DNA of 64,000 nucleotides from Treponema sp. J25 (lineage in GTDB: Bacteria; Spirochaetota; Spirochaetia; Treponematales; Breznakiellaceae), in contig NZ_PTQW01000012.1 of NCBI RefSeq assembly GCF_004343725.1, positions 124,001 to 188,000 on the forward strand, in the 5' to 3' direction. The notes below the pieces were generated by a model. It had not been told where the DNA came from and made no database searches. It worked only from the letters and a program-made list of their open reading frames with translations. Both the position numbers and the translations under genes were made by a program. This document shows positions 1 to 64,000 of the stretch, piece after piece. Each line of letters opens with the position of its first letter. The stretch's first letter is position 1.

Positions 1-996
1 CATAACCTGTCGATATCCTCGGGCAAAGCGGCGGGAGAAGAACCAAACGAGAACAGAAGAAAGAGGAACAGTCAAAAAGGTAACCCAGAAAAGCAAAGAC
101 GATTGAAAAAAAAGTACCGCCGCGACAACAAGCACCATGAGGATATCTAAAACCACCGTTACAGCCGCTTCCGAAAGGGCATTCCGAATTTTTTGAGCAT
201 CATCTATACGAGAGAGGATTTCACCGGTTTTACGGGAATCAAAAAAAGGAATTGGAAGATGTAGCACATGTCTAAAGTATGAAAATATAAGACGGAAATC
301 TACTTTAAGTGAAAAGGTAAGTACTATATGGTTACGAATCACTTCTAGTATTACCCTGAATAGGGTGATAATTGCCATGCCCAGAGAAATTACATGAAGG
401 CTTGTAAAGGCTCCAGAAAAAAGGATTTCATCAATTAAATAACGAAAATAAAGAGATCCCGAGATTCCAAAAAGAGTAATTAACAAAGAAGAAATACCTA
501 CCTGGATTAATTCGCTTTTATGAGGTACTAGCAGTGGTAAAAAACGAGTAAAAAGTCCCGCTTCTTTCTTTTTTATAAGAAAATCTTTCCCGGGAGAGAG
601 GAATACCACATAGCCAGTCCAGAGTTTACAAAAATCTTGAATTGTATATTTTTGCCGACCTTCAGCGGGATCCAAAACTGTAATAATTTTTTTCGTTATC
701 CGTGCCACAACAACAAAATGCAAAAGCCCACCCTGGGGTGTTGTTTTTTTAATGTGGGCTATAAAGGGTACCGGTAAAGCTGGTGATAGGGCCTCATAGT
801 TTCCCTTAAGAGCTCGAGCTGTAAAACCTAAGGTTTCTGCTGCCTTTACCATTCCGCCCAGGGTAGTGCCCTGGCGATCGGTCCCAGCAATTTCCCTAAT
901 TCGAGTAACTCCAGAGCGGGATTTATAATGTCGGGCTATCATCGCAATACAAGCGGCCCCACAATCGGTTTCATCAAGCTGACGAATACATTTCAT
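1..996 (-). CDS. C39-peptidase bacteriocin ABC exporter, N-terminal part (runs off left edge)
   Basis: Membrane exporter that should cut double-glycine leaders and export the mature peptides. The 332 codons in the window were translated directly from the minus strand. Residues 1-130 form a peptidase C39 domain with the full catalytic set: Cys12 in the motif QLDETDCGAAC, His93 (LLHFVV) and Asp109 (LDP). Residues from about 155 on are hydrophobic and match the start of an ABC transmembrane domain (FDSRKTGEILSRIDD at the cytoplasmic coupling region). The ATPase domain lies beyond the window. The ATG at 996 overlaps the TGA of a 19-codon ORF (ATGA) and has no Shine-Dalgarno of its own, so translation is probably coupled. 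It is the last visible gene behind the two leader-peptide precursors, which are its likely substrates. Confidence 0.93.
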   Translation of the reverse strand, partial: MKCIRQLDETDCGAACIAMIARHYKSRSGVTRIREIAGTDRQGTTLGGMVKAAETLGFTARALKGNYEALSPALPVPFIAHIKKTTPQGGLLHFVVVARITKKIITVLDPAEGRQKYTIQDFCKLWTGYVVFLSPGKDFLIKKKEAGLFTRFLPLLVPHKSELIQVGISSLLITLFGISGSLYFRYLIDEILFSGAFTSLHVISLGMAIITLFRVILEVIRNHIVLTFSLKVDFRLIFSYFRHVLHLPIPFFDSRKTGEILSRIDDAQKIRNALSEAAVTVVLDILMVLVVAAVLFFQSSLLFWVTFLTVPLSSVLVWFFSRRFARGYRQVM

Positions 997-1052
997 AGAG
1001 AAATAGGAATCAGTATTTTGAACAATAAGCTCATAAGATCATCATTATTCAT
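993..1052 (-). CDS. 19-residue ORF, translationally coupled to the exporter
   Basis: A very short ORF reading MNNDDLMSLLFKILIPISL. Its ATG follows AAGGAG at 7 nt, the best ribosome site near the exporter start. The ATG overlaps the end of the 73-residue ORF upstream (GAAAATGAATAA), and its stop TGA overlaps the exporter ATG. It has an acidic N-terminus and a hydrophobic C-terminus. It could be only a coupling device that loads ribosomes for the exporter, or a small membrane or signalling peptide. It has no double-glycine motif. Real translation is inferred from the ribosome site and overlaps only. Confidence 0.4.
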   Translation of the reverse strand: MNNDDLMSLLFKILIPISL

Positions 1053-1266
1053 TTTCAAACTCCTTATTTTTGATTATATTTTGATTCTTTTCGACAATTC
1101 GTATAACATTCCAAACAAAAAAATAAATACCACAGAATGTACCAACATCAACAAGAAGCTTCCAGAAATTAAAAGGCGCCTCAAATAGTAAATAGGAAAA
1201 ACCTATTACTCCCCAAAACAAACGAGAAACAATATAGGCTATTACAAAAGTAATTATGTATTTCAA
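1045..1266 (-). CDS. Small membrane protein, bacteriocin locus (possible immunity protein)
   Basis: 73 residues starting with TTG (MKYIITFV...). There are two hydrophobic segments, about residues 3-28 and 40-56, then a charged tail (EKNQNIIKNKEFENE). I recognise no family. The start lies inside the upstream ORF (86-nt overlap) and the stop overlaps the ATG of the 19-codon ORF, so it is embedded in a coupled string that ends in the exporter. Small two-span membrane proteins beside leader peptides are often immunity proteins, but that role is inferred from position only. The TTG start has only a weak purine stretch upstream, so the start is uncertain. Confidence 0.5.
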   Translation of the reverse strand: MKYIITFVIAYIVSRLFWGVIGFSYLLFEAPFNFWKLLVDVGTFCGIYFFVWNVIRIVEKNQNIIKNKEFENE

Positions 1267-1531
1267 ATTTTAATCTCTTTTTTTTAGTAAGGATAAAAAA
1301 ATATCTCGCTCCCTTAACAAAATTATATACCTTTAATTTTTTTATAGTTTCAAAAAACTTAAAAGCAGCAGGTAAAATTATAATACCAGTTAAAACAAGG
1401 CTGCTAATAAAAATCATTGTTCCTTTCGTTTCCCCCAAACTATCAGTTCGAAACCCTAAATAGGGCGAGAACATAAATGCATAAAACAAAAGCAATAATA
1501 CATAATAAACAGCGGAAACAACTACTTTCAT
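1181..1531 (-). CDS. Small membrane protein, copy 1 of a duplicated gene (immunity candidate)
   Basis: 116 residues. The first ~63 are almost identical to the protein at 3272-3487: a first membrane span (VVVSAVYYVLLLLFYAFMF), a short loop (GFRTDSLG) and a second span (MIFISSLVLTGIIILPAAF). After KFFETIK the two copies diverge. This one has a long basic and aromatic tail that overlaps the next ORF in another frame, so the tail may be read-through into non-homologous DNA after the duplication junction (about 1341). The function is unknown. A two-span membrane protein duplicated together with a bacteriocin precursor suggests immunity; this is inference. Confidence 0.6.
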   Translation of the reverse strand: MKVVVSAVYYVLLLLFYAFMFSPYLGFRTDSLGETKGTMIFISSLVLTGIIILPAAFKFFETIKKLKVYNFVKGARYFFILTKKKRLKFEIHNYFCNSLYCFSFVLGSNRFFLFTI

Positions 1532-1541
1532 TTCTTTACTC
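1341..1541. repeat. 201-bp direct repeat, copy 1 (small membrane gene)
   Basis: Matches 3297-3497 with four substitutions and no indel, at an offset of 1956 bp. It covers the ribosome site and the first ~63 codons of the membrane gene. The different offset from the 262-bp repeat (1669 bp) shows that the intervening segments have been replaced or changed in length since duplication. Confidence 0.9.
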
Positions 1542-1594
1542 TCAATCCCCCCTTTCTCCGTGTTTTTTTATCCTCTACAAAGAAAAGTTATACT

Positions 1595-1978
1595 TTAAGA
1601 TTTTTCTGCTGCTAATGATTTAGTTCTTAATAAAATATTAATAACCACTACAACATCCGTCGTCAGTCTCATATATATAAATATTATATATAAAAAAATA
1701 GTAATGATCACACTATATATTCCTATTGTAGTAGCTAAATTAAAAATTGGCCCCATAATAACATTAAAAGAGAAAACAAGTATTGTAAAAAAAAACAGAA
1801 AGTCAAGAAGCCAGGAAAATTTTATAAACCCAACAGAAATGTACCAACAAAACGTTTTTTTAATATTAACTGTTAAACTAAAACCGCTGCTTATATTAAC
1901 AATTAATTGCTCATTTTTACTATAAGCAGATATACCATTTTTTGATAATTCATTAACATAGCATGTCATGTCTACCAT
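1595..1978 (-). CDS. Membrane protein of unknown function directly behind precursor A
   Basis: 127 residues. The start ATG at 1978 has GGAG 9 nt upstream. The N-terminal ~45 residues are polar (MVDMTCYVNELSKNGISAYS). There are two strong hydrophobic segments, about 50-75 and 80-105, and a short tail (LLRTKSLAAEKS). It lies 48 nt downstream of precursor A and has no counterpart behind precursor B. It could be the dedicated immunity or accessory protein of peptide A. No family was recognised and no sequence motif shows function. Confidence 0.6.
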   Translation of the reverse strand: MVDMTCYVNELSKNGISAYSKNEQLIVNISSGFSLTVNIKKTFCWYISVGFIKFSWLLDFLFFFTILVFSFNVIMGPIFNLATTIGIYSVIITIFLYIIFIYMRLTTDVVVVINILLRTKSLAAEKS

Positions 1979-2026
1979 TCTTGTTAACTCCGATTTTTTA
2001 GTTATACATCAAAATTACAATTCATT

Positions 2027-2248
2027 TCAGCCTCTCGTAGAAGCATATATTATTAATGCTCCCACTGACATAGCGCCTATTCCCACTTTTATTGCTGGTA
2101 TACTTACTGGTGAAGGACAGGTAATAGCCGAAATTACCAAGGCCCCTCCAGCAACAACCGCAATACCTCCCACTATAACGCCCCCAATATTTACGCCACC
2201 CTCAATCTGTTCAAGTTCCAGGGAAGACACTTCGGTAAATCCGTTCAT
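2027..2248 (-). CDS. Double-glycine leader bacteriocin-like precursor A
   Basis: 73-residue precursor. The leader is MNGFTEVSSLELEQIEGG, an ideal double-glycine leader (LxxxELxxIxGG type) cut by C39 exporters. The predicted mature core is 55 residues beginning VNIGGVIVGG. It is Gly/Ala/Val-rich with GxxxG patterns, one Cys (AITCPSP) and the end IYASTRG. AAGGAG lies 6 nt before the ATG. The leader, 5' UTR and promoter are nearly identical to those of precursor B, but the cores are unrelated. It resembles class II unmodified bacteriocins. The GxxxG patterns would also fit a two-peptide system with B, but each has its own promoter copy. Antimicrobial action is inferred. Confidence 0.85.
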   Translation of the reverse strand: MNGFTEVSSLELEQIEGGVNIGGVIVGGIAVVAGGALVISAITCPSPVSIPAIKVGIGAMSVGALIIYASTRG

Positions 2249-2291
2249 ACGGTTCTCCTTGTGCGCTATACGCGCCGTTACTTTTTTCTTT

Positions 2292-2315
2292 CCATACCGG
2301 AAAGAGCCATACCGG
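2292..2315 (-). promoter_or_regulatory. Direct repeat of CCGGTATGG in the precursor A 5' UTR
   Basis: On the minus strand, CCGGTATGG occurs twice, separated by CTCTTT (plus coordinates 2307-2315 and 2292-2300). The 15-bp period places the two copies a little over one helical turn apart, just downstream of the predicted transcription start. The same pair occurs upstream of precursor B (3961-3984). A tandem activator or repressor site, as in peptide-induced bacteriocin regulation, is possible; an RNA element is the alternative. No cognate regulator gene lies in the window. Confidence 0.5.
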
Positions 2316-2323
2316 TAGTAGCT

Positions 2324-2357
2324 ATGATAAGCCTACCCCCCCCCCGAAATTTGTCAA
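2324..2357 (-). promoter_or_regulatory. Precursor A promoter with a G10 tract in the spacer
   Basis: The consensus -35 TTGACA lies at 2357-2352. A run of exactly ten G occupies 2345-2336. Candidate -10 boxes are TAGGCT at 2335-2330 (16-nt spacer) and TATCAT at 2329-2324 (22-nt spacer). TAGGCT is also the -10 at 28522, behind TTGACA with a 17-nt spacer. A one-base change in the G run would move the spacer between 15, 16 and 17 nt, as in known phase-variable promoters. Promoter activity is predicted from sequence only. Confidence 0.65.
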
Positions 2358-2385
2358 GCGTTTTTTTAAAAAAGTGATACCATCC

Positions 2386-2862
2386 TCATACAACATTGGG
2401 ATTAATTCCCACATAAATTTGTACATGAACCATATCTTTAGATTGATTGTATGGTTGTTTTGATAGCGTATATACCGCTGTTATAGGCTGCAATTTACGT
2501 TCTCCTATATAGGCCGCAAGGTTTTGATATATTTGCGGCAATGCATGAGGTGTCCCTTCATATTCACAACACAAAGCATTTACAAGGTGAAGTTCATGTT
2601 TTACGACATATTCTTCAGGTAATATTTCAGGTATTTTCCCATCTTCTAATTCTATAAGTATTTCTCCGTCTACTAATTTTTTTCCCTCCCTATTTGTTTT
2701 TTCACCATAGGTTGCCGTAATAATGGAATAAATGGAACATCCTAATTTTTCTAGAACACCCTTTATTGTACCTAATTCATTTACTAAATCTTCAGGGAAA
2801 AAATCCGACCGCTTTGAAAGTAAAGAAAACAAGTGTAATTCTCTATGTTCGGTGATTTTCAT
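2386..2862 (-). CDS. Soluble protein of unknown function, possibly GyrI-like/DUF5085-like
   Basis: 158 residues, no signal peptide or membrane span. ATG at 2862 with GAGG upstream. The N-terminus MKITEHRELHLFSLLSKR and the alternating beta-type segments with a central DGEILIELED recall the GyrI-like/DUF5085 effector-binding fold, but this assignment is tentative and made by eye. It lies 27 nt behind the 98-residue membrane gene, ends 28 nt before the -35 of precursor A, and its last 23 codons lie inside the 262-bp repeat. A relic of a second copy remains at 4055-4126, so the ancestral unit had this gene in front of the leader promoter. Roles in immunity or in sensing are both possible. Confidence 0.6.
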   Translation of the reverse strand: MKITEHRELHLFSLLSKRSDFFPEDLVNELGTIKGVLEKLGCSIYSIITATYGEKTNREGKKLVDGEILIELEDGKIPEILPEEYVVKHELHLVNALCCEYEGTPHALPQIYQNLAAYIGERKLQPITAVYTLSKQPYNQSKDMVHVQIYVGINPNVV

Positions 2863-2889
2863 TAGCTACCTCTTTATATCTTTGTGCCA

Positions 2890-3186
2890 TTAATCCAATA
2901 AAAGGGGTAAAAACAACTGCACAAAAATTCTCCCTTGGTAGGAGTATAAATCACCTATTTTGAACAACTTTAGAATAATATACACTACATTGTATCCCGT
3001 AACCCATACCAAAATAAAAAACAAAGGAAAGACAAATTTCTTTTTTACGCATACTCCTATTCCCAAGGCTGCTACAGTATAAGGAATAAGAACATTAACG
3101 AACAAGGTTATATCTGTAGTTATAAAATATATGCCTATTGAAAATAAAATCCCTATACCAATTAAAAGATACGAAAATCGCTTCAT
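2890..3186 (-). CDS. Membrane protein in bacteriocin locus, 98 residues
   Basis: I chose the start MKRFSYLLIGIGILFSIG at 3186 because AGGAG lies 5 nt upstream. An upstream in-frame ATG at 3210 has no such site. There are about three hydrophobic segments (residues 5-25, 30-52, 58-78), then a short tail (KIGDLYSYQG) and a fourth hydrophobic end. No family was recognised. It lies between the duplicated 71-residue membrane gene and the 158-residue gene, apparently co-transcribed from the precursor B promoter. Candidate immunity or transport accessory protein, by position only. Confidence 0.55.
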   Translation of the reverse strand: MKRFSYLLIGIGILFSIGIYFITTDITLFVNVLIPYTVAALGIGVCVKKKFVFPLFFILVWVTGYNVVYIILKLFKIGDLYSYQGRIFVQLFLPLLLD

Positions 3187-3271
3187 AGATACTCCTATAA
3201 TGCCCCCCATAAAAATGTGTGGGGCATTGTTTTATTTTTTACGATTATTACGAATCACATATGTTAGCTTC

Positions 3272-3487
3272 TTACTTAGATTTTTTACCTATATCTTTTA
3301 TAGTTTCAAAAAACTTAAAAGCAGCAGGTAAAATTATAATACCAGTTAAAACAAGGCTGCTAATAAAAATCATTGTTCCTTTCGTTCCCCCCAAACTATC
3401 AGTTCGAAACCCTAAATAGGGTGAGAACATAAATGCATAAAATAAAAGCAATAATACATAATAAACAGCGGAAACAATTACTTTCAT
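3272..3487 (-). CDS. Small membrane protein, copy 2 of a duplicated gene (immunity candidate)
   Basis: 71 residues with a good ribosome site (GGGGAG, 9 nt). It has two membrane spans joined by GFRTDSLGGTKG and a short basic end (DIGKKSK). The first ~63 residues differ from the copy at 1181-1531 by only a couple of substitutions; the DNA repeat covers 3297-3497. This version is compact and ends cleanly, so it is probably the ancestral form. It lies behind precursor B after a 208-nt gap that contains a 16-bp perfect hairpin. An immunity role is inferred from the pairing with the precursor. Confidence 0.65.
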   Translation of the reverse strand: MKVIVSAVYYVLLLLFYAFMFSPYLGFRTDSLGGTKGTMIFISSLVLTGIIILPAAFKFFETIKDIGKKSK

Positions 3488-3497
3488 TTCTTTACTC
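3297..3497. repeat. 201-bp direct repeat, copy 2 (small membrane gene)
   Basis: Partner of 1341-1541; see that entry for the comparison. Confidence 0.9.
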
Positions 3498-3629
3498 CCC
3501 CCTCTGACTCAAATTGGTATATAACCGAGTCAATCTCAAAATTCAACCACTAATCTTCAAATTATGAAATTGGCTTTACGATTGCCATCAATTACTTTTC
3601 AATCGCTGTAACAAATCTCGGATTTCTAT

Positions 3630-3668
3630 GTAGCTATTTCAAAACTCTCTGCGTTTTGAAATAGCTAC
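3630..3668 (-). terminator. 16-bp perfect hairpin between precursor B and its downstream membrane gene
   Basis: GTAGCTATTTCAAAAC pairs perfectly with GTTTTGAAATAGCTAC across a 7-nt loop. It starts 28 nt after the precursor B stop codon. No U-tract follows on the minus strand, so it is more likely an mRNA-stability or processing stem that keeps precursor transcript high relative to the downstream genes than a classical terminator. There is no equivalent behind precursor A. Confidence 0.6.
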
Positions 3669-3695
3669 GCTTATTAATTTAAATTAAATTTGATT

Positions 3696-3917
3696 TTAGT
3701 AAGATGCTACAAATCCTGCGGCAGCAAATACCACAGTTGGTATAACCACACAAGCCACTGCTCCTGCCCTAGTAATAGGAGCAACATGTTGAGCAATTTG
3801 TACGCCAAGAGAAAATCCTGTGGCAGCTCCAAGTAAAGCCCCTGCAATTCCACTTGCTATTCCTCCACCCTCAATCTGTTCAAGTTCCAGGGAAGACACT
3901 TCGGTAAATCCGTTCAT
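3696..3917 (-). CDS. Double-glycine leader bacteriocin-like precursor B
   Basis: 73 residues. The leader MNGFTEVSSLELEQIEGG is identical to that of precursor A. The 55-residue core starts GIASGIAGALLGAATG and is Ala/Gly-rich with GxxxG patterns, a central QHVAPITRAG segment, one Cys (VACVVIP) and an aromatic end (GFVASY). AAGGAG lies 6 nt before the ATG. Core lengths of A and B are equal (55) although the sequences are unrelated. The likely product is a class II type membrane-active peptide processed by the C39 exporter at the left edge; activity is inferred. No lanthionine-forming enzyme is visible in the window. Confidence 0.85.
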   Translation of the reverse strand: MNGFTEVSSLELEQIEGGGIASGIAGALLGAATGFSLGVQIAQHVAPITRAGAVACVVIPTVVFAAAGFVASY

Positions 3918-3960
3918 ACGGTTCTCCTTGTGCGCTATATGCGCCGTTACTTTTTTCTTT

Positions 3961-3984
3961 CCATACCGGAAAGAGCCATACCGG
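3961..3984 (-). promoter_or_regulatory. Direct repeat of CCGGTATGG in the precursor B 5' UTR
   Basis: Same tandem 9-bp site pair (3976-3984 and 3961-3969) as upstream of precursor A. It is part of the 262-bp repeat, so its conservation may only reflect recent duplication. Confidence 0.5.
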
Positions 3985-3992
3985 TAGTAGCT

Positions 3993-4026
3993 ATAATAAG
4001 CCTACCCCCCCCCCGAAATTTGTCAA
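3993..4026 (-). promoter_or_regulatory. Precursor B promoter with a G10 tract in the spacer
   Basis: TTGACA at 4026-4021, G10 at 4014-4005, TAGGCT at 4004-3999 (16-nt spacer), then TATTAT at 3998-3993. The copy A counterpart of the last box is TATCAT, so one of the two substitutions in the repeat improves a candidate -10 here. The G run has the same length as in copy A. Confidence 0.65.
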
Positions 4027-4054
4027 GCGTTTTTTTAAAAAAGTGATACCATCC

Positions 4055-4126
4055 TCATACAACATTGGGATTAATTCCCACATAAATTTGTACATGAACC
4101 ATATCTTTAGATTGATTGTATGGTTG
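4055..4126 (-). pseudogene. 3' remnant of a second copy of the 158-residue gene
   Basis: The minus strand encodes the last 23 residues and stop of the 158-residue protein (from QPYNQSKDMV to INPNVV) without any start or upstream part. The remnant marks where the tandem duplication was joined to chromosomal DNA and shows which gene preceded the promoter in the original unit. Confidence 0.85.
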
Positions 4127-4189
4127 CGATGATATACCCTTGTCATGCACACATTTTTACGAGAAACACGTAAACCTTTCATCCACCTA

Positions 4190-5806
4190 TTAAAACCGTC
4201 CGCCGAAGCCGATACCGCCATAAACCGCATAGCTGTAGGGGCCCCCTGCTTCAGCCAGGGCATAAGCGGTAATATTGAGCGGCCCCCGGGTATATATACT
4301 CACCTCCGCTCCCAATGAAAGGGGGAACTGCAGGGCGAACGCCCCCTTGTTCAGCGGGTCGCTTTTCATGGCCGCCGAGAGGGCCAGGCGCACCGGATTG
4401 GAAATCCGTACCTCCGCGCCGACCCTCAGAGTAGACCAGACGAAGAGGTCCGGTGTGGACCAGCGATCATCGGTCCAATAGGGATAAAAAGTGGAAACCT
4501 GAATCTCCGGGGCGGCAAAAAGTCTTAAGGGGCCATCGCTATACTCAAGGGGGACCAAGAGCGAAAGACCGTCGTAATTAGCGAGCCCGTCCCAGGCAGG
4601 GGGAATATAGGAGGTGCTTTCAGAGGAAATATCGCTTACGAAATTGCGGTAGGAACCTCGAATACCAATAGCCGCCGAAAAGGGGTTTTGGTACTCCGTG
4701 AGTTTCAGTTTAGCCGTCGCGGTACATCCAAGCCAGTCGGTGCTGACATCAGAAACCTGAGGCCGGCCCACATAGGTTACCAGCATCCCCGCTTCCGCAT
4801 ATTCACTCACAGCCACCCTCAGGGAGGTGAAGGAAACCCAGGTAGAACCCACCGGCTCGGCGGGGGAAGCCAGGTGGGAAATAAACGCCGTGGCAAAAGA
4901 CCAGGTCCGTTCAGGCAGCACCTGCGCATCGGGAACAAAAAAGGGCCCCGAAAATCCCGAACCGCCAAGCCAGGTCCGCAGCGGGATGCCGTCGTTTCCT
5001 ACATACACATAGTGCCGAAATTCCTGTCCTATAGGCTGGGAATCCCTGTCGAGTCCCTGAACCACCACGGTGTATTTACCCTTTGGAACCAGGCGGCCCT
5101 TGCCGTCGGTGCCATCCCAGAAGACATCCTGGGATCCCTTATGTATTTCATAGGGGCCGAGGGATCTGACAGATCGATGGTCCTGATCCAGAATTTGTAT
5201 GCCGATTGTTCCCGGAGCGGTCACATATACGGTAAGCCGGGCGGAACCGAAATAGCCTGGGTTGTCTGGATTCACTGAACTATTTTGCATTTCCACATCG
5301 ATGATACGAAAATCTGCCGGTACCAGTTCTACGCTAAGGACGGTGGTGTGGTCTTTGGTAATTTGAACAGTCCTTTCCCATACTTCAAATCCAAAGGCCC
5401 GCACTTCTATATGATGCGTGCCCGGAGAGAGGTCAAAGGTGTTTCCGATGCGGGGATCACCGTCTATGAACACCGGCGTTCCAAAGGGAATGCCAAGCAA
5501 TTTCACTGTCCCATGGGGAGGGACCTCCTTAACTATAATTACGGTGTTCGACGTATTCCATCCTGAAGCGTAGGGATCCGAAGCGGCCCAGGCGCTGTTC
5601 CCGCTCGAAGCACTACCCGATGAACTACTGCCTGAGTTTCCGGAGTTCTTTTCCTGGGCTGCCCTGTTCCGGCGGGCCGCTTCCTCGTCAGCATGTACGG
5701 AGCGGGAATAGGTTCCGCCTGAACTAGTGGCGCAGGAAAGGGAAAAAATCAATAAAAAAGAACTAGGTACCAAACAAAAGACATGTTTTAATTTCATTGC
5801 TTTCAT
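4190..5806 (-). CDS. PEGA-domain outer-membrane lipoprotein
   Basis: About 538 residues. The start was taken as MKAMKLKHVF (5806); a GTG nine codons upstream and an ATG three codons downstream are possible. A lipoprotein signal peptide ends at LLIFSLSC. A Ser/Gly/Asn-rich linker follows, then a PEGA-like domain (VPPHGTVKLLGIPFGTPVFI ... GTHHIEVRAFGFE), then a FlgD-type Ig-like domain (about 185-265; DGTDGKGRLVPKGKYTVVV). The C-terminal half has alternating hydrophobic strands and ends in GFGGRF with a terminal aromatic residue, as in outer-membrane beta-barrels. The likely role is an envelope structural or surface protein. It precedes the bacteriocin island on the same strand, with no convincing terminator between. 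Confidence 0.75.
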   Translation of the reverse strand: MKAMKLKHVFCLVPSSFLLIFSLSCATSSGGTYSRSVHADEEAARRNRAAQEKNSGNSGSSSSGSASSGNSAWAASDPYASGWNTSNTVIIVKEVPPHGTVKLLGIPFGTPVFIDGDPRIGNTFDLSPGTHHIEVRAFGFEVWERTVQITKDHTTVLSVELVPADFRIIDVEMQNSSVNPDNPGYFGSARLTVYVTAPGTIGIQILDQDHRSVRSLGPYEIHKGSQDVFWDGTDGKGRLVPKGKYTVVVQGLDRDSQPIGQEFRHYVYVGNDGIPLRTWLGGSGFSGPFFVPDAQVLPERTWSFATAFISHLASPAEPVGSTWVSFTSLRVAVSEYAEAGMLVTYVGRPQVSDVSTDWLGCTATAKLKLTEYQNPFSAAIGIRGSYRNFVSDISSESTSYIPPAWDGLANYDGLSLLVPLEYSDGPLRLFAAPEIQVSTFYPYWTDDRWSTPDLFVWSTLRVGAEVRISNPVRLALSAAMKSDPLNKGAFALQFPLSLGAEVSIYTRGPLNITAYALAEAGGPYSYAVYGGIGFGGRF

Positions 5807-6033
5807 ATACAATATGATTGCCGCAAAGAACACAAAAATTCAATGAAACCTGACATTTTTAAATTTAAAGATTTATAAGTATGATGCATACCTATTACCC
5901 CAAAGCCGCAGGCCCCTGTTTTAAGGTGCTCTCTTGTTTCGCGGGACCATCCTTGGGGGTATCATACCGACCCAGGATTCAGTGTAAAGGCCCCTCTCAG
6001 GGAGGAGACTCTGACACATCCCTTATAGGAGAG
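5807..6033. other. Intergenic region between the amylase and PEGA lipoprotein genes
   Basis: 227 bp with the presumed promoter of the lipoprotein near 5870-5890 (A+T-rich, TATAAA-like on the minus strand). No RNA gene or strong terminator was seen. Confidence 0.4.
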
Positions 6034-7899
6034 CTATTCTTCCAGCAGCACCGCGGCGCTTACGCCTGGCAGAACAAAAGCCCCAGCCAGCCTGCTTGGT
6101 TCTAAAGCTCGGTGACCACTAGCGGCGGCTCCCAGACCAGTATGCTCCAGCAAGTCCCGAAACTTTGCATCTGTCGCAAGGCCCGCGAGGGGTTTCCAAA
6201 CATCGGCTGGCACTGGCCTATCATCCCGGTTAATAAGCACCTGCAGTTTTGTGGAGCCGAACTCGATAGTAATCGCTAAAAGTCCTGGATACGCTTGATT
6301 AGTCCGGTACGTCCGTTTACCTTCAGCAAAGACTTGCCAGTACTGGCGGCGCATCTGCACCAATAGGGAAAGAAAGCGAAAAAATTCCTCTTCCTCCGGA
6401 CGGGGGTCCCATATCATACAGCGACGATTGTCCGGATCGGGTCCTCCTTCCAGGGCATACTCGGTTCCGTAATAGATGCAGGGAGATCCGGGGAACACAA
6501 AGAGCAGGGTTAGGGCAAGCTTTGCCTTTTCCCGGCTTCCCATACGGGTCACGAGCCGGTCCGTGTCGTGGGAATCCAGAAGATTGAAAGCCACCTTCAT
6601 TACCGGTTCAGGATAGGAAAACCAGAGGTGATCCAGGCGTTGACAAAGATCCCTGGCTGTTTTGGTCCAATTCTTTTCTAATAGAAAGTCGCTGATTGCC
6701 ATGTCCAGAGGATAGTTCATCACCGCATCGTACTGGTCTCCCTGAAGCCAGGGCATGGCATCGTGCCAGATCTCGCCCACAATATATAAATCGGGCTTTA
6801 TAGCCTTTACCCGACGGCGGAATTCCCGCCAGAATTCGTGGTCTATTTCGTTTGCCACATCTAGCCGCCACCCATCAATATCAAATTCCCGAACGTAGTG
6901 TTCCGCTACCCCTAAGAGATATTCCCGGACCTCTGGATTGGTGGTGTTCAGTTTGGGCATCCCGGTAACGAAGGCAAAGGTCTCAAAGTTTGCCCTATGG
7001 CGGTGATGGCCACCCTTTTCTTCGGTGAACAAAGGGAACTCTTTGATATAGAACCAATCCCGATAGGGAGACCGGGCTCCCCGTTCCATCACATCCTTCC
7101 AGGGACCAAATTCTCGGCCACAGTGATTAAACACCGCGTCCAGCATGATGCGAATACCCCGCCGATGGCATTCCTGGACCAGTTCTCGCAGGTCCTCTGC
7201 TGTCCCAAAAGCAGGATCCACCGTAAGATAATCGGTGGTGTCGTATTTATGGACCGACGGAGAAAGAAAAATGGGGGTGAGGTAGATACCGTTACATCCC
7301 AGTTTTTCAATATGATCTAATTTCTGGATGATCCCCCGAAGATCCCCTCCATACCATTCGTGATTGGTCACCGGTCCCCGGTTCCAGGGCTTAACCTGGG
7401 ACGGATCATTGGTGGGGTTCCCATTGCAAAATCGCTCGGGGAAAATCTGGTACCACACGGTTTGGGCAACCCATTGAGGCCCCCGAAATACTTCACTTTC
7501 ATGAAGATAGGGGAACATAAAGGCGTTCCAGAAATCCCCGCTTGGAATAGCCTTTGCGGGATCCTCACAGGGGAAAAGCCCCTTTTCTCCATAGTCCCAC
7601 GCCTGGCCATCCAGATCGACTATCCGAAAAAAATAGCGAAGCCGTTTATAGGGAGGAACAAGGGTAACTTCCCAATATTCATGAACCCCGTCGCAACCGG
7701 CCCGGCGCATCTCGTAGGGATGGCATTTCCAGCGACTTTTTCCTTGCGTAAGGGGTTCCCATTCATGGGGGTCTCCTGCCCAGAGATGGACCGTTTTAAT
7801 ATTATCCACACCGGCTATCAGACGAACAACTAAAGATTTGCCGTCGGGAGAATAACAGAGGTTATCAAAACTGCGGTGGTACGCCTCTGGTTTGCACAT
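6034..7899 (-). CDS. GH13 amylase / cyclomaltodextrinase-neopullulanase type
   Basis: 621 residues, no signal peptide, so cytoplasmic. It should hydrolyse imported maltodextrins or cyclodextrins. The N-terminal ~130 residues resemble the beta-sandwich of cyclomaltodextrinases (CBM34-like). The four GH13 regions are present: LDAVFNHCG, GWRLDVANE (nucleophile Asp), VGEIWHDA (acid/base Glu) and LLDSHDTDR. The length and N-domain fit the GH13_20 group. AAGGAG lies 6 nt before the ATG. It is divergent from malE and shares its 106-bp control region, including the LacI-type operator, so the two are probably co-regulated. The exact substrate (cyclodextrin, pullulan or maltodextrin) cannot be fixed from sequence. 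Confidence 0.9.
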   Translation of the reverse strand: MCKPEAYHRSFDNLCYSPDGKSLVVRLIAGVDNIKTVHLWAGDPHEWEPLTQGKSRWKCHPYEMRRAGCDGVHEYWEVTLVPPYKRLRYFFRIVDLDGQAWDYGEKGLFPCEDPAKAIPSGDFWNAFMFPYLHESEVFRGPQWVAQTVWYQIFPERFCNGNPTNDPSQVKPWNRGPVTNHEWYGGDLRGIIQKLDHIEKLGCNGIYLTPIFLSPSVHKYDTTDYLTVDPAFGTAEDLRELVQECHRRGIRIMLDAVFNHCGREFGPWKDVMERGARSPYRDWFYIKEFPLFTEEKGGHHRHRANFETFAFVTGMPKLNTTNPEVREYLLGVAEHYVREFDIDGWRLDVANEIDHEFWREFRRRVKAIKPDLYIVGEIWHDAMPWLQGDQYDAVMNYPLDMAISDFLLEKNWTKTARDLCQRLDHLWFSYPEPVMKVAFNLLDSHDTDRLVTRMGSREKAKLALTLLFVFPGSPCIYYGTEYALEGGPDPDNRRCMIWDPRPEEEEFFRFLSLLVQMRRQYWQVFAEGKRTYRTNQAYPGLLAITIEFGSTKLQVLINRDDRPVPADVWKPLAGLATDAKFRDLLEHTGLGAAASGHRALEPSRLAGAFVLPGVSAAVLLEE

Positions 7900-7930
7900 A
7901 TACGCTCCTTATGAATTGTATAAAAAACTC

Positions 7931-7959
7931 TTGACGGATTACAGTTTACCCCTTATGCT
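7931..7959 (+). promoter_or_regulatory. malE promoter
   Basis: TTGACG (7931-7936), 17-nt spacer, TATGCT (7954-7959), 46 nt before the malE ATG. This is a near-consensus vegetative promoter. Confidence 0.75.
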
Positions 7960-7968
7960 ATTACTTAG

Positions 7969-7980
7969 TAAACCGTTTTA
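7969..7980. promoter_or_regulatory. LacI-type operator at the malE/amylase divergent promoter
   Basis: TAAACCGTTTTA, a 12-bp dyad with a central CG and one mismatch, starting 10 nt after the malE -10, so over the transcription start. Near-identical sites lie at 15317-15328 (same spacing to its -10) and 27554-27565, suggesting one maltose-type LacI/GalR regulator. No regulator gene is in the window. Confidence 0.65.
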
Positions 7981-8005
7981 GCTATATTACTTTAGGAGGA
8001 AATCC

Positions 8006-9352
8006 ATGAAAAAGACGTGGGTAATCATCCCTTGTTTTCTACTTATCGTGGGGAACCTGATGGCCCAATCAAAGGCGGTCTGGCGAGGTAACCAGTATCA
8101 GATTGAAAAGGGGGCTAAAATCCGTTTGGGCGTAGACAACGATAAACTGGGAGAAGCCCTGGTAAATCTTTGGAATACGGTACATCCCGAAGCCAAAGGG
8201 GTGGTAGAGTACATGAATTTTGGGGCCGCCGGTGGGGCTGACCAAATTACGGCCCTGCAGGGAGAAGCCCCCGATGTAGCCCTCGTTATCGATGGGGAAG
8301 TGGGAAGAAACTTCCAGTCCCTGCTGCAACTTGATAAGGTAATTACCGATGGAGCGGCCAAATTTGCTCAGGAGCCATTTTATTCTGGAGCCAACGCGGG
8401 GGCGGTAATTAAATACGTTCCCATTGCCTACGATGGTATGGCCTTTGCCTGGAATAAAACGATGATGGAGGCCCTTAAACTGGATACCAGCGATAAAAAT
8501 AAAGATGGGCTTCCCGATGCCTTTGACACGTGGGAAGAGATTTTCGATTTAGCGAAGAAATGGCAAACAAGTCGGCCTACTTATAAAGGGAAACCTGTTA
8601 CTATCGTCTATCCCATGTGCCTGGACGAAGTGTGGTCGGGCTATTCTAATCTTACGGCGGGGAAATTCAGAATTTTCCCTGACAAAAAAGCTGAGAACCC
8701 CAGTTTTGAAACCCCTGAATTTCTTGCGGGACTTGAATTCATTAAAGCAGCGGCAGATGCCATGATCAGTGTAGAAGCAAACGGCGTAAAAACACCGGGG
8801 GCATCCATGGTATGGCGCTGGGACGATGCCCTGAATAATGAAACTGCTCCCTTCTTCCTTGTAGGAACCTGGATGGATGTCAATGGCGCCGAAACAAAGG
8901 GCGGTTATGATATTAAATTTGGGCCCATGCCTACCTGGAAGGGAAATCGCTTGAGTCCCTTTGTAAAAACGAAAGGTTTTGTTATTAATGGCTTTACCAA
9001 ATACCCTTCTGCAGCCCATGAATTGTACAGACTTCTCTATACAAAAGAAGGACTTCAGACCCTGGTAAATAACTCGGCGTATATTCCCGCTCTTAAGAAG
9101 GGAGCACCGAACACCCCCAATTACCGGAACGACCCGAACAAGGCAGAGATGTCTGTAGCCTTTGCGTTTAACTATCCCGAACCAACCTTAACATTGCCCA
9201 AGAATCCCGCTAAAAAAGCTATGGATGGGTACTACGGTATAGGTCTTAACCTGGAATTACGGGCTGTGTGGGACGGCGAAAAAACCCCGGCCCAGGCACA
9301 GGCAACCATTGTGGATCTTTATAAGAAATGGTATGCGGAAAATAATAAGTAG
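8006..9352 (+). CDS. malE: Maltose/maltodextrin ABC transporter substrate-binding protein
   Basis: 448 residues with a cleavable signal peptide (MKKTWVIIPCFLLIVGNLMA-Q); no lipobox Cys was seen, so probably free in the periplasm. It is a family 1 extracellular solute-binding protein (MalE type): YVPIAYDGMAFAWNK at the hinge and the C-terminal PAKKAMDGYYG region. It binds maltodextrins and delivers them to the MalF-MalG permease encoded next. AGGAGG lies 7 nt before the ATG at 8006. A hairpin between malE and malF probably keeps malE expression higher. The sugar is assigned from the surrounding amylases and permeases rather than from binding residues. Confidence 0.88.
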   Translation: MKKTWVIIPCFLLIVGNLMAQSKAVWRGNQYQIEKGAKIRLGVDNDKLGEALVNLWNTVHPEAKGVVEYMNFGAAGGADQITALQGEAPDVALVIDGEVGRNFQSLLQLDKVITDGAAKFAQEPFYSGANAGAVIKYVPIAYDGMAFAWNKTMMEALKLDTSDKNKDGLPDAFDTWEEIFDLAKKWQTSRPTYKGKPVTIVYPMCLDEVWSGYSNLTAGKFRIFPDKKAENPSFETPEFLAGLEFIKAAADAMISVEANGVKTPGASMVWRWDDALNNETAPFFLVGTWMDVNGAETKGGYDIKFGPMPTWKGNRLSPFVKTKGFVINGFTKYPSAAHELYRLLYTKEGLQTLVNNSAYIPALKKGAPNTPNYRNDPNKAEMSVAFAFNYPEPTLTLPKNPAKKAMDGYYGIGLNLELRAVWDGEKTPAQAQATIVDLYKKWYAENNK

Positions 9353-9468
9353 ATAGTTTTCTCTTCCTTTTGGGGCCCTTCCGTTCTGTTGATTTTTAAT
9401 AGGACAGGAGAGATAGGTAAAAAGGGAGATCCAAAGGAACAACAAGCCTAACAAAGTAAAATTATCTT

Positions 9469-9491
9469 AAGGGGCGGAACAGCCGCCCCTT
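9469..9491 (+). terminator. malE-malF intergenic hairpin
   Basis: AAGGGGCGG pairs perfectly with CCGCCCCTT around a 5-nt loop, followed by GTTGTGTTTT. The weak U-rich tail suggests an attenuator or partial terminator that lowers malF-malG transcription relative to malE, a common arrangement in sugar ABC operons. Confidence 0.75.
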
Positions 9492-9516
9492 GTTGTGTTT
9501 TAGGAGGACCAAATAG

Positions 9517-11400
9517 ATGAATACTGAGGTACCGCCAATTTCCTCCGTTTCTCATCATTCTCTATCCAGAAGAAAAGCCCTGGGAGTTGCACTAGCTTCC
9601 GCTTTCATTCCTGGTTTAGGACAGCTTATCAATAAACAAAAACTAAAAGCCCTTTTTTGGTTTTTGCTTGCCATCATTTTCTTCACCATAGAGTTAAGTA
9701 CCTCCCAATGGGAAAGATACATTCGGCTTATCCAGGGAAAAGTCTCAAAAGAAGAAATGTTGGTAGCTGAATACACCGCTACTGGGGGAACAGCAGGGAA
9801 TACCGGGATAGAGCAAGCAGAAACTCTGGGAGATATTCTCGGTCTAGACGAAAGTAGTACTTCTTCACAAGATGAACTTTTCAGTTCTTCTGAAGAAAGC
9901 CTTTTCGGTAATGATGAAACAAGCTCCTCTTCAGGTGATATTTTTGGGAGCCCCGACTTTTCTAAAGATGAAAACGATGGCCAATCCCAAAGTGAATCTG
10001 ATATATTTACTGGTACGAGCGAAGAAGAGGCTTTAAAAAGCTCAACCTATCGCTATCCTAACTATCAACAAGCACGGGTACGATATCCATTACGAGATTT
10101 TGGGGGCTTTTTTTCCCGTGGCATGTGGGGTATATGGACCTTGGGCCGACTTGTCATCGGAGATTCCTATGCGGGGGGAACCATCGAGCTCTACAATAAA
10201 GATATACCCTGGCTTACCGCAGACAATTCTATTGTTCTATTGGGAAACGGCCTTCTTTCCCTCGCGGTACTCTTGGTTTTCGTAATCCTCTGGATTCTGG
10301 GAATGGTGGATGCATATCGAACCAACCTTAGTTTCCAAGCAAGTGGAGTTCGAGAAAGTTCTCTTCAGTTCTGGAAACGAATCTGGGATAGCCTGTACGT
10401 ATATCTTGTTTCAACTCCTGCTTTTCTTATGATCCTTGTTTTTACCATAATCCCTATTTTTTTCACATTCCTGTTAGCATTTACCAATTATACCTATCGA
10501 ATTAAATTAGGTGCAAAACTTATTCAATGGGTTGGCTTTGATACATTTGCATTTTTAGCCACGGACCCTGGCTGGCTTAGTATCTTTGGGCAAATCTTCT
10601 TATGGACCCTTCTCTGGGCAATTATGTCCTCTTTTACCGTATATGGATTGGGCTTCTTTAATGCCATGGTCGTGGAATCACCGCTGGTAAAACACAAACG
10701 ACTGTGGCGAACTATCATGATCCTTCCCTGGGCAATTCCTTCCCTGGTAAGCCTCATGATGTTCCGCAATGCCTTTGATAAAGATGGGCTTGTGAACCAA
10801 TTTTTGTTTGCCACAGGGCTCATGGAACCGGTTACCAACTTCCTATACCGCATTGGACTTGAGGGAAAACCAGACCAGCCTATTTTCTGGTTTCAACCCA
10901 TTTATAATGGGCGTTTAGCCAAATTTATAGTTATCCTCGTGAACCTCTGGCTTGGGGCCCCCTACCATATGATGATGATTATCGGAACCCTTTCCACCAT
11001 CCCCCGAGAATTATATGAAGCTGCGGCGATAGATGGGGCGAGCGGCTGGCAACGTTTTAAGTACATCACCTGGCCAATGGTTATTGCGGCTACTATGCCG
11101 GCCCTTATCATGACATTCAGTTTCAATTTTAATAATTTTGGGGCAATTTACTTCCTTACTGGAGGAGGGCCGAACTGGGATCCATCCCAAATACCCGACA
11201 GTATGCGCATTGTAGGATCAGCCATGCCGGGACAGACAGACATTCTTATTAGCTGGATTTACAAGCTTTCGTTTACAAAAGATTTTGAACAGTACAATGT
11301 GGCGGCCATTTATACCATCTTAATCTTCCTCATTGTAGGGGGCTTTTCAGTATATAACCTGGTACGTTCCCGCTCATTCCAGGAGGAGGCAGGCGAATGA
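9517..11400 (+). CDS. malF: Maltodextrin ABC permease MalF with unusual N-terminal extension
   Basis: 627 residues. The C-terminal ~300 residues are a standard MalF permease with the EAA loop YEAAAIDGASGWQRFKYITW. The N-terminal part adds a segment ASAFIPGLGQLINKQKLKAL followed by a hydrophobic span, which resembles the PGLGQ motif of TM2/DUF5683-type proteins. A ~90-residue Ser/Asp/Glu-rich low-complexity stretch (about 105-170) and two more hydrophobic segments follow before the permease core. AGGAGG lies 9 nt before the ATG. The low-complexity part probably lies in the periplasm, where MalF of enteric bacteria carries its P2 domain; that comparison is by position, not homology. The stop overlaps malG by 4 nt. 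Confidence 0.88.
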   Translation: MNTEVPPISSVSHHSLSRRKALGVALASAFIPGLGQLINKQKLKALFWFLLAIIFFTIELSTSQWERYIRLIQGKVSKEEMLVAEYTATGGTAGNTGIEQAETLGDILGLDESSTSSQDELFSSSEESLFGNDETSSSSGDIFGSPDFSKDENDGQSQSESDIFTGTSEEEALKSSTYRYPNYQQARVRYPLRDFGGFFSRGMWGIWTLGRLVIGDSYAGGTIELYNKDIPWLTADNSIVLLGNGLLSLAVLLVFVILWILGMVDAYRTNLSFQASGVRESSLQFWKRIWDSLYVYLVSTPAFLMILVFTIIPIFFTFLLAFTNYTYRIKLGAKLIQWVGFDTFAFLATDPGWLSIFGQIFLWTLLWAIMSSFTVYGLGFFNAMVVESPLVKHKRLWRTIMILPWAIPSLVSLMMFRNAFDKDGLVNQFLFATGLMEPVTNFLYRIGLEGKPDQPIFWFQPIYNGRLAKFIVILVNLWLGAPYHMMMIIGTLSTIPRELYEAAAIDGASGWQRFKYITWPMVIAATMPALIMTFSFNFNNFGAIYFLTGGGPNWDPSQIPDSMRIVGSAMPGQTDILISWIYKLSFTKDFEQYNVAAIYTILIFLIVGGFSVYNLVRSRSFQEEAGE

Positions 11401-12311
11401 ATACCAATAAACCCTTAACCCTGGTACAAGGACAGCTTTCTCGTTCGGCCAGGATAAAAAATGATGTTCTCCGTTTCTTGCAATACCTATGGCTGGTATT
11501 TGTGTGTCTTACGGTACTCATCCCTATCCTCTGGATGATAAGTGCTTCATTTACCTCTGGTAAGCTTCTTTCTGGGGTTCCCCTTATTCCTGACATAAAG
11601 AAATTTTCCCTGGAACATTACGAGTATCTGTTTACCTACAAAAGTTCCTCTGCAGCCAAGTATCCGGACTTTATCGCCGCCTTTCTTCGTTCCCTCTCCG
11701 TGGCAATTCTCAATACCATTTCGGTGGTATTCTTTACCACCATTACAGGGTACGTATTCAGCCGCTTTAAATTCAAAGGGAAGAAACCGATCCTCATTTC
11801 ATTCCTCTTGCTCCAGATGTTTCCTTCGTTTATGGGAATGATAGCCCTATTCATGATTTTCCGAACCTTTGGTTGGCTTAACAAACCACTCTATCTCGTA
11901 TTTATCTACACGGCAGGTTCGATTCCTTACAATACCTTCCTCATTCGTGGTTACATGCGATCCCTTCCGATTTCTATTGATGAGGCAGCTCTCATAGATG
12001 GAGCAAGCAAGACTCAGGTATTTTTTAAAATAATTCTGCCTCTTTCCACTCCTATCATTGGTTTTGTAGCGGTGAATGCTTTTATGGCTCCATGGATGGA
12101 CTACATGTTACCGAACCAACTCCTTAACATGCAAAACCAAACGGTGGCAATTTTTCTCTATCGGCTGACCGACTCTTTCAGTACCCTCTACTATAATCCC
12201 CTTAATTTCATGGCGGGAGCTCTGGTACTGGCCACTCCCATTACAATCGTCCAATTCTACATGCAACGATTCATCGTATACGGTATGGCCAGTGGAGCAG
12301 AAAAGGGATAA
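11397..12311 (+). CDS. malG: Maltodextrin ABC permease MalG
   Basis: 304 residues, six predicted membrane spans, the partner subunit of MalF. The EAA loop reads DEAALIDGASKTQVFFKIIL. The C-terminus (RFIVYGMASGAEKG) matches MalG proteins, whose C-terminal tail inserts into the MalK dimer. The ATG overlaps the malF stop (ATGA), so translation is coupled. No malK-type ATPase gene is present in the locus, so the energising ATPase must be encoded elsewhere, probably one shared by several sugar importers. A strong terminator follows. Confidence 0.93.
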   Translation: MNTNKPLTLVQGQLSRSARIKNDVLRFLQYLWLVFVCLTVLIPILWMISASFTSGKLLSGVPLIPDIKKFSLEHYEYLFTYKSSSAAKYPDFIAAFLRSLSVAILNTISVVFFTTITGYVFSRFKFKGKKPILISFLLLQMFPSFMGMIALFMIFRTFGWLNKPLYLVFIYTAGSIPYNTFLIRGYMRSLPISIDEAALIDGASKTQVFFKIILPLSTPIIGFVAVNAFMAPWMDYMLPNQLLNMQNQTVAIFLYRLTDSFSTLYYNPLNFMAGALVLATPITIVQFYMQRFIVYGMASGAEKG

Positions 12312-12321
12312 CATACTCAAC

Positions 12322-12359
12322 AAAAGGTGCTGGCCCACAGGTGGGGGCCAGCACCTTTT
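12322..12359 (+). terminator. Rho-independent terminator after malG
   Basis: A 15-bp perfect stem (AAAAGGTGCTGGCCC with GGGCCAGCACCTTTT), 8-nt loop, followed by a T-rich stretch (TTTTAAGTTCTTTT). It ends the malE-malF-malG transcription unit. Confidence 0.88.
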
Positions 12360-12455
12360 AAGTTCTTTTATCATTAAGAGGAAAACTAAAAAGGGGTCCT
12401 CGAGGACAGCCTTACTTCGGTAGACTGGATCCAACCCAATAGATACAATAAATCT

Positions 12456-13388
12456 ATGCAAAAGCATCAAAAGAAAGCGCCCTTACCCCTCTGGACCGTG
12501 ACAAAGGCCTGGTGGTCCGACACAGCTGCCCAGGAATGCAGGGGGCTTAACTGGTTTTTTATCCTTACCATTTTTATAACATCTACCATCGCCATAGGTC
12601 TTCCCTTTGCCGCAAACCGCTGGAGGGATGCGGAAACCGCTTCCAAAACACGGCAGTACCCCGGTCTTGGGAATGCCTTCGAGGCTACGGCAGCTTCGGG
12701 TTTTGTGTTTTCCATCGACTCGGGGAAAGTAACTGCGGGCAATTCTACTACCCCCCTTGTTCTTACGGTTGGTGATTGGGATGTTATCGTGACTACCCAA
12801 GAAGATACGCCGAAAACACAGAAAGCCCCGACGACCGCAGGTCCCGGAAGCGGCAATGGGCGAAATCTTCTTCAGATCGGGCCAGACCGCTTTCTTGTGC
12901 GGAACGGGAAAACAGGCATCCAGGTCAGCGCTCCCCTCAAAGTCTTTGAAGGCTTTTCTTCGGATGTTCTAAAGCAGGCTGCTCAAAACCGTAAAACCCT
13001 TACGGATCTTATAGAAGGGATCCTGTTCGCCGCCGCATTTTCATCAATCCCGTCGATTATTTTATCCCTGTTCCCCTTGATGTTTGTGCAAAATCTCGCC
13101 TTTGTGGCAATCCTTGGCGTTATGCTTTCCTTTGCGGTGTACCGAAAGAAACTGGGAGACGATTCGGGACCGGCACTCAAGCCCCTGGAAGGAATAAAGA
13201 TGGCCGCCGCCATCATGGCGGGGCCTGCCTTTGTGGTTGGGCTCGCGGGGCTTTTTATACCGGCCCTGAAGGCTCCATTGTTATGGCTTGCCTATTCGTT
13301 TCTCGCCGGTATCCGCGTAGTAATCCTCTACACGAGCCGTTATCGCAGTGCAGGGCACCAAGGGCAGTATGATTCACCTATTTCATAA
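12456..13388 (+). CDS. DUF1189-like maltodextrin-utilisation membrane protein (YvdJ type)
   Basis: 310 residues. One N-terminal membrane span (FFILTIFITSTIAIGLPFAA), an outer loop of about 140 residues, then four hydrophobic segments (from about residue 185 to 295). The topology and the position behind malG match the DUF1189 family (B. subtilis YvdJ, pneumococcal MalA), found beside maltodextrin ABC genes. The molecular role of that family is not settled. It sits after the malG terminator, so it probably has its own promoter. There is no clear Shine-Dalgarno at the ATG, so the start is uncertain. Its 3' end overlaps the convergent amylase gene by 11 nt. Confidence 0.6.
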   Translation: MQKHQKKAPLPLWTVTKAWWSDTAAQECRGLNWFFILTIFITSTIAIGLPFAANRWRDAETASKTRQYPGLGNAFEATAASGFVFSIDSGKVTAGNSTTPLVLTVGDWDVIVTTQEDTPKTQKAPTTAGPGSGNGRNLLQIGPDRFLVRNGKTGIQVSAPLKVFEGFSSDVLKQAAQNRKTLTDLIEGILFAAAFSSIPSIILSLFPLMFVQNLAFVAILGVMLSFAVYRKKLGDDSGPALKPLEGIKMAAAIMAGPAFVVGLAGLFIPALKAPLLWLAYSFLAGIRVVILYTSRYRSAGHQGQYDSPIS

Positions 13389-15075
13389 CCTCGTATACCG
13401 CTGACTCCGCAGGATCCAGAGAAAGTGTCTCGCCTGCGGTCAGGACGGGGCGGCCCTTATTGGGCACTACCCCCTGGCTGCTCGTCCAGAGCAGGGCAAG
13501 TTGTACCCCCTGGGGGACCTTTACCGTACATTGTATGGTGTCAAGGTTGTGAAGCACCAGGACCCGCTGAGCGTCGGTTTCCCGCAGCCAGGCCAGCAGG
13601 TATGCACCATCGAAACCGGCCCAGGGGACAGCCGCTAAGGTTCCCTGGCGGATTGCGGCGCTTACCTGCCTGAGCTGACTGAGCCTCAGATAGTGCCGCA
13701 AAAGGCTCTGCGGATCCTTTAGCTGGGCCTGGACCGAGGGCGTCAGAGCGTTTTGCCCCGGTTCAATCTTACCAGAAGTTTTCGTCCAGGTAACGGTTGA
13801 TTGCGTATCCCCCTCGTTCCACAAAAAGGCATCCCGCCGGGCCACATCATCATTTTTATAGCGCCGGCCCGTCATGCCCAGCTCTTCGCCATAGTAAATG
13901 TAGGGAAGCCCCGGAAGGGTAAGGTACAGCGATGCGGCCAATTTTGCCCGTTTAAGGGCCAGCGCCTTGGAAGAACGGATGGGCTCCGGGTCCTCGGGAG
14001 CAATGGCATAACCCTTTACCGCGTCTACCCCAAGGCTTTGCAACAGGGAGCTCATAGGCCGATCCAGGTCATGGTTCGAAAGCAGGGGGGAGGGCACAAA
14101 ACCAGAAAAGCGCTGGTATTGTCGATAGGTGGTGGTACAGGTCTGTAAAAAGGTAGAAAGGCCTGTCCCTCGGACCGAATTCAAGATGAGGTTTGCCGTA
14201 GGAAAGTCGAAAAGGCCATCAAAAACTGAAGCATAGGAGCTTACTTCGGTAAGGGAGGTACTGAGGATCTCCCCGATAAAGTACACATCCGGCTTTATCC
14301 GCCGGGAAAAACGGCGCAGATCGTTCCAGAAAGTTTTATTCAACGCCAGGGTTTGGGTGCCGGGGGGAAATTCGTTCGGGTCAAAGGCGTGCTTGGCCGC
14401 ATCAAACCGAAAACCGTCCACCCCTTTTTGGAGCCAGAATTGCAGCACCCTTTTTAGTTCGTTTACCACATCCGTATTATCCAGATTGAGGTCTGGCATC
14501 CCCTCCCAGAAGGCCGCAAAATATTCGAATCTGGAGCCATCTGGCCGGGTGTAGGTGTAAAAACGGCCCATTCCCCCACTCCCATAGGTAAGGCGGACAT
14601 CCCGGGTCTTATAATAATTGACGTAGGGACTTGCAGCGGACCGCAGGGCATCCAAAAACCAGGGATGTTCCCGGGAGGTATGGTTAAATACCATATCCAG
14701 GATGATTTTTATGCCCCGTTTATGGGCCTCTGTCACGAGCCGCTCAAAATCAGCCATGGTTCCCAGCCGGGGATCGATGCTGTAATAATCCTTAACATCG
14801 TAGCCATGATAACTCGAGGCAGGATGAATCGGTGAGAGCCAGAGGGCACTGATACCCAGGTCATCGGCGGTGGCAGGATTCCCATCGTTCAGGTAGTCCA
14901 GTTTTTGTATGAGCCCCGGCAGGTCTCCATAACCGTCCCCGTCGGAATCAGCAAAAGAGTAGACTAACACCTGATACGCCGGTCCTGGAGCAGCCTGCCA
15001 CCAGGGGATATCCTGAGCCCAGAGGGAAACCCCCATCCCCAACAGAACAAATAATACCTGCCACAGACGACGCAT
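13378..15075 (-). CDS. Secreted alpha-amylase (GH13)
   Basis: 565 residues from ATG 15075, chosen because AAGGAGG lies 5 nt upstream and a signal peptide follows at once (MRRLWQVLFVLLGMGVSLWAQ). An in-frame TTG 11 codons upstream lacks these. GH13 regions: LDMVFNHTS, GFRFDAAKH (nucleophile Asp), FIGEILSTS (Glu) and LLSNHDLDR. LPYIYYGEELGM near the barrel end recalls the oligo-1,6-glucosidase/alpha-amylase type GH13 enzymes. It acts outside the cytoplasm on starch or long maltodextrins and so feeds the MalEFG importer. A 23-bp dyad sits just upstream of the ribosome site. Confidence 0.9.
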   Translation of the reverse strand: MRRLWQVLFVLLGMGVSLWAQDIPWWQAAPGPAYQVLVYSFADSDGDGYGDLPGLIQKLDYLNDGNPATADDLGISALWLSPIHPASSYHGYDVKDYYSIDPRLGTMADFERLVTEAHKRGIKIILDMVFNHTSREHPWFLDALRSAASPYVNYYKTRDVRLTYGSGGMGRFYTYTRPDGSRFEYFAAFWEGMPDLNLDNTDVVNELKRVLQFWLQKGVDGFRFDAAKHAFDPNEFPPGTQTLALNKTFWNDLRRFSRRIKPDVYFIGEILSTSLTEVSSYASVFDGLFDFPTANLILNSVRGTGLSTFLQTCTTTYRQYQRFSGFVPSPLLSNHDLDRPMSSLLQSLGVDAVKGYAIAPEDPEPIRSSKALALKRAKLAASLYLTLPGLPYIYYGEELGMTGRRYKNDDVARRDAFLWNEGDTQSTVTWTKTSGKIEPGQNALTPSVQAQLKDPQSLLRHYLRLSQLRQVSAAIRQGTLAAVPWAGFDGAYLLAWLRETDAQRVLVLHNLDTIQCTVKVPQGVQLALLWTSSQGVVPNKGRPVLTAGETLSLDPAESAVYEVMK

Positions 15076-15085
15076 ACAAACCTCC

Positions 15086-15108
15086 TTGATAAGAGCGCTC
15101 ACTATCAA
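15086..15108. promoter_or_regulatory. Dyad TTGATA-N11-TATCAA upstream of the secreted amylase
   Basis: TTGATA and TATCAA flank an inner palindrome GAGCGCTC. The element lies 10-33 nt before the amylase ATG, just upstream of the ribosome site. It could be an operator or an mRNA hairpin that controls translation. It does not resemble the TAAACCGGTTTA sites. Confidence 0.5.
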
Positions 15109-15278
15109 GAGATCCAGGGAAGTAATTCCCCTTGTCAGGGCCCCCCGATTGGGATCAGGATAAAAAGACCTAGCTTTTTTGATAACCTGTCTCCCTCTCG
15201 GGTGCAGCCCTTCCCTTCTTCATTCCCTTTAGAACCCGTAGTTCCCCATTAGAGAAGAAATCTTTTTAGCTCGAGCTC

Positions 15279-15307
15279 TTGCAGAAATACTCCGATACCC
15301 GTACTAT
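15279..15307 (+). promoter_or_regulatory. Promoter of the debranching enzyme-pullulanase fusion gene
   Basis: TTGCAG (15279-15284), 17-nt spacer, TACTAT (15302-15307). The predicted start of transcription is about 15314, compatible with the ATG at 15339 but leaving little reason for a start as late as 15553. Confidence 0.65.
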
Positions 15308-15316
15308 AGCATATAC

Positions 15317-15328
15317 TAAACCGGTTTT
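15317..15328. promoter_or_regulatory. LacI-type operator of the fusion gene
   Basis: TAAACCGGTTTT, nearly perfect dyad, 10 nt after the -10 box, exactly the spacing seen at malE (7969). It lies just before the GGAG ribosome site (15330-15333). Confidence 0.7.
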
Positions 15329-15338
15329 GGAGCCCCCT

Positions 15339-18300
15339 ATGGCATATTCGGTCGATTTTTTTTTCTTACAAAATTGAAAAAAAAGAAGTTTTACAACATG
15401 GGCTTGTTTATTCCCTTTCTGGCGGGGCCCTTCCCCTTCGATTTTCAAGATATCCTGTCCCTGAGGCTTCATGGCGTCGCATTGCCTGGGCCGATCGGGA
15501 ACAAGGGTATATAGACATTATTCCCTATGCCTATGGGAAGGGCGCGGGCTATGTGCAGGGCTCCCGGTGCAGACTTAAGGACATTCTCTGGGTCGATGGG
15601 CGGGGAAAGGTTCGCGAGGCCGATGAGATTACCCTTCGTCCCGGCGAGATTGAAATGTCCCGAACCGCCGGTGGGAAACTCCGGTATGCCCTGTTATTTG
15701 AAACCGGCTGCGTATGGATTTCCGTAGAAGTGCCGAAGCTCCAGAGAAAAAGCAGCCCCAACGGACACAGTGGAGGGGCGGGACTCATGCTTCCTGTAGT
15801 ATCAGAGCCCTGGCATTCCATGGGAACCCATGAGGGGTGGTTCCTCTATGGCCGGGAGGCCACTACATCACCCAATATTGTCCTAAGCGGGGCCAGCGAA
15901 GGAATCGTCCCGAGTCCAGAAGCAATCGCTATCGTAGGAAACGCTCCCTTCACCATAGATCACGTAAGAATATGTGATATACGGCGCCCCTTCGCACCAG
16001 AAGGGTATGGAATATATCGCATTATTCTCCTACTTCCCCTGGGAGAGAGGGAACAGGAAGAACTAAAAGGGCCTTTTCAGTATTACATTGCCTGGGGCGC
16101 TACCCTGGAGGAAGCGACAACTCGAGCATTGTATACAGCCAAAGAAAACCGTAAGGAGCAGCACCGCCAGCGCATAGAAACCCTTTTTAAGGGGTTCTCC
16201 TGGGACATGGGGGATCCCCTGGTAAACAAAGCCATCGGGTGGGCCGCCTTTTCTGGATGGAGCCTGGTTACCCGGGTCCAGGGGAAAGGCATCTGGGCGG
16301 GGCTCCCCTGGTTTCGGGATAACTGGGGGCGGGACACCTTTATCGCCCTCCCGGGGATATTGCTCGTAAGCGGTCAATTTCACGAGGCCCGAGAAATTAT
16401 CACCACCTTCGCGGGGTGGCAGGATACCAATCCTGGGAGTCCAACCTATGGTCGCATTCCTAACCGCTGGCGCAGTCCTGAGGATGTCATCTACAACACC
16501 GTCGATGGGACCCTCTGGTTTATTCGGGAAGTGTGGGAATACGGCCAATACACGGGAGACCTGGCGTTTCTTCATTCTATGGCAGAGGTCGTATTCCAGG
16601 CCCTTGATGCGGACATGGACCGTTGCGATACCTTTCATTTCTTGCTCCACGACCATGCGGACACCTGGATGGATGCCCGCATCCGGGGAAAGGAGCCCTG
16701 GTCAGAGCGGGGGAGCCGGGCGGTAGAAGTACAGGCCCTCTGGTACACGGCCCTCTGCTGTGGGGCTGCCCTCGCACACCTGGCGGGGGACTTTCAGCGG
16801 GAATCCCGGTATCAAGAATTTGCTCGAACCCTAAAAGAAAATTTCCGGCGATACTTCTGGTACCCCGAGTATGGCCGTCTGGCAGATCGTCTTTTACCCC
16901 AGGATAGCAACGAAGAACCCAGTGAAACAGCGGCAGACCTTCGCTGCCGTCCCAATGGGCTCATCGCCCTCCTGGCCACGGCCATTCTTCCCCAGGAAGA
17001 TCAACTTTTACCTGAAGAAATCATGCAACAGGTCCTGGTTGATGCGGTACAGAATCTTCTGTATCCCTATGGAATAGCAAGCCTTTCCCAGGAGGATCCC
17101 CTCTTTCATCCCCATCATGAGTGGCCTGGCCAGTACCACAAGGATGCGGCATATCACAATGGCACCATCTGGCAGTGGAACGCCGGCGCCGTAATATACG
17201 CCCTTCTTCGTTTTGGAAAGGGTGATATAGCCTGGCAACTCACGAAGGAACTGGCCCGCCAGATCATGCAGGAGGGGGCGGCGGGGACCCTGGGAGAAAA
17301 TCTCCATGCCCACCCTTCGGCGGATGGGAGGATTATCCACTCGGGCACTTACTCTCAGGCATGGAGTGTCTCCGAATATACCCGGACCATCTTTCAGGAT
17401 TGGCTTGGTATACGCCCCCGCTTATTGGAAAACAAACTTATCGTCGCGCCCCAGCTCCCCCCAGGTCATAATCGGGTAGTCGGCAGCCAGCAGGCAGGTC
17501 CCTGGCACATTTCCGTGGGTCTTTCAAAAGGGCAAAACTGTCTTCACTATACCTTAAAGGTGGAGGAGAAAGGGAACCCTTCCGCGGGGGCCGTATTTGA
17601 TGCTCCCCAAAGGGTGACCCAGGGAGATCCCTTTTCTTCTCAGTCTCCGGGGCCACCTCTCCTAGAGATCCAGGTCCTTCACGAAGGGATAGAGCGGATC
17701 TGGCAGTTCCATGTTGAGCAAGGTAAGTCCTACGAGGTAACGCTCAACCTGGATACCATGGAATTCTCGTATCTTTCTGGAGAGAAGAAACGGCCGACCT
17801 GCATCCGGCCGGTGCTGAAGCATCGATTTTTCTCAGATCTTCCGGACCTATCCTTCTGTGTCCCCCGCCTCCCCCCCTGGAATCTTCCGTTCCGCTGCAG
17901 GAATGCCCTAGAAAAGGCGATACTCGGTAACACCTACAATGGGGGACCCATAGCAATCCTAAAGGAATGGTACGATTCTGCCGATTTTGCCCGCCAGTTC
18001 CACACCGACGAAAGGCTCGGAGCTCGTTACCGTCCGGAGGCTACCGAATTCAAGCTCTGGTCCCCCGTAGCCCAGGAAGTACAGCTCTGTCTGTATGAAC
18101 AGGGTACGGGGGGAAGTCCCTTTGCAATAGTTCCCATGCACATTAGCCCACGGGGCGTATGGTCCTGTCAGGTGGCAGGGGACCTTCACGGGACCTATTA
18201 CACTTATCGCCTTCGCATTTTCTCCCTTTTCCGGGAAACCATCGACCCCTATGCAATTACATCGGGAGTAAACGGCCAGCGGGGCATGGTGGTCGACCTT

Positions 18301-20154
18301 TCCCGCCTTGAACCCGAAGGGTGGAATAGTTTTACCACACCCACCCTGGCAAAAGCAAACAACGCGATTATCTGGGAAGCCCATATCCGGGACCTTACCT
18401 GCCATCCTACCTGGCAGGGCCCTGAGGAACTGCGGGGCACCTTTCTCGGCGCAGCCACAAAGGGCACTAGCTACCAGGATGCGTCGGGGACAGGTATCCC
18501 GACGGGACTGGATTACCTCAAGGCTCTGGGGATTACCCATGTGCAGCTTTTACCCATCTTTGACTTTGTTTCGGTGGACGAAACTCGGGTCCGGGAACCG
18601 GAGTATCGCAACCGGAAAGAGGGAGGAGCTTTTAATTGGGGGTACGACCCGGGGAACTACGGTGTTCCAGAAGGATCCTATGCCACCAATCCCTTCGATG
18701 GAGCCTGCCGCATACGGGAGTTGCGACAGCTCGTTCTTGCCCTGGGACAGGCGGGCATGGGCGTTATCATGGACGTGGTGTATAACCATGTACCGGATTT
18801 TCGTCGTTCTGCCCTGGAAGCCTGCGTACCAGGCTATTACTTCAGGGGGCGGCGAGATTCAGGCGCCGGGGATGACACGGCCAGCGAACGGTACATGTTC
18901 CGCAAGTACATGAAGGATACCCTTATTCATTGGATTACCACCTACAAACTGTGCGGGTTTCGCTTCGATCTTATGGGACTCCATGATGTCCACACCATGC
19001 GGGAAATTGAAAAGGCCCTGCGTCACCGTAAGCCGGACATCCTTCTTTACGGTGAAGGCTGGGACATGTGCGGCCTTTCCCGGCCGGTCATGGCTTCTCA
19101 GCGCAATATCCATCTTCTTAAAGGTATCGGGATGTTCAATGATGCCTTTCGGGACGGTGTAAAGGGTTCTGTGTTTCACGCTTCAGAAGGGGGCTGGATC
19201 CATGGAGAATCGGGATGGGAAGAGGCGGTAAAGTTCGGCCTTGTGGGTGCCGTTCGCCATCCCCAGGTACACAATAAAAAGGTGATAGGAACGGCCCGGC
19301 CTGGACCCTGGTCAGAATATACCTGGAAAAGCATAAACTACCTTGAAGTCCACGACAACCTTACCCTCTTTGACAAACTCCAGCTGGTTGAGCCTGGCCA
19401 ATCGATGGACTATTACGAAGGGATGCAGCGATTTGCGATGACGTTGCTCTTCTGTTCCCAGGGAATAGTGCTCATGCATGGGGGTATGGAGTTCTGCCGA
19501 ACCAAGGAAGTTCCGGCCCAGTGGATTCAAGAAGGGGGGATTGATAAATGTGTGGCCCTTACCGAACAGAACGGCGGGGAAGATTTCGCCCCTGCAGGAG
19601 GAGGGCTCCCCCAAAACTTATCGGTTCGTCTTTTCTGCCATGATTCCTACAAAGCGGGGGACCTGTTGAATAGTTTGAACTGGGAACGGGCGCTCCAGCA
19701 CCGGGAAACCGTGGCGTATGTGCGGGGCCTCATAGCCCTGCGAAAAAAGCATCCGCTCCTTCGCCTGGAAAGGGGCAAAGAAGTGCGGCGGGCCTTGCGG
19801 TTTATGTCCAGTCCTCCAGGGACTCTGGTGTGGCACCTTGATGGTCAGAGGATACGAAAAAAGGAAGCCCCCTTGCTCATAGTCGCCAACCACAACCGTA
19901 CGGCAGTCCCGGTTATCCTTCCCGGGGGACAGTGGGAAATCCTTGCCGAAAGCAGCGAGGCCTTTATCAATTGGGTAGCCCTGGGGGAGGATTCTATCGC
20001 TGGTGTATATGTGCAGGAACCATACCGCAAGGCCCATGCCCCCCAAAGGGTGGAGCCCCTTGCTGTGGGGGACCCCCCACAGGTAAAAGCATCTCCCCTT
20101 GTATCGGCGACCCTTTTGGCGGCACCCCGGAGTTGTCTCATTCTCCGAAGGTGA
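15339..20154 (+). CDS. Glycogen-debranching-enzyme/type I pullulanase fusion; start out of frame at a T9 tract
   Basis: One polypeptide of about 1600 residues with two debranching modules. The first ~700 residues resemble amylo-alpha-1,6-glucosidase (GH133-like; GLPWFRDNWGRDTFIALPG, DHADTWMDARIRG, HKDAAYHNGTIWQWNAG). The C-terminal ~650 are a CBM48/GH13 type I pullulanase (FNWGYDPGNYGVPEGSY, IMDVVYNHV, GFRFDLMGL, YGEGWDM, EVHDNLT). No signal peptide, so cytoplasmic. The frame is open back to 15308 with no ATG; the first usable codon in frame is GTG 15553. An ATG at 15339 with GGAG 6 nt upstream (MAYSVDFFF) reads into this frame if T9 (15356-15364) were T8, giving a sensible N-terminus. So this is a frameshift, a slippage site or a sequence error. 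Confidence 0.88.
15356..15364 (+). repeat. T9 homopolymer at codon ~6 of the fusion gene
   Basis: Nine T in a row. With T9, the ATG at 15339 stops at TGA 15375-15377; with T8 it continues into the 1600-codon frame. Tracts of this length are prone to replication and transcriptional slippage. Confidence 0.8.
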
Positions 20155-20188
20155 AAAGAATAGAAGCAGATGACACATAGATAAAAAA

Positions 20189-20316
20189 TCCATTTTTTAC
20201 GCCATTATATTTATTACTTATCCATATTTTACGCCATAATATGTATAATTAATCCATATTTTACGCTATAATATGTATAAATACTCCACATTTTACGCCA
20301 AATTATAGACATTTCT
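20189..20316. repeat. Four tandem 32-bp repeats upstream of the DUF4143 ATPase gene
   Basis: Units start at 20189, 20221, 20253 and 20285. They share TCCATATTTTACGCCATAAT at the start; unit 1 has CCATTTTTTACG, unit 3 GCTATAAT and unit 4 diverges after TTTTACGCCA. There are no spacers, so this is not a CRISPR array. The repeats fill the gap between the fusion gene and the ATPase gene and are A+T-rich, with TATAAT-like boxes, so they may act as iterated operators or promoter elements. Confidence 0.9.
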
Positions 20317-20341
20317 CGTCAGACACCCTATACTAGGAGGC

Positions 20342-21604
20342 ATGAAGAACAGGAAAATCGCCCCCCTTATTCTGAGAACAGGGGAGAAAAAAACTGGCCG
20401 CATTCTTGTTCTAACCGGGGCCCGTCAAACCGGAAAAACCACCCTGGCCCGGGCCCTATTTCCTCAGTATCAATTTTTAAGCATAGAAGATCCGGTGCTC
20501 CGGGAAACCTATGGACAGCTTACCGCCGCCCAATGGAAAACCGCCTATCCCCTGGCAATTCTTGATGAAGTTCAAAAGGCTCCCCGGCTTATCGAAAGTA
20601 TCAAAGCTGCCTACGATCAATGGGAAGACGTACGGTATGTGCTTACCGGCTCAAGTCAGATTTTGCTGATGGAAAAGGTGCGGGAAAGTCTGGCGGGCCG
20701 TTGTACCATCATCGAACTGTACCCCCTTACCCTGCCGGAACTGCGGACTGAATCATGGGAAGACCCGGTAGAGGACTCTCCCTGTCAGAAACTCCTTCAG
20801 AGACCGGCCGCCATAAAGGAAATGATTTCCCAGTTGCTCCCTGATTTTCGGCTCGACCCCCTATACCACACAAAAAGACAGGCCTGGGACTTTTATTGCC
20901 ATTTTGGGGCCTATCCTGCCCTCACCGAAAAGAGTCTGGACGACCAGGATCGGCGGGATTGGCTGAGCAATTATGTACGGACCTATCTGGAACGGGACGT
21001 TCGGGATTTAGCAAGTTTTCGGGATCTAGAACCCTTTATACGGGTCCAGCGGTACCTCGCCCAGGCTACGGCTCAGCTTATAAACTACGCGGAGATAAGT
21101 CGCCATACGGGGATATCCCTCAAGACGGTGCAGCGGTATGTTCAGTACCTTTCATATAGTTATCAAGCAATTGTGCTGCCCCCTTATTTCAGGAATCCGC
21201 AGAAACGCCTTGCAAAGGCTCCAAAGATCCATTTCCTGGATCAGGGGGTTCTCCAGGGGATCCTGGGGAAATGGGGGAACCCTTCGGGGAACGAATTCGA
21301 AAGTCTCGTGATTGCGGAGATATATAAACAGATCCGCACCAAAGAAAGCCCCTGGGTTTTGTATCACCTGCGCACCCTGGATGGGCGGGAAGTAGACCTG
21401 GTGCTCGAAGGATCAGAAGGGTTTCTGGCCTTTGAAATAAAAATGACCGATCGGGTCAGCCCTGTCGATGCACGACACTTGCGGGACCTTTCCCAATTTC
21501 TGGACAAACCCTTGATCCATAGCTTTGTGCTTTCCCAGGATCCGGTTACTCGAGAACTCTCGCCCGGGATTACCGCTCTGCACTGTGCGTATTTTTTGGG
21601 GTAG
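20342..21604 (+). CDS. AAA-type ATPase with DUF4143 domain
   Basis: 420 residues. Walker A GARQTGKTT (residues ~27-35) and Walker B LAILDEVQKA, sensor-like YVLTGSSQ, all in an N-terminal AAA domain of ~130 residues. The C-terminal DUF4143 part has GNEFESLVIAEIYKQ and DGREVDLVLE...FEIKM, reminiscent of a PD-(D/E)XK nuclease-like core. The family's function is poorly understood; a role in stress or mobile-element biology has been suggested but not settled. AGGAGG lies only 1 nt before the ATG, an unusually tight spacing. It follows four 32-bp repeats and is convergent with the GH31 gene. It looks like an insertion unrelated to starch metabolism within the locus. Confidence 0.85.
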   Translation: MKNRKIAPLILRTGEKKTGRILVLTGARQTGKTTLARALFPQYQFLSIEDPVLRETYGQLTAAQWKTAYPLAILDEVQKAPRLIESIKAAYDQWEDVRYVLTGSSQILLMEKVRESLAGRCTIIELYPLTLPELRTESWEDPVEDSPCQKLLQRPAAIKEMISQLLPDFRLDPLYHTKRQAWDFYCHFGAYPALTEKSLDDQDRRDWLSNYVRTYLERDVRDLASFRDLEPFIRVQRYLAQATAQLINYAEISRHTGISLKTVQRYVQYLSYSYQAIVLPPYFRNPQKRLAKAPKIHFLDQGVLQGILGKWGNPSGNEFESLVIAEIYKQIRTKESPWVLYHLRTLDGREVDLVLEGSEGFLAFEIKMTDRVSPVDARHLRDLSQFLDKPLIHSFVLSQDPVTRELSPGITALHCAYFLG

Positions 21605-21624
21605 CTCCTTAAGAATAGAAAGGC

Positions 21625-24066
21625 CTACTCCCCCCGCACCCCATAACACTCAAGTCTCTTTCCTACGAGGGAGACCCGGTTTCTGTGTGGGGGGACCTCT
21701 TTGCCGTTCAATACTACCCCACGGCACGCCAGAGAAGAGGGGATCTGGAAAGTGTAGTGCACCGGCCCGTAGGCATCACGGAGGGTTTGTACTTCTAGGC
21801 GCAGCAGACCTCCGGCACAGGTATAGTGAATTTCAAGCTCACTGTAGACTCCCTTTCGATACTCCAGGGTTTCCCCGTCGTCGGCCCGATAGCGATATAC
21901 CCCCGTATCCCCTTCTTGCACAAGGATCAGAAAGTCCACCATTCGCAGATCTTTCTGATTGGTTGTTCTCTGCCCCGGCAAAAGGGGAAGCACCCCCGGA
22001 CAACGAATATAGAGGGGTGTCTCCATTCTTCCGGGCTGCACTTCCAATTCCTGCCCCCCTGCTATAACCTGGCCCCGGTTCCAGTCAAACCAGTGCCCCT
22101 TCGGAAGCCGTACTATCCGCCCCTTTTCTGTTAGGCTGGTAAGAGGTGCATGCATAAGAGAAGGCCCAATCAAAAATTGATCGTCGCAGGAGAAGGTCCA
22201 CGTTTCTTCAGGATACTGGTACCACAGGGGGCGCATCACCGGCGAACCGATCTCTTCTTGTTCAATCCAGAGCTGATAGAGATAGGGAATCAGTTTATAA
22301 CGGGAGCGAATGTATTCGGCTACCACTTTTTCGGTAGCAGGCCCACGGGTCCAAGGTTCCTGGTCCTGGGCGCTGTGTACGTTATGGTTCCGCAAAAAAG
22401 GAAACAGGAAGCCCGCCTTATACCAGGTTTCCATCAGGGCGGCGCTGGCGTTTCCCGCGAAACCCGGTACATCGGGCCCCTGGAAGGGCATCCCTGAAAC
22501 GGAAAGATTGAGGCTAAAGGGGATGCTCGCTTTAAGGTGGGTTTCGTTGGACACATTATCGCCGGTCCACATGCCACTATAGCGGGCCATACCCAAGAAG
22601 GCGGAACGACTTATGAGGAAGGGGCGTTTTTCTGGATAGGCGGCTTCCAGGCCCTGGCGAGTAGCGATGGCCATACCCAGGGCATAGAGGTTGTGAAAGG
22701 CTTCTTGCTTAAGTTTACCCTGTTTAAAGCGCATGTCTTCCAGGGGGGCGGAACCAGTAGCGGGATCATTCATATCGATCCAGTAGCCACTAAATCCATA
22801 GGTCTTTGTAAAGTCCGTTACTTTTTGGGCCCACCAGGAGCGGGTTTTTTCTAAAGAAAAATCGGGAAACACCGTATACCCGGGCCACACAAAACCCGTA
22901 TACGAGATACCTTCTTTCGTTTCACAGAGCAGACGGCGCTCCACTGCCTCCTTATAGGGGCCGTAGGCTTCGTCCCGGCGGAGTCCTGGATCCAGGATTG
23001 GTACTACCTGGTATCCTCGCTCTTTAAGAGCCCGGATGTGCTCAGCGCCCCGGGGAAAATGGGTCTTTTCCACGGTAAACACCCGAAAACCATCCATATA
23101 ATCGATATCAAGCCAGAGTCCATCGTTGGGAATTCCCCGCTTTTCATACTCGGCGGCAATCCGCTCGAGGTCCTCTGCGGATCGGTATCCCCAACGACAC
23201 TGATGATGCCCCAGCGCCCACAGGGGAGGAAGAGAGAAGGTCCCCTGCAATTGCTGGATTCCCTGGACTAAGCGGTCCGGCCGCCTATCCATGAGGATCC
23301 ACACATCGGGCTCCCCATTGTGGGCCCCCAGATAGAGATAGCGAGTGAACGGCCGGGCACCAAAGATGCCTTCGGTGGCTCCGATATTCATGAAGCCCGG
23401 CCAGGGAGCATCCATCACAAGGGCATACCAGACGCCACTGTCCGGATCGTGGCCAATGAGAACGGGAAAACTCGCATACAGGGGGTCCGCTTTTGATTGT
23501 TCTATTTCTTCCCAGCTGAACTCCGCAAAGAGGTCGGTATTCCAGAAAAGGGTCCGCTTTCCCGAAACTTCAAATCCCAGGTTTTTCCCGCCCAGCCCAA
23601 AATAACGGTGCCTTTCGTTATATGCAAAACGGAGCATCCAGCGCTTGCCATTAAGTCCCAGCCCAAGGCCCCGCAAAACAACCTGCTCGCCGGACAAAAG
23701 GCTTAGCCCGCCATCGGAGGCAAGAACACAGGAAAGGGCCTCTGTCTCTGCTCCATCCGCGGTTTTTTCAGAGAAGAATAGAGATTGGTCCTTCTCCGAT
23801 CCGTTTGCCGATTCAGGGGTTTCCTCATTTTGTGCAAAGGGTGTCAGGGCCACGAGTTTTTCCGTTTCCGCTTTCCAGCGATCGGAGCTTCCGCGGTACC
23901 GGTACAAAGCGGGTCCCAGCTTTTTTAGTTTTACATAAACCTCTGGATATCGGGGGCTCCGGACGATGGTTCTCACCGCCTCTCCCCCGGAGGGGACCTG
24001 GAGTTCCTGAGGGGTACTGGTGCTAAACACATAATTTTCAGGGGTATCTATTTTTCTATAGTGCAT
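21625..24066 (-). CDS. GH31 family alpha-glucosidase
   Basis: 813 residues, no signal peptide, so cytoplasmic. It would release glucose from maltodextrins or isomalto-oligosaccharides. GH31 landmarks: LWLDIDYMDGFRVFT near residue 318, the nucleophile motif GYWIDMNDP (Asp431), and SGMWTGDN with the acid/base Asp further on. The nucleophile motif usually reads DMNEP; here it is DMNDP, a conservative change next to the catalytic Asp. An insert at ~75-115 is polar and low in complexity. The upstream pullulanase gene is separated by a good terminator, so this gene probably has its own weak promoter (TATAAT near 24087). Confidence 0.92.
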   Translation of the reverse strand: MHYRKIDTPENYVFSTSTPQELQVPSGGEAVRTIVRSPRYPEVYVKLKKLGPALYRYRGSSDRWKAETEKLVALTPFAQNEETPESANGSEKDQSLFFSEKTADGAETEALSCVLASDGGLSLLSGEQVVLRGLGLGLNGKRWMLRFAYNERHRYFGLGGKNLGFEVSGKRTLFWNTDLFAEFSWEEIEQSKADPLYASFPVLIGHDPDSGVWYALVMDAPWPGFMNIGATEGIFGARPFTRYLYLGAHNGEPDVWILMDRRPDRLVQGIQQLQGTFSLPPLWALGHHQCRWGYRSAEDLERIAAEYEKRGIPNDGLWLDIDYMDGFRVFTVEKTHFPRGAEHIRALKERGYQVVPILDPGLRRDEAYGPYKEAVERRLLCETKEGISYTGFVWPGYTVFPDFSLEKTRSWWAQKVTDFTKTYGFSGYWIDMNDPATGSAPLEDMRFKQGKLKQEAFHNLYALGMAIATRQGLEAAYPEKRPFLISRSAFLGMARYSGMWTGDNVSNETHLKASIPFSLNLSVSGMPFQGPDVPGFAGNASAALMETWYKAGFLFPFLRNHNVHSAQDQEPWTRGPATEKVVAEYIRSRYKLIPYLYQLWIEQEEIGSPVMRPLWYQYPEETWTFSCDDQFLIGPSLMHAPLTSLTEKGRIVRLPKGHWFDWNRGQVIAGGQELEVQPGRMETPLYIRCPGVLPLLPGQRTTNQKDLRMVDFLILVQEGDTGVYRYRADDGETLEYRKGVYSELEIHYTCAGGLLRLEVQTLRDAYGPVHYTFQIPSSLACRGVVLNGKEVPPHRNRVSLVGKRLECYGVRGE

Positions 24067-24114
24067 GGTATCTTACTCCGCTCTTTGAATTATAAAAAAT
24101 CATATACAACCATA

Positions 24115-24165
24115 CCAAAAAAGCCAGGCCTTTCCCAGTAAAAACTACTGGCCCGACCTGGCTTT
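24115..24165 (-). terminator. Terminator after the pullulanase gene
   Basis: On the minus strand AAAGCCAGG pairs with CCTGGCTTT, an inner CCAGTA/TACTGG pair extends the stem, and TTTTTT follows. It separates the pullulanase gene from the GH31 gene. A second small stem (CTACCGG/CCGGTAG) lies at 24184-24205. Confidence 0.8.
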
Positions 24166-24273
24166 AACAGATTTTTAACTATACTACCGGTGGGGGGGCC
24201 GGTAGGCGCCACCATGTTTCAGTCAAGGAGGCGTTACCCTGGCGGGCAATATACCGATTACCCTTCATTTTCC

Positions 24274-27084
24274 CTATAACTTGAGCATCACCGCCGTAAG
24301 GGGCTGGACCGTTACTTCCTGATCCTGGATGTCGAGGCCCGTGGGCTGGCGAACCCCCTCAGGTCGGGCCTCGTCGGCATCCACCAGAATCCTGGCCGAG
24401 GTAAGATTCATGCCGGTTTTAAAGGTGACCGGTTCATCAAAGTTAGCATTCACGAGCATGATCAGCGTGGTACCCTTATAACTTACCTGGTACCCCAGGG
24501 CAAGCTGACTTTCATGGGGTATTTGTTTCATGGCCTTCTCGATAAGGGCCGCATCGCCGATACGGAGGGCCTCTTCCTGACGGCGGATATGGATAAGGCC
24601 CTTCACCCATTCTGCCATGGCAAGATACTCTTTAGGGGCATTCCAGATGAACTGGTTGATATCGTCGGATGCATCGTAGCTATTATGAACGAAGGGACCG
24701 ATTACTTCGGTGGTGGAATTCTTCTTCGGTTTACTGCGGCCCCGTTCACAGCCCCCGTGGATAAACGCGATGGGCTGACCCGTAAGCACCATAAACTGGG
24801 CAAGTTTTGCCCGGGCGGCAATTTCGGCCCGTTCCTGGGGATACTGGGGATCCAGACCCACATTAAAAGCGATGTTGTCTGCCAGGGTAAGGTTATCGTG
24901 GGCAGAAACATAATTCATCGAATCGCCGGGATCATCGGCCTTGTAATTGAGCATGGGCCGGCCCGCCAAATTTTCGAAGATCATCCTGGTATTCATAGGT
25001 CTACCGGTAACGAAGGCCTTGCGCTTATCATCGAGCCCTCCGCCCTTAAGGATATCCCGGAACTCATCGTTAAAGACGGCGACCTCATTGGTTTTGAGCA
25101 TGTAATTCTGGTCCAGCACCTCAATCTTGGGACCCCGGTACATTTTCCATCCTTCCCCTTCGAACAAAACATCCTCTTTTCCGGGGAGGTTCTCGGCAAT
25201 CCGGCGTCGCCCATCAAGGATGGTCTTTGCATCGATGAGCCCCATGAGATCGAAGCGGAATCCATCAACCTTATATTCATCTACCCAATAATAAAGGGAA
25301 TCCTGGATAAGCTTGCTTGCCATGTACCGTTCAGAGGCCACATCGTTGCCACACCCCGACTGGCTAATAAAAGCGCCCCGGGCATCCCGCCGGTAGTAAT
25401 AGCCGGGCACCAGGTTTTCGAATATGGCGGTAGTGGCGGTATGGTTGTACACCACATCAAGGATTACACCGATACCCGCCTTGTGCAATTCCTTGATGAG
25501 GGTCTTTAGCTCTACAATGCGGTTATAGGGGTCCTTCGGGTTAGAAGCGAACCAGCCCTCGGGGGTAAAGTAGTTGTGGGGATCATAGCCCCAGTTGTAA
25601 TTGTTGTCATTGGCCCGGCCGGTGGCTTCGTATTCGGTTTTCAGTTCATTGGTATAGTAGAAATTCAACACCGGCATAAGCTGGACATGGGTTACCCCCA
25701 GTTCCTTTAGATAGGGGATCTTTTCGATAAAGGCCAGATAGGAACCGGGTCGATTCTTTACTCCCGAGTCAGGAGAAATCGTAAAATCCCGGACAGAAAT
25801 TTCGTAGATAATTGCATCTTCCCGCTTTTCTAGTTTTACATCCGTATAGCCTTCCCAGCCTCCCATAGGCTGGGCCTTCGCAGGATTAATAATGGCCCCC
25901 CGACCAATACCGCTTCCCACAAAGGCATCCATGGCCTTCGCATAGGGATCCAGGGCAACCACTTCCTTTTTTCCAAAGGACAGCACATATTCATAGAAAA
26001 GCCCATCGGGGTCCCGGGCATTAAAGACCCCAGACCATACACCGGTTCCTTCATTCTTATTCAGTTCGAGGGTGTAATCTGCCTTTTCCGCCAGGCTTTG
26101 CTTAAAGAGCCGGACCTGTACCCGGCTTGCAAAGGGAGACCAAAGACGGAATTCTACGGATTTATGGGTTGCATCATAGAGGGCCCCTAACTGATAGTCC
26201 CGGGGAGGGACGATGGCATCGGCGAGTGAGGCCACCAGGGCCGTGGTATCCACCGGGACGGGAGCAAAAAAGTCCGGATGAGCTACCTGGATCGGCCTAT
26301 CCAGCGGCACTGGCTGAGCAAGCAGGAGCTTTACCTTTTTCGCATAGTTGTTTTGTTTGTTTTCCGGATCCGCCGCATTGACCGCATCCAGCACTGCTAC
26401 CGTACCACTACCATCGGCAAAGGAAACCGTAAAGCCGCTATCTCCCTTTTCGGTGGCAAGACCATAGCGTCCTGAAAGGTCCAGGACTATTTCAGTTTGA
26501 GAAACGAGTCGGGCCATTTCGATACTGGGCACATAGGGGCCATAGGGATAGGTTTTCTGGTCCCCCTGGAATACCACCCATTCATTAGAGGCAGTGGCAT
26601 CCAGAATTCGGTCCTGTTCTCCATCCTTCTCCCAACCTGAGTCCTTTCGGGGGATGATGCCAAAGAGACCATCGCTTCCAATGGTTTTGACCCCATAAGT
26701 AGACCCGTCTTTCTTAAATCGAATGTAGCCAACCCCTTCTACCACCTGAAGATCCCTGGTCTTATCCCACACCGCAGCCCCATCGCCACCGGGGACGGCC
26801 CACAGCCAGAAACCCCAGGGCTCGTAATTCCTGTCATTGCGAAGGTAGTATACCACCACTTCATCGGGCCCTGGCTTAAGGGCCTCGTGGGCGGGAATAA
26901 TGAGATTCATCTTTGGATGCCCCATGTTCTCGATGGTACCGGGGGCAACGGTCTGGTAGGTCGGTATCGAAGGCCCGGCGATCGTCCCGCCAGACCCCTC
27001 CGATTCCCCGGTGCTGGTGCAGCCAAAGAAGACTGCCAGGAATACGCTTCCTGCAAGCACAAGCATGTTCCGTTTTTGCATCAT
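24274..27084 (-). CDS. Pullulanase type I lipoprotein (CBM41-like + CBM48 + GH13)
   Basis: 936 residues. A lipoprotein signal peptide ends in VFFGC (Cys ~22), so it should be anchored on the envelope, where it cuts alpha-1,6 branches of pullulan, amylopectin or glycogen. The N-terminal part (about 60-170) looks like the CBM41/PUD starch-binding domain (VVVYYLRNDRNYEPWGFWLW). A CBM48-type domain follows (LWSPFASRVQVRLF), then the GH13_14 catalytic domain with the type I signature YNWGYDPHNY, ILDVVYNHTA, GFRFDLMGLIDA (nucleophile), FEGEGWK and SAHDNLTL. AGGAGG lies 6 nt before the ATG. It lies 10 nt behind the broken pfkB gene, whose promoter and operator probably still drive it. Confidence 0.93.
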   Translation of the reverse strand: MMQKRNMLVLAGSVFLAVFFGCTSTGESEGSGGTIAGPSIPTYQTVAPGTIENMGHPKMNLIIPAHEALKPGPDEVVVYYLRNDRNYEPWGFWLWAVPGGDGAAVWDKTRDLQVVEGVGYIRFKKDGSTYGVKTIGSDGLFGIIPRKDSGWEKDGEQDRILDATASNEWVVFQGDQKTYPYGPYVPSIEMARLVSQTEIVLDLSGRYGLATEKGDSGFTVSFADGSGTVAVLDAVNAADPENKQNNYAKKVKLLLAQPVPLDRPIQVAHPDFFAPVPVDTTALVASLADAIVPPRDYQLGALYDATHKSVEFRLWSPFASRVQVRLFKQSLAEKADYTLELNKNEGTGVWSGVFNARDPDGLFYEYVLSFGKKEVVALDPYAKAMDAFVGSGIGRGAIINPAKAQPMGGWEGYTDVKLEKREDAIIYEISVRDFTISPDSGVKNRPGSYLAFIEKIPYLKELGVTHVQLMPVLNFYYTNELKTEYEATGRANDNNYNWGYDPHNYFTPEGWFASNPKDPYNRIVELKTLIKELHKAGIGVILDVVYNHTATTAIFENLVPGYYYRRDARGAFISQSGCGNDVASERYMASKLIQDSLYYWVDEYKVDGFRFDLMGLIDAKTILDGRRRIAENLPGKEDVLFEGEGWKMYRGPKIEVLDQNYMLKTNEVAVFNDEFRDILKGGGLDDKRKAFVTGRPMNTRMIFENLAGRPMLNYKADDPGDSMNYVSAHDNLTLADNIAFNVGLDPQYPQERAEIAARAKLAQFMVLTGQPIAFIHGGCERGRSKPKKNSTTEVIGPFVHNSYDASDDINQFIWNAPKEYLAMAEWVKGLIHIRRQEEALRIGDAALIEKAMKQIPHESQLALGYQVSYKGTTLIMLVNANFDEPVTFKTGMNLTSARILVDADEARPEGVRQPTGLDIQDQEVTVQPLTAVMLKL

Positions 27085-27094
27085 CCGTATCCTC

Positions 27095-27539
27095 CTATTT
27101 CGCAGTTCCTTCTACCTGCGAATAAACTTGTTCAAACTCCTGGGCATTCAAGAACCCCTGGGCGGCGCCCCTGGTGCCAATCTTCCAGCTAGCAAAGACC
27201 ATGGCGCGCTTAAGGGCTTCTTGCGCCGGGAACCCTTTAACATAAAAATTGAGAAATGAAGCAAACAAAGCATCCCCTGCCCCGATAGTAGAAACTACGG
27301 GGCGCGTTTTTATGGCGGGAAAATGAATGCTCTGGCTATTCTGTTCAAGGAGCATAGCCCCTCCCTCTCCCTGGCCGATAACAATGATTCGAGGACTGTA
27401 GAGTTGCATTAATTCCCACTCCAGCCACGGTAGATTGAATTCCCCAAAAGGGGTACCGAACCGGCTCATACTCTATAGGGAAAGCATCGATTTGTAAGGT
27501 GGTCTCTATGTTTACAAGACCTGACACAAGAATCTTCAT
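27095..27539 (-). pseudogene. Decayed PfkB-family sugar kinase with internal deletion
   Basis: Two pieces of a ribokinase/PfkB-type gene are visible in different frames. The N-terminal ~50 codons from ATG 27539 (MKILVSGLVNIETTLQIDAF, then STVAGVGINAT) run directly into codons of the C-terminal third (PRIIVIGQGEGGAMLL, then the catalytic-region motif STIGAGDALFASF). About 150-180 codons are missing and the two halves are out of frame. An intact family member has about 300 residues. The kinase would have phosphorylated a sugar, but the ATP-site motif alone remains. The promoter and operator remain intact upstream, so the remnant now mainly serves as a leader for the pullulanase gene. Confidence 0.88.
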
Positions 27540-27549
27540 TGACCCGTTT

Positions 27550-27579
27550 ATTATAAACCGGTTTAGCACTTTTTGTAAA
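27550..27579 (-). promoter_or_regulatory. Promoter and LacI-type operator of the pfkB-pullulanase unit
   Basis: Minus strand: TTTACA (27579-27574), 18-nt spacer, TATAAT (27555-27550). The perfect 12-bp palindrome TAAACCGGTTTA (27554-27565) overlaps the spacer and the -10, a classical position for repression. It matches the sites at 7969 and 15317. Confidence 0.75.
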
Positions 27580-27605
27580 TAAAAATCTTCTTCTTTCGCC
27601 CCTGC

Positions 27606-28325
27606 TTATTTTACATACCCCACATCCCGCAGATGCTCCGCCGTAAGGTAAGTCCACTGGCCTTCAAGGATTCCCAACCTTTCCAGAGAAAGACTCCCAA
27701 TTTGTACCCGCTCAAGCTCTGTACAGCGATTTCCTACTGCCGCCAGCATGCGCTTTACCTGGTGATATTTCCCTTCGTCTACCACCAGTTCAATCTGGAA
27801 GTCCCCGCAAATGGTACACCCCAGGGCCCGGCACAACTCTGCCTCTCCCCTCAACAGGACTCCTTGCAATAGATCCCGGACCATCCTGTCGGTACAGGGT
27901 GCCTCGGTGGTAACCCGGTATGTTTTAGGTATGTGTTTTTTGGGGCTCGTTAGATAGTGAATAAAGGCTCCATCATCGCTAAAGAGCAGGAGTCCCCGGC
28001 TGTCCCAATCAAGACGCCCTACTGGCTGTACACCCCGACGCATAAAATGGGGAGGCAACAACTCAAAAACCGAGTCATGGTGGGTCGGGGCCCGGGAACA
28101 CTCATAGCCCGCCGGTTTATTAAGGGCCACGTAAAGCCTTTGGACATAGGGCCAGGACACACCATCCACCGTAAGAATAGCCCCCTCAGAAAGGCTCACA
28201 GCCCCTTCGGGATCGGTAATCACCGCTCCATCTACCGCACAGCGACCATGGCGAATCATCTGAATACACTCTTTCCGACTGCCAAACCCCTGGGAATGCA
28301 GAATTTTATAGAAGGGCTCACCCAT
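27606..28325 (-). CDS. RsuA/RluB-family pseudouridine synthase
   Basis: About 239 residues from ATG 28325 (MGEPFYKILHSQGFGSRKEC). An S4 RNA-binding domain forms the N-terminus (SRKECIQMIRHGRCAVDG). The catalytic motif is VGRLDWDSRGLLLFSDDG with the family Asp; the C-terminal EGKYHQVKRMLAAVGNRC is the usual substrate-binding loop. It should convert one uridine of rRNA to pseudouridine in the cytoplasm; RsuA-like (16S) fits better than RluB by length. The frame stays open 43 codons further up, but that extension is unlike the family. An ATG eight codons upstream is an alternative; neither has a strong ribosome site. Confidence 0.85.
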   Translation of the reverse strand: MGEPFYKILHSQGFGSRKECIQMIRHGRCAVDGAVITDPEGAVSLSEGAILTVDGVSWPYVQRLYVALNKPAGYECSRAPTHHDSVFELLPPHFMRRGVQPVGRLDWDSRGLLLFSDDGAFIHYLTSPKKHIPKTYRVTTEAPCTDRMVRDLLQGVLLRGEAELCRALGCTICGDFQIELVVDEGKYHQVKRMLAAVGNRCTELERVQIGSLSLERLGILEGQWTYLTAEHLRDVGYVK

Positions 28326-28498
28326 ACAAAGAATGTACTCAAGGACCATACAAAAGAACAAGAGGAACGTTCCCAGGAATCGGACATTACAAAACCTGCG
28401 GGGATTCCCTTTCCCCTCTATTTTTGGCCAATTTGCAAGAGAAAACCCCTCCATTCCCCTGGTTTATTCCCCTATCCAAAGGGCTTATTTTATTTTGA

Positions 28499-28527
28499 TT
28501 GACAGAATTCTCTTTTATGCATAGGCT
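28499..28527 (+). promoter_or_regulatory. Promoter of the sphingoid-base operon
   Basis: TTGACA (28499-28504), 17-nt spacer, TAGGCT (28522-28527). The same hexamers occur in the two bacteriocin promoters. Confidence 0.6.
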
Positions 28528-28551
28528 ATGGGGCATGTACAACAACAAAAT

Positions 28552-28573
28552 ACTGTGACCCCGTCGTCACAGT
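28552..28573. promoter_or_regulatory. 8-bp dyad ACTGTGAC/GTCACAGT downstream of the promoter
   Basis: ACTGTGAC and GTCACAGT are separated by CCCGTC. The half-sites resemble CRP/FNR-type TGTGA...TCACA, but the gap is 8 nt rather than 6. The element lies 25-46 nt after the -10, so a repressor site or an RNA stem in the 5' UTR is plausible. Confidence 0.45.
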
Positions 28574-28650
28574 GTTCAAAAGAAAAAAGTCAGGGGAAGT
28601 GCAGTGCCCCCGATGGCTACATGATTCTAGATGCGGGCGAGGTGTAGCGA

Positions 28651-29559
28651 ATGGCTAAAGAAAAACATAAGCTAGCCTACATCACCGGAGGTTCAAGTGG
28701 TATCGGCCTTGCCATTGCCCGGCGACTCGTACAGCAGGGCATAGGGGTATACCTCTTTGGCCGAGACCCCCACAAGTTAGAAAGCGCCGTTACCCAATTA
28801 CGTAAAGAGTGGGAGGGAACTTTTGCCTCCGGTGCCAAGAATGATACCGGCTTACCCCAGAATAGTTCCGCCAGCAAAGAGATGCCCCCACCTATTTACC
28901 AACACCCGCTGGATGTTTCCGACCCACAACAGGTATATGCATGCATCCCCTCCTGTTTAGCCGAATCAGGGACTCCAGACATCCTTATTAATTGCGCCGG
29001 CATAGCGCGGCCAGGTTATTTTGAGGAATTGGCCCCGGAAATTTTTGAACGCACCATCAAAACCAATCTTTTGGGAACCATCCACATGACCCGGGCGGTT
29101 TTTCCGTCGATGGCACAACAGGGCAGCGGCCGAATCATCAATGTATCATCTCTGGCGGGCCTGGTGGGCGTTTTTGGATACACCGCCTATGGGGCAAGCA
29201 AATTCGGGGTCATCGGCTTCTCGGAAACCCTTCGGGCCGAAGCCCGTCGCTATGGTATCACCGTTCAGGTGCTCTGCCCCCCTGACACGGATACGCCCCA
29301 ACTGGCCGAGGAAAATCAATACAAACCTCCAGAAACCCGCCGGATTGCCGGAAATGCCCGATTGCTTTCTCCCGACCAGGTAGCCCGGCGGGTAATCGCA
29401 AAGCTTTCAAGTTCATCATTCTATATTTTTGCGGATACCGAAAGTGCCCTCATTTATCATCTCCACCGACTCTTTCCACGACTGGTAGAGCGGATCATGG
29501 ACTGGCAAATCAAAGATGTCCAAAAGACAAAGCAGGCTATTCCATCAAAAGAGAAATAA
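28651..29559 (+). CDS. 3-ketodihydrosphingosine reductase-like short-chain dehydrogenase
   Basis: 302 residues, Rossmann-fold SDR. The NADP(H) motif TGGSSGIG is near residue 11, NCAGIA follows, and the catalytic Ser and YxxxK are in NVSSLAGL...YTAYGASK. The segment PPDTDTPQLAEENQYKPPET is the hallmark of eukaryotic KDSR (PPDTDTPxxAEEN), which points to 3-ketodihydrosphingosine rather than a generic substrate. It would reduce the product of the serine palmitoyltransferase encoded 13 nt downstream to dihydrosphingosine. The C-terminal ~40 residues (YHLHRLFPRLVERIMDWQIK) form an amphipathic tail as in membrane-associated KDSRs. Function is inferred from motif plus gene pairing. Confidence 0.85.
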   Translation: MAKEKHKLAYITGGSSGIGLAIARRLVQQGIGVYLFGRDPHKLESAVTQLRKEWEGTFASGAKNDTGLPQNSSASKEMPPPIYQHPLDVSDPQQVYACIPSCLAESGTPDILINCAGIARPGYFEELAPEIFERTIKTNLLGTIHMTRAVFPSMAQQGSGRIINVSSLAGLVGVFGYTAYGASKFGVIGFSETLRAEARRYGITVQVLCPPDTDTPQLAEENQYKPPETRRIAGNARLLSPDQVARRVIAKLSSSSFYIFADTESALIYHLHRLFPRLVERIMDWQIKDVQKTKQAIPSKEK

Positions 29560-29572
29560 AGGAAGGAACATC

Positions 29573-30784
29573 ATGGGAACACGAGAAGATCTATTTAGCA
29601 AGTGTTACGCCTTTACCGCCGCCGAAGAGGCCCGAAAAGAAGGGTGGTATCCCTACTTCCGTCCTATCGAAGCGAACCGGGGAAACAAGGTAATCATCGA
29701 AGGCCGAGAGATGATTATGGCGGGGTCCAACAACTACCTCGGCCTTGCCTTTGACGAACGGGTCCGAGAAGCCGCTATTAAGGCGGTGGAAAAGTACGGC
29801 ACCAGTTGTTCCGGTTCCCGCTTCATGAACGGAACCCTGGCACTTCACGAAGAACTCGAGTGGCGCCTTGCCCGCTTTGTGGGTAAAGAGGCAGCCCTTA
29901 CCTTTACCACGGGCTATCAGACCAATTTAGGGAGCATCTCCGCCCTCATCGGTCGGAGTGACCATGTGGTAACCGACAAATTCGACCACGCTTCCATCAT
30001 GGATGGCATCTTTTTAAGCACCGGCCTTAACAAACACGTGAATTTGCATCGATTCAAGCATAATGATATCGACGATTTACAGAAGGTTTTAGAAAAAATC
30101 CCCCCAGGGGAACCCATCCTCATCGTACTCGATGGGGTCTTCAGCATGGAGGGGGATATCGCCCGGCTCCCCGAAATCCGTAAAATCGCCGACCAGTTCG
30201 GGGCCCGCATCTATCTTGATGAGGCCCACGCCATCGGGGTTATTGGCCCTACCGGCCGGGGGACAGTAGAACACTACGGGAATGTGGCGCAGGCGGACCT
30301 TATCATGTGTACCTTTTCCAAATCTTTTGGTTCAATTGGGGGTTTTGTGGCGGGCGATGCGGCGGTCATAGATTATATCCGCCACTTTGCCCGGCCCCTT
30401 ATCTTTAGCGCCAGCATGCCCCCCGCGAACATTGCCGCCGCAGCCAAGGCTCTGGAAATCATCGAAGCCGAACCAGAGCGGATACAGCGGCTCCAGGCCA
30501 TTGCTCAAAAGATGCTTCGGGGCTTTAAAGAGCTTGGTTTTGACATTGGCACCGCCGAAACCCCCATCGTTCCTCTGCATATTAAGGATAACCAGAAAAC
30601 CTTCCTCTTCTGGAAAGCCCTGTACGAAGCGGGGATTTACGTAAATCCCGTTATAGCCCCAGCGGTTCCTCCCAATGGGGCCCTTATCAGAACCTCCTAC
30701 ATGGCTATTCATACCGACGAAGAACTGGATACAATCCTTGAAGTATCTGGCCAGGTAGGGAAACGGTTAGGGATTATTCCGTAA
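29573..30784 (+). CDS. Serine palmitoyltransferase-like alpha-oxoamine synthase
   Basis: 403 residues from ATG 29573 (GGAAGG upstream). A PLP enzyme of the alpha-oxoamine synthase family: His139 in FDHAS stacks on PLP, LDEAHA (Asp216, His219) binds the ring, and Lys250 in CTFSKSFGSIGG forms the Schiff base. The family also includes KBL and BioF, which share these residues. The long acyl-CoA substrate is inferred from the KDSR-like partner, from RPLIFSASMPP near the active site and from the lack of any biotin or threonine-catabolism gene nearby. It would condense serine with palmitoyl-CoA to 3-ketodihydrosphingosine, the committed step of sphingolipid synthesis. Confidence 0.82.
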   Translation: MGTREDLFSKCYAFTAAEEARKEGWYPYFRPIEANRGNKVIIEGREMIMAGSNNYLGLAFDERVREAAIKAVEKYGTSCSGSRFMNGTLALHEELEWRLARFVGKEAALTFTTGYQTNLGSISALIGRSDHVVTDKFDHASIMDGIFLSTGLNKHVNLHRFKHNDIDDLQKVLEKIPPGEPILIVLDGVFSMEGDIARLPEIRKIADQFGARIYLDEAHAIGVIGPTGRGTVEHYGNVAQADLIMCTFSKSFGSIGGFVAGDAAVIDYIRHFARPLIFSASMPPANIAAAAKALEIIEAEPERIQRLQAIAQKMLRGFKELGFDIGTAETPIVPLHIKDNQKTFLFWKALYEAGIYVNPVIAPAVPPNGALIRTSYMAIHTDEELDTILEVSGQVGKRLGIIP

Positions 30785-30873
30785 AAGGTGCCCAGAAAAG
30801 GGGCGTCTTCCCCGACGGGCCTTTTGCAAGAGTTCTTACTCTGCAGACAATACACACACAAGGAGTACACCGC

Positions 30874-31788
30874 ATGAGTATCGTAGAAGCCTTGTTTTTA
30901 GGGATTGTACAGGGCCTTACCGAATTTCTACCCGTAAGTAGTTCGGGGCACCTGGTGCTTTTTCAAAAGCTTTTTGGGTTAAAGGATGTGCCCCTCTTGT
31001 TTGATACCCTGCTCCATTGTGGAACCCTCCTGGCTGTTTTTGTTGCCCTCTGGGATGACATCTGGCCCCTTATTCAGAGACCTTTCCAGAAAACCACGTA
31101 CCTCGTCATAGTGGCAACCCTTCCCACGGTAATCATAGCCCTGCTCTTTAAAGATTTCATTGAAACAGCCTTCTCCACGGGCGCCTGGCTCGGATGGGGC
31201 TTTCTTCTTACCACTACCTTCCTTTTAGTGGGAGAAATACTCTCACGCCGGTTTATCCCTCAGAACACCGCCGCAGAAACAGGGACAACCCAGGGACCAG
31301 AAGCGCCAGGGGTCGCTCAGCCCCCCGTTTTAGCGCCCCGGGATACCGCACATCACCATAAGGGGCTCCCCATCAAAGATGCCGCCCAGATGGGATATCT
31401 CCGGGCCCTTTTCGTGGGACTCATGCAGGGCATTGCCATTTTCCCCGCCATATCCCGCTCAGGAAGCACCATTGCGGGGGGGCTTATGGCGGGCTGCGAA
31501 CGGTCCTACGCAGGACGATTCTCGTTCCTCATGGCTATTCCCGCCATCCTGGGGGCCCTGGTATTTCAACTCAAAGATATCATGCACGAAGGCCCTGGCA
31601 TTCTGGGGGGCCTGTCAGCACCTGTCCTGGTGGTTGGCACCGGAGCAGCAGCCATAACGGGGTTTCTTGCTATAAAACTTCTTCTTAAAATATTACAAAA
31701 AGGGCACCTCTGGGGCTTTGCCTGCTACACGGGGTTCCTCGCCCTTTTGATTCTTATGGACCAATACCTGGTACATCTTGTTTTTTAA
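30874..31788 (+). CDS. uppP: Undecaprenyl-diphosphatase UppP/BacA
   Basis: 304 residues, polytopic inner-membrane protein that dephosphorylates undecaprenyl diphosphate to recycle the lipid carrier of peptidoglycan; overproduction gives bacitracin resistance in other bacteria. Signature motifs: the (E)FLPVSSSGHLVL region near residue 17 and FPAISRSGSTI near residue 195. A ~60-residue polar insert (PQNTAAETGTTQGPEAP...) sits between the halves, making it longer than the usual ~270. It follows the sphingoid operon on the same strand after 89 nt that contain an imperfect hairpin (30796-30828). Confidence 0.95.
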   Translation: MSIVEALFLGIVQGLTEFLPVSSSGHLVLFQKLFGLKDVPLLFDTLLHCGTLLAVFVALWDDIWPLIQRPFQKTTYLVIVATLPTVIIALLFKDFIETAFSTGAWLGWGFLLTTTFLLVGEILSRRFIPQNTAAETGTTQGPEAPGVAQPPVLAPRDTAHHHKGLPIKDAAQMGYLRALFVGLMQGIAIFPAISRSGSTIAGGLMAGCERSYAGRFSFLMAIPAILGALVFQLKDIMHEGPGILGGLSAPVLVVGTGAAAITGFLAIKLLLKILQKGHLWGFACYTGFLALLILMDQYLVHLVF

Positions 31789-31848
31789 GCACCCCAAAAA
31801 CTAAAAGAGGCTAAGGCTTCCCCTGCGAGCCGGGGAGCAAAAAAGCTC

Positions 31849-32634
31849 TCATCGGGATCGAATGGTGCCAGTTCCGGGGATACGGCTCTTAATCCGGGGA
31901 TTACCGCTGTAGGTAATGGTCCCGGAACCGGCAATGGTGATATCCAATTCTTCAAAAACACCGAGGTCCGAGTTACCCGCCCCCAATACGGAGATATTCC
32001 CCTCTTTTCCGGTCAAGTTATGGGCCTTCAGGGTACCGCGTCCCAACAGTTGATACTCCAGTTTTTCTACGGTACCGGAAATTTCCACCGTTCCCGACCC
32101 TAATACCTTTAGCTGAAGCTCTTCTACGTTGACTGGTAACGACACCGTGCCTGAACCGGCAAGCTCTAACAGAAAGGACGGTCCTTCAAGCGTCGAATCC
32201 CCCCGTACGTCTGCCATCCCCGCAATCGAAATTTTTTCAAGGTGGTCGGCGATTGTTATAGAATATTCGATAGGCGCATTTTTTAAAAATAGAAAATTCT
32301 TTTGTTGTCCCAGCACCAGGGTACGCCCTTCTACCCGTGTATCAAGGGAATCTATGACGTTTTTATCTGCCCGGATGGTGACGGCCCAGGCATCGCCTTT
32401 TCGAAACACTACCCGGCCGGCGCCGGGGATGCTCACCTGCGAAAAAGGGGAAAGTTCCTTTCGTACTTCCACTATTTCGCCCGAAAGCTCCCGTTCATTC
32501 TGCACCGAAAGAAATGAAGGCAATTGCAGCGTCCCCCCTTTTTGAGAGGGGCTCCTTCGAGTAAGCCCATAAAAGGTGCTCCCCACCGTGATAAGCCCCA
32601 CAAGGAGTAACCCATAGGCAATAACCTTTTTCAT
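31849..32634 (-). CDS. GIN-domain (DUF2807-type) exported protein
   Basis: 261 residues. An N-terminal membrane anchor or signal (VIAYGLLLVGLITVGSTFYG), a short linker, then repeating beta-strand turns rich in GSGT/GAG (LAGSGTVSLPV, LGSGTVEISG, LLGRGTLKAH, AGSGTITYSG), typical of the DUF2807 beta-helix called GIN or putative auto-transporter adhesin. It is probably displayed in the periplasm or on the surface; the function in this family is unknown. It stands alone between uppP (convergent) and the response regulator gene. Confidence 0.8.
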   Translation of the reverse strand: MKKVIAYGLLLVGLITVGSTFYGLTRRSPSQKGGTLQLPSFLSVQNERELSGEIVEVRKELSPFSQVSIPGAGRVVFRKGDAWAVTIRADKNVIDSLDTRVEGRTLVLGQQKNFLFLKNAPIEYSITIADHLEKISIAGMADVRGDSTLEGPSFLLELAGSGTVSLPVNVEELQLKVLGSGTVEISGTVEKLEYQLLGRGTLKAHNLTGKEGNISVLGAGNSDLGVFEELDITIAGSGTITYSGNPRIKSRIPGTGTIRSR

Positions 32635-32714
32635 TTCCAGCCCCTCCCCATTCTCTTTCTTATAATACCCAGAGAAAGAAAGCTCGGTAAATATGGCGTA
32701 TCCTAACTGCGACC

Positions 32715-33857
32715 CTATATTTCTACACAGATAACCGCCACATCGTCCATATATTGCCCTCCTCTGGCAAATTCATGGACGAGCACCGAAGGAACTTCAT
32801 CCAAGGGAACATCTCGAATCATGTTTTCCGCCGCCTGTAAATACTTCATTCCCTCTACCCAGGCCATGGTCTTATGGGTTTCAGGGCTTTTCACTTCCAA
32901 AAGGCCATCGGTACAGAGGATAAAGCGGTCCCCTGAGGCAATATCAATGGTTTCGCTCCGATACTGCACCCCCTCCAGCATCGCGATAGGTGGATTATCT
33001 GTTTGAAGTAACCGCCCGTTCCCTCCGGAGCCCCCTTTTTGCGAAGCGAGATGAAGAATCGGAGGGTGTCCGGCGGTAAGGTACGTGGCTTTCAAAGAAC
33101 GACGATTCACCCGCAGGGCCGCGGCCGTAAGGTAGGTGTCCTGGCAAACCGTCTGGGCAAGGATATTTCCCATGTAGCTAAAGGTTTCTTCCATCGTGTA
33201 CGTAGGAGTAGAAAACTGCTTTAGGAGGACCTTTACCGCGGGGGTAATAAAACTGGTCCCCACCTCATGGCCTGCCACATCCACCATGACGTAGAGGTAA
33301 ATATCGTCTGCTACTCGAATCACATCGTAAAAGTCTCCCCCCACCTCATGCAGGGATTGATAGTAGACCGCAAAGTGCGCCTCAGGGAAGTCGGCCGGCT
33401 GAATTAATAGGGCGTGCTGGGCTTCCTTGATTTGCCGCATGCTTTCTATTTTACTCTGAAGAAGCTCCTGATTTGCCATACTCAGCCGAATGTGGACCCG
33501 AACCCGGGCCTTTATTTCCGCTGGTCTGGCGGATTTCACAATATAATCCACCGCCCCTAATTCAAAGGCCCTGAGTTTTGAGTCCTCATCATCCAGGCTG
33601 GTGAGCATAATCACCGGGATTCCCGCCAGAGAAGGGGCGGCCTTAAGGCGTTTTAGGGTTTCAAAGCCATCAATGCCTCCCATTATTACATCCAAAAGAA
33701 TTAAAAGGGGCCGTTCTTTTTCTGCTACGGCAAGACAGGTCTCTCCGCTCGAAGCTTCTATAACCCTATAGCCCTCTTCGTCCAGGATATAGTGCAAGTA
33801 ACTCCGGTTTACCGCCGAATCGTCCACAATCAACACAGGGTATACCGTATCAAGCAT
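32715..33857 (-). CDS. Response regulator with PP2C (SpoIIE-type) phosphatase output
   Basis: 380 residues. Receiver domain 1-125 with the acidic pair Asp12/Asp13, phospho-acceptor Asp56 (LILLDVIMGG) and Lys108. A short coiled linker (~130-150) leads to a PP2C-type phosphatase domain: EVGGDFYDVI, VMVDVAGHEVG, LCTDGLLEVK and MDDVAVICVE carry the metal-binding Asp residues. It should dephosphorylate a STAS anti-anti-sigma protein when the receiver is phosphorylated. A STAS partner is encoded ~8 kb downstream (41846). No histidine kinase is adjacent. Confidence 0.93.
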   Translation of the reverse strand: MLDTVYPVLIVDDSAVNRSYLHYILDEEGYRVIEASSGETCLAVAEKERPLLILLDVIMGGIDGFETLKRLKAAPSLAGIPVIMLTSLDDEDSKLRAFELGAVDYIVKSARPAEIKARVRVHIRLSMANQELLQSKIESMRQIKEAQHALLIQPADFPEAHFAVYYQSLHEVGGDFYDVIRVADDIYLYVMVDVAGHEVGTSFITPAVKVLLKQFSTPTYTMEETFSYMGNILAQTVCQDTYLTAAALRVNRRSLKATYLTAGHPPILHLASQKGGSGGNGRLLQTDNPPIAMLEGVQYRSETIDIASGDRFILCTDGLLEVKSPETHKTMAWVEGMKYLQAAENMIRDVPLDEVPSVLVHEFARGGQYMDDVAVICVEI

Positions 33858-34098
33858 AGAATTGTTCCCTCATAAAAAGGGGGCCGCTTTTCTAACCACC
33901 CTACAATCCCCTAGCCAGGGTATCCCCCGCTTTTGTGGGCAGCATATTCCCGCGTGGCACACCCATTTCTCAAAAGAAAAAATATTTCTCTTCAAAAGGC
34001 GAGGGACATACCACAATAATTAACTATAGATGAAAAATGACGAACCTGCAAAACCTTGTCTTGGGGGGAAAATACAGACCTAATTTTATCGAAAATTC
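33858..34098. other. Divergent intergenic region without a recognised gene
   Basis: Lies between the response regulator (minus) and grpE (plus). I see the regulator's ribosome site (GAGGGAAC) and an A+T-rich stretch towards grpE. No CIRCE element (TTAGCACTC-N9-GAGTGCTAA) and no RNA gene were found. Confidence 0.6.
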
Positions 34099-34128
34099 TT
34101 GACCTTTAGATAGATACCTCATTATTTT
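34099..34128 (+). promoter_or_regulatory. grpE-dnaK-dnaJ promoter
   Basis: TTGACC (34099-34104) and TATTTT (34123-34128) with an 18-nt spacer, 41 nt before the grpE ATG. It is a vegetative type promoter; no heat-shock operator was seen. Confidence 0.5.
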
Positions 34129-34169
34129 AACAATTGAGACTATATCACCAATACGTTTAGGGAATAATA

Positions 34170-34925
34170 ATGTCAAAGCAGCACCATCACGAGCAAAGAA
34201 CAGAAGAACAGAGGGAGCAGAATTTTTCCTCGGGCGAAAAGAAAACTGAACAGGGCTCCCCTCAGGAGCAAAAAAAAGAAGAGGGTTCCCATGGGGGGGA
34301 AACTACTTCTGCCCAAACCCCTGAGGGTCTGCAACAAGAAGAAGGGAAAGGATCTTCCTCCGCAGAAGAAGAAGAGGACCTCAAGGCAAAAGTTGCTTCC
34401 CTTCAGGCTGAAGTAGAGGCCCTCCGGGACCAGTATCTCCGCAAAGTGGCGGACTTTGAAAATTTCAGGAAACGGATGCAACGGGAAAAACAGGAGGCCA
34501 TCGAATTTGCGAATCAGAGTCTCCTGTTGGATCTTATCCCCGTCATTGATGACTTTGAACGGGCGATTCGTTCCAGCGAGGCTTCCCGGGATTATGGTAC
34601 CCTCCACGAAGGGATCAGCATGATCGAAAAAAGTCTAATTTCCATGCTGGAAAATAAATGGGGGCTAAAACGCTTTGAATCCCGGGGAGAGCCCTTCGAT
34701 CCCAATCGGCATGAGGCCATAATGATAGAAGAGGATCCCACCATTCCTGAGCCGGTGGTGGGAGAGGATCTTATCAAGGGATATCTCCTTAAGGACCGGA
34801 TAATCCGGACGGCAAAAGTAAAGGTCCTCATGCCAAAGGCGTCCAATCAAGGTGCTGGGACAGCCACCCCGAATGGGGCGATGGCCCAGAATGCAGCGGG
34901 AACCCCGTCGATGGGTTCCCTATAA
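34170..34925 (+). CDS. grpE: Nucleotide-exchange factor GrpE
   Basis: 251 residues. The N-terminal ~65 residues are charged and low in complexity (Glu/Gln/Ser rich). A long coiled coil follows (DLKAKVASLQAEVEALRDQYLRK...). The core signature LRKVADFENFRKRMQRE and the C-terminal beta domain (PFDPNRHEAIM, GYLLKDRIIRTAKVKV) identify GrpE. It releases ADP from DnaK. A Gly/Ala-rich tail makes it longer than most GrpEs. It is the first gene of the chaperone operon; hrcA, often in front, is absent here. Confidence 0.97.
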   Translation: MSKQHHHEQRTEEQREQNFSSGEKKTEQGSPQEQKKEEGSHGGETTSAQTPEGLQQEEGKGSSSAEEEEDLKAKVASLQAEVEALRDQYLRKVADFENFRKRMQREKQEAIEFANQSLLLDLIPVIDDFERAIRSSEASRDYGTLHEGISMIEKSLISMLENKWGLKRFESRGEPFDPNRHEAIMIEEDPTIPEPVVGEDLIKGYLLKDRIIRTAKVKVLMPKASNQGAGTATPNGAMAQNAAGTPSMGSL

Positions 34926-34987
34926 CAGGAGAAGGAGCACGTTAGACATTCAGCGCAGCTGAATTGAAAGTAAAGAGGAGTAGCACT

Positions 34988-36901
34988 ATGGGAAAAATAA
35001 TCGGTATTGACTTAGGAACCACCAACTCTTGTGTAGCGGTTCTGGAAGGGGGAGAACCGGTAGTCATTCAGAACTCGGAGGGAGGACGTACAACCCCCTC
35101 GATCGTGGGTTTTACCAGTAAGGGAGAGCGCATCGTTGGTCAGCCCGCCAAGAACCAGATGATTACCAACCCCGAAAATACGATTTACTCCATTAAACGT
35201 TTTATGGGGCGTCGGTATTCGGAAGTAACTAACGAAATTAAACTGGTTCCCTACAAAGTGGTGGAACATGGGGATGATGTGCGGGTCGATATTCAGGGCA
35301 AGCTTTATTCCCCCCAGGAAATTTCGGCCTTCATTCTCCAAAAAATGAAGAAAACCGCGGAAGACTATCTGGGCGAACCAGTCACTGAAGCGGTTATCAC
35401 GGTTCCTGCCTACTTTAACGATGCCCAGCGACAGGCAACCAAAGATGCGGGCCGTATCGCAGGGCTCGACGTCAAACGGATTATTAATGAGCCCACCGCT
35501 GCAGCCTTAGCCTTCGGTTTTAACAAGGACCAGAAAAAAGAAAAGACCATCGCGGTATATGACCTGGGTGGAGGAACCTTCGATATTTCCATTCTGGAGC
35601 TGGGCGAAGGGGTATTCGAAGTTAAGTCCACTAACGGCGATACCCACCTCGGTGGGGATGACTTTGACCGCCGCATCATGGAATGGCTCATTGAAGAATT
35701 TAAGAAGGATACCGGCATCGACCTCAGCAAGGACCGCATGGCCCTGCAACGGATCCGGGAGGCCGCTGAAAAGGCCAAGATAGAACTTTCGGCGGTACAG
35801 CAGACCGAAATCAATCTCCCCTTTATCACGGCCGATCAGAATGGGCCAAAGCACCTCCAAAAGACCCTGACCCGGGCCAAGTTCGAGCAGATGGTCGATG
35901 ACCTTCTTGAACGAACCAAGGAACCCTGCCGAAAGGCGTTGGCCGATGCGGGACTTACGGTAGATCAGATTGATGAGGTGATCCTGGTCGGTGGTTCTAC
36001 CCGCATCCCCGCGGTTCAAAGAATAGTTAAGGAACTCTTTAACAAAGAACCCAATAAGGGAGTAAACCCTGACGAAGCAGTAGCCATCGGCGCAGCTATT
36101 CAGGGAGGCATCCTGGGTGGTGACGTAAAGGACGTGCTTCTGTTGGACGTTACCCCCCTCTCGCTGGGTATCGAGACCCTGGGTGGCGTGATGACCAAGC
36201 TCATCCCGCGCAATACGACCATTCCCACCCGGAAGAGCCAGATTTTCTCCACCGCCGCCGACGGCCAGACCGCCGTTTCTATCCATGTTCTTCAGGGCGA
36301 ACGGGAAATGGCAAGCCAGAACCGTACCCTGGGACGGTTCGACCTGGTAGGTATTCCGCCGGCACCGCGGGGGGTACCACAGATCGAGGTTACCTTTGAC
36401 ATTGACGCCAACGGTATTGTCCATGTCTCCGCAAAGGATCTAGGAACCGGTAAAGAGCAAAAGATCCGTATCGAAAGCTCCTCAGGTCTCTCGGAAGCCG
36501 AAATTGAACGGATGATAAAAGAAGCGGAAGCCCATGCGGAAGAGGACCGGCGGGAGCGAGAACGAGCAGAAGCCCGGAACGAAGCGGATACGCTCATTTA
36601 TACCACCGAGAAAACCCTCCGCGAACTCGGAGACAAGGTGAATGCCTCCGATAAGGCAAGGATTGAAGAGGCTATTGCGGACCTGAAGAAGGCCATGGAA
36701 GGCACCGATACGGCCACTATAAAGGCAAAAACCGAGGCCCTGAAGCAAGCGTCGTATAAGATTGCGGAGGAAATGTATAAGCACGCCAGTCCTCAGGGAG
36801 CAACGGGACAGGATTATTCCGGTTATTCCCAGAGTGGTGGTTCCTCCAGTAAAGGGGCCGAAGACGTGGACTACGAAGTAGTAGACGACGATAAAAAATA
36901 A
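34988..36901 (+). CDS. dnaK: Chaperone DnaK (Hsp70)
   Basis: 637 residues from ATG 34988, which has GAGGAG upstream and gives the canonical start [18 protein letters not shown]; a TTG eight codons earlier is unlikely. ATPase domain to about 385 ([28 protein letters not shown]), the linker [19 protein letters not shown], then substrate-binding domain and helical lid. The tail ends [13 protein letters not shown], matching the conserved EEVD-like bacterial end. It lies 62 nt after grpE and 26 nt before dnaJ in one operon. Folds and protects cytoplasmic proteins with GrpE and DnaJ. Confidence 0.98.
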
Positions 36902-36927
36902 TTCTGTAGTAAAGAAGGGATGCCGAC

Positions 36928-38052
36928 GTGGCAAAACGGGATTACTATGAAGTCTTAGGCCTTCAACGGGGAGCCTCAAAGGATGAAATCAAGAAGGCCT
37001 ACCGCCGCCTGGCGGTGCAGTACCACCCGGACAAAAATCCGGGGAATAAAGAGGCGGAAGAAAAATTCAAAGAAGCCACCGAAGCGTATGAGGTGCTTTC
37101 CGACGACCAGAAGCGGGCGGCCTATGACCAATTTGGCTTTGCTGGCGTAGAAGGAATGGGCGGGGGACAGCAAGACTTCTCGTCGGCGTTCCGTGATTTT
37201 GAAGACATCTTTGGAGATTTCTCTGGTATCTTTGATACCTTCTTTGGGGGTGGGACTCGCCGTTCATCCCGCACCACGAGCGGGGTCCGGCAGGGTTCTA
37301 ACCTTCGGTACGACGTAGAAATCCCCTTCCAGGATGCGGTATTCGGCACAAAAGTAGAAATCCAGTATTCCCGTAACGATACCTGTCCAGCCTGCCATGG
37401 AACCGGTTCTGCCGGGGGGGCGGGTCGGCGGGTATGTCCTAGCTGCGCCGGTTCTGGCCAGATCCGGCGCAGCCAGGGGTTCTTCTCCATCGCATCCCCC
37501 TGTCCCACCTGCGGTGGGGAGGGGTATGTGATTGAGCACCCCTGTAAGGAATGTAACGGCCTGGGAACCCAGAAAAAACGGCAAAAGATCATGGTTACCA
37601 TCCCTCCCGGGATCGAAGATGGGAAACGAATCGTTATCCCCCATCAGGGAGATGTAGGGCCGAACGGTGGACCACCGGGGGATCTTTACGTCTTTATCCA
37701 TATCAAACCCCATGAATATTTTGAACGGGATGGGCTCGATTTGTATTGTGCCATACCTATTTCCATTACCCAGGCCACCCTCGGGTCGGAAATCTATGTT
37801 ACTACCCTGGAAGGGAAAAAGATCAAGGTAAAAATTCCTGCGGGAATCCAGCATGGAAAGATGCTCCGGATAAAAGAGGAAGGTATCCCCAGCGGTGGCC
37901 GGCGAGGAGATTTGTATATTAAACTCTATATTGAAATACCTACAAAACTTTCTAAACGGGGCCGGGAACTCCTCGAAGAACTGGCCCGTATAGAAGGGGA
38001 AAACAGCAATCCTAATCCTATTCCCCTTTCCCAGATTCGGGATCGGTCCTAA
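36928..38052 (+). CDS. dnaJ: Co-chaperone DnaJ
   Basis: 374 residues from GTG 36928. J domain (1-70) with the HPD motif in YHPDKNPGN, a Gly/Phe-rich region (about 75-125), four zinc-binding repeats ([32 protein letters not shown]) and the C-terminal substrate-binding and dimerisation domains. It delivers substrates to DnaK and triggers ATP hydrolysis. The last gene of the operon, followed by a strong terminator. Confidence 0.97.
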
Positions 38053-38087
38053 GACCCATTTTTAAACAAAGAAACAACCAGAACAGG

Positions 38088-38122
38088 CGGCCCCTTACGG
38101 TTTAAAGGGGCCGTTCGTTTTT
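38088..38122 (+). terminator. Terminator of the grpE-dnaK-dnaJ operon
   Basis: CGGCCCCTT pairs with AAGGGGCCG, followed by TTCGTTTTTT. Confidence 0.9.
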
Positions 38123-38307
38123 TACTGTCCCTTTTTCTTCTTCCAGGGTCCAAGAAATCATTCAAAACTTGCTAATTCTGCTCCGATACAGTAAAAGGGG
38201 CAAGGTTTCATACCCCGAAGTCTGTTTTATTACGTACGAGTTAAAAAAGCTCTTCAAAATTGACAATTTTACAGGTATGGCAGTATAACTATACAAGGCG
38301 GTATTGT

Positions 38308-39687
38308 ATGTACAGAACAAATAAAAAGATTCTCGAAATACTCATCTTCGTTCTGGCTGCGGCGCTTTTTACGGGTGCTACTTCTTTTTTTGTACGAAAT
38401 CTCCCTTTTTATGGAATCATTGTCATTGCCAGCGTGAGTTATATTCTTGTTCGCTTATTGTATGAATACGGGCTTCAGAGAATTCAACGCTTTCTGTATG
38501 AATGGTATTTTGTTAAAGGAGAAAGTAGAGAGCTGGGTCTTTTCGTAGATCGACTCCGCTTTTGCTTTACCATCAGTGACCTCATTCGAGCCTTTCGTGA
38601 AATTCTGGAAACCCGTCTTGATAGCACGGTGCTTTTCGTAGATATGACCAAACGCTACCTTATCTACAACAGTTCTTCGCTTATCGGTATGGACCAGTAT
38701 AACTTCCAGGAATTGGTTCGTCACTATGATAACTGGAAAAACGGAATTTATTTCTTTGATGACCATCTGGACCTTGTATCGAGCAGCAAAAAGGCCCGGG
38801 GTTTTTTCATGGTGGTAAACAATCTCCATTGCTATGTGTACATGCGATACCTTCGCAACATGGATCCTGATATTTTTCCTCAGATTTATACGGAATTCAC
38901 CAATTTTTTAAAACGAAACGAAACCATAGAAAAAATGTATGCCATTGCGGCGGTCTCTAAAGAATGGTCTATGATCGCAGAGACCCAAAAGGCCTTTCTT
39001 CCCAAGAAGCTCCCGGAAATCCAGGGACTTCAACTGGCTTCCTACTTTAAGCCCCTGGTAAACGTGTCAGGGGACTATTTCGATGTATTACCCATCGATG
39101 AATACCGAACGCTCCTGTTACTGGGCGATGTTTCGGGCAAAGGACTTGCCGCAGCCCTTATCATGGGAATCGTGGTAAACACCATTCGCATCATGGAAAA
39201 GAAGGATGACCTGGAACTGGTTATTCGCACGGTAGACAGCGCCATCAAGGGAATGCGGCTTGAGGATAAATACACGGTTATGTTTGTAGGTATCATCGAT
39301 ACCCGGGAAATGAAACTCACCTATGTAAATGCCTCAATGGCGGATCCCCTTATAATTTCAGAAACCCGGGCAGGACGACAGATCCGTCGTCTTGGCTCCA
39401 CCTGCAGTGTGATTGGGATTCTTGACCTCGATGAAGTAGGGGTAGAAACAGTTCCTCTCCTTAAGGGGGATGTCCTCTTGATGGCCTCTGATGGAGTCTC
39501 AGAAGTGAGCAACGAAGCGGGGGAAATGCTGGGAGATACGGATAAGTGGATCGATTTTATCCTTGAGCAATCTAAAGCCCCGGCCCAGGAATTTGTAGGG
39601 GCCCTTTCTAACCTCGTTATAGAACATGCGGGGGGAATGAAATTACGGGACGATGTTACCATTCTCGTAGCTAAAATACAGGAGTAA
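38308..39687 (+). CDS. Membrane SpoIIE-type PP2C phosphatase
   Basis: 459 residues. The start MYRTNKKILEILIF at 38308 follows AAGGCGG; an upstream in-frame start is less likely. Two membrane spans (about 7-27 and 32-50), a cytoplasmic sensor-like region of ~170 residues, then the phosphatase domain: VNVSGDYFDVLPID, LLLGDVSGKGLAAAL, LLMASDGVSEV, LRDDVTILVA hold the metal-binding Asp residues. It probably dephosphorylates the STAS protein encoded two genes downstream. First of four tightly packed genes (38308-43016). Confidence 0.88.
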   Translation: MYRTNKKILEILIFVLAAALFTGATSFFVRNLPFYGIIVIASVSYILVRLLYEYGLQRIQRFLYEWYFVKGESRELGLFVDRLRFCFTISDLIRAFREILETRLDSTVLFVDMTKRYLIYNSSSLIGMDQYNFQELVRHYDNWKNGIYFFDDHLDLVSSSKKARGFFMVVNNLHCYVYMRYLRNMDPDIFPQIYTEFTNFLKRNETIEKMYAIAAVSKEWSMIAETQKAFLPKKLPEIQGLQLASYFKPLVNVSGDYFDVLPIDEYRTLLLLGDVSGKGLAAALIMGIVVNTIRIMEKKDDLELVIRTVDSAIKGMRLEDKYTVMFVGIIDTREMKLTYVNASMADPLIISETRAGRQIRRLGSTCSVIGILDLDEVGVETVPLLKGDVLLMASDGVSEVSNEAGEMLGDTDKWIDFILEQSKAPAQEFVGALSNLVIEHAGGMKLRDDVTILVAKIQE

Positions 39688-39691
39688 TCCG

Positions 39692-41833
39692 ATGGTTTTT
39701 TCATTGCTAAACTATCTTATTTTTGCAAGTCTCCTTATTTATGGATTCCGGCTCCGCTTTAAGGGGGCCGAAACCTACCATAACGATCTCATCTTTTACT
39801 ACTGTATTGCAGTGGCCCTGGCGGCACTGGGCATCGGCGCAGGGTACTCGGCGGCTTCTTCAGGATACAAGGGAGCATCTCTGTTCTTTATTAAACTGAC
39901 AGCCCTCATGGCCCTGGGCACCCACTTTCTTGTTTTCCTCTTGACTGTCTCTTTCCCCTCTGCAAAAAAAGGAGCAATTCTGAGGAATTTTATCCTTCTT
40001 GTATGGTTGGTAGGGGCGGCCTTTATCCTTTTCACCAACCAATACCTTGAAGATATTTCGTTTCAGGATGGAAACCTTGCCCAGATACGGGGCCCCTTCT
40101 ATCTTCCCTTTACCGTTGGAGGACTGGCGTTAGGACTACTATCGGCCCTGATACTTTTTATTCGTCAGTTCTCTTTTGAAAGCAAAATCTACAAACTACA
40201 GAGCGGCATTCTTGTTATTGGTATTCTCGTGGGATATGTAATTACGTTTCTCTTAGGGGTAGGGCTCCCCCACTTTCTGAATGTCCGCTGGGTATATCCC
40301 CTCATGATGTTTGGTGCTGCCCTTATGGCCGTTGTTCTGGGATATGGGGTATCCCTTACAAGGATTGTAGATCTTTTCGTAGTAATTACCTCTGTTCTTT
40401 CTTTCATTTTGTATTTCTTTGTTGTTGGTGGGGTCACCGGTTTCGTTTATGCATTGGTATATCTCCTAGTAAAAGAAATGAATCCTCTTCTTTTATTTGG
40501 CCTTGGGGTAGTAGTATTCCTACTAGCAGAACGGATTGGTTCATTCTTACAGACCCGATTTAAACGAATTCTTCTTGGAGAGCGGGCTTACGCAGAACGA
40601 CTGGAAGAAGATCTTTCTTCCCTCGATTATTCAAAAGGACGAGATGCGGTAATCCAGGATTTTCTGGATTCAATCCAAAAGCGCATTGCCTGTTCTTCGG
40701 TACATCTGTTCATAGAAAACAATCAAAATGAACTGGCCCTGGTTCGTTCAATATCCAGAACTCAGACCATTGAATCATATACCATCCCTATAAAAACTCC
40801 CTTTATCGACCTCATGTTGAACAATGATGTGTCTATTCTGATAAAAACTGAGGTCATTACAAATTATGATTACCACACGGTAAAAGAGGAAATCCTGGAC
40901 CTCCTGGATAAATTTTCCTCCGATGCCCTGGTTCTCCTCCGGGACGGGCGGGATATTATCGGACTCCTTTTGATAGGGAGTAAAATCAATGGAAGTGACT
41001 TTCTGGATTACGATTACGAAGCCCTGTTACGGGTGTATGGGAAGCTCTTTGTTACCGCCTACTATCTTAAGAATATCGCCCAGCAATCCCTTGTCACTAC
41101 GGTAGACCGGGAAATTGAATATTCGGAGCAGATTATCCAGTCCCTCCAGGAAAACATGGACCGGATCGAACATCCCCATGCAGACATTGCTTTTATGACC
41201 CGCTCTACCCGAAAATTGGGGGGGGACTTCATCGATTTTGTCCGCATGACCCCTGATCGATACATGTGTGTTATCGGTGACGTATCGGGGAAAGGGCTTA
41301 ACGCCAGTATGAGTATGATCATCCTTAAATCGATGATCCGGACATTCTTAAAAGAAACCAAGGATTTTAAGAGCCTTATTATTAAAATAAATAGCTTTAT
41401 AAAGCAGTACCTACCCCGGGGAACTTTTTTTTCGGGCCTTATCGGGCTTTTTGATTTTAAAGAACGGAGCCTCTACTTTGTAAACTGCGGTATTCCCGTG
41501 ATGTACCTGCTTTCAGTATCGTACAACAACCCTGTAGAAATTCAGGGAACAGGGAAGGTTCTGGGGTTCGTAAAAGATATTGGGCCATACCTTAATGTTC
41601 GGAAGGCAGCCTTTAAAAGTGGGGACATTCTCCTCATGACCACCGATGGTTTGACCGACGCAGAGTCGGTTCGAGGAGTTCGGTTTGGCAAAGAACGGAT
41701 ACAAAAAAATCTTTTGGAAAACCGAAGTGTTTCGGCAGAACGGATCGTCCGATTCCTGGAGGAAGCGGTTATCGAGTTTGTTTCCCAGGAATTGAATGAC
41801 GATATCACTATTCTGGCTATAAAATTTCTCTAG
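39692..41833 (+). CDS. Polytopic membrane protein with SpoIIE-type PP2C phosphatase domain
   Basis: 713 residues. The N-terminal ~290 carry eight or so hydrophobic segments, like 7TM-type sensor proteins. A GAF-like region follows (about 300-450; VIQDFLDSIQKRIACSSVHL), a short coiled linker, then a PP2C/SpoIIE domain: RKLGGDFIDFVRM, VIGDVSGKGLNASM, LLMTTDGLTDAE and LNDDITILAIKF. Starts 4 nt after the preceding phosphatase gene and ends 12 nt before the STAS gene. The two phosphatases probably read different signals and converge on the same STAS partner. Confidence 0.87.
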   Translation: MVFSLLNYLIFASLLIYGFRLRFKGAETYHNDLIFYYCIAVALAALGIGAGYSAASSGYKGASLFFIKLTALMALGTHFLVFLLTVSFPSAKKGAILRNFILLVWLVGAAFILFTNQYLEDISFQDGNLAQIRGPFYLPFTVGGLALGLLSALILFIRQFSFESKIYKLQSGILVIGILVGYVITFLLGVGLPHFLNVRWVYPLMMFGAALMAVVLGYGVSLTRIVDLFVVITSVLSFILYFFVVGGVTGFVYALVYLLVKEMNPLLLFGLGVVVFLLAERIGSFLQTRFKRILLGERAYAERLEEDLSSLDYSKGRDAVIQDFLDSIQKRIACSSVHLFIENNQNELALVRSISRTQTIESYTIPIKTPFIDLMLNNDVSILIKTEVITNYDYHTVKEEILDLLDKFSSDALVLLRDGRDIIGLLLIGSKINGSDFLDYDYEALLRVYGKLFVTAYYLKNIAQQSLVTTVDREIEYSEQIIQSLQENMDRIEHPHADIAFMTRSTRKLGGDFIDFVRMTPDRYMCVIGDVSGKGLNASMSMIILKSMIRTFLKETKDFKSLIIKINSFIKQYLPRGTFFSGLIGLFDFKERSLYFVNCGIPVMYLLSVSYNNPVEIQGTGKVLGFVKDIGPYLNVRKAAFKSGDILLMTTDGLTDAESVRGVRFGKERIQKNLLENRSVSAERIVRFLEEAVIEFVSQELNDDITILAIKFL

Positions 41834-41845
41834 AAGAGGTAATCT

Positions 41846-42172
41846 ATGGATCATCTAAACATAAGTGAGCGGCCGGGCGATAATTACGTACTTCTTGAAA
41901 TCATGGGAACTATCAATTCGTATACCTATAGTGATTTTCAGCAACGGGTCTATACCCTTATCGATCAAACCAATCTGGTGCTTGATATGAGTCGGGTTTC
42001 AAGCCTTTCTTCGTCTGGGCTCGGGGTTTTGATGTCGGCTATCGAAATTGGACAGGAACGGGGGCACAAGCTATATATCCTTAATCCGAGCGAAATTGTA
42101 CGGTTGGCGATAGAATCTACGGGCTTCCCTGAACTTTTCCAGATTATCCGCTCTATCCATGAGGTTCGTTAA
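41846..42172 (+). CDS. STAS-domain anti-anti-sigma factor
   Basis: 108 residues, single STAS domain (SpoIIAA/RsbV type). The phosphorylation loop reads DMSRVSSLSSSGLGVL, with the acceptor among Ser55-57. The usual Asp of the DSSG signature is Ser here (SSSG). Unphosphorylated protein would bind an anti-sigma kinase and free a sigma factor, or bind another target. No RsbW/SpoIIAB-like kinase is in the window. Translation of the next gene starts within its last codons. Confidence 0.9.
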   Translation: MDHLNISERPGDNYVLLEIMGTINSYTYSDFQQRVYTLIDQTNLVLDMSRVSSLSSSGLGVLMSAIEIGQERGHKLYILNPSEIVRLAIESTGFPELFQIIRSIHEVR

Positions 42173-43016
42173 ATCTTATATTGCGGGGATTTTGTTCTGG
42201 ATACTGGTAGTAACTTTTTCTTGTTCAGGAAAGGAAGAAAAGGCAAATGCCGAAGAAATAGGGAAGATAATAACACCTTCCCTGGCAGAGCAAATTCAGG
42301 CAACCGCTGAATCCCTGAGGCTCCCCCGGAATATATATGAACCACTCCTCGCAAAGGCCCGCAAGACACCCGATGCAGTTATACGGGAACTCACCGTCAT
42401 ATACAACCTTGACCCTTATCTCTGGAAGCTGGTGGACAAGCAGCATGGTCTCGATCCTTCCTATGAACCAGCCGATTTAGTACCCCTCCGATCTAATGTC
42501 TACCGTCTTTCCCGGGAAGGACTTACACTTCGCCAGGAAGCAGCGAAAGCCCTGGAAGCTATGGCCGAGGCGGCCCGAAAAGAAGGGGTAACGTTGGTGG
42601 TATCTTCCACCTATCGTTCTTACAATTATCAAAAAAGTGTGTACGAACGAAATGTGCGGCAAATGGGTCAGGCTGCGACAGATCGGGAATCGGCCAGACC
42701 GGGACACAGTCAGCACCAGCTAGGAACGGTGGTAGACTTTGGCAGTATCGACGATAGTTTTGCTAAAACTGCCGCAAGCCGTTGGTTAGAACGAAATGCA
42801 AGCCGCTATGGCTGGTCCCTTTCTTTTCCGCAGGGGTATGAAGCTGTTACCGGGTATCGATGGGAAAGCTGGCACTATCGGTATCTGAGCCCTGTCCTCT
42901 GTGATTTTATTGACACCTATTTCCAGGGGATTCAACAGTATGGATTGCTTTTCCTGCATTATTTTCAGGAACCCTTTAAAAAGAGCTTTATGCCCTCATC
43001 GTACCCGCTGCCATGA
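42159..43016 (+). CDS. VanY/M15-type D-Ala-D-Ala carboxypeptidase lipoprotein
   Basis: 285 residues. A lipoprotein signal ends at VVTFSC (Cys ~22). The C-terminal half has the M15B zinc-peptidase motifs: ARPGHSQHQLGTVVDFG (His and Asp ligands) and YRWESWHYRYL (second His). It trims the terminal D-Ala from peptidoglycan stem peptides in the periplasm. The ATG lies 14 nt before the end of the STAS gene, so the two are coupled, linking the partner-switch to cell-wall remodelling; this link is inferred. Confidence 0.9.
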   Translation: MRFVKSYIAGILFWILVVTFSCSGKEEKANAEEIGKIITPSLAEQIQATAESLRLPRNIYEPLLAKARKTPDAVIRELTVIYNLDPYLWKLVDKQHGLDPSYEPADLVPLRSNVYRLSREGLTLRQEAAKALEAMAEAARKEGVTLVVSSTYRSYNYQKSVYERNVRQMGQAATDRESARPGHSQHQLGTVVDFGSIDDSFAKTAASRWLERNASRYGWSLSFPQGYEAVTGYRWESWHYRYLSPVLCDFIDTYFQGIQQYGLLFLHYFQEPFKKSFMPSSYPLP

Positions 43017-43145
43017 CCACAGCTTTACAAGGTGAGGAGGTATGGTAGGCTCATAAGCAGAGGATAGGAACATTAAAGAGATACGCCGGGCATGAGCGGC
43101 GGGCAGCCTTTGTCGAACCTGGGAAAAGCGGGAGAAGTCTGCGAC

Positions 43146-43589
43146 TTACTCTGCTTCTCCTTCCAAGAACTGGGGCAGGTTTTTCACAAAGTCCCGAATT
43201 TCGTCCCGGACCCGTCGGTAATGAGTAAGGGCTTCTTCTTCAGAGGCAGCATTCTTTGCCAGCGCCGGGGGATCCTGAAAAGAACGGTGAAAGATCCTGG
43301 CCTTCCCGGGGAAGCGGGGACAGGATTCGGCCGCATGGTCGCAGACGGTAATCACGAAATCAATTCCTTTATCCAGAAGTTCCTGGACATGCTTGGATCG
43401 ATGGGAAGAAATATCCACCCCTGCTTCGGCCATCACCCGAACCGCATGGGGATTAAGTCCATGGGTTTCTATACCGGCAGAAAACACCTCATAGCGATCA
43501 TTCCAATAGTGCCGGGCCCAGCCTTCGGCCATCTGGGAACGACAGGAATTACCGGTGCATAGGAAAAGCACCTTTTTCTTATCACTCAT
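43146..43589 (-). CDS. ArsC-type arsenate reductase / low-molecular-weight phosphatase family
   Basis: 147 residues. The P-loop CX5R is Cys11-TGNSC-Arg17 in FLCTGNSCRSQMAEG. Two further Cys in ITVCDHAAESCP are the redox pair of thioredoxin-coupled ArsC enzymes, which argues for arsenate reductase over a tyrosine phosphatase. It lies 18 nt behind the amino-acid ABC ATPase gene on the same strand, an unusual place, with no arsB or arsR nearby. Confidence 0.85.
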   Translation of the reverse strand: MSDKKKVLFLCTGNSCRSQMAEGWARHYWNDRYEVFSAGIETHGLNPHAVRVMAEAGVDISSHRSKHVQELLDKGIDFVITVCDHAAESCPRFPGKARIFHRSFQDPPALAKNAASEEEALTHYRRVRDEIRDFVKNLPQFLEGEAE

Positions 43590-43607
43590 GGGCCCCCCTG
43601 GGGAAAA

Positions 43608-44339
43608 CTATAAAATATGTTCCAGGAAGCGTTTTGTCCGTTCCTCTTTGGGATTAGTAAAAAATTCTTCTGGCGGAGCCGTTTCGATAATCTGGCCCTG
43701 GTCCATAAAAATGACCCGGTTTGCCGCGGCGCGGGCAAAACCCATTTCATGGGATACTACGAGCATGGTCATTCCCTCCCGGGCAAGGTTGGTCATTACA
43801 TCCAGCACCTCTTTTATCATCTCCGGATCGAGGGCGCTCGTGGGTTCATCAAAAAGCATTACCTTCGGATTCATAGCCAGGGCTCGGGCTATGGCTACCC
43901 GCTGCTGCTGTCCCCCAGACAGTTGGTCCGGGTAAGCCCGGGCCTTATCAGAAAGGCCCACCTTTTTTAAGAGCCTGAGGGCTGTTTCTTCCGCTTCCAG
44001 GGGATCGATTTTCTTTACCGTAACAGGGGCGAGGGTAATATTTTCTATCACCGAAAGATGGGGAAAGAGATTAAAACTCTGAAACACCATTCCCACTTCT
44101 TCCCGAATTTTCCGGATATCCGCCTTTTCGTCGGTGACACAGTCCCCATCGATAAAAATAGTGCCGCTATCCAGTCGCTCAAGGCGGTTAATACTTCGCA
44201 GGAGGGTGCTTTTCCCTGACCCAGAAGGGCCAATAATGAGGACCACTTCCCCTTTTGATACCTCTAGATCCACACCCCGCAGGGCTTCTACCTTCCCGTA
44301 ATGCTTACGGGCTCCACGAATACTAATGAAGGGTTCCAC
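43608..44339 (-). CDS. Amino-acid ABC transporter ATP-binding protein
   Basis: 243 residues from GTG 44339 ([15 protein letters not shown]); a TTG eleven codons upstream is less likely. Walker [12 protein letters not shown]-loop [10 protein letters not shown], signature LSGGQQQR and Walker [13 protein letters not shown], all typical of the GlnQ/HisP polar amino-acid group. It overlaps the permease gene by 17 nt. Drives uptake of an amino acid through the permease encoded upstream. Confidence 0.96.
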
Positions 44340-45189
44340 GGTTTCGCAACCTTTCTTCCATAATCGCGACAAGTCGCGAAAAGAATAGGGTCATCACGAG
44401 GTAAATTAACGCAACGACCGTATAGCTTTCAAAATATCGGAAAGAGGTAGAGGCAAACTCCCTCCCCCGCCGTAAAAGATCCGCCACCGCCAGGATAGAA
44501 ACGAGGGAAGAATCCTTTAAAAGGGCGATAAATTCATTCCCAATGGGGGGCAAAATTACCTTTATCGTTTGAGGTAAAATTACCTTCCGCATCGCAAGGC
44601 CCCGGCTCATACCAAGGGCAAGGGCGGCTTCCATCTGGCCTTTCGGAATGGACTGAATCCCTGCCCGGAATATCTCTGCCATATAGGCTCCATAGCAGAT
44701 TGACATGGCAAGGATCGCGGCGGCGGGCCCACTAAGCTTTATCCAGTTTCCCAGGGCGTAGTAGATATAAAAAAGTTGCACCAACAGGGGAATGCCCCGG
44801 ATTATTTCCACATATACGGTGGCAATGCGATTTATCACCACATTATGAGAAATTCTCCCCAGGCCTGCCAAAAGCCCAATAACAAGGGCAAAAGAGATAG
44901 CCGCCACGGTTACGCCGAAGGTTACCGCAAGACCATCGGGGACAAAGGCGAGGATCTGGCGGTACGGATCCGGGAACAAAATTACCAGCCCCGCCAGAAC
45001 CACCAGGGCCCCAAAGAAAGAAATATTCCAGGCCGACAGTACCCCTTCTTCTCCCTTTTGAGGGATAAGGGTACTATCGGTAACGGTAATATGGGTGGGA
45101 ACAGGGATAAGGTGTTCTTCCCGGTTAGGACCTACCTCCTGCTTCCCCTTTTTTGGGGTACCCGTCCGATTCATGCTTAGTGGAGCCAT
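44323..45189 (-). CDS. Amino-acid ABC transporter permease
   Basis: 288 residues. An N-terminal hydrophilic extension of ~50 residues (unusual for the family), then membrane spans with the HisMQ-family EAA loop [20 protein letters not shown] and [12 protein letters not shown]. The start may be 45189 or the ATG at 45174, directly after the stop of the binding-protein gene. Forms the membrane channel of a polar amino-acid importer. Confidence 0.95.
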
Positions 45190-45974
45190 TTTGCAGCAAT
45201 TTTATCCAGTGTTCCATTAGCCTTAATAATAGAAAGGCCCTTGTTTATCAGTTCCAACGTCCGGGTGTCTCCTTTTTTCACGGCGATACCCAGCCATTCG
45301 TCGGTAAAGGGTTCCCCTACGATTTTAAGCTTCTCTTTGAATTTTGGATTTTGGAGGGCAAAATTAGCCGCGATGGGACTATCGGCTACAACCCCATCTA
45401 TGCGCCCATTGGCAAGATCCTCAAAGGCAAGACCAATTTCGTCATAGGTAGAACGAAGTATACCAGGGACCTTCTGAATTTCTATATCGCCGGTGGTTCC
45501 TATCTGGGCCCCCACCTTTTTACCTACCATGTCTTTAAGAGCGCTTACCCCTTCAAGCTTTTTAGAAACGACCAGCACCTGGCCCGCATTCACGTAGGGC
45601 TCAGAAAAATCCATGGTCTTTTTTCGTTCTTCCGTAATCGTCACAGAAGAACAAATGGCATCGTAGGCCCCTGCCTCTAGCCCCGCAAAAATACCATCCC
45701 AGGCGGTATTCCGGATTTCCACATCAAAACCGGCCGCTTCGGCAATAGCCTTCATCATATCCGGGGAAAAGCCCACGATATTCTTGTTTTCGTCCACAAA
45801 TTCCATGGGTGGCCAGGTAGCATCGGAGGCCACCACAATTTTTACACGGCCAGTAGCACCCTTTTCACCAGCCCCGGCCGAATCGGTTTTCTTGCCCCCA
45901 CAGGAAGCAGACAACACGAGGACCACTCCCAAAAATCCCAGTATTTTCCATCCACTCCAAAACCGTTGTTTCAT
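45177..45974 (-). CDS. Amino-acid ABC transporter substrate-binding lipoprotein
   Basis: 265 residues. A lipoprotein signal peptide ends in VLSASC (Cys ~25). Family 3 solute-binding fold: ATWPPMEFVDENKNIVGFSP near residue 52, DAICSSVTITEERKKTMDFS, and GVVADSPIA at the second lobe. Binds a polar or charged amino acid, identity unresolved. First gene of the transporter operon that ends in the ArsC-type gene. Confidence 0.94.
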   Translation of the reverse strand: MKQRFWSGWKILGFLGVVLVLSASCGGKKTDSAGAGEKGATGRVKIVVASDATWPPMEFVDENKNIVGFSPDMMKAIAEAAGFDVEIRNTAWDGIFAGLEAGAYDAICSSVTITEERKKTMDFSEPYVNAGQVLVVSKKLEGVSALKDMVGKKVGAQIGTTGDIEIQKVPGILRSTYDEIGLAFEDLANGRIDGVVADSPIAANFALQNPKFKEKLKIVGEPFTDEWLGIAVKKGDTRTLELINKGLSIIKANGTLDKIAAKWLH

Positions 45975-46172
45975 AAGAACCTTTCCTCCTCTAGCTCTGA
46001 TAGGCTATTGCCCTGTATCCGTTGTTTTTAACACCCCTATTGTACACCATAATTTCAATTAAATATACTGTTTTGTTGTATATTTATGTATTCATACTGT
46101 TAGAGGTTCTCCTGCTAGCCCACCCCAGCCAATACGCTTTCCCAGAACGGGCCTGGGGTGGAATCAGCCCTT

Positions 46173-47342
46173 TTACTTTACCGCCCTCTTCAGGGCATCC
46201 ACCTTATCGGTTTTTTCCCAGCTAAAACCGTCTCTCCCAAAATGTCCATAAGTAGCGGTACGGCGATAGATAGGCCTTAATAAATCCAGGGTCTTAATAA
46301 TTCCCGCCGGGGAAAGATCGAATACTTCCTGGATGGCCTTTTCAATTACCTGCTCCGGAACCCGGCCCGTACCAAAGGTTTCCACCATCACTGACACCGG
46401 GAAGGGAACCCCAATGGCGTAGGCCAGTTGGACCTCGCAGCGCTCCGCCAGCCCTGCGGCAACCACATTTTTTGCCACATAGCGAGCCATGTAGGCGGCT
46501 GAGCGGTCTACTTTTGTGGGATCCTTCCCTGAAAAGGCGCCTCCCCCGTGACGTCCCATACCGCCGTAGGTATCCACGATGATTTTTCGTCCCGTAAGTC
46601 CCGTATCCCCATAGGGCCCACCAATCACAAAGCGGCCGGTGGGGTTAATGAAATAGCGGGTTTTTTCATCCAATAATCCCGTTGGGGCCAGAACAGGTTT
46701 TATAATTTCTTCGATGATGGTGTATTTTATTTCATCGTAGGCAATCCCATCATCATGTTGATGGGACACTACCACCGTATCAATCCGAATAGGCTTATGT
46801 CCCTGATACACCACCGAAACCTGGCTTTTTGCATCGGGCCGCAACCACGGAATCGTTTTGGCCTTTCGCAAATGGGTGGCCCGCTCAAGGATTCGATGGG
46901 CCAGGAGAATAGGAGCAGGCATAAGCTCTGGTGTCTCGCTACAGGCGAAACCAAACATCATGCCCTGGTCTCCCGCACCCTGCTGCCCTTTAAATTCTTC
47001 AAGGCCGTTACCCGAAACCCCCTGACTGATATCAGCGGATTGGCCATGGATCATATCGAGCACCGCCATGGATTCATAATCCAATCCATAGGCGGGATCT
47101 GTGTAGCCCACTTCTTTTACCACATCCCGGACCACCTGCTGGATATCCACAAAGGTGTTGGTGGTAATCTCACCGCCCACTAACACCATCGCCGTAGAAG
47201 CAAAGGTTTCACAGGCCACGCGGCTTGAAGGATCATCCCTAAGGCAGGCATCAAGAATGGCATCAGAAATCTGATCGCAGAGCTTATCAGGATGGCCTTC
47301 TCCCACCGATTCGGAGGTAAAAATGTAGGTACGATCACTCAT
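46173..47342 (-). CDS. metK: S-adenosylmethionine synthetase
   Basis: 389 residues, standard length. [20 protein letters not shown] at the N-terminus, [15 protein letters not shown] with the hexapeptide loop, and [16 protein letters not shown] (ATP/phosphate binding) are all intact. It makes S-adenosylmethionine from methionine and ATP. Its ATG shares one base with the stop of the acyl-CoA ligase gene (TGATG), so translation is coupled. No SAM riboswitch was recognised upstream. A 9-bp stem (CCACCCCAG/CTGGGGTGG, 46120-46161) follows without a U-tract. Confidence 0.98.
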
Positions 47343-49279
47343 CAGGGTCTCCTCTCGTTAAAATAGGTATTTAAAACCGCCAGGTTCTGGGGATTCTTAT
47401 AGGTTGAACCTTCGTTGTAAATATATTCCAAGACCGAATGGTATTTTTCCACCACCTTATGGCGCACCAGCTTCATGGTAGAATTGATTAAACCGTCCTT
47501 TTCGCTAAAGGGCTCTGGAATAATCTGGAAGGTGGCCGGCGTCCAGTTAAGGGGCACCATATTTTTATACGACGGATCCTGGCGGAAAGAATAGAAACTG
47601 TCCTTGATTACCTCAAGGAGTTCTTCCGCTGTCTTTATATGCCGCTCGCGGATGGTCCGACGAACCTTTTCTTCATCCAGGGTTATGAGCGCACAGGTAA
47701 ATTTCTTGTGGTCGTTCCAGACCATGACCTGATTTATCATGGTAGCGGAGTTTAAGATGGCATCCTCTATTCCTTCGGGGCTGTACTTCTCTCCATCCGC
47801 CGAAATCAGGAGGGCCTTCGCTCGTCCGGCCACGGTAAGATACCCATCCGCATCGAGCCAGCCAAGGTCTCCGGTGTGAAGCCAGCCCCCCCGCAGGGCC
47901 TCCTGGGTAGCCTCAGGATTCTTAAAATACCCCTTCATTACGTTGGGGCCCCGGACACAAATTTCTCCCTTTTCGCCGGGAGCCGCCACGGTCCCATCTT
48001 CCCGTTCAATCCGAATCTCTACATGATCCAGGGGGATACCACTGGTCCCCAGCTTGCAATGTTCCGCAATGTTGGTCGAAATGACCGGCGACGCTTCGGT
48101 CATTCCGTAGCCCTGGTACAGGGGCATGCCCAGGGCCCGATAGAACCGCTGTTGACCGATATCAAAGCTCGCCCCTCCCCCGGAAAAGAACTGGGCCCGC
48201 CGTCCAAACACTTGCGTACGGACCTTATCCAGTACCAGCTTCCGAAGGGGCCAATAGATAAGACCATTTACAAAGGACTTCAGTGTCTTCGGTGGATGGG
48301 TATGGTCCCCCCAATAGGCAATACCACTTTTTATCCCTAGATCAAAAAGGGTCTTCACTATTCCACCCCGCTTATCGATTTCGGCAATGATTTTTTTCAT
48401 GAAATTCGCCGAAAGGGCCGGCACAGTCATCATAAAGACGGGCTCACATTCCTTAAGGTTCTGGGGGATATTCCGGAGGATCGCCATGGATCCCCCGCGG
48501 GAATCTACAAACCAGAGTTGAATACCCCGCTGGACCGCCGCATGGATCCCAACGGTTTGAGCAAAGGAGTGGTCCACTGGAAGGATAACAAAATTCACGT
48601 ATTTTGCTTCTGGAACTTTAAAAATATTCACCGAATCAAGGCTATTGATATAGTAGTTATAATGGGTAAGCATGATACCCTTCGGGTTCCCGGTGGTTCC
48701 CGAGGTATAAGAAATGGTGACCACATCGTCGCCCTGGCAGTTTTTTTCAATTTGATCGAGTTTTGATGCGGTTACCGAAAGAGCCGCCTCCCCCTGGGTC
48801 CGACAGTGATCCATCCTGAAAAGCCGGTCCCGGGGAAAATCACAGGAGCTAAGGTCATAGGTTTCATCTAAACAAATGATAGTCAGGGGTTTGCCCGTTT
48901 TCTGTTCCACGTCCCGGCACACCCGGGCAATCTTATCAATATGGTTGGTATTGGTGGCCACGATTTTTGCTTCCGAATGTTCAAGTCGATACAGAATTTC
49001 TTCCGGCAAAAGTTTGAACGAAAGGGGAACGGCAATGCAACCGGCCATGATGGTGCCGTATTCGGCCACAATCCAGTTGGGACTTCCCTCCGCATAGATA
49101 GCAAGCCGGTCCTCCTTCTGCATTCCATAGTTCAACAAAAAGGAGGCAAACAAACGGGCTTCGTCAAAGGTCTGATTAAAGGTTTTATATTTCCAGCCCT
49201 CGTCGGTCTTCTGATACGCAAAGGGTTTATCTCCAAATCGCTGCCTTGCCTGGGCTATCATCGTAAAAAGAGTTTCCAT
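47342..49279 (-). CDS. Long-chain acyl-CoA synthetase (AMP-forming ligase)
   Basis: 645 residues. AMP-binding motif [49 protein letters not shown] and the C-terminal subdomain are intact. The length and the [20 protein letters not shown] region fit bacterial FadD15/FACL-type long-chain ligases. Activates fatty acids to acyl-CoA, which could supply the serine palmitoyltransferase at 29573 (inference). The next gene, metK, starts at its stop codon. Confidence 0.9.
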
Positions 49280-49443
49280 ACTGACTCCTTTTCCTTTGTC
49301 TTACAGACCTTCTACTATATCATACTTTGTAAAGATTTGTATATTCCTTTTGCGCGGGTATTTCCTCATCAGGGGATCTTTCTCTTTCTATATTGTTCTC
49401 TCTGACATTTTTCGCCTTAATGTATAAAATAATATCTATATAA

Positions 49444-49472
49444 TTGACATGCAATATATTTTGCATTATTCT
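49444..49472 (+). promoter_or_regulatory. Promoter of the FMN-binding-type protein gene with internal operator
   Basis: TTGACA (49444-49449), 17-nt spacer, TATTCT (49467-49472). The spacer is occupied by the perfect dyad ATGCAA-N6-TTGCAT (49449-49466), so a bound regulator would block RNA polymerase. The regulator is unknown. Confidence 0.75.
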
Positions 49473-49535
49473 GATAAAATCACTAGGATTTAGGATGTCC
49501 TTAAAAAAGGAATCTTGGATATAGGGGAGGTTTTT

Positions 49536-50357
49536 ATGAAGAAGCTACTGATCAGTCTTTTCTGCGCTGTCGCGGTTCTTTCCCTGGGGGCACAAACCCT
49601 GCGGGACGGGAAATATTTTGCCCAGGAAGAAAATTTCGCGGCCAGCGGATGGAAAAGCCAGGTGGTTCTTGAAGTAAAGGGGGGCAAAATTGTTTCTGCC
49701 AATTGGAACGGAGTAAGTAACCTTCCAGGGGTTCCCGATAAGAAAACCTGGGACCGCGGTGGTAACTACAACATGGTAAAATTTGGCAAGGCCCAGGCCG
49801 AATGGTACCAACAGGCCGAAAAAGTAGAACAGTACCTTGTCTCTACTCAGGATTACAAATTCAATAAATATAAGGATAAAGAAGGGCACACCGATGCCAT
49901 CACCGGCGTTTCTATCCATGTAAGCGATTTCTTTGGATTAGTGCAGAAGGCCCTGGCCGCAGGACCGGTTGCAAAAGGGAATTATCCTAAAGATGGCTGG
50001 TACTATGCGGAACAGGCAGACTTTGACAAGAATTCCGGATGGAAGGATACGGTTCTTATCACGGTGGTTAATGGCCGGATCGTAGATGTGCTCTGGAATG
50101 GTATTTCCAACGACAAGAATAAGAAATCCAAAATTGTAGAATCTGTAAGTGGAAACTACGGGATGGTAAAATTCGGCAAGGCCCAGGCTGAATGGCACGA
50201 GCAAGCCGCCCGGGCCCAGGAAGCCCTGCTAAGGGCCCAGGATCCCGCCAAAATTCCGGTTAAGGCAGACGGGAAGACCGACGCTATCACCGGTGTTTCT
50301 ATCCATGTGGGCTCGTTCCTTCAGTTAGCCACGGAGGCCCTTAAAAAGGCCCGGTAG
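49536..50357 (+). CDS. Secreted protein with two FMN-binding-like repeats
   Basis: 273 residues from ATG 49536 (GGGGAGG 5 nt upstream; signal peptide MKKLLISLFCAVAVLSLGAQ). Two tandem copies of a ~120-residue module: DGKYFAQEENFAASGWKSQV and DGWYYAEQADFDKNSGWKDT begin them, each with GKAQAEW and ending DAITGVSIHV. The TDAITGVSIHV motif is where FMN-binding domains of the RnfG/NqrC type carry covalent FMN on Ser/Thr. The protein resembles the spirochaete major membrane immunogen group (COG4939). It probably acts in the periplasm in electron transfer. Its tightly controlled promoter suggests induction by a specific condition. Confidence 0.75.
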   Translation: MKKLLISLFCAVAVLSLGAQTLRDGKYFAQEENFAASGWKSQVVLEVKGGKIVSANWNGVSNLPGVPDKKTWDRGGNYNMVKFGKAQAEWYQQAEKVEQYLVSTQDYKFNKYKDKEGHTDAITGVSIHVSDFFGLVQKALAAGPVAKGNYPKDGWYYAEQADFDKNSGWKDTVLITVVNGRIVDVLWNGISNDKNKKSKIVESVSGNYGMVKFGKAQAEWHEQAARAQEALLRAQDPAKIPVKADGKTDAITGVSIHVGSFLQLATEALKKAR

Positions 50358-50405
50358 CCTGGTAGTATCGTAGTTTTGTAATACTCTAATCATCAAAATG
50401 CTTTT

Positions 50406-50442
50406 TTACCTGGGCTATCGAAAATAGCGATAGCCCAGGTAA
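50406..50442. terminator. 15-bp perfect hairpin between convergent genes
   Basis: TTACCTGGGCTATCG pairs exactly with CGATAGCCCAGGTAA around a 7-nt loop, 50 nt after the FMN-binding-type gene. No T-run follows on either strand, so it is probably a transcript-end or protective stem. Confidence 0.7.
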
Positions 50443-50662
50443 TCAGAAACCACCGAGCCCTATCAGTATGGTAACAAACAAGAAAGACAGCCGGACGTAT
50501 TTCGGCTGGGGATTGTCCACAGCACGGCGGCCACGGGGCGGACCCACCCCCGGTTTATTACTGAAACAAAGTCAGGGATGCCCCCTCATAATACGAAGAA
50601 ATCCCTGCCCAGTCCGGTCTAGTGCTGCCCCCTCTTTGTCTAAGGGCTTTTTCTAGCATGCC
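50443..50662. other. Unassigned intergenic stretch
   Basis: G+C-rich, with several short complementary blocks (for example AGCCG with CGGCT, and GGGGCGG near CCACCCCC). No convincing ORF, tRNA or known RNA family was recognised. A structured RNA cannot be excluded. Confidence 0.4.
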
Positions 50663-53600
50663 CTACCATGGTACGGTAAACAAAAAGGCCAGGAGGGCTT
50701 CCTTTTCGGAGGCGGTAAAAATCAGATTGCCCAAAAGGCCCTTGCGAGACAAAGAGAAAGGAAGGGTCTTCGTCTGCAGGGTGGTGCCTTTCAAGGCATC
50801 AACAAGGCTAAACTCCACAGAGGAGTCACGGGGACGCAAAAAAAGCGTGAACCGGGCGGGGACCTGCATATCCTCCAGCACTTCCACATTACTTCTCTTA
50901 ATAAGTTTTACTAAAGAACGCTGGATGCTCTCTCGCTCCCTTGATTCTTTTTGCTTCGCCCCCTGTACTTGCGCACCCCCAGAATCATCCTCAGAGAAAA
51001 CAATCCGCACGGGTAAACGAATGCCGTGTTGCAACAGATATCCCGGATTCAGCGCATACAGGTCCTCTGCAATCTGGCGAGCCCTGGAGAAAGCCCATTG
51101 CCGTCGATACAGTTCATAAAGTTTTACGAGACCATCCTGAATAAGGTCCCGCTGCCAGAGGGGATCCAGGGCGTTCAGGGCCGCCTCAATCCGCGGAGCA
51201 TCTTTCCGGACGATTCCTTCCTCTAAGAGATAGGTAGCTAAGCTCCCGGGGATTTTTGCCACCTCCTCTTCCTGGGCAGCCGTAAGATAGGCAAGGGCCC
51301 GTCCCGGATAGTCATCGGAAAAGGCATCATAGTAGGTTTTATTCGCGTCGAGGCTTTGACCTTGAACCGCATAATCGTGCGCAGCCCTTATCGATAAGAG
51401 GGCAAAAGCATAATGATGATATCGTTCCTTGACCCATTCGACAAAGGGCCATTGATGGAGCATCTTCTTTTTATGATACAGGCCCCGGTAGGTATCCTCT
51501 AGAATCCGGTGAATTTCTCTGTTGTGCCGTATGACGTCGGTTCCGTAGTTAGCTATCCAGGAAAGGTCCTCCTGCGCAAGGCTATGTTCCCCATACTTCC
51601 GCGCCTCCTCAAGACGCCCCATGACCTGATACACCTGAGCAAGATTGATTGCCGAAAGGGGGGTGGTGTCTAACTCATAGGCACTCAAGTAATCCGCCAT
51701 GGTACGGGAAAAATCGAGGCGACGGAGGTACAATTCTCCCCGGGCAAGATGTCCCGAGGCCCGTTCCATCGCCGCCAGGGAAGCTCCCGTCCATTCCAGG
51801 GCCCTATCAAATTGATAGAATCGAGATTCCAGAATAGATAGGTTGTAATAGGCCACCGCACTGAACACCATATTCTGGAACCGTTGGGCCTCTTGAATGG
51901 CCCGTAAATAGTATTCCTTTGATTTTTCGTAGTTATACTGCTCAGAATAAATCGTTGCCAGGGTCATGTAAAAATGACGGTTCCCGCCGAGCCGCCGAAT
52001 AGCTTCGGTAAGCAGGGCCTCCCCTTCCTGCAACCGATGGGTTTTAAAATATAACCACCCCAGGTCATTAATGGCATCCCGATCATCGGGTCGTATTTGC
52101 AACAGTTCTTTTAAGTACCGTATGGCTCCTTCGCTATCATTCAAATGGGCGACAACGGTGGCAAGCTGATACAGGAGGGTAGTATCAGTGGGAGCAAAAC
52201 GGTAGGCCTCCTGGTATTCCTTATGGGCAAGGGCGTACAGATTACGGTTATAGTACAGATCTCCCAGGGCAATCATAAAACGTGGATCCTGGGGGAAACG
52301 CCTTCTTCCCGTGGAAAGCAAGGTAAGGGCCTCTTCCCAGCGCTCTTCCTCGGAAGCTTCCTGGGCTGCCCTTAAAAGAGACCCTGCATCCTTTTCATCC
52401 CCTCCAGCCGTAAGGGGAGGAGGAACATTTTCCTCATATCCTGCCGAAGGCGCTTCTCCCTGGCTCTCTCCCGACTGGGCATAGAGCTCTCTCAAGCTGC
52501 CGGTAAGCCCCAGGGGCACCCATAGCAGTAGGAAAAGAAAGAGTCGATTTTTCCGTTTAGGTTGAACCGTCTTTGATGGGGGAGCCCCCGCCACGGCTGT
52601 CGGCGGCAACACCAGCGCAAGCACCGGGGCCAGAAATCCAAGGGCCCGACGCCACCAGGGAACATATTGACGATACCACTTCTGGAATGCCCTGTAGGCA
52701 TTGGTACTGGCTTTGATTGCTTCCGTATCAGGCAAAGCAGAAAAATAAAGCCTTTCCCAAGAATTTTCCAGGTCTGGAAAAGCAACATCCAAAGGTGCTG
52801 GCAGAGACCGCCGGGAGGTATGCCAGATCCCCCTTTTCGCAACGATAGCCCCCTCTTCCCATCGATAACCCGCCAACCTAAGAAGGTACATCACCTGTCC
52901 TTTAAGGAAGAGGGCTTTCCGTCGCGGGTCCTGGCTTATCTCATAGCCCCATCGCTTCCTGAAACGGAAAAATACGATGAGAGAGAGGTACGCAACACCG
53001 AGCACATAGGGCCACCGGCGCCCTATGGCTCGCAGGGTTTTGTGGAAAAAAGAAGCCCGGGGGGAAGCCTTGTCGCTATTCTCCTGTTGTAACGGAACCA
53101 GTTGATCCCGGGAAGAAAGAATTTCACCCAACAGTTTTTCAAATTGATCCTGATGGCTCGAAAATGAAAAATTGAAGCGTTCCCCCGCAGCAAGAAGAGT
53201 TGTGGTGGGGTCGTACTCTATCCACCCAAAGGAGGGAAAATACACCTCTACCCAGGCGTGCGCCATGTTCGATCGCACGGGGTAATAGTTAAAGTTATTC
53301 TCCTGGGGATCGATAAAAAATCCCACCGCTACCCGGCTCGGGATTCCCTGGGCTCGCAACAAAAGGGCCATAGAAAAGGCAAAATAGGAACAGTACCCTT
53401 TCTTAACGTCAAAAAGGAAATACCCCAGTTGGTCCCCATCAGGGGCAATCCCCGGTTTAAGGCTATACCGATACTCTCCGTTTTTTAGATACTCGTAAAT
53501 CGCCTGCACCTTATCCCAGTATCCAGAAGCAGTACCCACAATCGTATCGCTGAGGGCTTTTATGCGGGGGTCCTCTCCATACTCCGTATACCAGGCAATC

Positions 53601-54892
53601 TCTTCTGGAGAAAGGCCTCCCCCCCCTTGATAGGGAACTTCTTCCTCCACCGACGAAAGTTCATAGGGCAGGACTTCGCTTACTTCGCTTACCACTCGAT
53701 AGGCGCTATTAAAACTACTGGCCTTCCAGCTTTTAAGGGGCGTGATACGGGCGGGCTGGTTTATCCCAATAAAAGCCTGGGGATCAAAATTGATGATAAA
53801 ATATTCCTGGGTCAGTTTCTTTCGGTTTTCATAGGTCTTTGTGGAAAGAACTACTTCCCCACCGGGAAGTTGCTGGGGATGTTCCGGAGTATCCCGAGCA
53901 GGATCCCGGAAAAATCCATTTTTGGGGTTATAGCCCGATAAAATAAAACGGCGTAAAAAAATATGATCATCCAGGGAATCGTCCTTATGGACGATAAGGA
54001 CCAGGTCATCTTTCAGCTGGATTTCACTTTCTAATTTTAAGATCTGGGAGAAATCAAAACGAAACAGGTCCGGCTGGAGCAAGCCCCCTCTTTGATGAGA
54101 AGTCCCTTCTTCTGCGGGTTTAAGCTGAAGAAACGCTACAAGCAGAATACCTAGAACCGCAAAACCCATGGCCCTCCACCGTTCTCGAGAGGTCAATTGC
54201 AAAGCAGGAGGCAAAGAAAAAAGAAAACCCACAAAGATAAGAAACAGAAGCACCGAAAAAACTATCAATTTGATGATAGGGAACTGATATACTTCGACAC
54301 CGCCCGTGGGTACAAAAAAGAAAAACAAAACCCCGATTCCCAGAAGGGCCACAAGGCAATATCGATGGGCCTGTCGGGATTGAAGTGAGGCGGTAAGCGA
54401 AAGGGCGTTCCAGTAGAAGGGAACAATATTCAGGAAAAGCCCCACATCCACATAGAGCAGCAAGGAATCATAGGCCACCGTTCGGGGAGAAACCCAAAGA
54501 CCAGAAAACAGGATAAGGGCCCGCACGACAAAGGGAAAAATAAAGATGACCGCAGGGACCAAAATAACCTGCCACCGCTTCCCACGCCGCTGGTAATGAG
54601 AAAGGGCCACTGCCAGGATAAGAGCGCATCCATGGCTTATGCCAAAGAAGAGAAGGTTTGAAAGTATCCCGCTTATTAATTCCACCTGATAACTGAGTAT
54701 AAGGTTCGCAAGAAAAAGCGACGCCACCGCTATCGGGGATGTCTCTTTTTTATTTTTATCAACCTCAGAGGAACTGTGAAAAATAATAGAGAAGGGACAC
54801 TCCTTTCCCTGAACTTTCGAGGAAGATTTTTCTTTTTTTGAAATCCCTTCGATCACCGAAGGATACCTTTTAGAACGTAAGGAAAGAAACAT
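50663..54892 (-). CDS. TgpA-type transglutaminase membrane protein fused to a TPR domain
   Basis: About 1409 residues; the start MFLSLRSKRYPS at 54892 overlaps the DUF58 gene end by 23 nt (coupling). Residues ~50-270 hold six or more membrane spans. A large outer region ends in a transglutaminase core with catalytic Cys (KKGYCSYFAFSMALLL), His (NMAHAWVEVYF) and Asp (IEYDPT). Another membrane span follows (~650), then a second one near 820 and a long TPR region (~900-1300; e.g. PRFMIALGDLYYNRNLYALA, RDAINDLGWLYFKTHRLQEG). TgpA proteins are usually ~650-750 residues, so the TPR half is an extension. With MoxR and DUF58 it forms a three-gene unit thought to assemble envelope complexes; the reaction here is unknown. 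Confidence 0.85.
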   Translation of the reverse strand: MFLSLRSKRYPSVIEGISKKEKSSSKVQGKECPFSIIFHSSSEVDKNKKETSPIAVASLFLANLILSYQVELISGILSNLLFFGISHGCALILAVALSHYQRRGKRWQVILVPAVIFIFPFVVRALILFSGLWVSPRTVAYDSLLLYVDVGLFLNIVPFYWNALSLTASLQSRQAHRYCLVALLGIGVLFFFFVPTGGVEVYQFPIIKLIVFSVLLFLIFVGFLFSLPPALQLTSRERWRAMGFAVLGILLVAFLQLKPAEEGTSHQRGGLLQPDLFRFDFSQILKLESEIQLKDDLVLIVHKDDSLDDHIFLRRFILSGYNPKNGFFRDPARDTPEHPQQLPGGEVVLSTKTYENRKKLTQEYFIINFDPQAFIGINQPARITPLKSWKASSFNSAYRVVSEVSEVLPYELSSVEEEVPYQGGGGLSPEEIAWYTEYGEDPRIKALSDTIVGTASGYWDKVQAIYEYLKNGEYRYSLKPGIAPDGDQLGYFLFDVKKGYCSYFAFSMALLLRAQGIPSRVAVGFFIDPQENNFNYYPVRSNMAHAWVEVYFPSFGWIEYDPTTTLLAAGERFNFSFSSHQDQFEKLLGEILSSRDQLVPLQQENSDKASPRASFFHKTLRAIGRRWPYVLGVAYLSLIVFFRFRKRWGYEISQDPRRKALFLKGQVMYLLRLAGYRWEEGAIVAKRGIWHTSRRSLPAPLDVAFPDLENSWERLYFSALPDTEAIKASTNAYRAFQKWYRQYVPWWRRALGFLAPVLALVLPPTAVAGAPPSKTVQPKRKNRLFLFLLLWVPLGLTGSLRELYAQSGESQGEAPSAGYEENVPPPLTAGGDEKDAGSLLRAAQEASEEERWEEALTLLSTGRRRFPQDPRFMIALGDLYYNRNLYALAHKEYQEAYRFAPTDTTLLYQLATVVAHLNDSEGAIRYLKELLQIRPDDRDAINDLGWLYFKTHRLQEGEALLTEAIRRLGGNRHFYMTLATIYSEQYNYEKSKEYYLRAIQEAQRFQNMVFSAVAYYNLSILESRFYQFDRALEWTGASLAAMERASGHLARGELYLRRLDFSRTMADYLSAYELDTTPLSAINLAQVYQVMGRLEEARKYGEHSLAQEDLSWIANYGTDVIRHNREIHRILEDTYRGLYHKKKMLHQWPFVEWVKERYHHYAFALLSIRAAHDYAVQGQSLDANKTYYDAFSDDYPGRALAYLTAAQEEEVAKIPGSLATYLLEEGIVRKDAPRIEAALNALDPLWQRDLIQDGLVKLYELYRRQWAFSRARQIAEDLYALNPGYLLQHGIRLPVRIVFSEDDSGGAQVQGAKQKESRERESIQRSLVKLIKRSNVEVLEDMQVPARFTLFLRPRDSSVEFSLVDALKGTTLQTKTLPFSLSRKGLLGNLIFTASEKEALLAFLFTVPW

Positions 54893-56267
54893 GGGCCATC
54901 CTCTGATGAGGAGCATAATATTGCTGACAATCCCGGGCAAGGGTTTCTTCCGCAGGAGAGCCACAGACAAATATCAGTTGAACCGGCGATTGGCACCGGG
55001 TGAGCAAAGCGGTAAGGGCCGTGGCCTCAACAGAACGACGGGGAAGGGCGAAAAGGAAGACCCCCTTATCCGGCGGAGGAACGGGAAGGTCTTGCCCTTC
55101 CCGTTGTCCATAGGGGAAAGCCAGATAATACGAAAGCTCATTTTTCTGTACCATCTGTAAGGCCCCTCCGGAATATCCCATGAGTAAGGAACCCCGGTGC
55201 TCCAACAGTTCTCGCCCAAGCCCCAGGGCAGCATACACTAACCGGTCTGTGCGAGACCACATGGCCTCGGTCGAATACAGTGAAGGATCGGCATAGGTAT
55301 CTAACAAAAGCACATATTCCGATTGGGGTGGAGGTTCGGTTTCTTCTTTTCGAACAAAAAGTTCCCGGCTATGTCCGTAGAGCTTCCAATTGATACGACG
55401 GGGATCATCCCCCGGCACGTAAGGGCGATGATCGGTGAGGTCCTCCGTTTTTTGTACGGTTTTACTCTCCCGCCTCCGTATACCACCCACCACAAAGGGG
55501 GGAGAAAAAGCCACCTCCCGAGCAAGGGGCCGAACAAGAAGGGCCGGGGCGCTTTCTCCTTTTCTTTTAGGAAACGCAAGTTCCCAGAAACCCAGAAAAT
55601 CATATATGACAAGTTCTTCTTTTTTTATTTCATAGGCGCCCCGGGGCCGGGTAGGAAAGGGAAGATCCCTCGTCTCCTCTTTCTCTCGGGGAAGGGAAGC
55701 ATATACTTCGATGCTCCGGCCATCCCGGCTAGCAAGCACGAGATGGTAGCGCTTAGTGATACCGGGGAACCCCACTTTTTTTATTTTCTTTTCATCCGTC
55801 CAGGTAAGAACCCATTGAGGTGGATGGGCTTCGTCGGTTTCTTCGGGCAAGATTCTCCAATGTAAAGCGTTGAGTTCTGCCGGCATCCCCCAGGACACCC
55901 AGAAGAGACTTACTACACCATAGAAGAAGCCCGCCAGGCCTCCTATTCCTAAAAGGGTTAATACTACCTCATGGCGAACAACACCTATCACCAGGGCCAC
56001 GCCACTGACAAGGCAAAAGAGCAGGGCCTCGCCTTTAAGGGAAAGATGCGATTGTCCCTTTTTTGGGGCAACGGGAAGGGGGAAATTCGGTGCTCTAGTC
56101 TCGGGGAAGCGTGTACGCTCCCGTCCGGCAGCCTCCCCGCCTATCTTCTCTCCTTCTTTCGGGAGAACGTCTTTTTCCTGCCGGCGGAGGCCTTCCGATA
56201 AAGGGTCTTTTTTATCACGAGCGGTAGGTACTGAAGAAAATTCAGGAGATATTCGAAAGGGCCACAT
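54870..56267 (-). CDS. DUF58 (von Willebrand-like) protein of the MoxR operon
   Basis: 465 residues. A polar N-terminus of ~75 residues, two membrane spans (about 78-125), then a beta-rich part and the DUF58 core with YVPGDDPRRINWKLYGHSRE, the usual RxYxxGDxxRxIxW signature, followed by a vWA-like segment (YVLLLDTYADPSLY with a partial MIDAS). It starts 26 nt inside the end of the MoxR gene and is overlapped by the transglutaminase gene, so the three are translationally coupled. Partner of the MoxR ATPase; exact role unknown. Confidence 0.88.
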   Translation of the reverse strand: MWPFRISPEFSSVPTARDKKDPLSEGLRRQEKDVLPKEGEKIGGEAAGRERTRFPETRAPNFPLPVAPKKGQSHLSLKGEALLFCLVSGVALVIGVVRHEVVLTLLGIGGLAGFFYGVVSLFWVSWGMPAELNALHWRILPEETDEAHPPQWVLTWTDEKKIKKVGFPGITKRYHLVLASRDGRSIEVYASLPREKEETRDLPFPTRPRGAYEIKKEELVIYDFLGFWELAFPKRKGESAPALLVRPLAREVAFSPPFVVGGIRRRESKTVQKTEDLTDHRPYVPGDDPRRINWKLYGHSRELFVRKEETEPPPQSEYVLLLDTYADPSLYSTEAMWSRTDRLVYAALGLGRELLEHRGSLLMGYSGGALQMVQKNELSYYLAFPYGQREGQDLPVPPPDKGVFLFALPRRSVEATALTALLTRCQSPVQLIFVCGSPAEETLARDCQQYYAPHQRMAHVSFLTF

Positions 56268-57201
56268 GTTTTTTCAGGTAGTGATGGGCTAAGTCCTGGA
56301 TAAGGGGTTCGGCCCTGGCACGGGGATCCCGTAACTGGACGCGATGGGCTAATACCGCGGGAGCAAGGAAGAGGACATCTTCGTCGGTTACATAGTTTCT
56401 CCCATGGAGTAAGGCCCGGGCCTTACAGGCCATAAGAAGGTGCAATCCCGCCCGGGGAGAACAGCCCAAATGAATATCGGGATGTTCCCGGGTACTCCGC
56501 ACAAGATCGGCGATGCTTTCCTTTAGTTCCTGATGGCAATAGAGGTTTGTCACTGCCGCTCGAGCCGCGAGGAGTTCCTCTTTTTGAACCACCGGTTGAA
56601 TTTCATGGAGCACCGTTTCGGCGGGATTTTCCGAAAGAATTTCCAGTTCCGCATCCCGATCCGGATATCCTACCGAAAGGCGCATCATAAAACGATCCAA
56701 CTGGGCCACCGGCAGAGGATAGGTTCCTTCAGTTTCCACGGGGTTCTGGGTGGCAATTACCATAAAGGGCTCTGAAAGATGGTGGGTCGTCGTTCCAATG
56801 GTTACCTGTTGCTCGGCCATAGCTTCCAGCAGAGCCGATTGAACCTTGGGGGTGGTCCGGTTAATTTCGTCGGCCAGCACAAAATGAGCAAACACGGGCC
56901 CCGGTAGAAAACGAAAGGACCGCGTTTCAGGGTCAAACACATCTACCCCCGTAATATCGTAGGGGAGCACATCGGGGGTACACTGGATACGCTTAAAACT
57001 AAGGGGTTTCCCCTGTCCATCGGCCACAAGATGGGCCAGGGTCTTTGCCACCGTAGTTTTCCCTACTCCTGGCATGTCTTCAATAAGCACATGGCCCTTT
57101 CCCAGAAGACCAGTAATAAGGGCTTCCAGGAAAAGGGCCTTACCCTTTATAACCTGCTCGGCTCCTTTCTTTAAGCGCGGTCCTACACTGTATATATCCA
57201 T
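56242..57201 (-). CDS. MoxR-family AAA ATPase
   Basis: 319 residues. Walker A EDMPGVGKTTVAKTLA, Walker B FVLADEINRTTPKVQSALLEAM (only part quoted here), sensor VIATQNPVETEGTYPLP and arginine-finger region LDRFMMRLSVGYP are complete. MoxR ATPases act as chaperones that remodel or insert metal or protein complexes, usually together with vWA proteins such as the DUF58 protein encoded next. First gene of the MoxR-DUF58-transglutaminase operon. Confidence 0.95.
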   Translation of the reverse strand: MDIYSVGPRLKKGAEQVIKGKALFLEALITGLLGKGHVLIEDMPGVGKTTVAKTLAHLVADGQGKPLSFKRIQCTPDVLPYDITGVDVFDPETRSFRFLPGPVFAHFVLADEINRTTPKVQSALLEAMAEQQVTIGTTTHHLSEPFMVIATQNPVETEGTYPLPVAQLDRFMMRLSVGYPDRDAELEILSENPAETVLHEIQPVVQKEELLAARAAVTNLYCHQELKESIADLVRSTREHPDIHLGCSPRAGLHLLMACKARALLHGRNYVTDEDVLFLAPAVLAHRVQLRDPRARAEPLIQDLAHHYLKKHVALSNIS

Positions 57202-57235
57202 CGTAGTTTGAGCATAGCATCAAGCGGATACACTT

Positions 57236-58228
57236 TCAATGTAAATAGAGCGATTCCATCGCTTTTATAAGGTTATAGGCCATTTCATTGGCCGGCGTAG
57301 GAATATGATACTGACGACCAAGGGCAATCACCGTGCCGGCAAACATTTCCACTTCCGTTTTCCGGCTCGCAAGTACATCCTGACACATGGACGTGTAGTT
57401 ATCCGGGTGCAAACCGGCCAGTGTTTTTTCCCAGGCGGCCAGATCTTCTTCCCCCAGATTGATATTCAATACCTGCGAAATGGCGATTACCTCCCGCTGC
57501 AGGGCCTCCATCACCGCCTTCGCCTCAGGAACCTGCTGGAATACCCGATAAGAGGCCCGTAAAATTGCCGAGGCCTGATTAATCCCCACGTTGATCATAA
57601 ACTTGAACCAGAGGGACCGGAGCATATTCTCTGGAATAACGTAGGGCACGCCGGCGGCATCAAAAAAGGCCTTTAGCCGGGCGACCCGGGGACTGTAAGA
57701 ACCCTCTTTATTCAGGGTCTCCCCAAAGTAAATCTTACCGGTGGAAGCAAAACGGGTTTCGTTCCCCAGCCGCACCGCATCGATTCCCAGGATCATCGCA
57801 TAGGGGGGGATATGGACCCCCTCAGGGGCCCCTGGGCCAGCCCCAAAGGTTTGGCCCAGGATTTCTTCACTCGAAATACCGTTCAAAAGGGAAAGGATCG
57901 TCGTTTCGGGCCCCACATGCCCGGCCATTTGCTGGATAGCCTCCTGGAGGTGGTGATACTTTACCGCCACGATCACCAGGTCAAAGAAGGGGCTGGACCG
58001 GCTTTCTTCCCTGGGCCCTCCATCACGGAGTGCATGCTGGACCGGCGCCACCACGGGGAAACGGATTTTTTCCCCATTTACCACAAAACCTTCCCGATTA
58101 TAGCGATCATAACGCTCTCCATCAGCGAGAACCGCTACCGAACCGGGTTTGTTTTTTTCAATTATGGAACCTATGGCAGTTCCAATAGCACCTGCCCCTA
58201 CAATAAGAACCTTTTCTATGGGTTTCAT
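57236..58228 (-). CDS. Ketopantoate reductase family protein (PanE/ApbA)
   Basis: 330 residues. N-terminal Rossmann motif VLIVGAGAIGTAIGS binds NADPH. The middle segment VIVAVKYHHLQEAI and the C-terminal helical domain (FKFMINVGINQASAILRASY, with the conserved Lys-Asn pair) match ketopantoate reductase. It would reduce 2-dehydropantoate to pantoate for coenzyme A synthesis. No panB or panC lies nearby and the family contains other 2-oxoacid reductases, so the substrate is likely but not proven. It sits 34 nt upstream of the MoxR gene on the same strand. Confidence 0.82.
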   Translation of the reverse strand: MKPIEKVLIVGAGAIGTAIGSIIEKNKPGSVAVLADGERYDRYNREGFVVNGEKIRFPVVAPVQHALRDGGPREESRSSPFFDLVIVAVKYHHLQEAIQQMAGHVGPETTILSLLNGISSEEILGQTFGAGPGAPEGVHIPPYAMILGIDAVRLGNETRFASTGKIYFGETLNKEGSYSPRVARLKAFFDAAGVPYVIPENMLRSLWFKFMINVGINQASAILRASYRVFQQVPEAKAVMEALQREVIAISQVLNINLGEEDLAAWEKTLAGLHPDNYTSMCQDVLASRKTEVEMFAGTVIALGRQYHIPTPANEMAYNLIKAMESLYLH

Positions 58229-58404
58229 GGTGGTCCCCCTTCTTTAAACTTACAAAATGATACTCCTCTTGTAGCTACCCATCTTCCAGGATCGCTGCAG
58301 AGGGCCCTTTCATTTTTAATTGGGCTAATCAAGAATAGCCCCATTGTACGATGGAGAAAAAAATCCGTAAAGAGCGCCTTTTTGGAAGATAGTCAGTAAC
58401 CACC

Positions 58405-58433
58405 TTGTCCCACGTAAGGGAATTAACTACAAT
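58405..58433 (+). promoter_or_regulatory. Threonine synthase promoter
   Basis: TTGTCC (58405-58410), 17-nt spacer, TACAAT (58428-58433), 62 nt before the ATG. Upstream, GGGCTA and TAGCCC (about 58321-58343) form a small stem of unknown role. Confidence 0.65.
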
Positions 58434-58495
58434 TACCCCTGATAGAAAGATGTATGAACATTGTATGCATGCACTCGCAGTAAAAAGGAGTGACC

Positions 58496-59800
58496 ATGGT
58501 TTTTACTACCACTAAAAACAAACACAAGACCCTTTCCTTTAAGGACGCCATATTTCAATGTCTTCCCGAAGATGGAGGCCTCTATGTGCCCGCATCCCTG
58601 GTGGATCTCCGGCAATTCTTCCTGTATATGGACCAAAACACTACCTACGGGGACCTTGTGGCAGCCATCGTGCCCACCCTTTTTGAAGGAGAACTAAACC
58701 CTATTTCGGCCAATCGGGTAGCCACAAGTGCTTTTCACTTTGAACCAATTTTAAAACAATTAAACAATCATCTTTCTGTTCTGGAATTGCACCATGGACC
58801 TACGGGGGTCTTTAAAGATTTTGGTATTGCCTTCCTGGCGGCGGTAATGGAAGAGTTCCTGGGGGAAAATGGGTATGCCCTGACCATTACGGCGACCACG
58901 GGGAATACCGGTTCCAGTGTCGCCCGGGCATTCCAGGGGCGGAAAGGGCTTACGGCGGTCATTCTGTATCCCCGGGGCACCGTTAAAGGGCTGGATCCCG
59001 CGACTTTTGTTCCCAACGGCGGTAATATCCTTCCCATCCAGATTGATGGAACCTTTGACGACTGCCAGCGACTGATCCGGGAACTCTTTGAAGATCGGCC
59101 CTTTATCAACCGCTATCATGTTACGAGCGCTAACACGATCAATGTGGGGCGGCTTTTACCTCAAACCTTTTACTTCCTGTATGCCTTCATCAAAATAAAA
59201 AAATTTGTCCGGGGGGACCTCCTTTTTAGTGTCCCCTCAGGGAATTTCGGTAATCTTCTAGCCGGTCTGTACGCATGGAAATTCGGACTCCCCGTAAATG
59301 GTTTCATCGCGGCCACCAACGCCAATGATGCCTTTGGAGATTTCTTTAAGGGAAAACAGTTTATTCCCAAAGCACCGATTCAGACCCTCTCTCGCTCCAT
59401 GGATGTGGCAAACCCCTCAAACTACGAACGCCTTGCGGCATTTTACGAAGAGGCCCCCGCGGTCATGCGAAACATGGTGTATCCGAAATCTATTAACGAT
59501 GCAGAAACCCGGGAGGCCATTCGGAAAGCCTGGGAAACCTATAAAATTCATCTGGACCCCCATGGAGCAGTGGGGCTTGCGGCGGCGGAAAAACTCTTGG
59601 AAGCAGACCTGGAAGACGGGCACGTGGTGGTGCTTTCCACGGGGCATCCTGCTAAATATGCGGATCTCCTTGAGGAATTAACCGGTAAGCGTCCGGTTAC
59701 CCCACCCCATCTTCAAGAACTGGAAAAAGAAAGTGTCCCCGTAAGCATCATCCCCCCCCATATCGATGCCCTTGAGGCGGCTATCGCCGGTTGCTGTTAA
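58496..59800 (+). CDS. thrC: Threonine synthase
   Basis: 434 residues from ATG 58496 (AAGGAG 5 nt upstream); a GTG two codons earlier is unlikely. PLP-binding Lys107 in HHGPTGVFKDFGIAFL, the phosphate loop TATTGNTGSSVARAF, VPSGNFGNLLAG and the N-terminal domain (PEDGGLYVP) mark the long, E. coli-type threonine synthase. Converts O-phosphohomoserine to threonine in the cytoplasm. Single-gene unit with its own promoter; thrA and thrB are not in the window. Confidence 0.96.
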   Translation: MVFTTTKNKHKTLSFKDAIFQCLPEDGGLYVPASLVDLRQFFLYMDQNTTYGDLVAAIVPTLFEGELNPISANRVATSAFHFEPILKQLNNHLSVLELHHGPTGVFKDFGIAFLAAVMEEFLGENGYALTITATTGNTGSSVARAFQGRKGLTAVILYPRGTVKGLDPATFVPNGGNILPIQIDGTFDDCQRLIRELFEDRPFINRYHVTSANTINVGRLLPQTFYFLYAFIKIKKFVRGDLLFSVPSGNFGNLLAGLYAWKFGLPVNGFIAATNANDAFGDFFKGKQFIPKAPIQTLSRSMDVANPSNYERLAAFYEEAPAVMRNMVYPKSINDAETREAIRKAWETYKIHLDPHGAVGLAAAEKLLEADLEDGHVVVLSTGHPAKYADLLEELTGKRPVTPPHLQELEKESVPVSIIPPHIDALEAAIAGCC

Positions 59801-59903
59801 GGAAAGGATTAACGGGGCTTTCTCCCGAGCGGTGGATATGCAGGGAACCCTCGATTGCCCCCCTCAGGGAAGCCACCTCCAGGCTGTTTAAGAGAACGGG
59901 GTG

Positions 59904-61064
59904 TTACAAAAGGGGGCGCTCTATTTGACCATCCTCTCGTCGATAGGGATTTCGTCGGTTGCGCAGGTAGTTTTGATACAGGGCGGCGCTTGCGTAGTAC
60001 CCATCCAGCCCTTTAAAGGACGAGGCCTCATCACAACGATACAATTCCAACAAGAGAGGAAACAGGGGATTCGCCAGGGCATCCTTAACCCGGTTGTAGG
60101 GCAGTTTCGGCAAGGCCGCAGGCATCATATGGTGGCGCACCAAAAAATGCACCTTTTCGATAAGGGAAGGGGGGAATTCAAGCCGTTCCAGAAACCGGCT
60201 CGCCACCTGGGCCCCCAATTCCGCATGCCGGTCAAACCGATGACTCCCAGAAACATCGGCCAGGGGCTTTCCTATATCATGGAGAAGCAAGGCCAGGGAA
60301 AGCACAAAATCGCTTTTCTTCCGATGCCGAAAGGTTTCGAGGGTATGTTCCCAGCCATTTCCTTCGGGGTGGTATTCCTTTGCATGATCAATGGTTTCAA
60401 GGGCATCCAGTTCTGGCCAGTAGGCATGGATAAAGCCTATCTCTTTTAACAAACGAAACGCCAGGGCGGTGTTTTTTGAACTAAGCACATAGTAGAGAAG
60501 CAGTTGTTGCAAACGAATCGGAAGATTTTCATGATTAGAAAGATCAAGAATCGTTTCTGCCACAATGCGCAGAATTTCATCATGGATTTCTGTAGAAGAA
60601 ACGAGGAGCGCCGGCTCTGTATACCGGGCAAGCAAAATGGCCCCTTCAAAAGCGGCCCGCTCATAACTTGAATGGCTATCAAGGGTATCCCACCAGGAGA
60701 CCTTCTCCAGATGGGGAGTTTTTAACGAACGGATTGACCAGTACCTGGCTTCAGGATCATAAAAGACATCCTGCTCTGGTTGGTAGGAAAGGGTAAGGAT
60801 GCGATAGGCAGGAAGCCCCTGAAGGAGCGAGGCACCGCAACGGAAGAACAGGACCTGCTCCCCCTTCTGAACCATCGCATCGGCCACCATGGCGCCGGGG
60901 AACAGGAGCTCATCGTACCAGCGGGCCAGGTTTTGCAACTCCGCGTCCACCTGGACCCATCGATAATTCAGCGGGGGCTCTCCAAAATAGGCATCCAGCG
61001 CACTAAATTGAACAAAAGACCATCGCACCCCGGCGCGCCGGAGGGGCTCTACGAGTTCATCCAT
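59904..61064 (-). CDS. HD-domain protein related to tRNA nucleotidyltransferase / poly(A) polymerase
   Basis: 386 residues. Residues ~240-310 form an HD domain (HTLETFRHRKKSD...LALLLHDIGKPLAD, then HAELGAQVASRFLERL), and the preceding helical segment resembles the CCA-adding enzyme neck. The N-terminal ~130 residues are a poor match for the nucleotidyltransferase fold; FYDPEARYWSIRSL recalls its end, but the GG(x)RD signature and metal Asp residues are missing. So it is probably a phosphohydrolase that has lost nucleotide transfer. It starts 33 nt after the stop of the GH13-family gene on the same strand. Confidence 0.7.
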   Translation of the reverse strand: MDELVEPLRRAGVRWSFVQFSALDAYFGEPPLNYRWVQVDAELQNLARWYDELLFPGAMVADAMVQKGEQVLFFRCGASLLQGLPAYRILTLSYQPEQDVFYDPEARYWSIRSLKTPHLEKVSWWDTLDSHSSYERAAFEGAILLARYTEPALLVSSTEIHDEILRIVAETILDLSNHENLPIRLQQLLLYYVLSSKNTALAFRLLKEIGFIHAYWPELDALETIDHAKEYHPEGNGWEHTLETFRHRKKSDFVLSLALLLHDIGKPLADVSGSHRFDRHAELGAQVASRFLERLEFPPSLIEKVHFLVRHHMMPAALPKLPYNRVKDALANPLFPLLLELYRCDEASSFKGLDGYYASAALYQNYLRNRRNPYRREDGQIERPLL

Positions 61065-61097
61065 CGAACCTAGTTCCTTCCCGTCCCCCTACTCGTT

Positions 61098-64000
61098 TTA
61101 TAGGGGCTTAATTTTTTTTATTGGCAACGTTCCCTTCAAAGCTTGTTCGATGTTGGCCACCTGATAGGCCGAGTCTGACAGGGCCTGGAGAAAATCAAGG
61201 TGTATTCGGGCTACTTCCTCCACCCGTCGGTGCCATTCGGCAAAGCGAATTTTTGAAGGATGGGGGGTTGGCGTAAAACGAGAAGGCCCTTCTTCCTGAC
61301 CATGATCTTTTCGGCGCGAAGACCGGCGAGAGGAAAGAGCGGGATCTTTGAATCCCGCATCGTCGGACTCAATACAGGCCACGAGGGTGGCATAGAGGAG
61401 CGCCTCTTCGAAGCGTTCCTTATTAAACCACTCAATGTCATTAAAAAGATGGACTCCCAGGAAGGCGCGGGTATGGGCATCTGTAAATATTTCCCGGGCA
61501 AGCAGAAGGGCCTTATTCTTTTCCTGCGTTTCCTCAGGAGCTAGTTCGCGGGTGGAGTGTTCCAGGATAAGCTTGAGGAGTTCCACCACCCGATCAACCT
61601 CTTCGAAAGGATAGCCCATTTCCTGATACACTTCCTTAAGTTTCCGATCCAGGCACCAGTGATCCACCAGGCGGCGGGCATCCTTTCCGCTTGCCCCTTC
61701 TCCGATAATCCCCCGGTTCAGGGCCAGAATAGCATATCCCGCCACATAACTGGCAACCCGGGGCTGTTCGCCGCAGGTACGGACCAGTTCTTTAATAAGA
61801 TTTTTCGTAGAAGTCGAAAACGCTGCAGGAGGACGTCCTTCGTATTCTACCAGTTTAAACAACCGCTGGAGCGAAAGGGCAAAGGATTCCCAGATCTTTT
61901 CGTCCTGCACCATCGTGTAGGAACTATCCCGTTCAAAGGATTCATATTGACCCGAGGCACCATCCAGGTAATCCCGGGCAATCTGTACATATCGCAAGGC
62001 AGCCCCCCGGATCGATTCCAAAAAAGGCGCAGCCTTAATAGATTTTTCAGCGGGATCACACAGAGCCCTTATGGCATTGAAAAACGAAGGTTTTACCAGT
62101 TCCTTAAAAGCTCCATAAAGGTCTCGCAAGAAAAGATCCTGGAAAGCACTATGCAGGTTCTGCACGCCCCTGCCTGCAAGTTCATTCCATAACTTTCTCC
62201 AGTGGCCAAGACTATTATCTTCTACTTCGTGAATATCTAAAAACACCTGGGATTGATAGCCATCCAAGGCGATAAAGAGTCCCTGCTCTGCCAGTTCTTT
62301 ACTCGAGCGGATATACCACAGGTCGGTCCGTTGCTCATGCAGTACCGTAAAACGGTTCGGGGCGCCGCTTAACCCCAGGGCTTCCACCAGGGAACGGCGT
62401 ACCAACGATTTGCTCCCATCGGCGTTTTTCCGCATTACCGGGGAAGCTTCCCGAATCCAACCGGCAGCCCGTTGATAGCTATTGTTATAGAGTACGAGGG
62501 CCCGCTCATCCCCCAGTCGATTAGAGTAGGCAAAAACGTTTTCGTTTACTGAACCATCATGAGTAAAAAGGTCGTACAGGGCAAAGTGTTCTGCCCCAGC
62601 AAAAAGTCGTCGCTTTTTTAACAGGGGGAATATTTCCCGCTCATGGCGGGCCACCAGAGCGGCATCGGGTACTTCATCCCGGTAGGCCCGACGATACTCC
62701 ATTCCGTATTTTTCTTCAAAGCCCTCTATTTGGCCGTGCCCAAACATAGGAAGCCCCGGCATGGTACACATGAGGGTGCATACCCCAAAGTACTTATCCC
62801 CCTTTCCAAATTGGGCCACCGCGGTTTCTTCATCGGGGTTATTCATAAAATTCACAAAACGCTGCAGGATCTGGGGATCAAATTCCAGGGTATTCTTGAT
62901 GGTAGCCCGATATTTGGCGTTTTCTTCCATCTTGAGCATGTTCATGAAGGCGGAATTGTACACCCGATGCATGCCCAGGGTACGAACAAAGTAGCCTTCC
63001 ATCATCCAGAAGGCCTCTGCCAGAAGCAATGTATCAGGGGCTTCCACCGCACAGCGATCCACCACTTCCCGCCAGAATTCCACGGGCATCCGCCGATCAA
63101 ACTCTTCTTTTGTCAGGGCAAATTCGGCCCGACTCGGAATATCTCCCCCATGGCCTGGTTCGGGATACCAAAGGCGCTGAATGTGCCGTTTTGCTAGGGT
63201 CATGGCCGCATCAAAACGCACAATAGGGAACTGTTTACACACCCCAATAATAGTTTGAATCACCGCTTCCCGGGCTTCAGGGTTAAGGAAATCGATCTGG
63301 GCCGTATCGTTCCAGGGCATGGAGGTACCATCGTTCCCATGGTAGATATACCGAACGTCGCCGGTTCTGAAATCCACCCGTTTAAAGACCACCGCCGCAT
63401 CGCTGCGGCTATAGTAGTGATCTTCCAGGTAGATCCCTATCCCTTCCCGATCCGAAAGATTTTCCCCGTTAAAGGTATAACCAGGGAAGGGAGGATACCG
63501 GAGTTGTAGAAACCGATCGGGATGTTCCATGACCCAGCGAGAATCGATCCCCGTATGGTTTGGGACCATGTCCGCCCCAAGGCGGATCCCCCGCCAGGCA
63601 CAGCGATGCCGCAGATTATCCAGGGCTTCCCAGCCCCCTAATTCGGCGGCCACATCATAATCGTACAGGCTATAGGCGCTGGCGGCCGCTTCGGGGTTTC
63701 CACAACGACGCTTAATCTCCCGGCTTGCCTTACTCCGTTCCCAGATACCAATAAGCCATAGCCCCGTAAAACCCCGACGGGCAAGTTCATCCAGTTCTTC
63801 ATCGGGGATTTGGTCCAGCCGATGGATGTCCCGGTTGTACTTCCGGGAAAGTTGATACAACCAAACAAGGATAGTCTTAGCCATAAGTACGGTTCGGGGC
63901 ATCCATTCCCGGTCTTCGCTAAACCGCTCATACTCATGCTCTAGTTCGGAATACACGTACGTGCGGGTTGGGCCAGGCCCCATAAATACGGGCTTTTCTT
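61098..64000 (-). CDS. Large GH13-family glycosidase-like protein (5' end beyond the right edge)
   Basis: At least 961 residues; the frame stays open to the edge (codons before MGPGPTRTYVYSE are not stops), so the true start lies outside. The GH13 barrel regions are GIRLGADMVPNHTG, IVRFDAAMTLAKRH (nucleophile Asp), TLLLAEAFWMMEG (Glu) and FMNNPDEETA (Asp). The last ~350 residues are helical and match no domain I know. No membrane signal is visible. It belongs to the starch/glycogen enzymes but lies apart from the 6-27 kb locus. Substrate and reaction (hydrolysis or transfer) cannot be told from the sequence. Confidence 0.85.
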   Translation of the reverse strand, partial: EKPVFMGPGPTRTYVYSELEHEYERFSEDREWMPRTVLMAKTILVWLYQLSRKYNRDIHRLDQIPDEELDELARRGFTGLWLIGIWERSKASREIKRRCGNPEAAASAYSLYDYDVAAELGGWEALDNLRHRCAWRGIRLGADMVPNHTGIDSRWVMEHPDRFLQLRYPPFPGYTFNGENLSDREGIGIYLEDHYYSRSDAAVVFKRVDFRTGDVRYIYHGNDGTSMPWNDTAQIDFLNPEAREAVIQTIIGVCKQFPIVRFDAAMTLAKRHIQRLWYPEPGHGGDIPSRAEFALTKEEFDRRMPVEFWREVVDRCAVEAPDTLLLAEAFWMMEGYFVRTLGMHRVYNSAFMNMLKMEENAKYRATIKNTLEFDPQILQRFVNFMNNPDEETAVAQFGKGDKYFGVCTLMCTMPGLPMFGHGQIEGFEEKYGMEYRRAYRDEVPDAALVARHEREIFPLLKKRRLFAGAEHFALYDLFTHDGSVNENVFAYSNRLGDERALVLYNNSYQRAAGWIREASPVMRKNADGSKSLVRRSLVEALGLSGAPNRFTVLHEQRTDLWYIRSSKELAEQGLFIALDGYQSQVFLDIHEVEDNSLGHWRKLWNELAGRGVQNLHSAFQDLFLRDLYGAFKELVKPSFFNAIRALCDPAEKSIKAAPFLESIRGAALRYVQIARDYLDGASGQYESFERDSSYTMVQDEKIWESFALSLQRLFKLVEYEGRPPAAFSTSTKNLIKELVRTCGEQPRVASYVAGYAILALNRGIIGEGASGKDARRLVDHWCLDRKLKEVYQEMGYPFEEVDRVVELLKLILEHSTRELAPEETQEKNKALLLAREIFTDAHTRAFLGVHLFNDIEWFNKERFEEALLYATLVACIESDDAGFKDPALSSRRSSRRKDHGQEEGPSRFTPTPHPSKIRFAEWHRRVEEVARIHLDFLQALSDSAYQVANIEQALKGTLPIKKIKPL

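Follow-up and report, generated by a model that had tools for sequence, protein, structure and literature searches.

A run of nine T behind the start codon puts a fused debranching enzyme gene out of frame in Treponema sp. J25: possible rescue by transcriptional slippage

Introduction

In the deposited sequence of Treponema sp. J25, a long debranching enzyme gene lies out of frame with the start codon that precedes it, i.e., a run of nine T (T9) a few codons behind the ATG separates the two. This raises the question of where the gene begins, whether its frame is broken in the genome itself or only in the assembly, and by what means the protein could still be made. The stretch analysed, called the window here, comprises 64,000 nucleotides of a 3.18 Mb draft in 66 contigs, the single genome of its genus in the comparison.

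The gene and its neighbourhood

From GTG 15553 to 20154 on the forward strand, the gene runs for 1533 codons without an internal stop or a second frameshift, and the same frame is stop-free over 15310–20154, which gives an open frame of 1614 amino acids. With residues counted from GTG 15553, PF06202 (GDE_C, amylo-alpha-1,6-glucosidase) matches residues 242–609 with 220.8 bits (cut-off 21) and TIGR02104 (type I pullulanase) matches residues 812–1470 with 598.6 bits (cut-off 504.5). With both models above their cut-offs, the enzyme is a GH133-like amylo-1,6-glucosidase fused to a type I pullulanase. The motifs RDNWGRDT, GFRFDLMG, YGEGW and HDN, covering the catalytic regions of both halves, are kept. 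The same fusion adjoins the same divergent amylase at ten orthologous loci.

13378–15108, reverse strand: divergent alpha-amylase gene, the marker of the conserved locus (tblastn, same neighbour at all 10 orthologous loci, 63–82% identity).
15553–20154, forward strand: rest of the enzyme, GDE_C plus type I pullulanase, from profile matches and motifs; no conventional in-frame start precedes GTG 15553.

A genome search, with three matches in total, returned no second GDE_C match. Near the fusion gene, at about 24730–26199 on the reverse strand, lies a second pullulanase-like gene, whose 945-codon open frame shares 38% identity with the pullulanase half. The fusion is patchily distributed: 43 of the 394 genomes of the order match the N-terminal half of the enzyme, and the listed open frames with a match include some of about 1500 amino acids (the length of the fusion) and others of about 750–800.

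The start codon

The earlier note had described a promoter, an operator, a GGAG site and ATG 15339 in line ahead of the gene. This arrangement is borne out by comparison with the orthologues and not by a consensus scan, which found no sigma-70 match.

15279–15307, forward strand: probable promoter, TTGCAG - 17 nt - TACTAT, read from the sequence; the orthologues have TTGCCC or TTGCTT - 17 nt - TAGTAT.
15318–15327, forward strand: palindrome AAACCGGTTT, probable LacI-type operator; most orthologues have it in the corresponding position.
15329–15332, forward strand: GGAG ribosome-binding site 6 nt before the ATG, with the same spacing in the same-family genomes G042, G131, G144 and G148.
15339–15377, forward strand: ATG start and its 12-codon frame as sequenced; the position of the ATG is conserved in the orthologues.
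15450–15552, forward strand: conserved N-terminal residues RYPVPEASWRRIAWADREQGYIDIIPYAYGKGAGY, with invariant W, D, G, D, G and G in 10 sequences and beta-strands in the structural model.

The block from the −10-like region through the ATG is conserved in the orthologues; TAAACCGGTTTTGGAG - 6 nt - ATG precedes the gene in the four same-family genomes named above, and close variants of it are found in genomes of two other families. At least eight orthologues encode the protein in one uninterrupted open reading frame from the conserved ATG, which continues with ~17 residues and then (S)RR(I/V)AW(A/G)D..GGY(I/L)D. In the window, the residues encoded upstream of GTG 15553 include RIAWADREQGYID, and SWRRIAWADREQGYIDI, encoded there in the enzyme frame, is the counterpart of the RR(I/V)AWADxxGGYID of the orthologues. 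An alignment of ten N-terminal domains places six invariant residues upstream of GTG 15553, and an AlphaFold model of the domain (mean pLDDT 74) places three beta-strands there. A Foldseek search with this domain gave weak but sensible matches, namely the N-terminal super-sandwich domains of glucodextranase, glucoamylase, GH94 and GH63. The codon score of the enzyme frame is +13 bits for 15475–15552.

Alternatively, the protein might begin at GTG 15553, the upstream ATG being a decoy or the start of a leader peptide. This GTG is the first conventional start codon in frame and has GGAAGG about 12 nt upstream; however, a protein beginning there would lose the six invariant residues and the three predicted beta-strands, and the orthologues begin at the conserved ATG. 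As such a start would damage the N-terminal domain, ATG 15339 is taken as the start, and GTG 15553 is rejected as highly improbable in this role, since both the ATG and the residues ahead of the GTG are conserved. Judged from the conserved upstream block and the conserved residues before GTG 15553, the gene starts at ATG 15339, and the same comparison excludes GTG 15553 as the ancestral start. The start and the break at T9 are thus the parts of the earlier reading that the orthologues support.

The palindrome AAACCGGTTT occurs at 12 genomic sites, compared with 2 for a reversed control pattern, and the sites include 15318–15327 and 27555–27564 of the window. At C25:28980 it is carried within TATACTAAACCGGTTTAATGGAGGATTTATG, in the same promoter-operator-SD layout as at the debranching gene. 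The sites probably mark a LacI-type carbohydrate regulon. Separately, the orthologue in G042 (L112) contains a tandem low-complexity ASGSPTSNVPASAPPASGGPAD linker within its N-terminal domain.

The frame break

15356–15364, forward strand: T9 tract, the site of the frame break and the sole slippery run between the ATG and the stop.
15365–15450, forward strand: extra segment of ambiguous coding status, roughly 84–85 nt longer than the orthologues, pLDDT below 50.
15376–15384, forward strand: GAAAAAAAA, a perfect inverted repeat of TTTTTTTTC at 15357–15365 (a T8C/GA8 pair), with no unusual folding energy.

A direct count gives exactly nine T at 15356–15364, and ATG 15339 reads 12 codons, MAYSVDFFFLQN, before TGA 15375–15377, which confirms the claim that nine T shift the frame. 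Deleting one T links ATG 15339 to the enzyme frame with no stop between, and the accompanying claim that eight T would make the frame continuous is likewise correct. From 15310 onwards, GTG 15553 is the first ATG, GTG or TTG codon of the enzyme frame; thus, as sequenced, the residues between the tract and 15553 are unreachable from any conventional in-frame start. With the start at ATG 15339, the frame is truly broken in the sequence as given. The frame change must fall between 15339 and 15377, where T9 is the only slippery site. Runs of at least nine T or A are rare (49 placed tracts in 3.18 Mb, ~1 per 65 kb), and the chance of one falling within the 36 nt from ATG to stop is about 6e-4, so that the break is almost certainly at T9.

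Behind the tract, the distance from the ATG to the RR codons is 136 nt in the window and 51 nt in same-family orthologues, i.e., 85 nt longer. This extra segment of about 28 codons is absent from all aligned orthologues and shifts the frame by one relative to them. Over 15365–15474, frame 1 scores +7 bits and frame 2 +13 bits, both being possible as coding and frame 2 looking no less protein-like than the frame of the enzyme, and the first 27 residues are predicted to be disordered (pLDDT below 50 in the AlphaFold model). A derivation of the segment from another place in the genome was rejected, as a search for a copy of the ~85 nt elsewhere in the genome gave no match better than chance. As the coding nature of 15365–15450 is unproven, the original in-frame state is not certain, and the enzyme frame is certain only from about 15450. 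The view that the upstream frame is protein-like holds for about 15450–15552, given the codon score at 15475–15552 and the invariant residues, and is uncertain for 15365–15450, where two frames score alike and the segment is found in no homologue. The earlier note had also proposed that homologues lacking the upstream 70 residues would refute its reading; the last ~45 of these residues, including the six invariant ones, are present in homologues, whereas ~28 are absent.

Reliability of the base count

Consensus errors are commonest at homopolymers, and a miscount is one rival, i.e., the genome really has eight T at this place in the draft and the gene is ordinary. A single-base change gives a continuous frame from the conserved start, every orthologue frame is intact, and a few-percent error rate at runs of nine would yield about one case among roughly 29 coding runs. 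Against this, codon use was scored on both sides of A/T runs of at least eight and G/C runs of at least seven, over about 0.46 Mb of contiguous sequence plus the surroundings of all genomic A/T runs of at least nine. Strong coding signal was found on both flanks of 54 tracts, 49 of which are in frame; the other five proved on inspection to be gene boundaries, e.g., an overlapping lptF/lptG-like pair (L062) and the GTG start of a new gene (L073). None of the 49 comparable coding tracts elsewhere in the genome is thus frameshifted, which makes systematic miscounting unlikely and lends no support to an assembly-wide homopolymer error. In addition, 28 of the 49 genomic A/T runs of at least nine lie inside long open reading frames, and all 28 are read through. 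We regard an isolated miscount at this one tract as somewhat doubtful.

Rescue by slippage and its rivals

Our tentative first choice is a real frameshift at T9 that is partly rescued by transcriptional slippage, a "pseudo-pseudogene". On this reading, the tract most likely did gain one T in the genome itself, and recently, while the rest of the gene stayed intact. An A/T run of nine or more interrupts the frame, which the loss or gain of bases in the mRNA would restore. T9 would be long enough for slippage by bacterial RNA polymerase: most transcripts, decoded in the ordinary way, would yield the 12-residue peptide only, and the minority of mRNAs losing one U (or gaining two) would encode the full debranching enzyme of ~1604 residues. 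A single extra T would thus both break the frame and create the slippage-prone run. T runs of at least seven cause the RNA polymerase of E. coli to slip, and on T8 a one-base deletion restored about 10% of reporter expression (PMC6260861); a one-base loss is also the direction required at T9 here. Partial rescue is therefore plausible from the published slippage at T7–T9, and the intact state of the 1533 codons agrees with a gene that still yields its product or was very recently broken. In many genomes, A/T runs become disfavoured once they reach nine (Baranov et al. 2005, PMC1088944). The same study described 9A/9T "pseudo pseudogenes", where the mutational step from eight to nine disrupts the frame and also renders the run slippery. 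The present locus resembles these in an open reading frame broken at nine A/T, intact homologues and a frame that a base change in the mRNA restores; however, their example went from A8 to A9 and rested on a comparison of strains, whereas here T9 stands beside the start codon of a single strain. Slippage rescue is proven for Citrobacter rodentium tssM1 (A11; PMC4256274) and, according to PMC1088944 and PMC5009743, for the U run of Shigella flexneri mxiE. The full-length protein in both cases requires RNA polymerase slippage at a homopolymer, as proposed here; in contrast to our sequence-based and unconserved case, both rest on experiments, and a further genus has the tssM mechanism as well. 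The event is of a known kind, both miscounted bases and slippage-bypassed frameshifts being known phenomena.

Several observations count against slippage rescue. Runs of at least nine A/T are tolerated in this genome, given the 28 of 49 inside long open reading frames; in Borrelia, too, long A/T runs show no sign of counter-selection (PMC1088944). Moreover, none of the aligned orthologous loci carries a T9 tract, so that the arrangement of tract and reading frame is not conserved among them. The ambiguous coding status of 15365–15450 counts here too, as does the mixed outcome of the relative-rate test given below. There is no sign that T9 is programmed, the tract being unconserved and the region without extra folding. 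A programmed ribosomal frameshift with a hairpin was rejected: the inverted repeat is present, and the region folds no better than shuffled sequences (z +1.3). Such a frameshift would also need to be +1 (or −2), and the U run would offer no known slow or stop codon in the A site.

Replication slippage may instead alter the tract length heritably, in which case the deposited sequence caught a contingency gene in its OFF (or low) state. The tract stands just behind the start codon, the classical position, and long C tracts (C10, C13) occur elsewhere in this genome, in intergenic repeats resembling variable promoters. However, it would be unusual for a contingency gene to encode an intracellular debranching enzyme. 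The tract consists of A/T and reaches only nine bases, the orthologues lack it, and the one genome of the genus in the comparison gives no positive support. Homopolymer contingency genes of host-associated bacteria likewise have a homopolymer near the start codon that can switch the frame, but most of them are surface or restriction genes whose tracts have been shown to vary in length, whereas here we have a metabolic enzyme and one sequence. Phase variation is unlikely. Rather improbable, too, is a recent inactivation, i.e., a young pseudogene whose decay may have started with the ~85-nt segment behind the start. This segment is absent from the orthologues, changes the frame by one and has an ambiguous coding frame of its own; the second pullulanase-like gene at about 24730–26199 would also fit, and a relative-rate test gave slightly faster protein change with the f5 outgroups, though not with another outgroup family, a control gene being inconsistent as well. 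The 1533 codons without further damage, the kept catalytic motifs and the lack of a second GDE_C match in the genome speak against it. We thus rank slippage rescue ahead of a miscount, followed by phase variation, recent inactivation and, last, a start at GTG 15553. It is very unlikely that T9, at codon 7, sets the expression of the genome's only amylo-1,6-glucosidase, by polymerase slippage or by heritable changes in tract length, such that the breakdown of storage polysaccharide would vary between cells or with nucleotide supply.

Long C tracts were recorded in their own right. Two C10 tracts in the window, at 2336–2345 and 4005–4014, follow TATGATAAG/TATAATAAG at a distance of a few bases, within repeat copies that are nearly identical, and both are candidate phase-variable promoters. 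The genome has 14 C tracts of at least nine, among them two C13 in another near-identical pair of intergenic repeats (C37:4934 and C41:2693) and a C18 at a contig end (C53:27517).

Implications

In either case, the orthologues establish where this enzyme family truly starts in these spirochaetes, and they reveal a conserved operator-like site over the ribosome-binding region. If T9 is wrong, the tract is to be corrected and the annotated start moved from GTG 15553 to ATG 15339. If the genome does carry nine T, slipped transcripts, a minority of the total, are probably the source of a central carbohydrate enzyme. The locus would then be one more natural "pseudo-pseudogene" and would caution against declaring such genes dead.

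Follow-up and report, generated by a model that had tools for sequence, protein, structure and literature searches.

A reductase-synthase gene pair and its surroundings

The window analyzed here is a 64-kb stretch (G000:C12:124001-188000) of a spirochaete genome of 3.18 Mb in 66 contigs, which is 99.88% complete. It carries a gene for a KDSR-like short-chain dehydrogenase/reductase (SDR), followed on the same strand by one for a serine palmitoyltransferase (SPT)-like PLP enzyme of the alpha-oxoamine synthase (AOS) type (Table 1). The open frame of the AOS begins at 29516, and the ATG at 29573 was preferred as its start for its fit to relatives and for a Shine-Dalgarno-like sequence, AGGAAGGA, in the gap. 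Since this ATG was taken as the start, the gap between the two genes measures 13 nt (29560-29572).

Table 1. Features in and around the gene pair
Feature	Position	Strand	Basis or remark
RsuA/RluB-type pseudouridine synthase, left flank	27606..28325	-	Start placed at 28325 to match relatives; frame open as far as 28454
Perfect palindrome CTGTGAC-N6-GTCACAG	28553..28572		78 nt before the KDSR start
KDSR-like SDR, 302 aa	28651..29559	+	ORF, Pfam, motif and profile searches
SPT-like PLP enzyme (AOS), 403 aa	29573..30784	+	ORF, curated models, tree, residues
UppP/BacA undecaprenyl-pyrophosphate phosphatase, right flank	30874..31788	+	89 nt after the SPT stop
DUF2807 protein	31849..32634	-	Last of the three genes in the conserved flank block (pseudouridine synthase, UppP, DUF2807)
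Acyl-CoA ligase, AMP-ligase family	47342-49279	-	Next to metK

The GC content of the pair does not differ from that of its flanks, and searches for tRNA genes and Rfam families found none in the 64-kb window. The palindrome upstream of the pair occurs as a single exact copy in the genome, the remaining matches carrying 2 mismatches; it is possibly an operator or regulator site, or a stem-loop. UppP was set aside as a member of the operon since, in relatives without the pair, its gene stands next to that of the pseudouridine synthase. Two further observations concern the surroundings. UppP holds a stretch at residues ~134 to 170 that is absent from its relatives, and an open frame of 124 aa (27095-27469, minus strand) stands alone beside a gene for an alpha-glucan enzyme. 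This frame may be a gene remnant; it resembles the C-terminal part of a PfkB-type sugar kinase.

Assignment of the synthase and the reductase

Among the curated NCBI models, the AOS was matched best by SerpalmtaseCFB (515.6 bits), ahead of bioF (367 bits), two glycine C-acetyltransferase models (353 and 297 bits), and 5-aminolevulinate synthase (250 bits). The score is under the curated cut-off of NF047600 (SPT of the CFB group, equivalog; 640 bits), which leaves the enzyme outside that narrower family. Against PDB sequences, SPTs came first, with 408 bits to the Sphingobacterium enzyme versus 264 bits to the best KBL/BioF-type chain and 207 bits to BioF; the two SulA-type (cysteate acyltransferase) chains scored 228 and 210 bits. 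A tree was then built from 70 rows (66 from the fetched loci and the window, plus 4 references), hand-picked from 112 extracted rows and the references, with near-duplicates and distant rows omitted. The window SPT falls within a clade of 13 spirochaete rows (support, 100/100) that is nested in a clade with both SPT references (99/97); the SulA rows form a separate clade (100/100), and the KBL reference also lies outside the SPT clade.

The active site agrees with this placement. The PLP lysine (K250) and residues H139, D216, H219, and R373 align with those of the SPT references. According to PMC9304779, SulA and SPT are told apart by a lysine versus an alanine at position 281, and the window enzyme has the SPT-type alanine (A280) in that column. 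Among 35 rows compared, the column holds Ala in 28/28 SPT-type rows (the window included), Lys in 3/3 SulA-type rows, and Thr or Asn in 4/4 KBL/BioF-type rows. With the Sphingobacterium SPT (PDB 8guh/3a2b; Bacteroidota/myxobacterial type) the enzyme shares the fold family, the PLP lysine, the H/D/H/R residues, the alanine, and the clade, whereas about half of the residues differ and ~5 extra residues follow residue 150 in the window enzyme. At position 85, the window's clade carries Met and the SPT references carry Leu. These data offer good support for the assignment of the AOS as an SPT-like enzyme, apart from KBL/BioF and from SulA. The preliminary description had named clustering with KBL or BioF as the result that would speak against an SPT, and the opposite was found in both the tree and the Lys281 column.

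The SDR scored above the Pfam threshold for adh_short (179 bits) and displays a TGGSSGIG nucleotide-binding loop, a catalytic triad (S167/Y180/K184), and a CPPDTDTP...KPPET segment, with CPPDTDTPQLAEEN from residue 209. The triad and CPPDTDTP are kept in all eight SPT-linked spirochaete SDRs (the window and seven other genomes). These seven proteins are ~40 to 44% identical to the window SDR, which alone among the eight rows contains a stretch of ~20 residues at ~57 to 78. The motif is also present in five further SDRs of distant spirochaetes (L141, L142, L158, L159, and L160).

The SDR lies under every curated cut-off among the best 25 of 212 models, and a full-length profile placed the eukaryotic reductase TSC10 fourth of 401 PDB matches; the three that ranked higher are a two-domain hydroxyacyl-CoA dehydrogenase, a large SDR, and clavaldehyde dehydrogenase. 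The AlphaFold model (mean pLDDT, 78.6) was matched equally well by many SDRs, and TSC10 was not among the best 50 matches listed; the fold comparison was dropped as a clue to the substrate since it gave generic SDR matches only. In contrast, a profile of 59 columns around CPPDTDTP, searched against 177,635 distinct PDB sequences, retrieved TSC10 at an E value of 3e-5, then DHRS6 at 0.33, and nothing else to an E value of 1. With TSC10 (PDB 8jat, which we take to be the Cryptococcus-type protein) the SDR has in common the S/Y/K triad and an ENxTKPxxTK-type segment after the catalytic core, while overall identity is low. Grouping of the motif-bearing SDRs with TSC10 reaches only 80/86 in the SDR tree, where TSC10 has a very long branch (4.1, with a long-branch warning) and the window SDR is unplaced; by identity, the row most similar to the latter comes from f46, in another part of the phylum (49%). 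Because neither the full-length profile nor the fold singles out TSC10, the KDSR call is built on the segment profile, the linkage to SPT, and the weaker tree, which together support a KDSR-like reductase. The eukaryotic type of the KDSR motif, as claimed beforehand, holds in the sense that the 59-residue segment profile picks TSC10 alone in the PDB at E < 0.3.

Distribution, linkage, and origin of the pair

To place the pair in its phylum, 392 spirochaete genomes were surveyed. SPTs scoring at least ~350 bits are present in 59 of them, one being a fragment, and the close type (at least 585 bits; 64 to 100% identity) in 13. A KDSR gene adjoins the close-type SPT in eight of the 13 (G000, G006, G049, G142, G256, G328, G369, and G375), and five are without KDSR; in the seven genomes other than that of the window, order and strand are conserved, with the SDR directly before the SPT. 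Thus, the SPT-like and KDSR-like genes that the preliminary description had placed 13 nt apart in a spirochaete are both open reading frames at that place, one scoring 408 bits to an SPT, and form a conserved pair. The nearest named record is an HGW-Spirochaetae-7 MAG (68%). A gene of the bCerS family occurs in seven of the 13 close-type genomes (G224, G256, G261, G326, G369, G373, and G375), so that five genomes have KDSR without bCerS, four have bCerS without KDSR, three have both, and one (G280) has neither.

Over the whole set, KDSR (at least 330 bits) and SPT (at least 350 bits) were found together in 20/392 genomes, SPT alone in 39, KDSR alone in 7, and neither in 326. The co-occurrence is significant by Fisher's test (P = 6e-13, uncorrected for kinship). 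Of the seven genomes with KDSR alone, two (G057 and G162) contain SPT pieces that are truncated at the end of a contig. Furthermore, bCerS, KDSR, and SPT genes stand in a row on one strand in two genomes of different classes (G256 and G087).

Other neighbors of the module were also noted. A protein of 428 aa adjoins SPT in G256 and G373 (L032:9212-10495 and L038:11220-12173, both minus strand; 59% identical) and has no Pfam or NCBIfam match; it is a candidate for a further sphingolipid gene. In G369 and G375, a gene for a MarR-type regulator overlaps the KDSR gene start (L034:10063-10584, minus strand, and L050), and its product possibly regulates the module there.

Within the window's own family, SPT (E ≤ 1e-90) was found in 1 of 195 genomes, namely, G000 itself, 42 of the 195 being at least 90% complete. 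In three relatives from one other genus (G194, G401, and G402), the order and orientation seen in the window recur for the genes of the pseudouridine synthase, UppP, and DUF2807 without the pair, and the gap between the pseudouridine synthase gene and uppP is less than 160 bp. Six more genomes of the family were searched, and none preserves this neighborhood: in five, no close copy of the synthase is present, and in G304, the matches to the pseudouridine synthase and UppP lie on different contigs. As the flanking genes are direct neighbors in three relatives, the pair has the look of an insertion, and the simplest reading is that it was inserted between the pseudouridine synthase gene and uppP in the lineage of the window.

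SPT bearers of the same order in families f3 and f4 carry a different type of SPT, which groups with Chloroflexi (99/98). The window SPT is sister to the rows of family f5 (98/76, unstarred), which points to a common origin with that family for the SPT only, since the window row is unplaced in the SDR tree. Because the SDR placement does not settle the matter, it is from their adjacency that we infer a transfer of the two genes together. The pair seems to have been acquired by horizontal transfer without the bacterial third-step gene, the direction of change being presumed. Plasmids of Priestia megaterium, Rubrobacter, and Aureispira were also seen to carry SPT-like genes (~50% identity), which suggests that SPT genes are mobile in general.

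Proposed pathway and its end product

We consider it likely that the two genes constitute a co-transcribed KDSR-SPT module that makes sphinganine, was inserted in this lineage, and ends either at the free base or at the work of another N-acyltransferase. In this small module, the SPT would convert L-serine and an acyl thioester into 3-ketosphinganine, the donor probably being acyl-ACP by analogy with the systems treated in PMC9304779 and PMC9386255, and the product of the adjacent gene would reduce 3-ketosphinganine with a nicotinamide cofactor to sphinganine. Reduction would then precede N-acylation, which is the eukaryotic order of steps, and the second step would be of the sort found in fungi and animals. 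Both reactions have bacterial precedents, in SPTs and in the reductase BT_0972, for which PMC9278070 demonstrates the step both in E. coli and in vitro. The supply of substrate by the acyl-CoA ligase at 47342, as put forward earlier, found no backing: its gene is unlinked, ~16.5 kb off on the opposite strand, and nothing ties it to the pair, so that the ligase was set aside as a partner of the module. According to PMC9386255, spt is linked to a dedicated ligase and a carrier protein in Caulobacter and other Rhodobacteria; no such gene was found among the flanks scanned around the window pair.

The end product hinges on the third enzyme. A GNAT-type protein (P0001) adjoins SPT in G256 and G373, and its relatives are immediate neighbors of SPT in Myxococcus, Elusimicrobia, Acidobacteria, one Saprospiraceae record, and one Bacteroidales record. 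P0001 aligns with the E. coli protein YghO along its full length (28%), and yghO is given in PMC9386255 and PMC11324152 as the counterpart of Caulobacter CC_1154, an N-acyltransferase required for dihydroceramide. A 13-member profile of this bCerS (YghO) family matched 101 of the 392 genomes of the phylum, and it gave no match even at an E value of 10 in G000, G006, G049, G142, G328, and G280. Eukaryotic LAG1 (PF03798) was absent from 8/8 genomes searched, G000 included, and Acetyltransf_5 (PF13444, OlsB-type) had no match in G000, these three families being the scope of the N-acyltransferase screen of that genome. Because no relative of bCerS/YghO or LAG1 was found in G000, and none in four other KDSR-SPT genomes either, sphinganine, free or acylated by some other enzyme, is the likeliest product. 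The sphingoid-base operon of the preliminary description is well supported, whereas a full sphingolipid pathway is not, no known ceramide synthase having been found in the genome.

Four other readings were weighed against this one. The closest overlaps with it and differs in the end product alone: a complete dihydroceramide pathway could begin with this pair and be finished by an unrecognised or very divergent N-acyltransferase encoded elsewhere in the genome. Acylation is to be expected because long-chain bases in free form are membrane-active, and KDSR, SPT, and bCerS do occur together in three related genomes (G256, G369, and G375). However, G000 yielded no match to any of the three families screened, and four other KDSR-SPT genomes are also without bCerS, two of these being assembled as one contig. 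We regard this reading as a serious contender that falls somewhat short of probable. Much less probable is that bases of the 1-deoxysphinganine type are made, with alanine (or glycine) as the substrate of the synthase. Such a route is suggested for some bacteria by headless 1-deoxyceramides, reported in PMC11334938 from anoxic Black Sea water where SPT-bearing anaerobes are common, and the residues checked cannot reveal the choice of substrate; all of them are nevertheless equal to those of serine-using SPTs.

The remaining two readings dispute the identity of the enzymes themselves. In one, the pair would make sulfonolipid (capnine) through a cysteate acyltransferase (SulA) and a 3-ketocapnine reductase, and it gains from the close relationship of SulA and SPT and from KDSR-like SDRs that serve as 3-ketocapnine reductases, as reported in PMC11211663. 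Alanine in place of the SulA lysine, the separate SulA clade, and the far lower bit scores to both SulA-type chains than to SPT make it very unlikely. The other takes the synthase for a glycine C-acetyltransferase (KBL) or BioF and the reductase for an unrelated FabG-like enzyme; it could appeal to the size of both superfamilies and to generic SDR scores, which are high for many families. It is contradicted by the SPT tree and the Lys281 column, by the specificity of the segment profile for TSC10, and by the conserved linkage, including the bCerS-KDSR-SPT operons, and we hold it to be largely refuted and the least credible of the four.

With a sphinganine-making KDSR-SPT module as the preferred reading, the locus can be set beside characterized bacterial systems. 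BT_0972 is likewise a bacterial SDR for the KDSR step, a likeness drawn from its description in PMC9278070; according to that text its gene is not clustered with SPT, whereas the two genes are adjacent in the window. The Caulobacter pathway (Spt, bCerS, and CerR) has the first step, SPT, in common with the window. In PMC11087976, N-acylation is placed before reduction in that organism and CerR is epimerase-like and periplasmic, in contrast to the KDSR-type SDR of the window; furthermore, Caulobacter has bCerS, of which no relative (bCerS/YghO) was found in the window's genome. The cluster of Pseudomonas MYb115 with PfSgaC also contains a KDSR-like SDR among bacterial sphingolipid genes, and its authors (PMC12134224) describe such a eukaryotic-like step as unusual for bacteria; their pathway has a polyketide synthase cluster as its basis rather than a plain SPT-KDSR pair.

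Whether acylation comes first (bCerS/CerR) or reduction comes first (KDSR) in bacteria is debated. Sphingolipid synthesis is, to our knowledge, not usually credited to spirochaetes, and a search of the open-licence literature, judged mostly by titles, returned no report of SPT or sphingolipid genes in them. The main text of the Black Sea paper (PMC11334938; its list of 38 phyla is in the supplement) contains no word beginning with "spiroch". The enzymes described here are of known kinds, and what appears new is their combination, KDSR-SPT without bCerS in spirochaetes, which was not found in the open-licence literature, the scope of the search being papers of that kind without supplements. Spirochaetes supply natural cases of each step order and of both, and since KDSR-only, bCerS-only, and combined genomes exist among them, the question of step order can be tested within one phylum. 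KDSR-SPT genomes in which no known ceramide synthase occurs suggest either a missing enzyme or an end product of free long-chain bases. As a more tentative extension, for which the case is still a little weaker than even, we propose that a mobile KDSR-SPT module of spirochaetes with the eukaryotic step order works without either known class of ceramide synthase, its hosts having either unacylated sphinganine for a membrane lipid or an undiscovered family of N-acyltransferases. Outside the phylum, a rumen-type Bacteroidales MAG carries two tandem genes of the bCerS family after SPT (L077:9230-11496).
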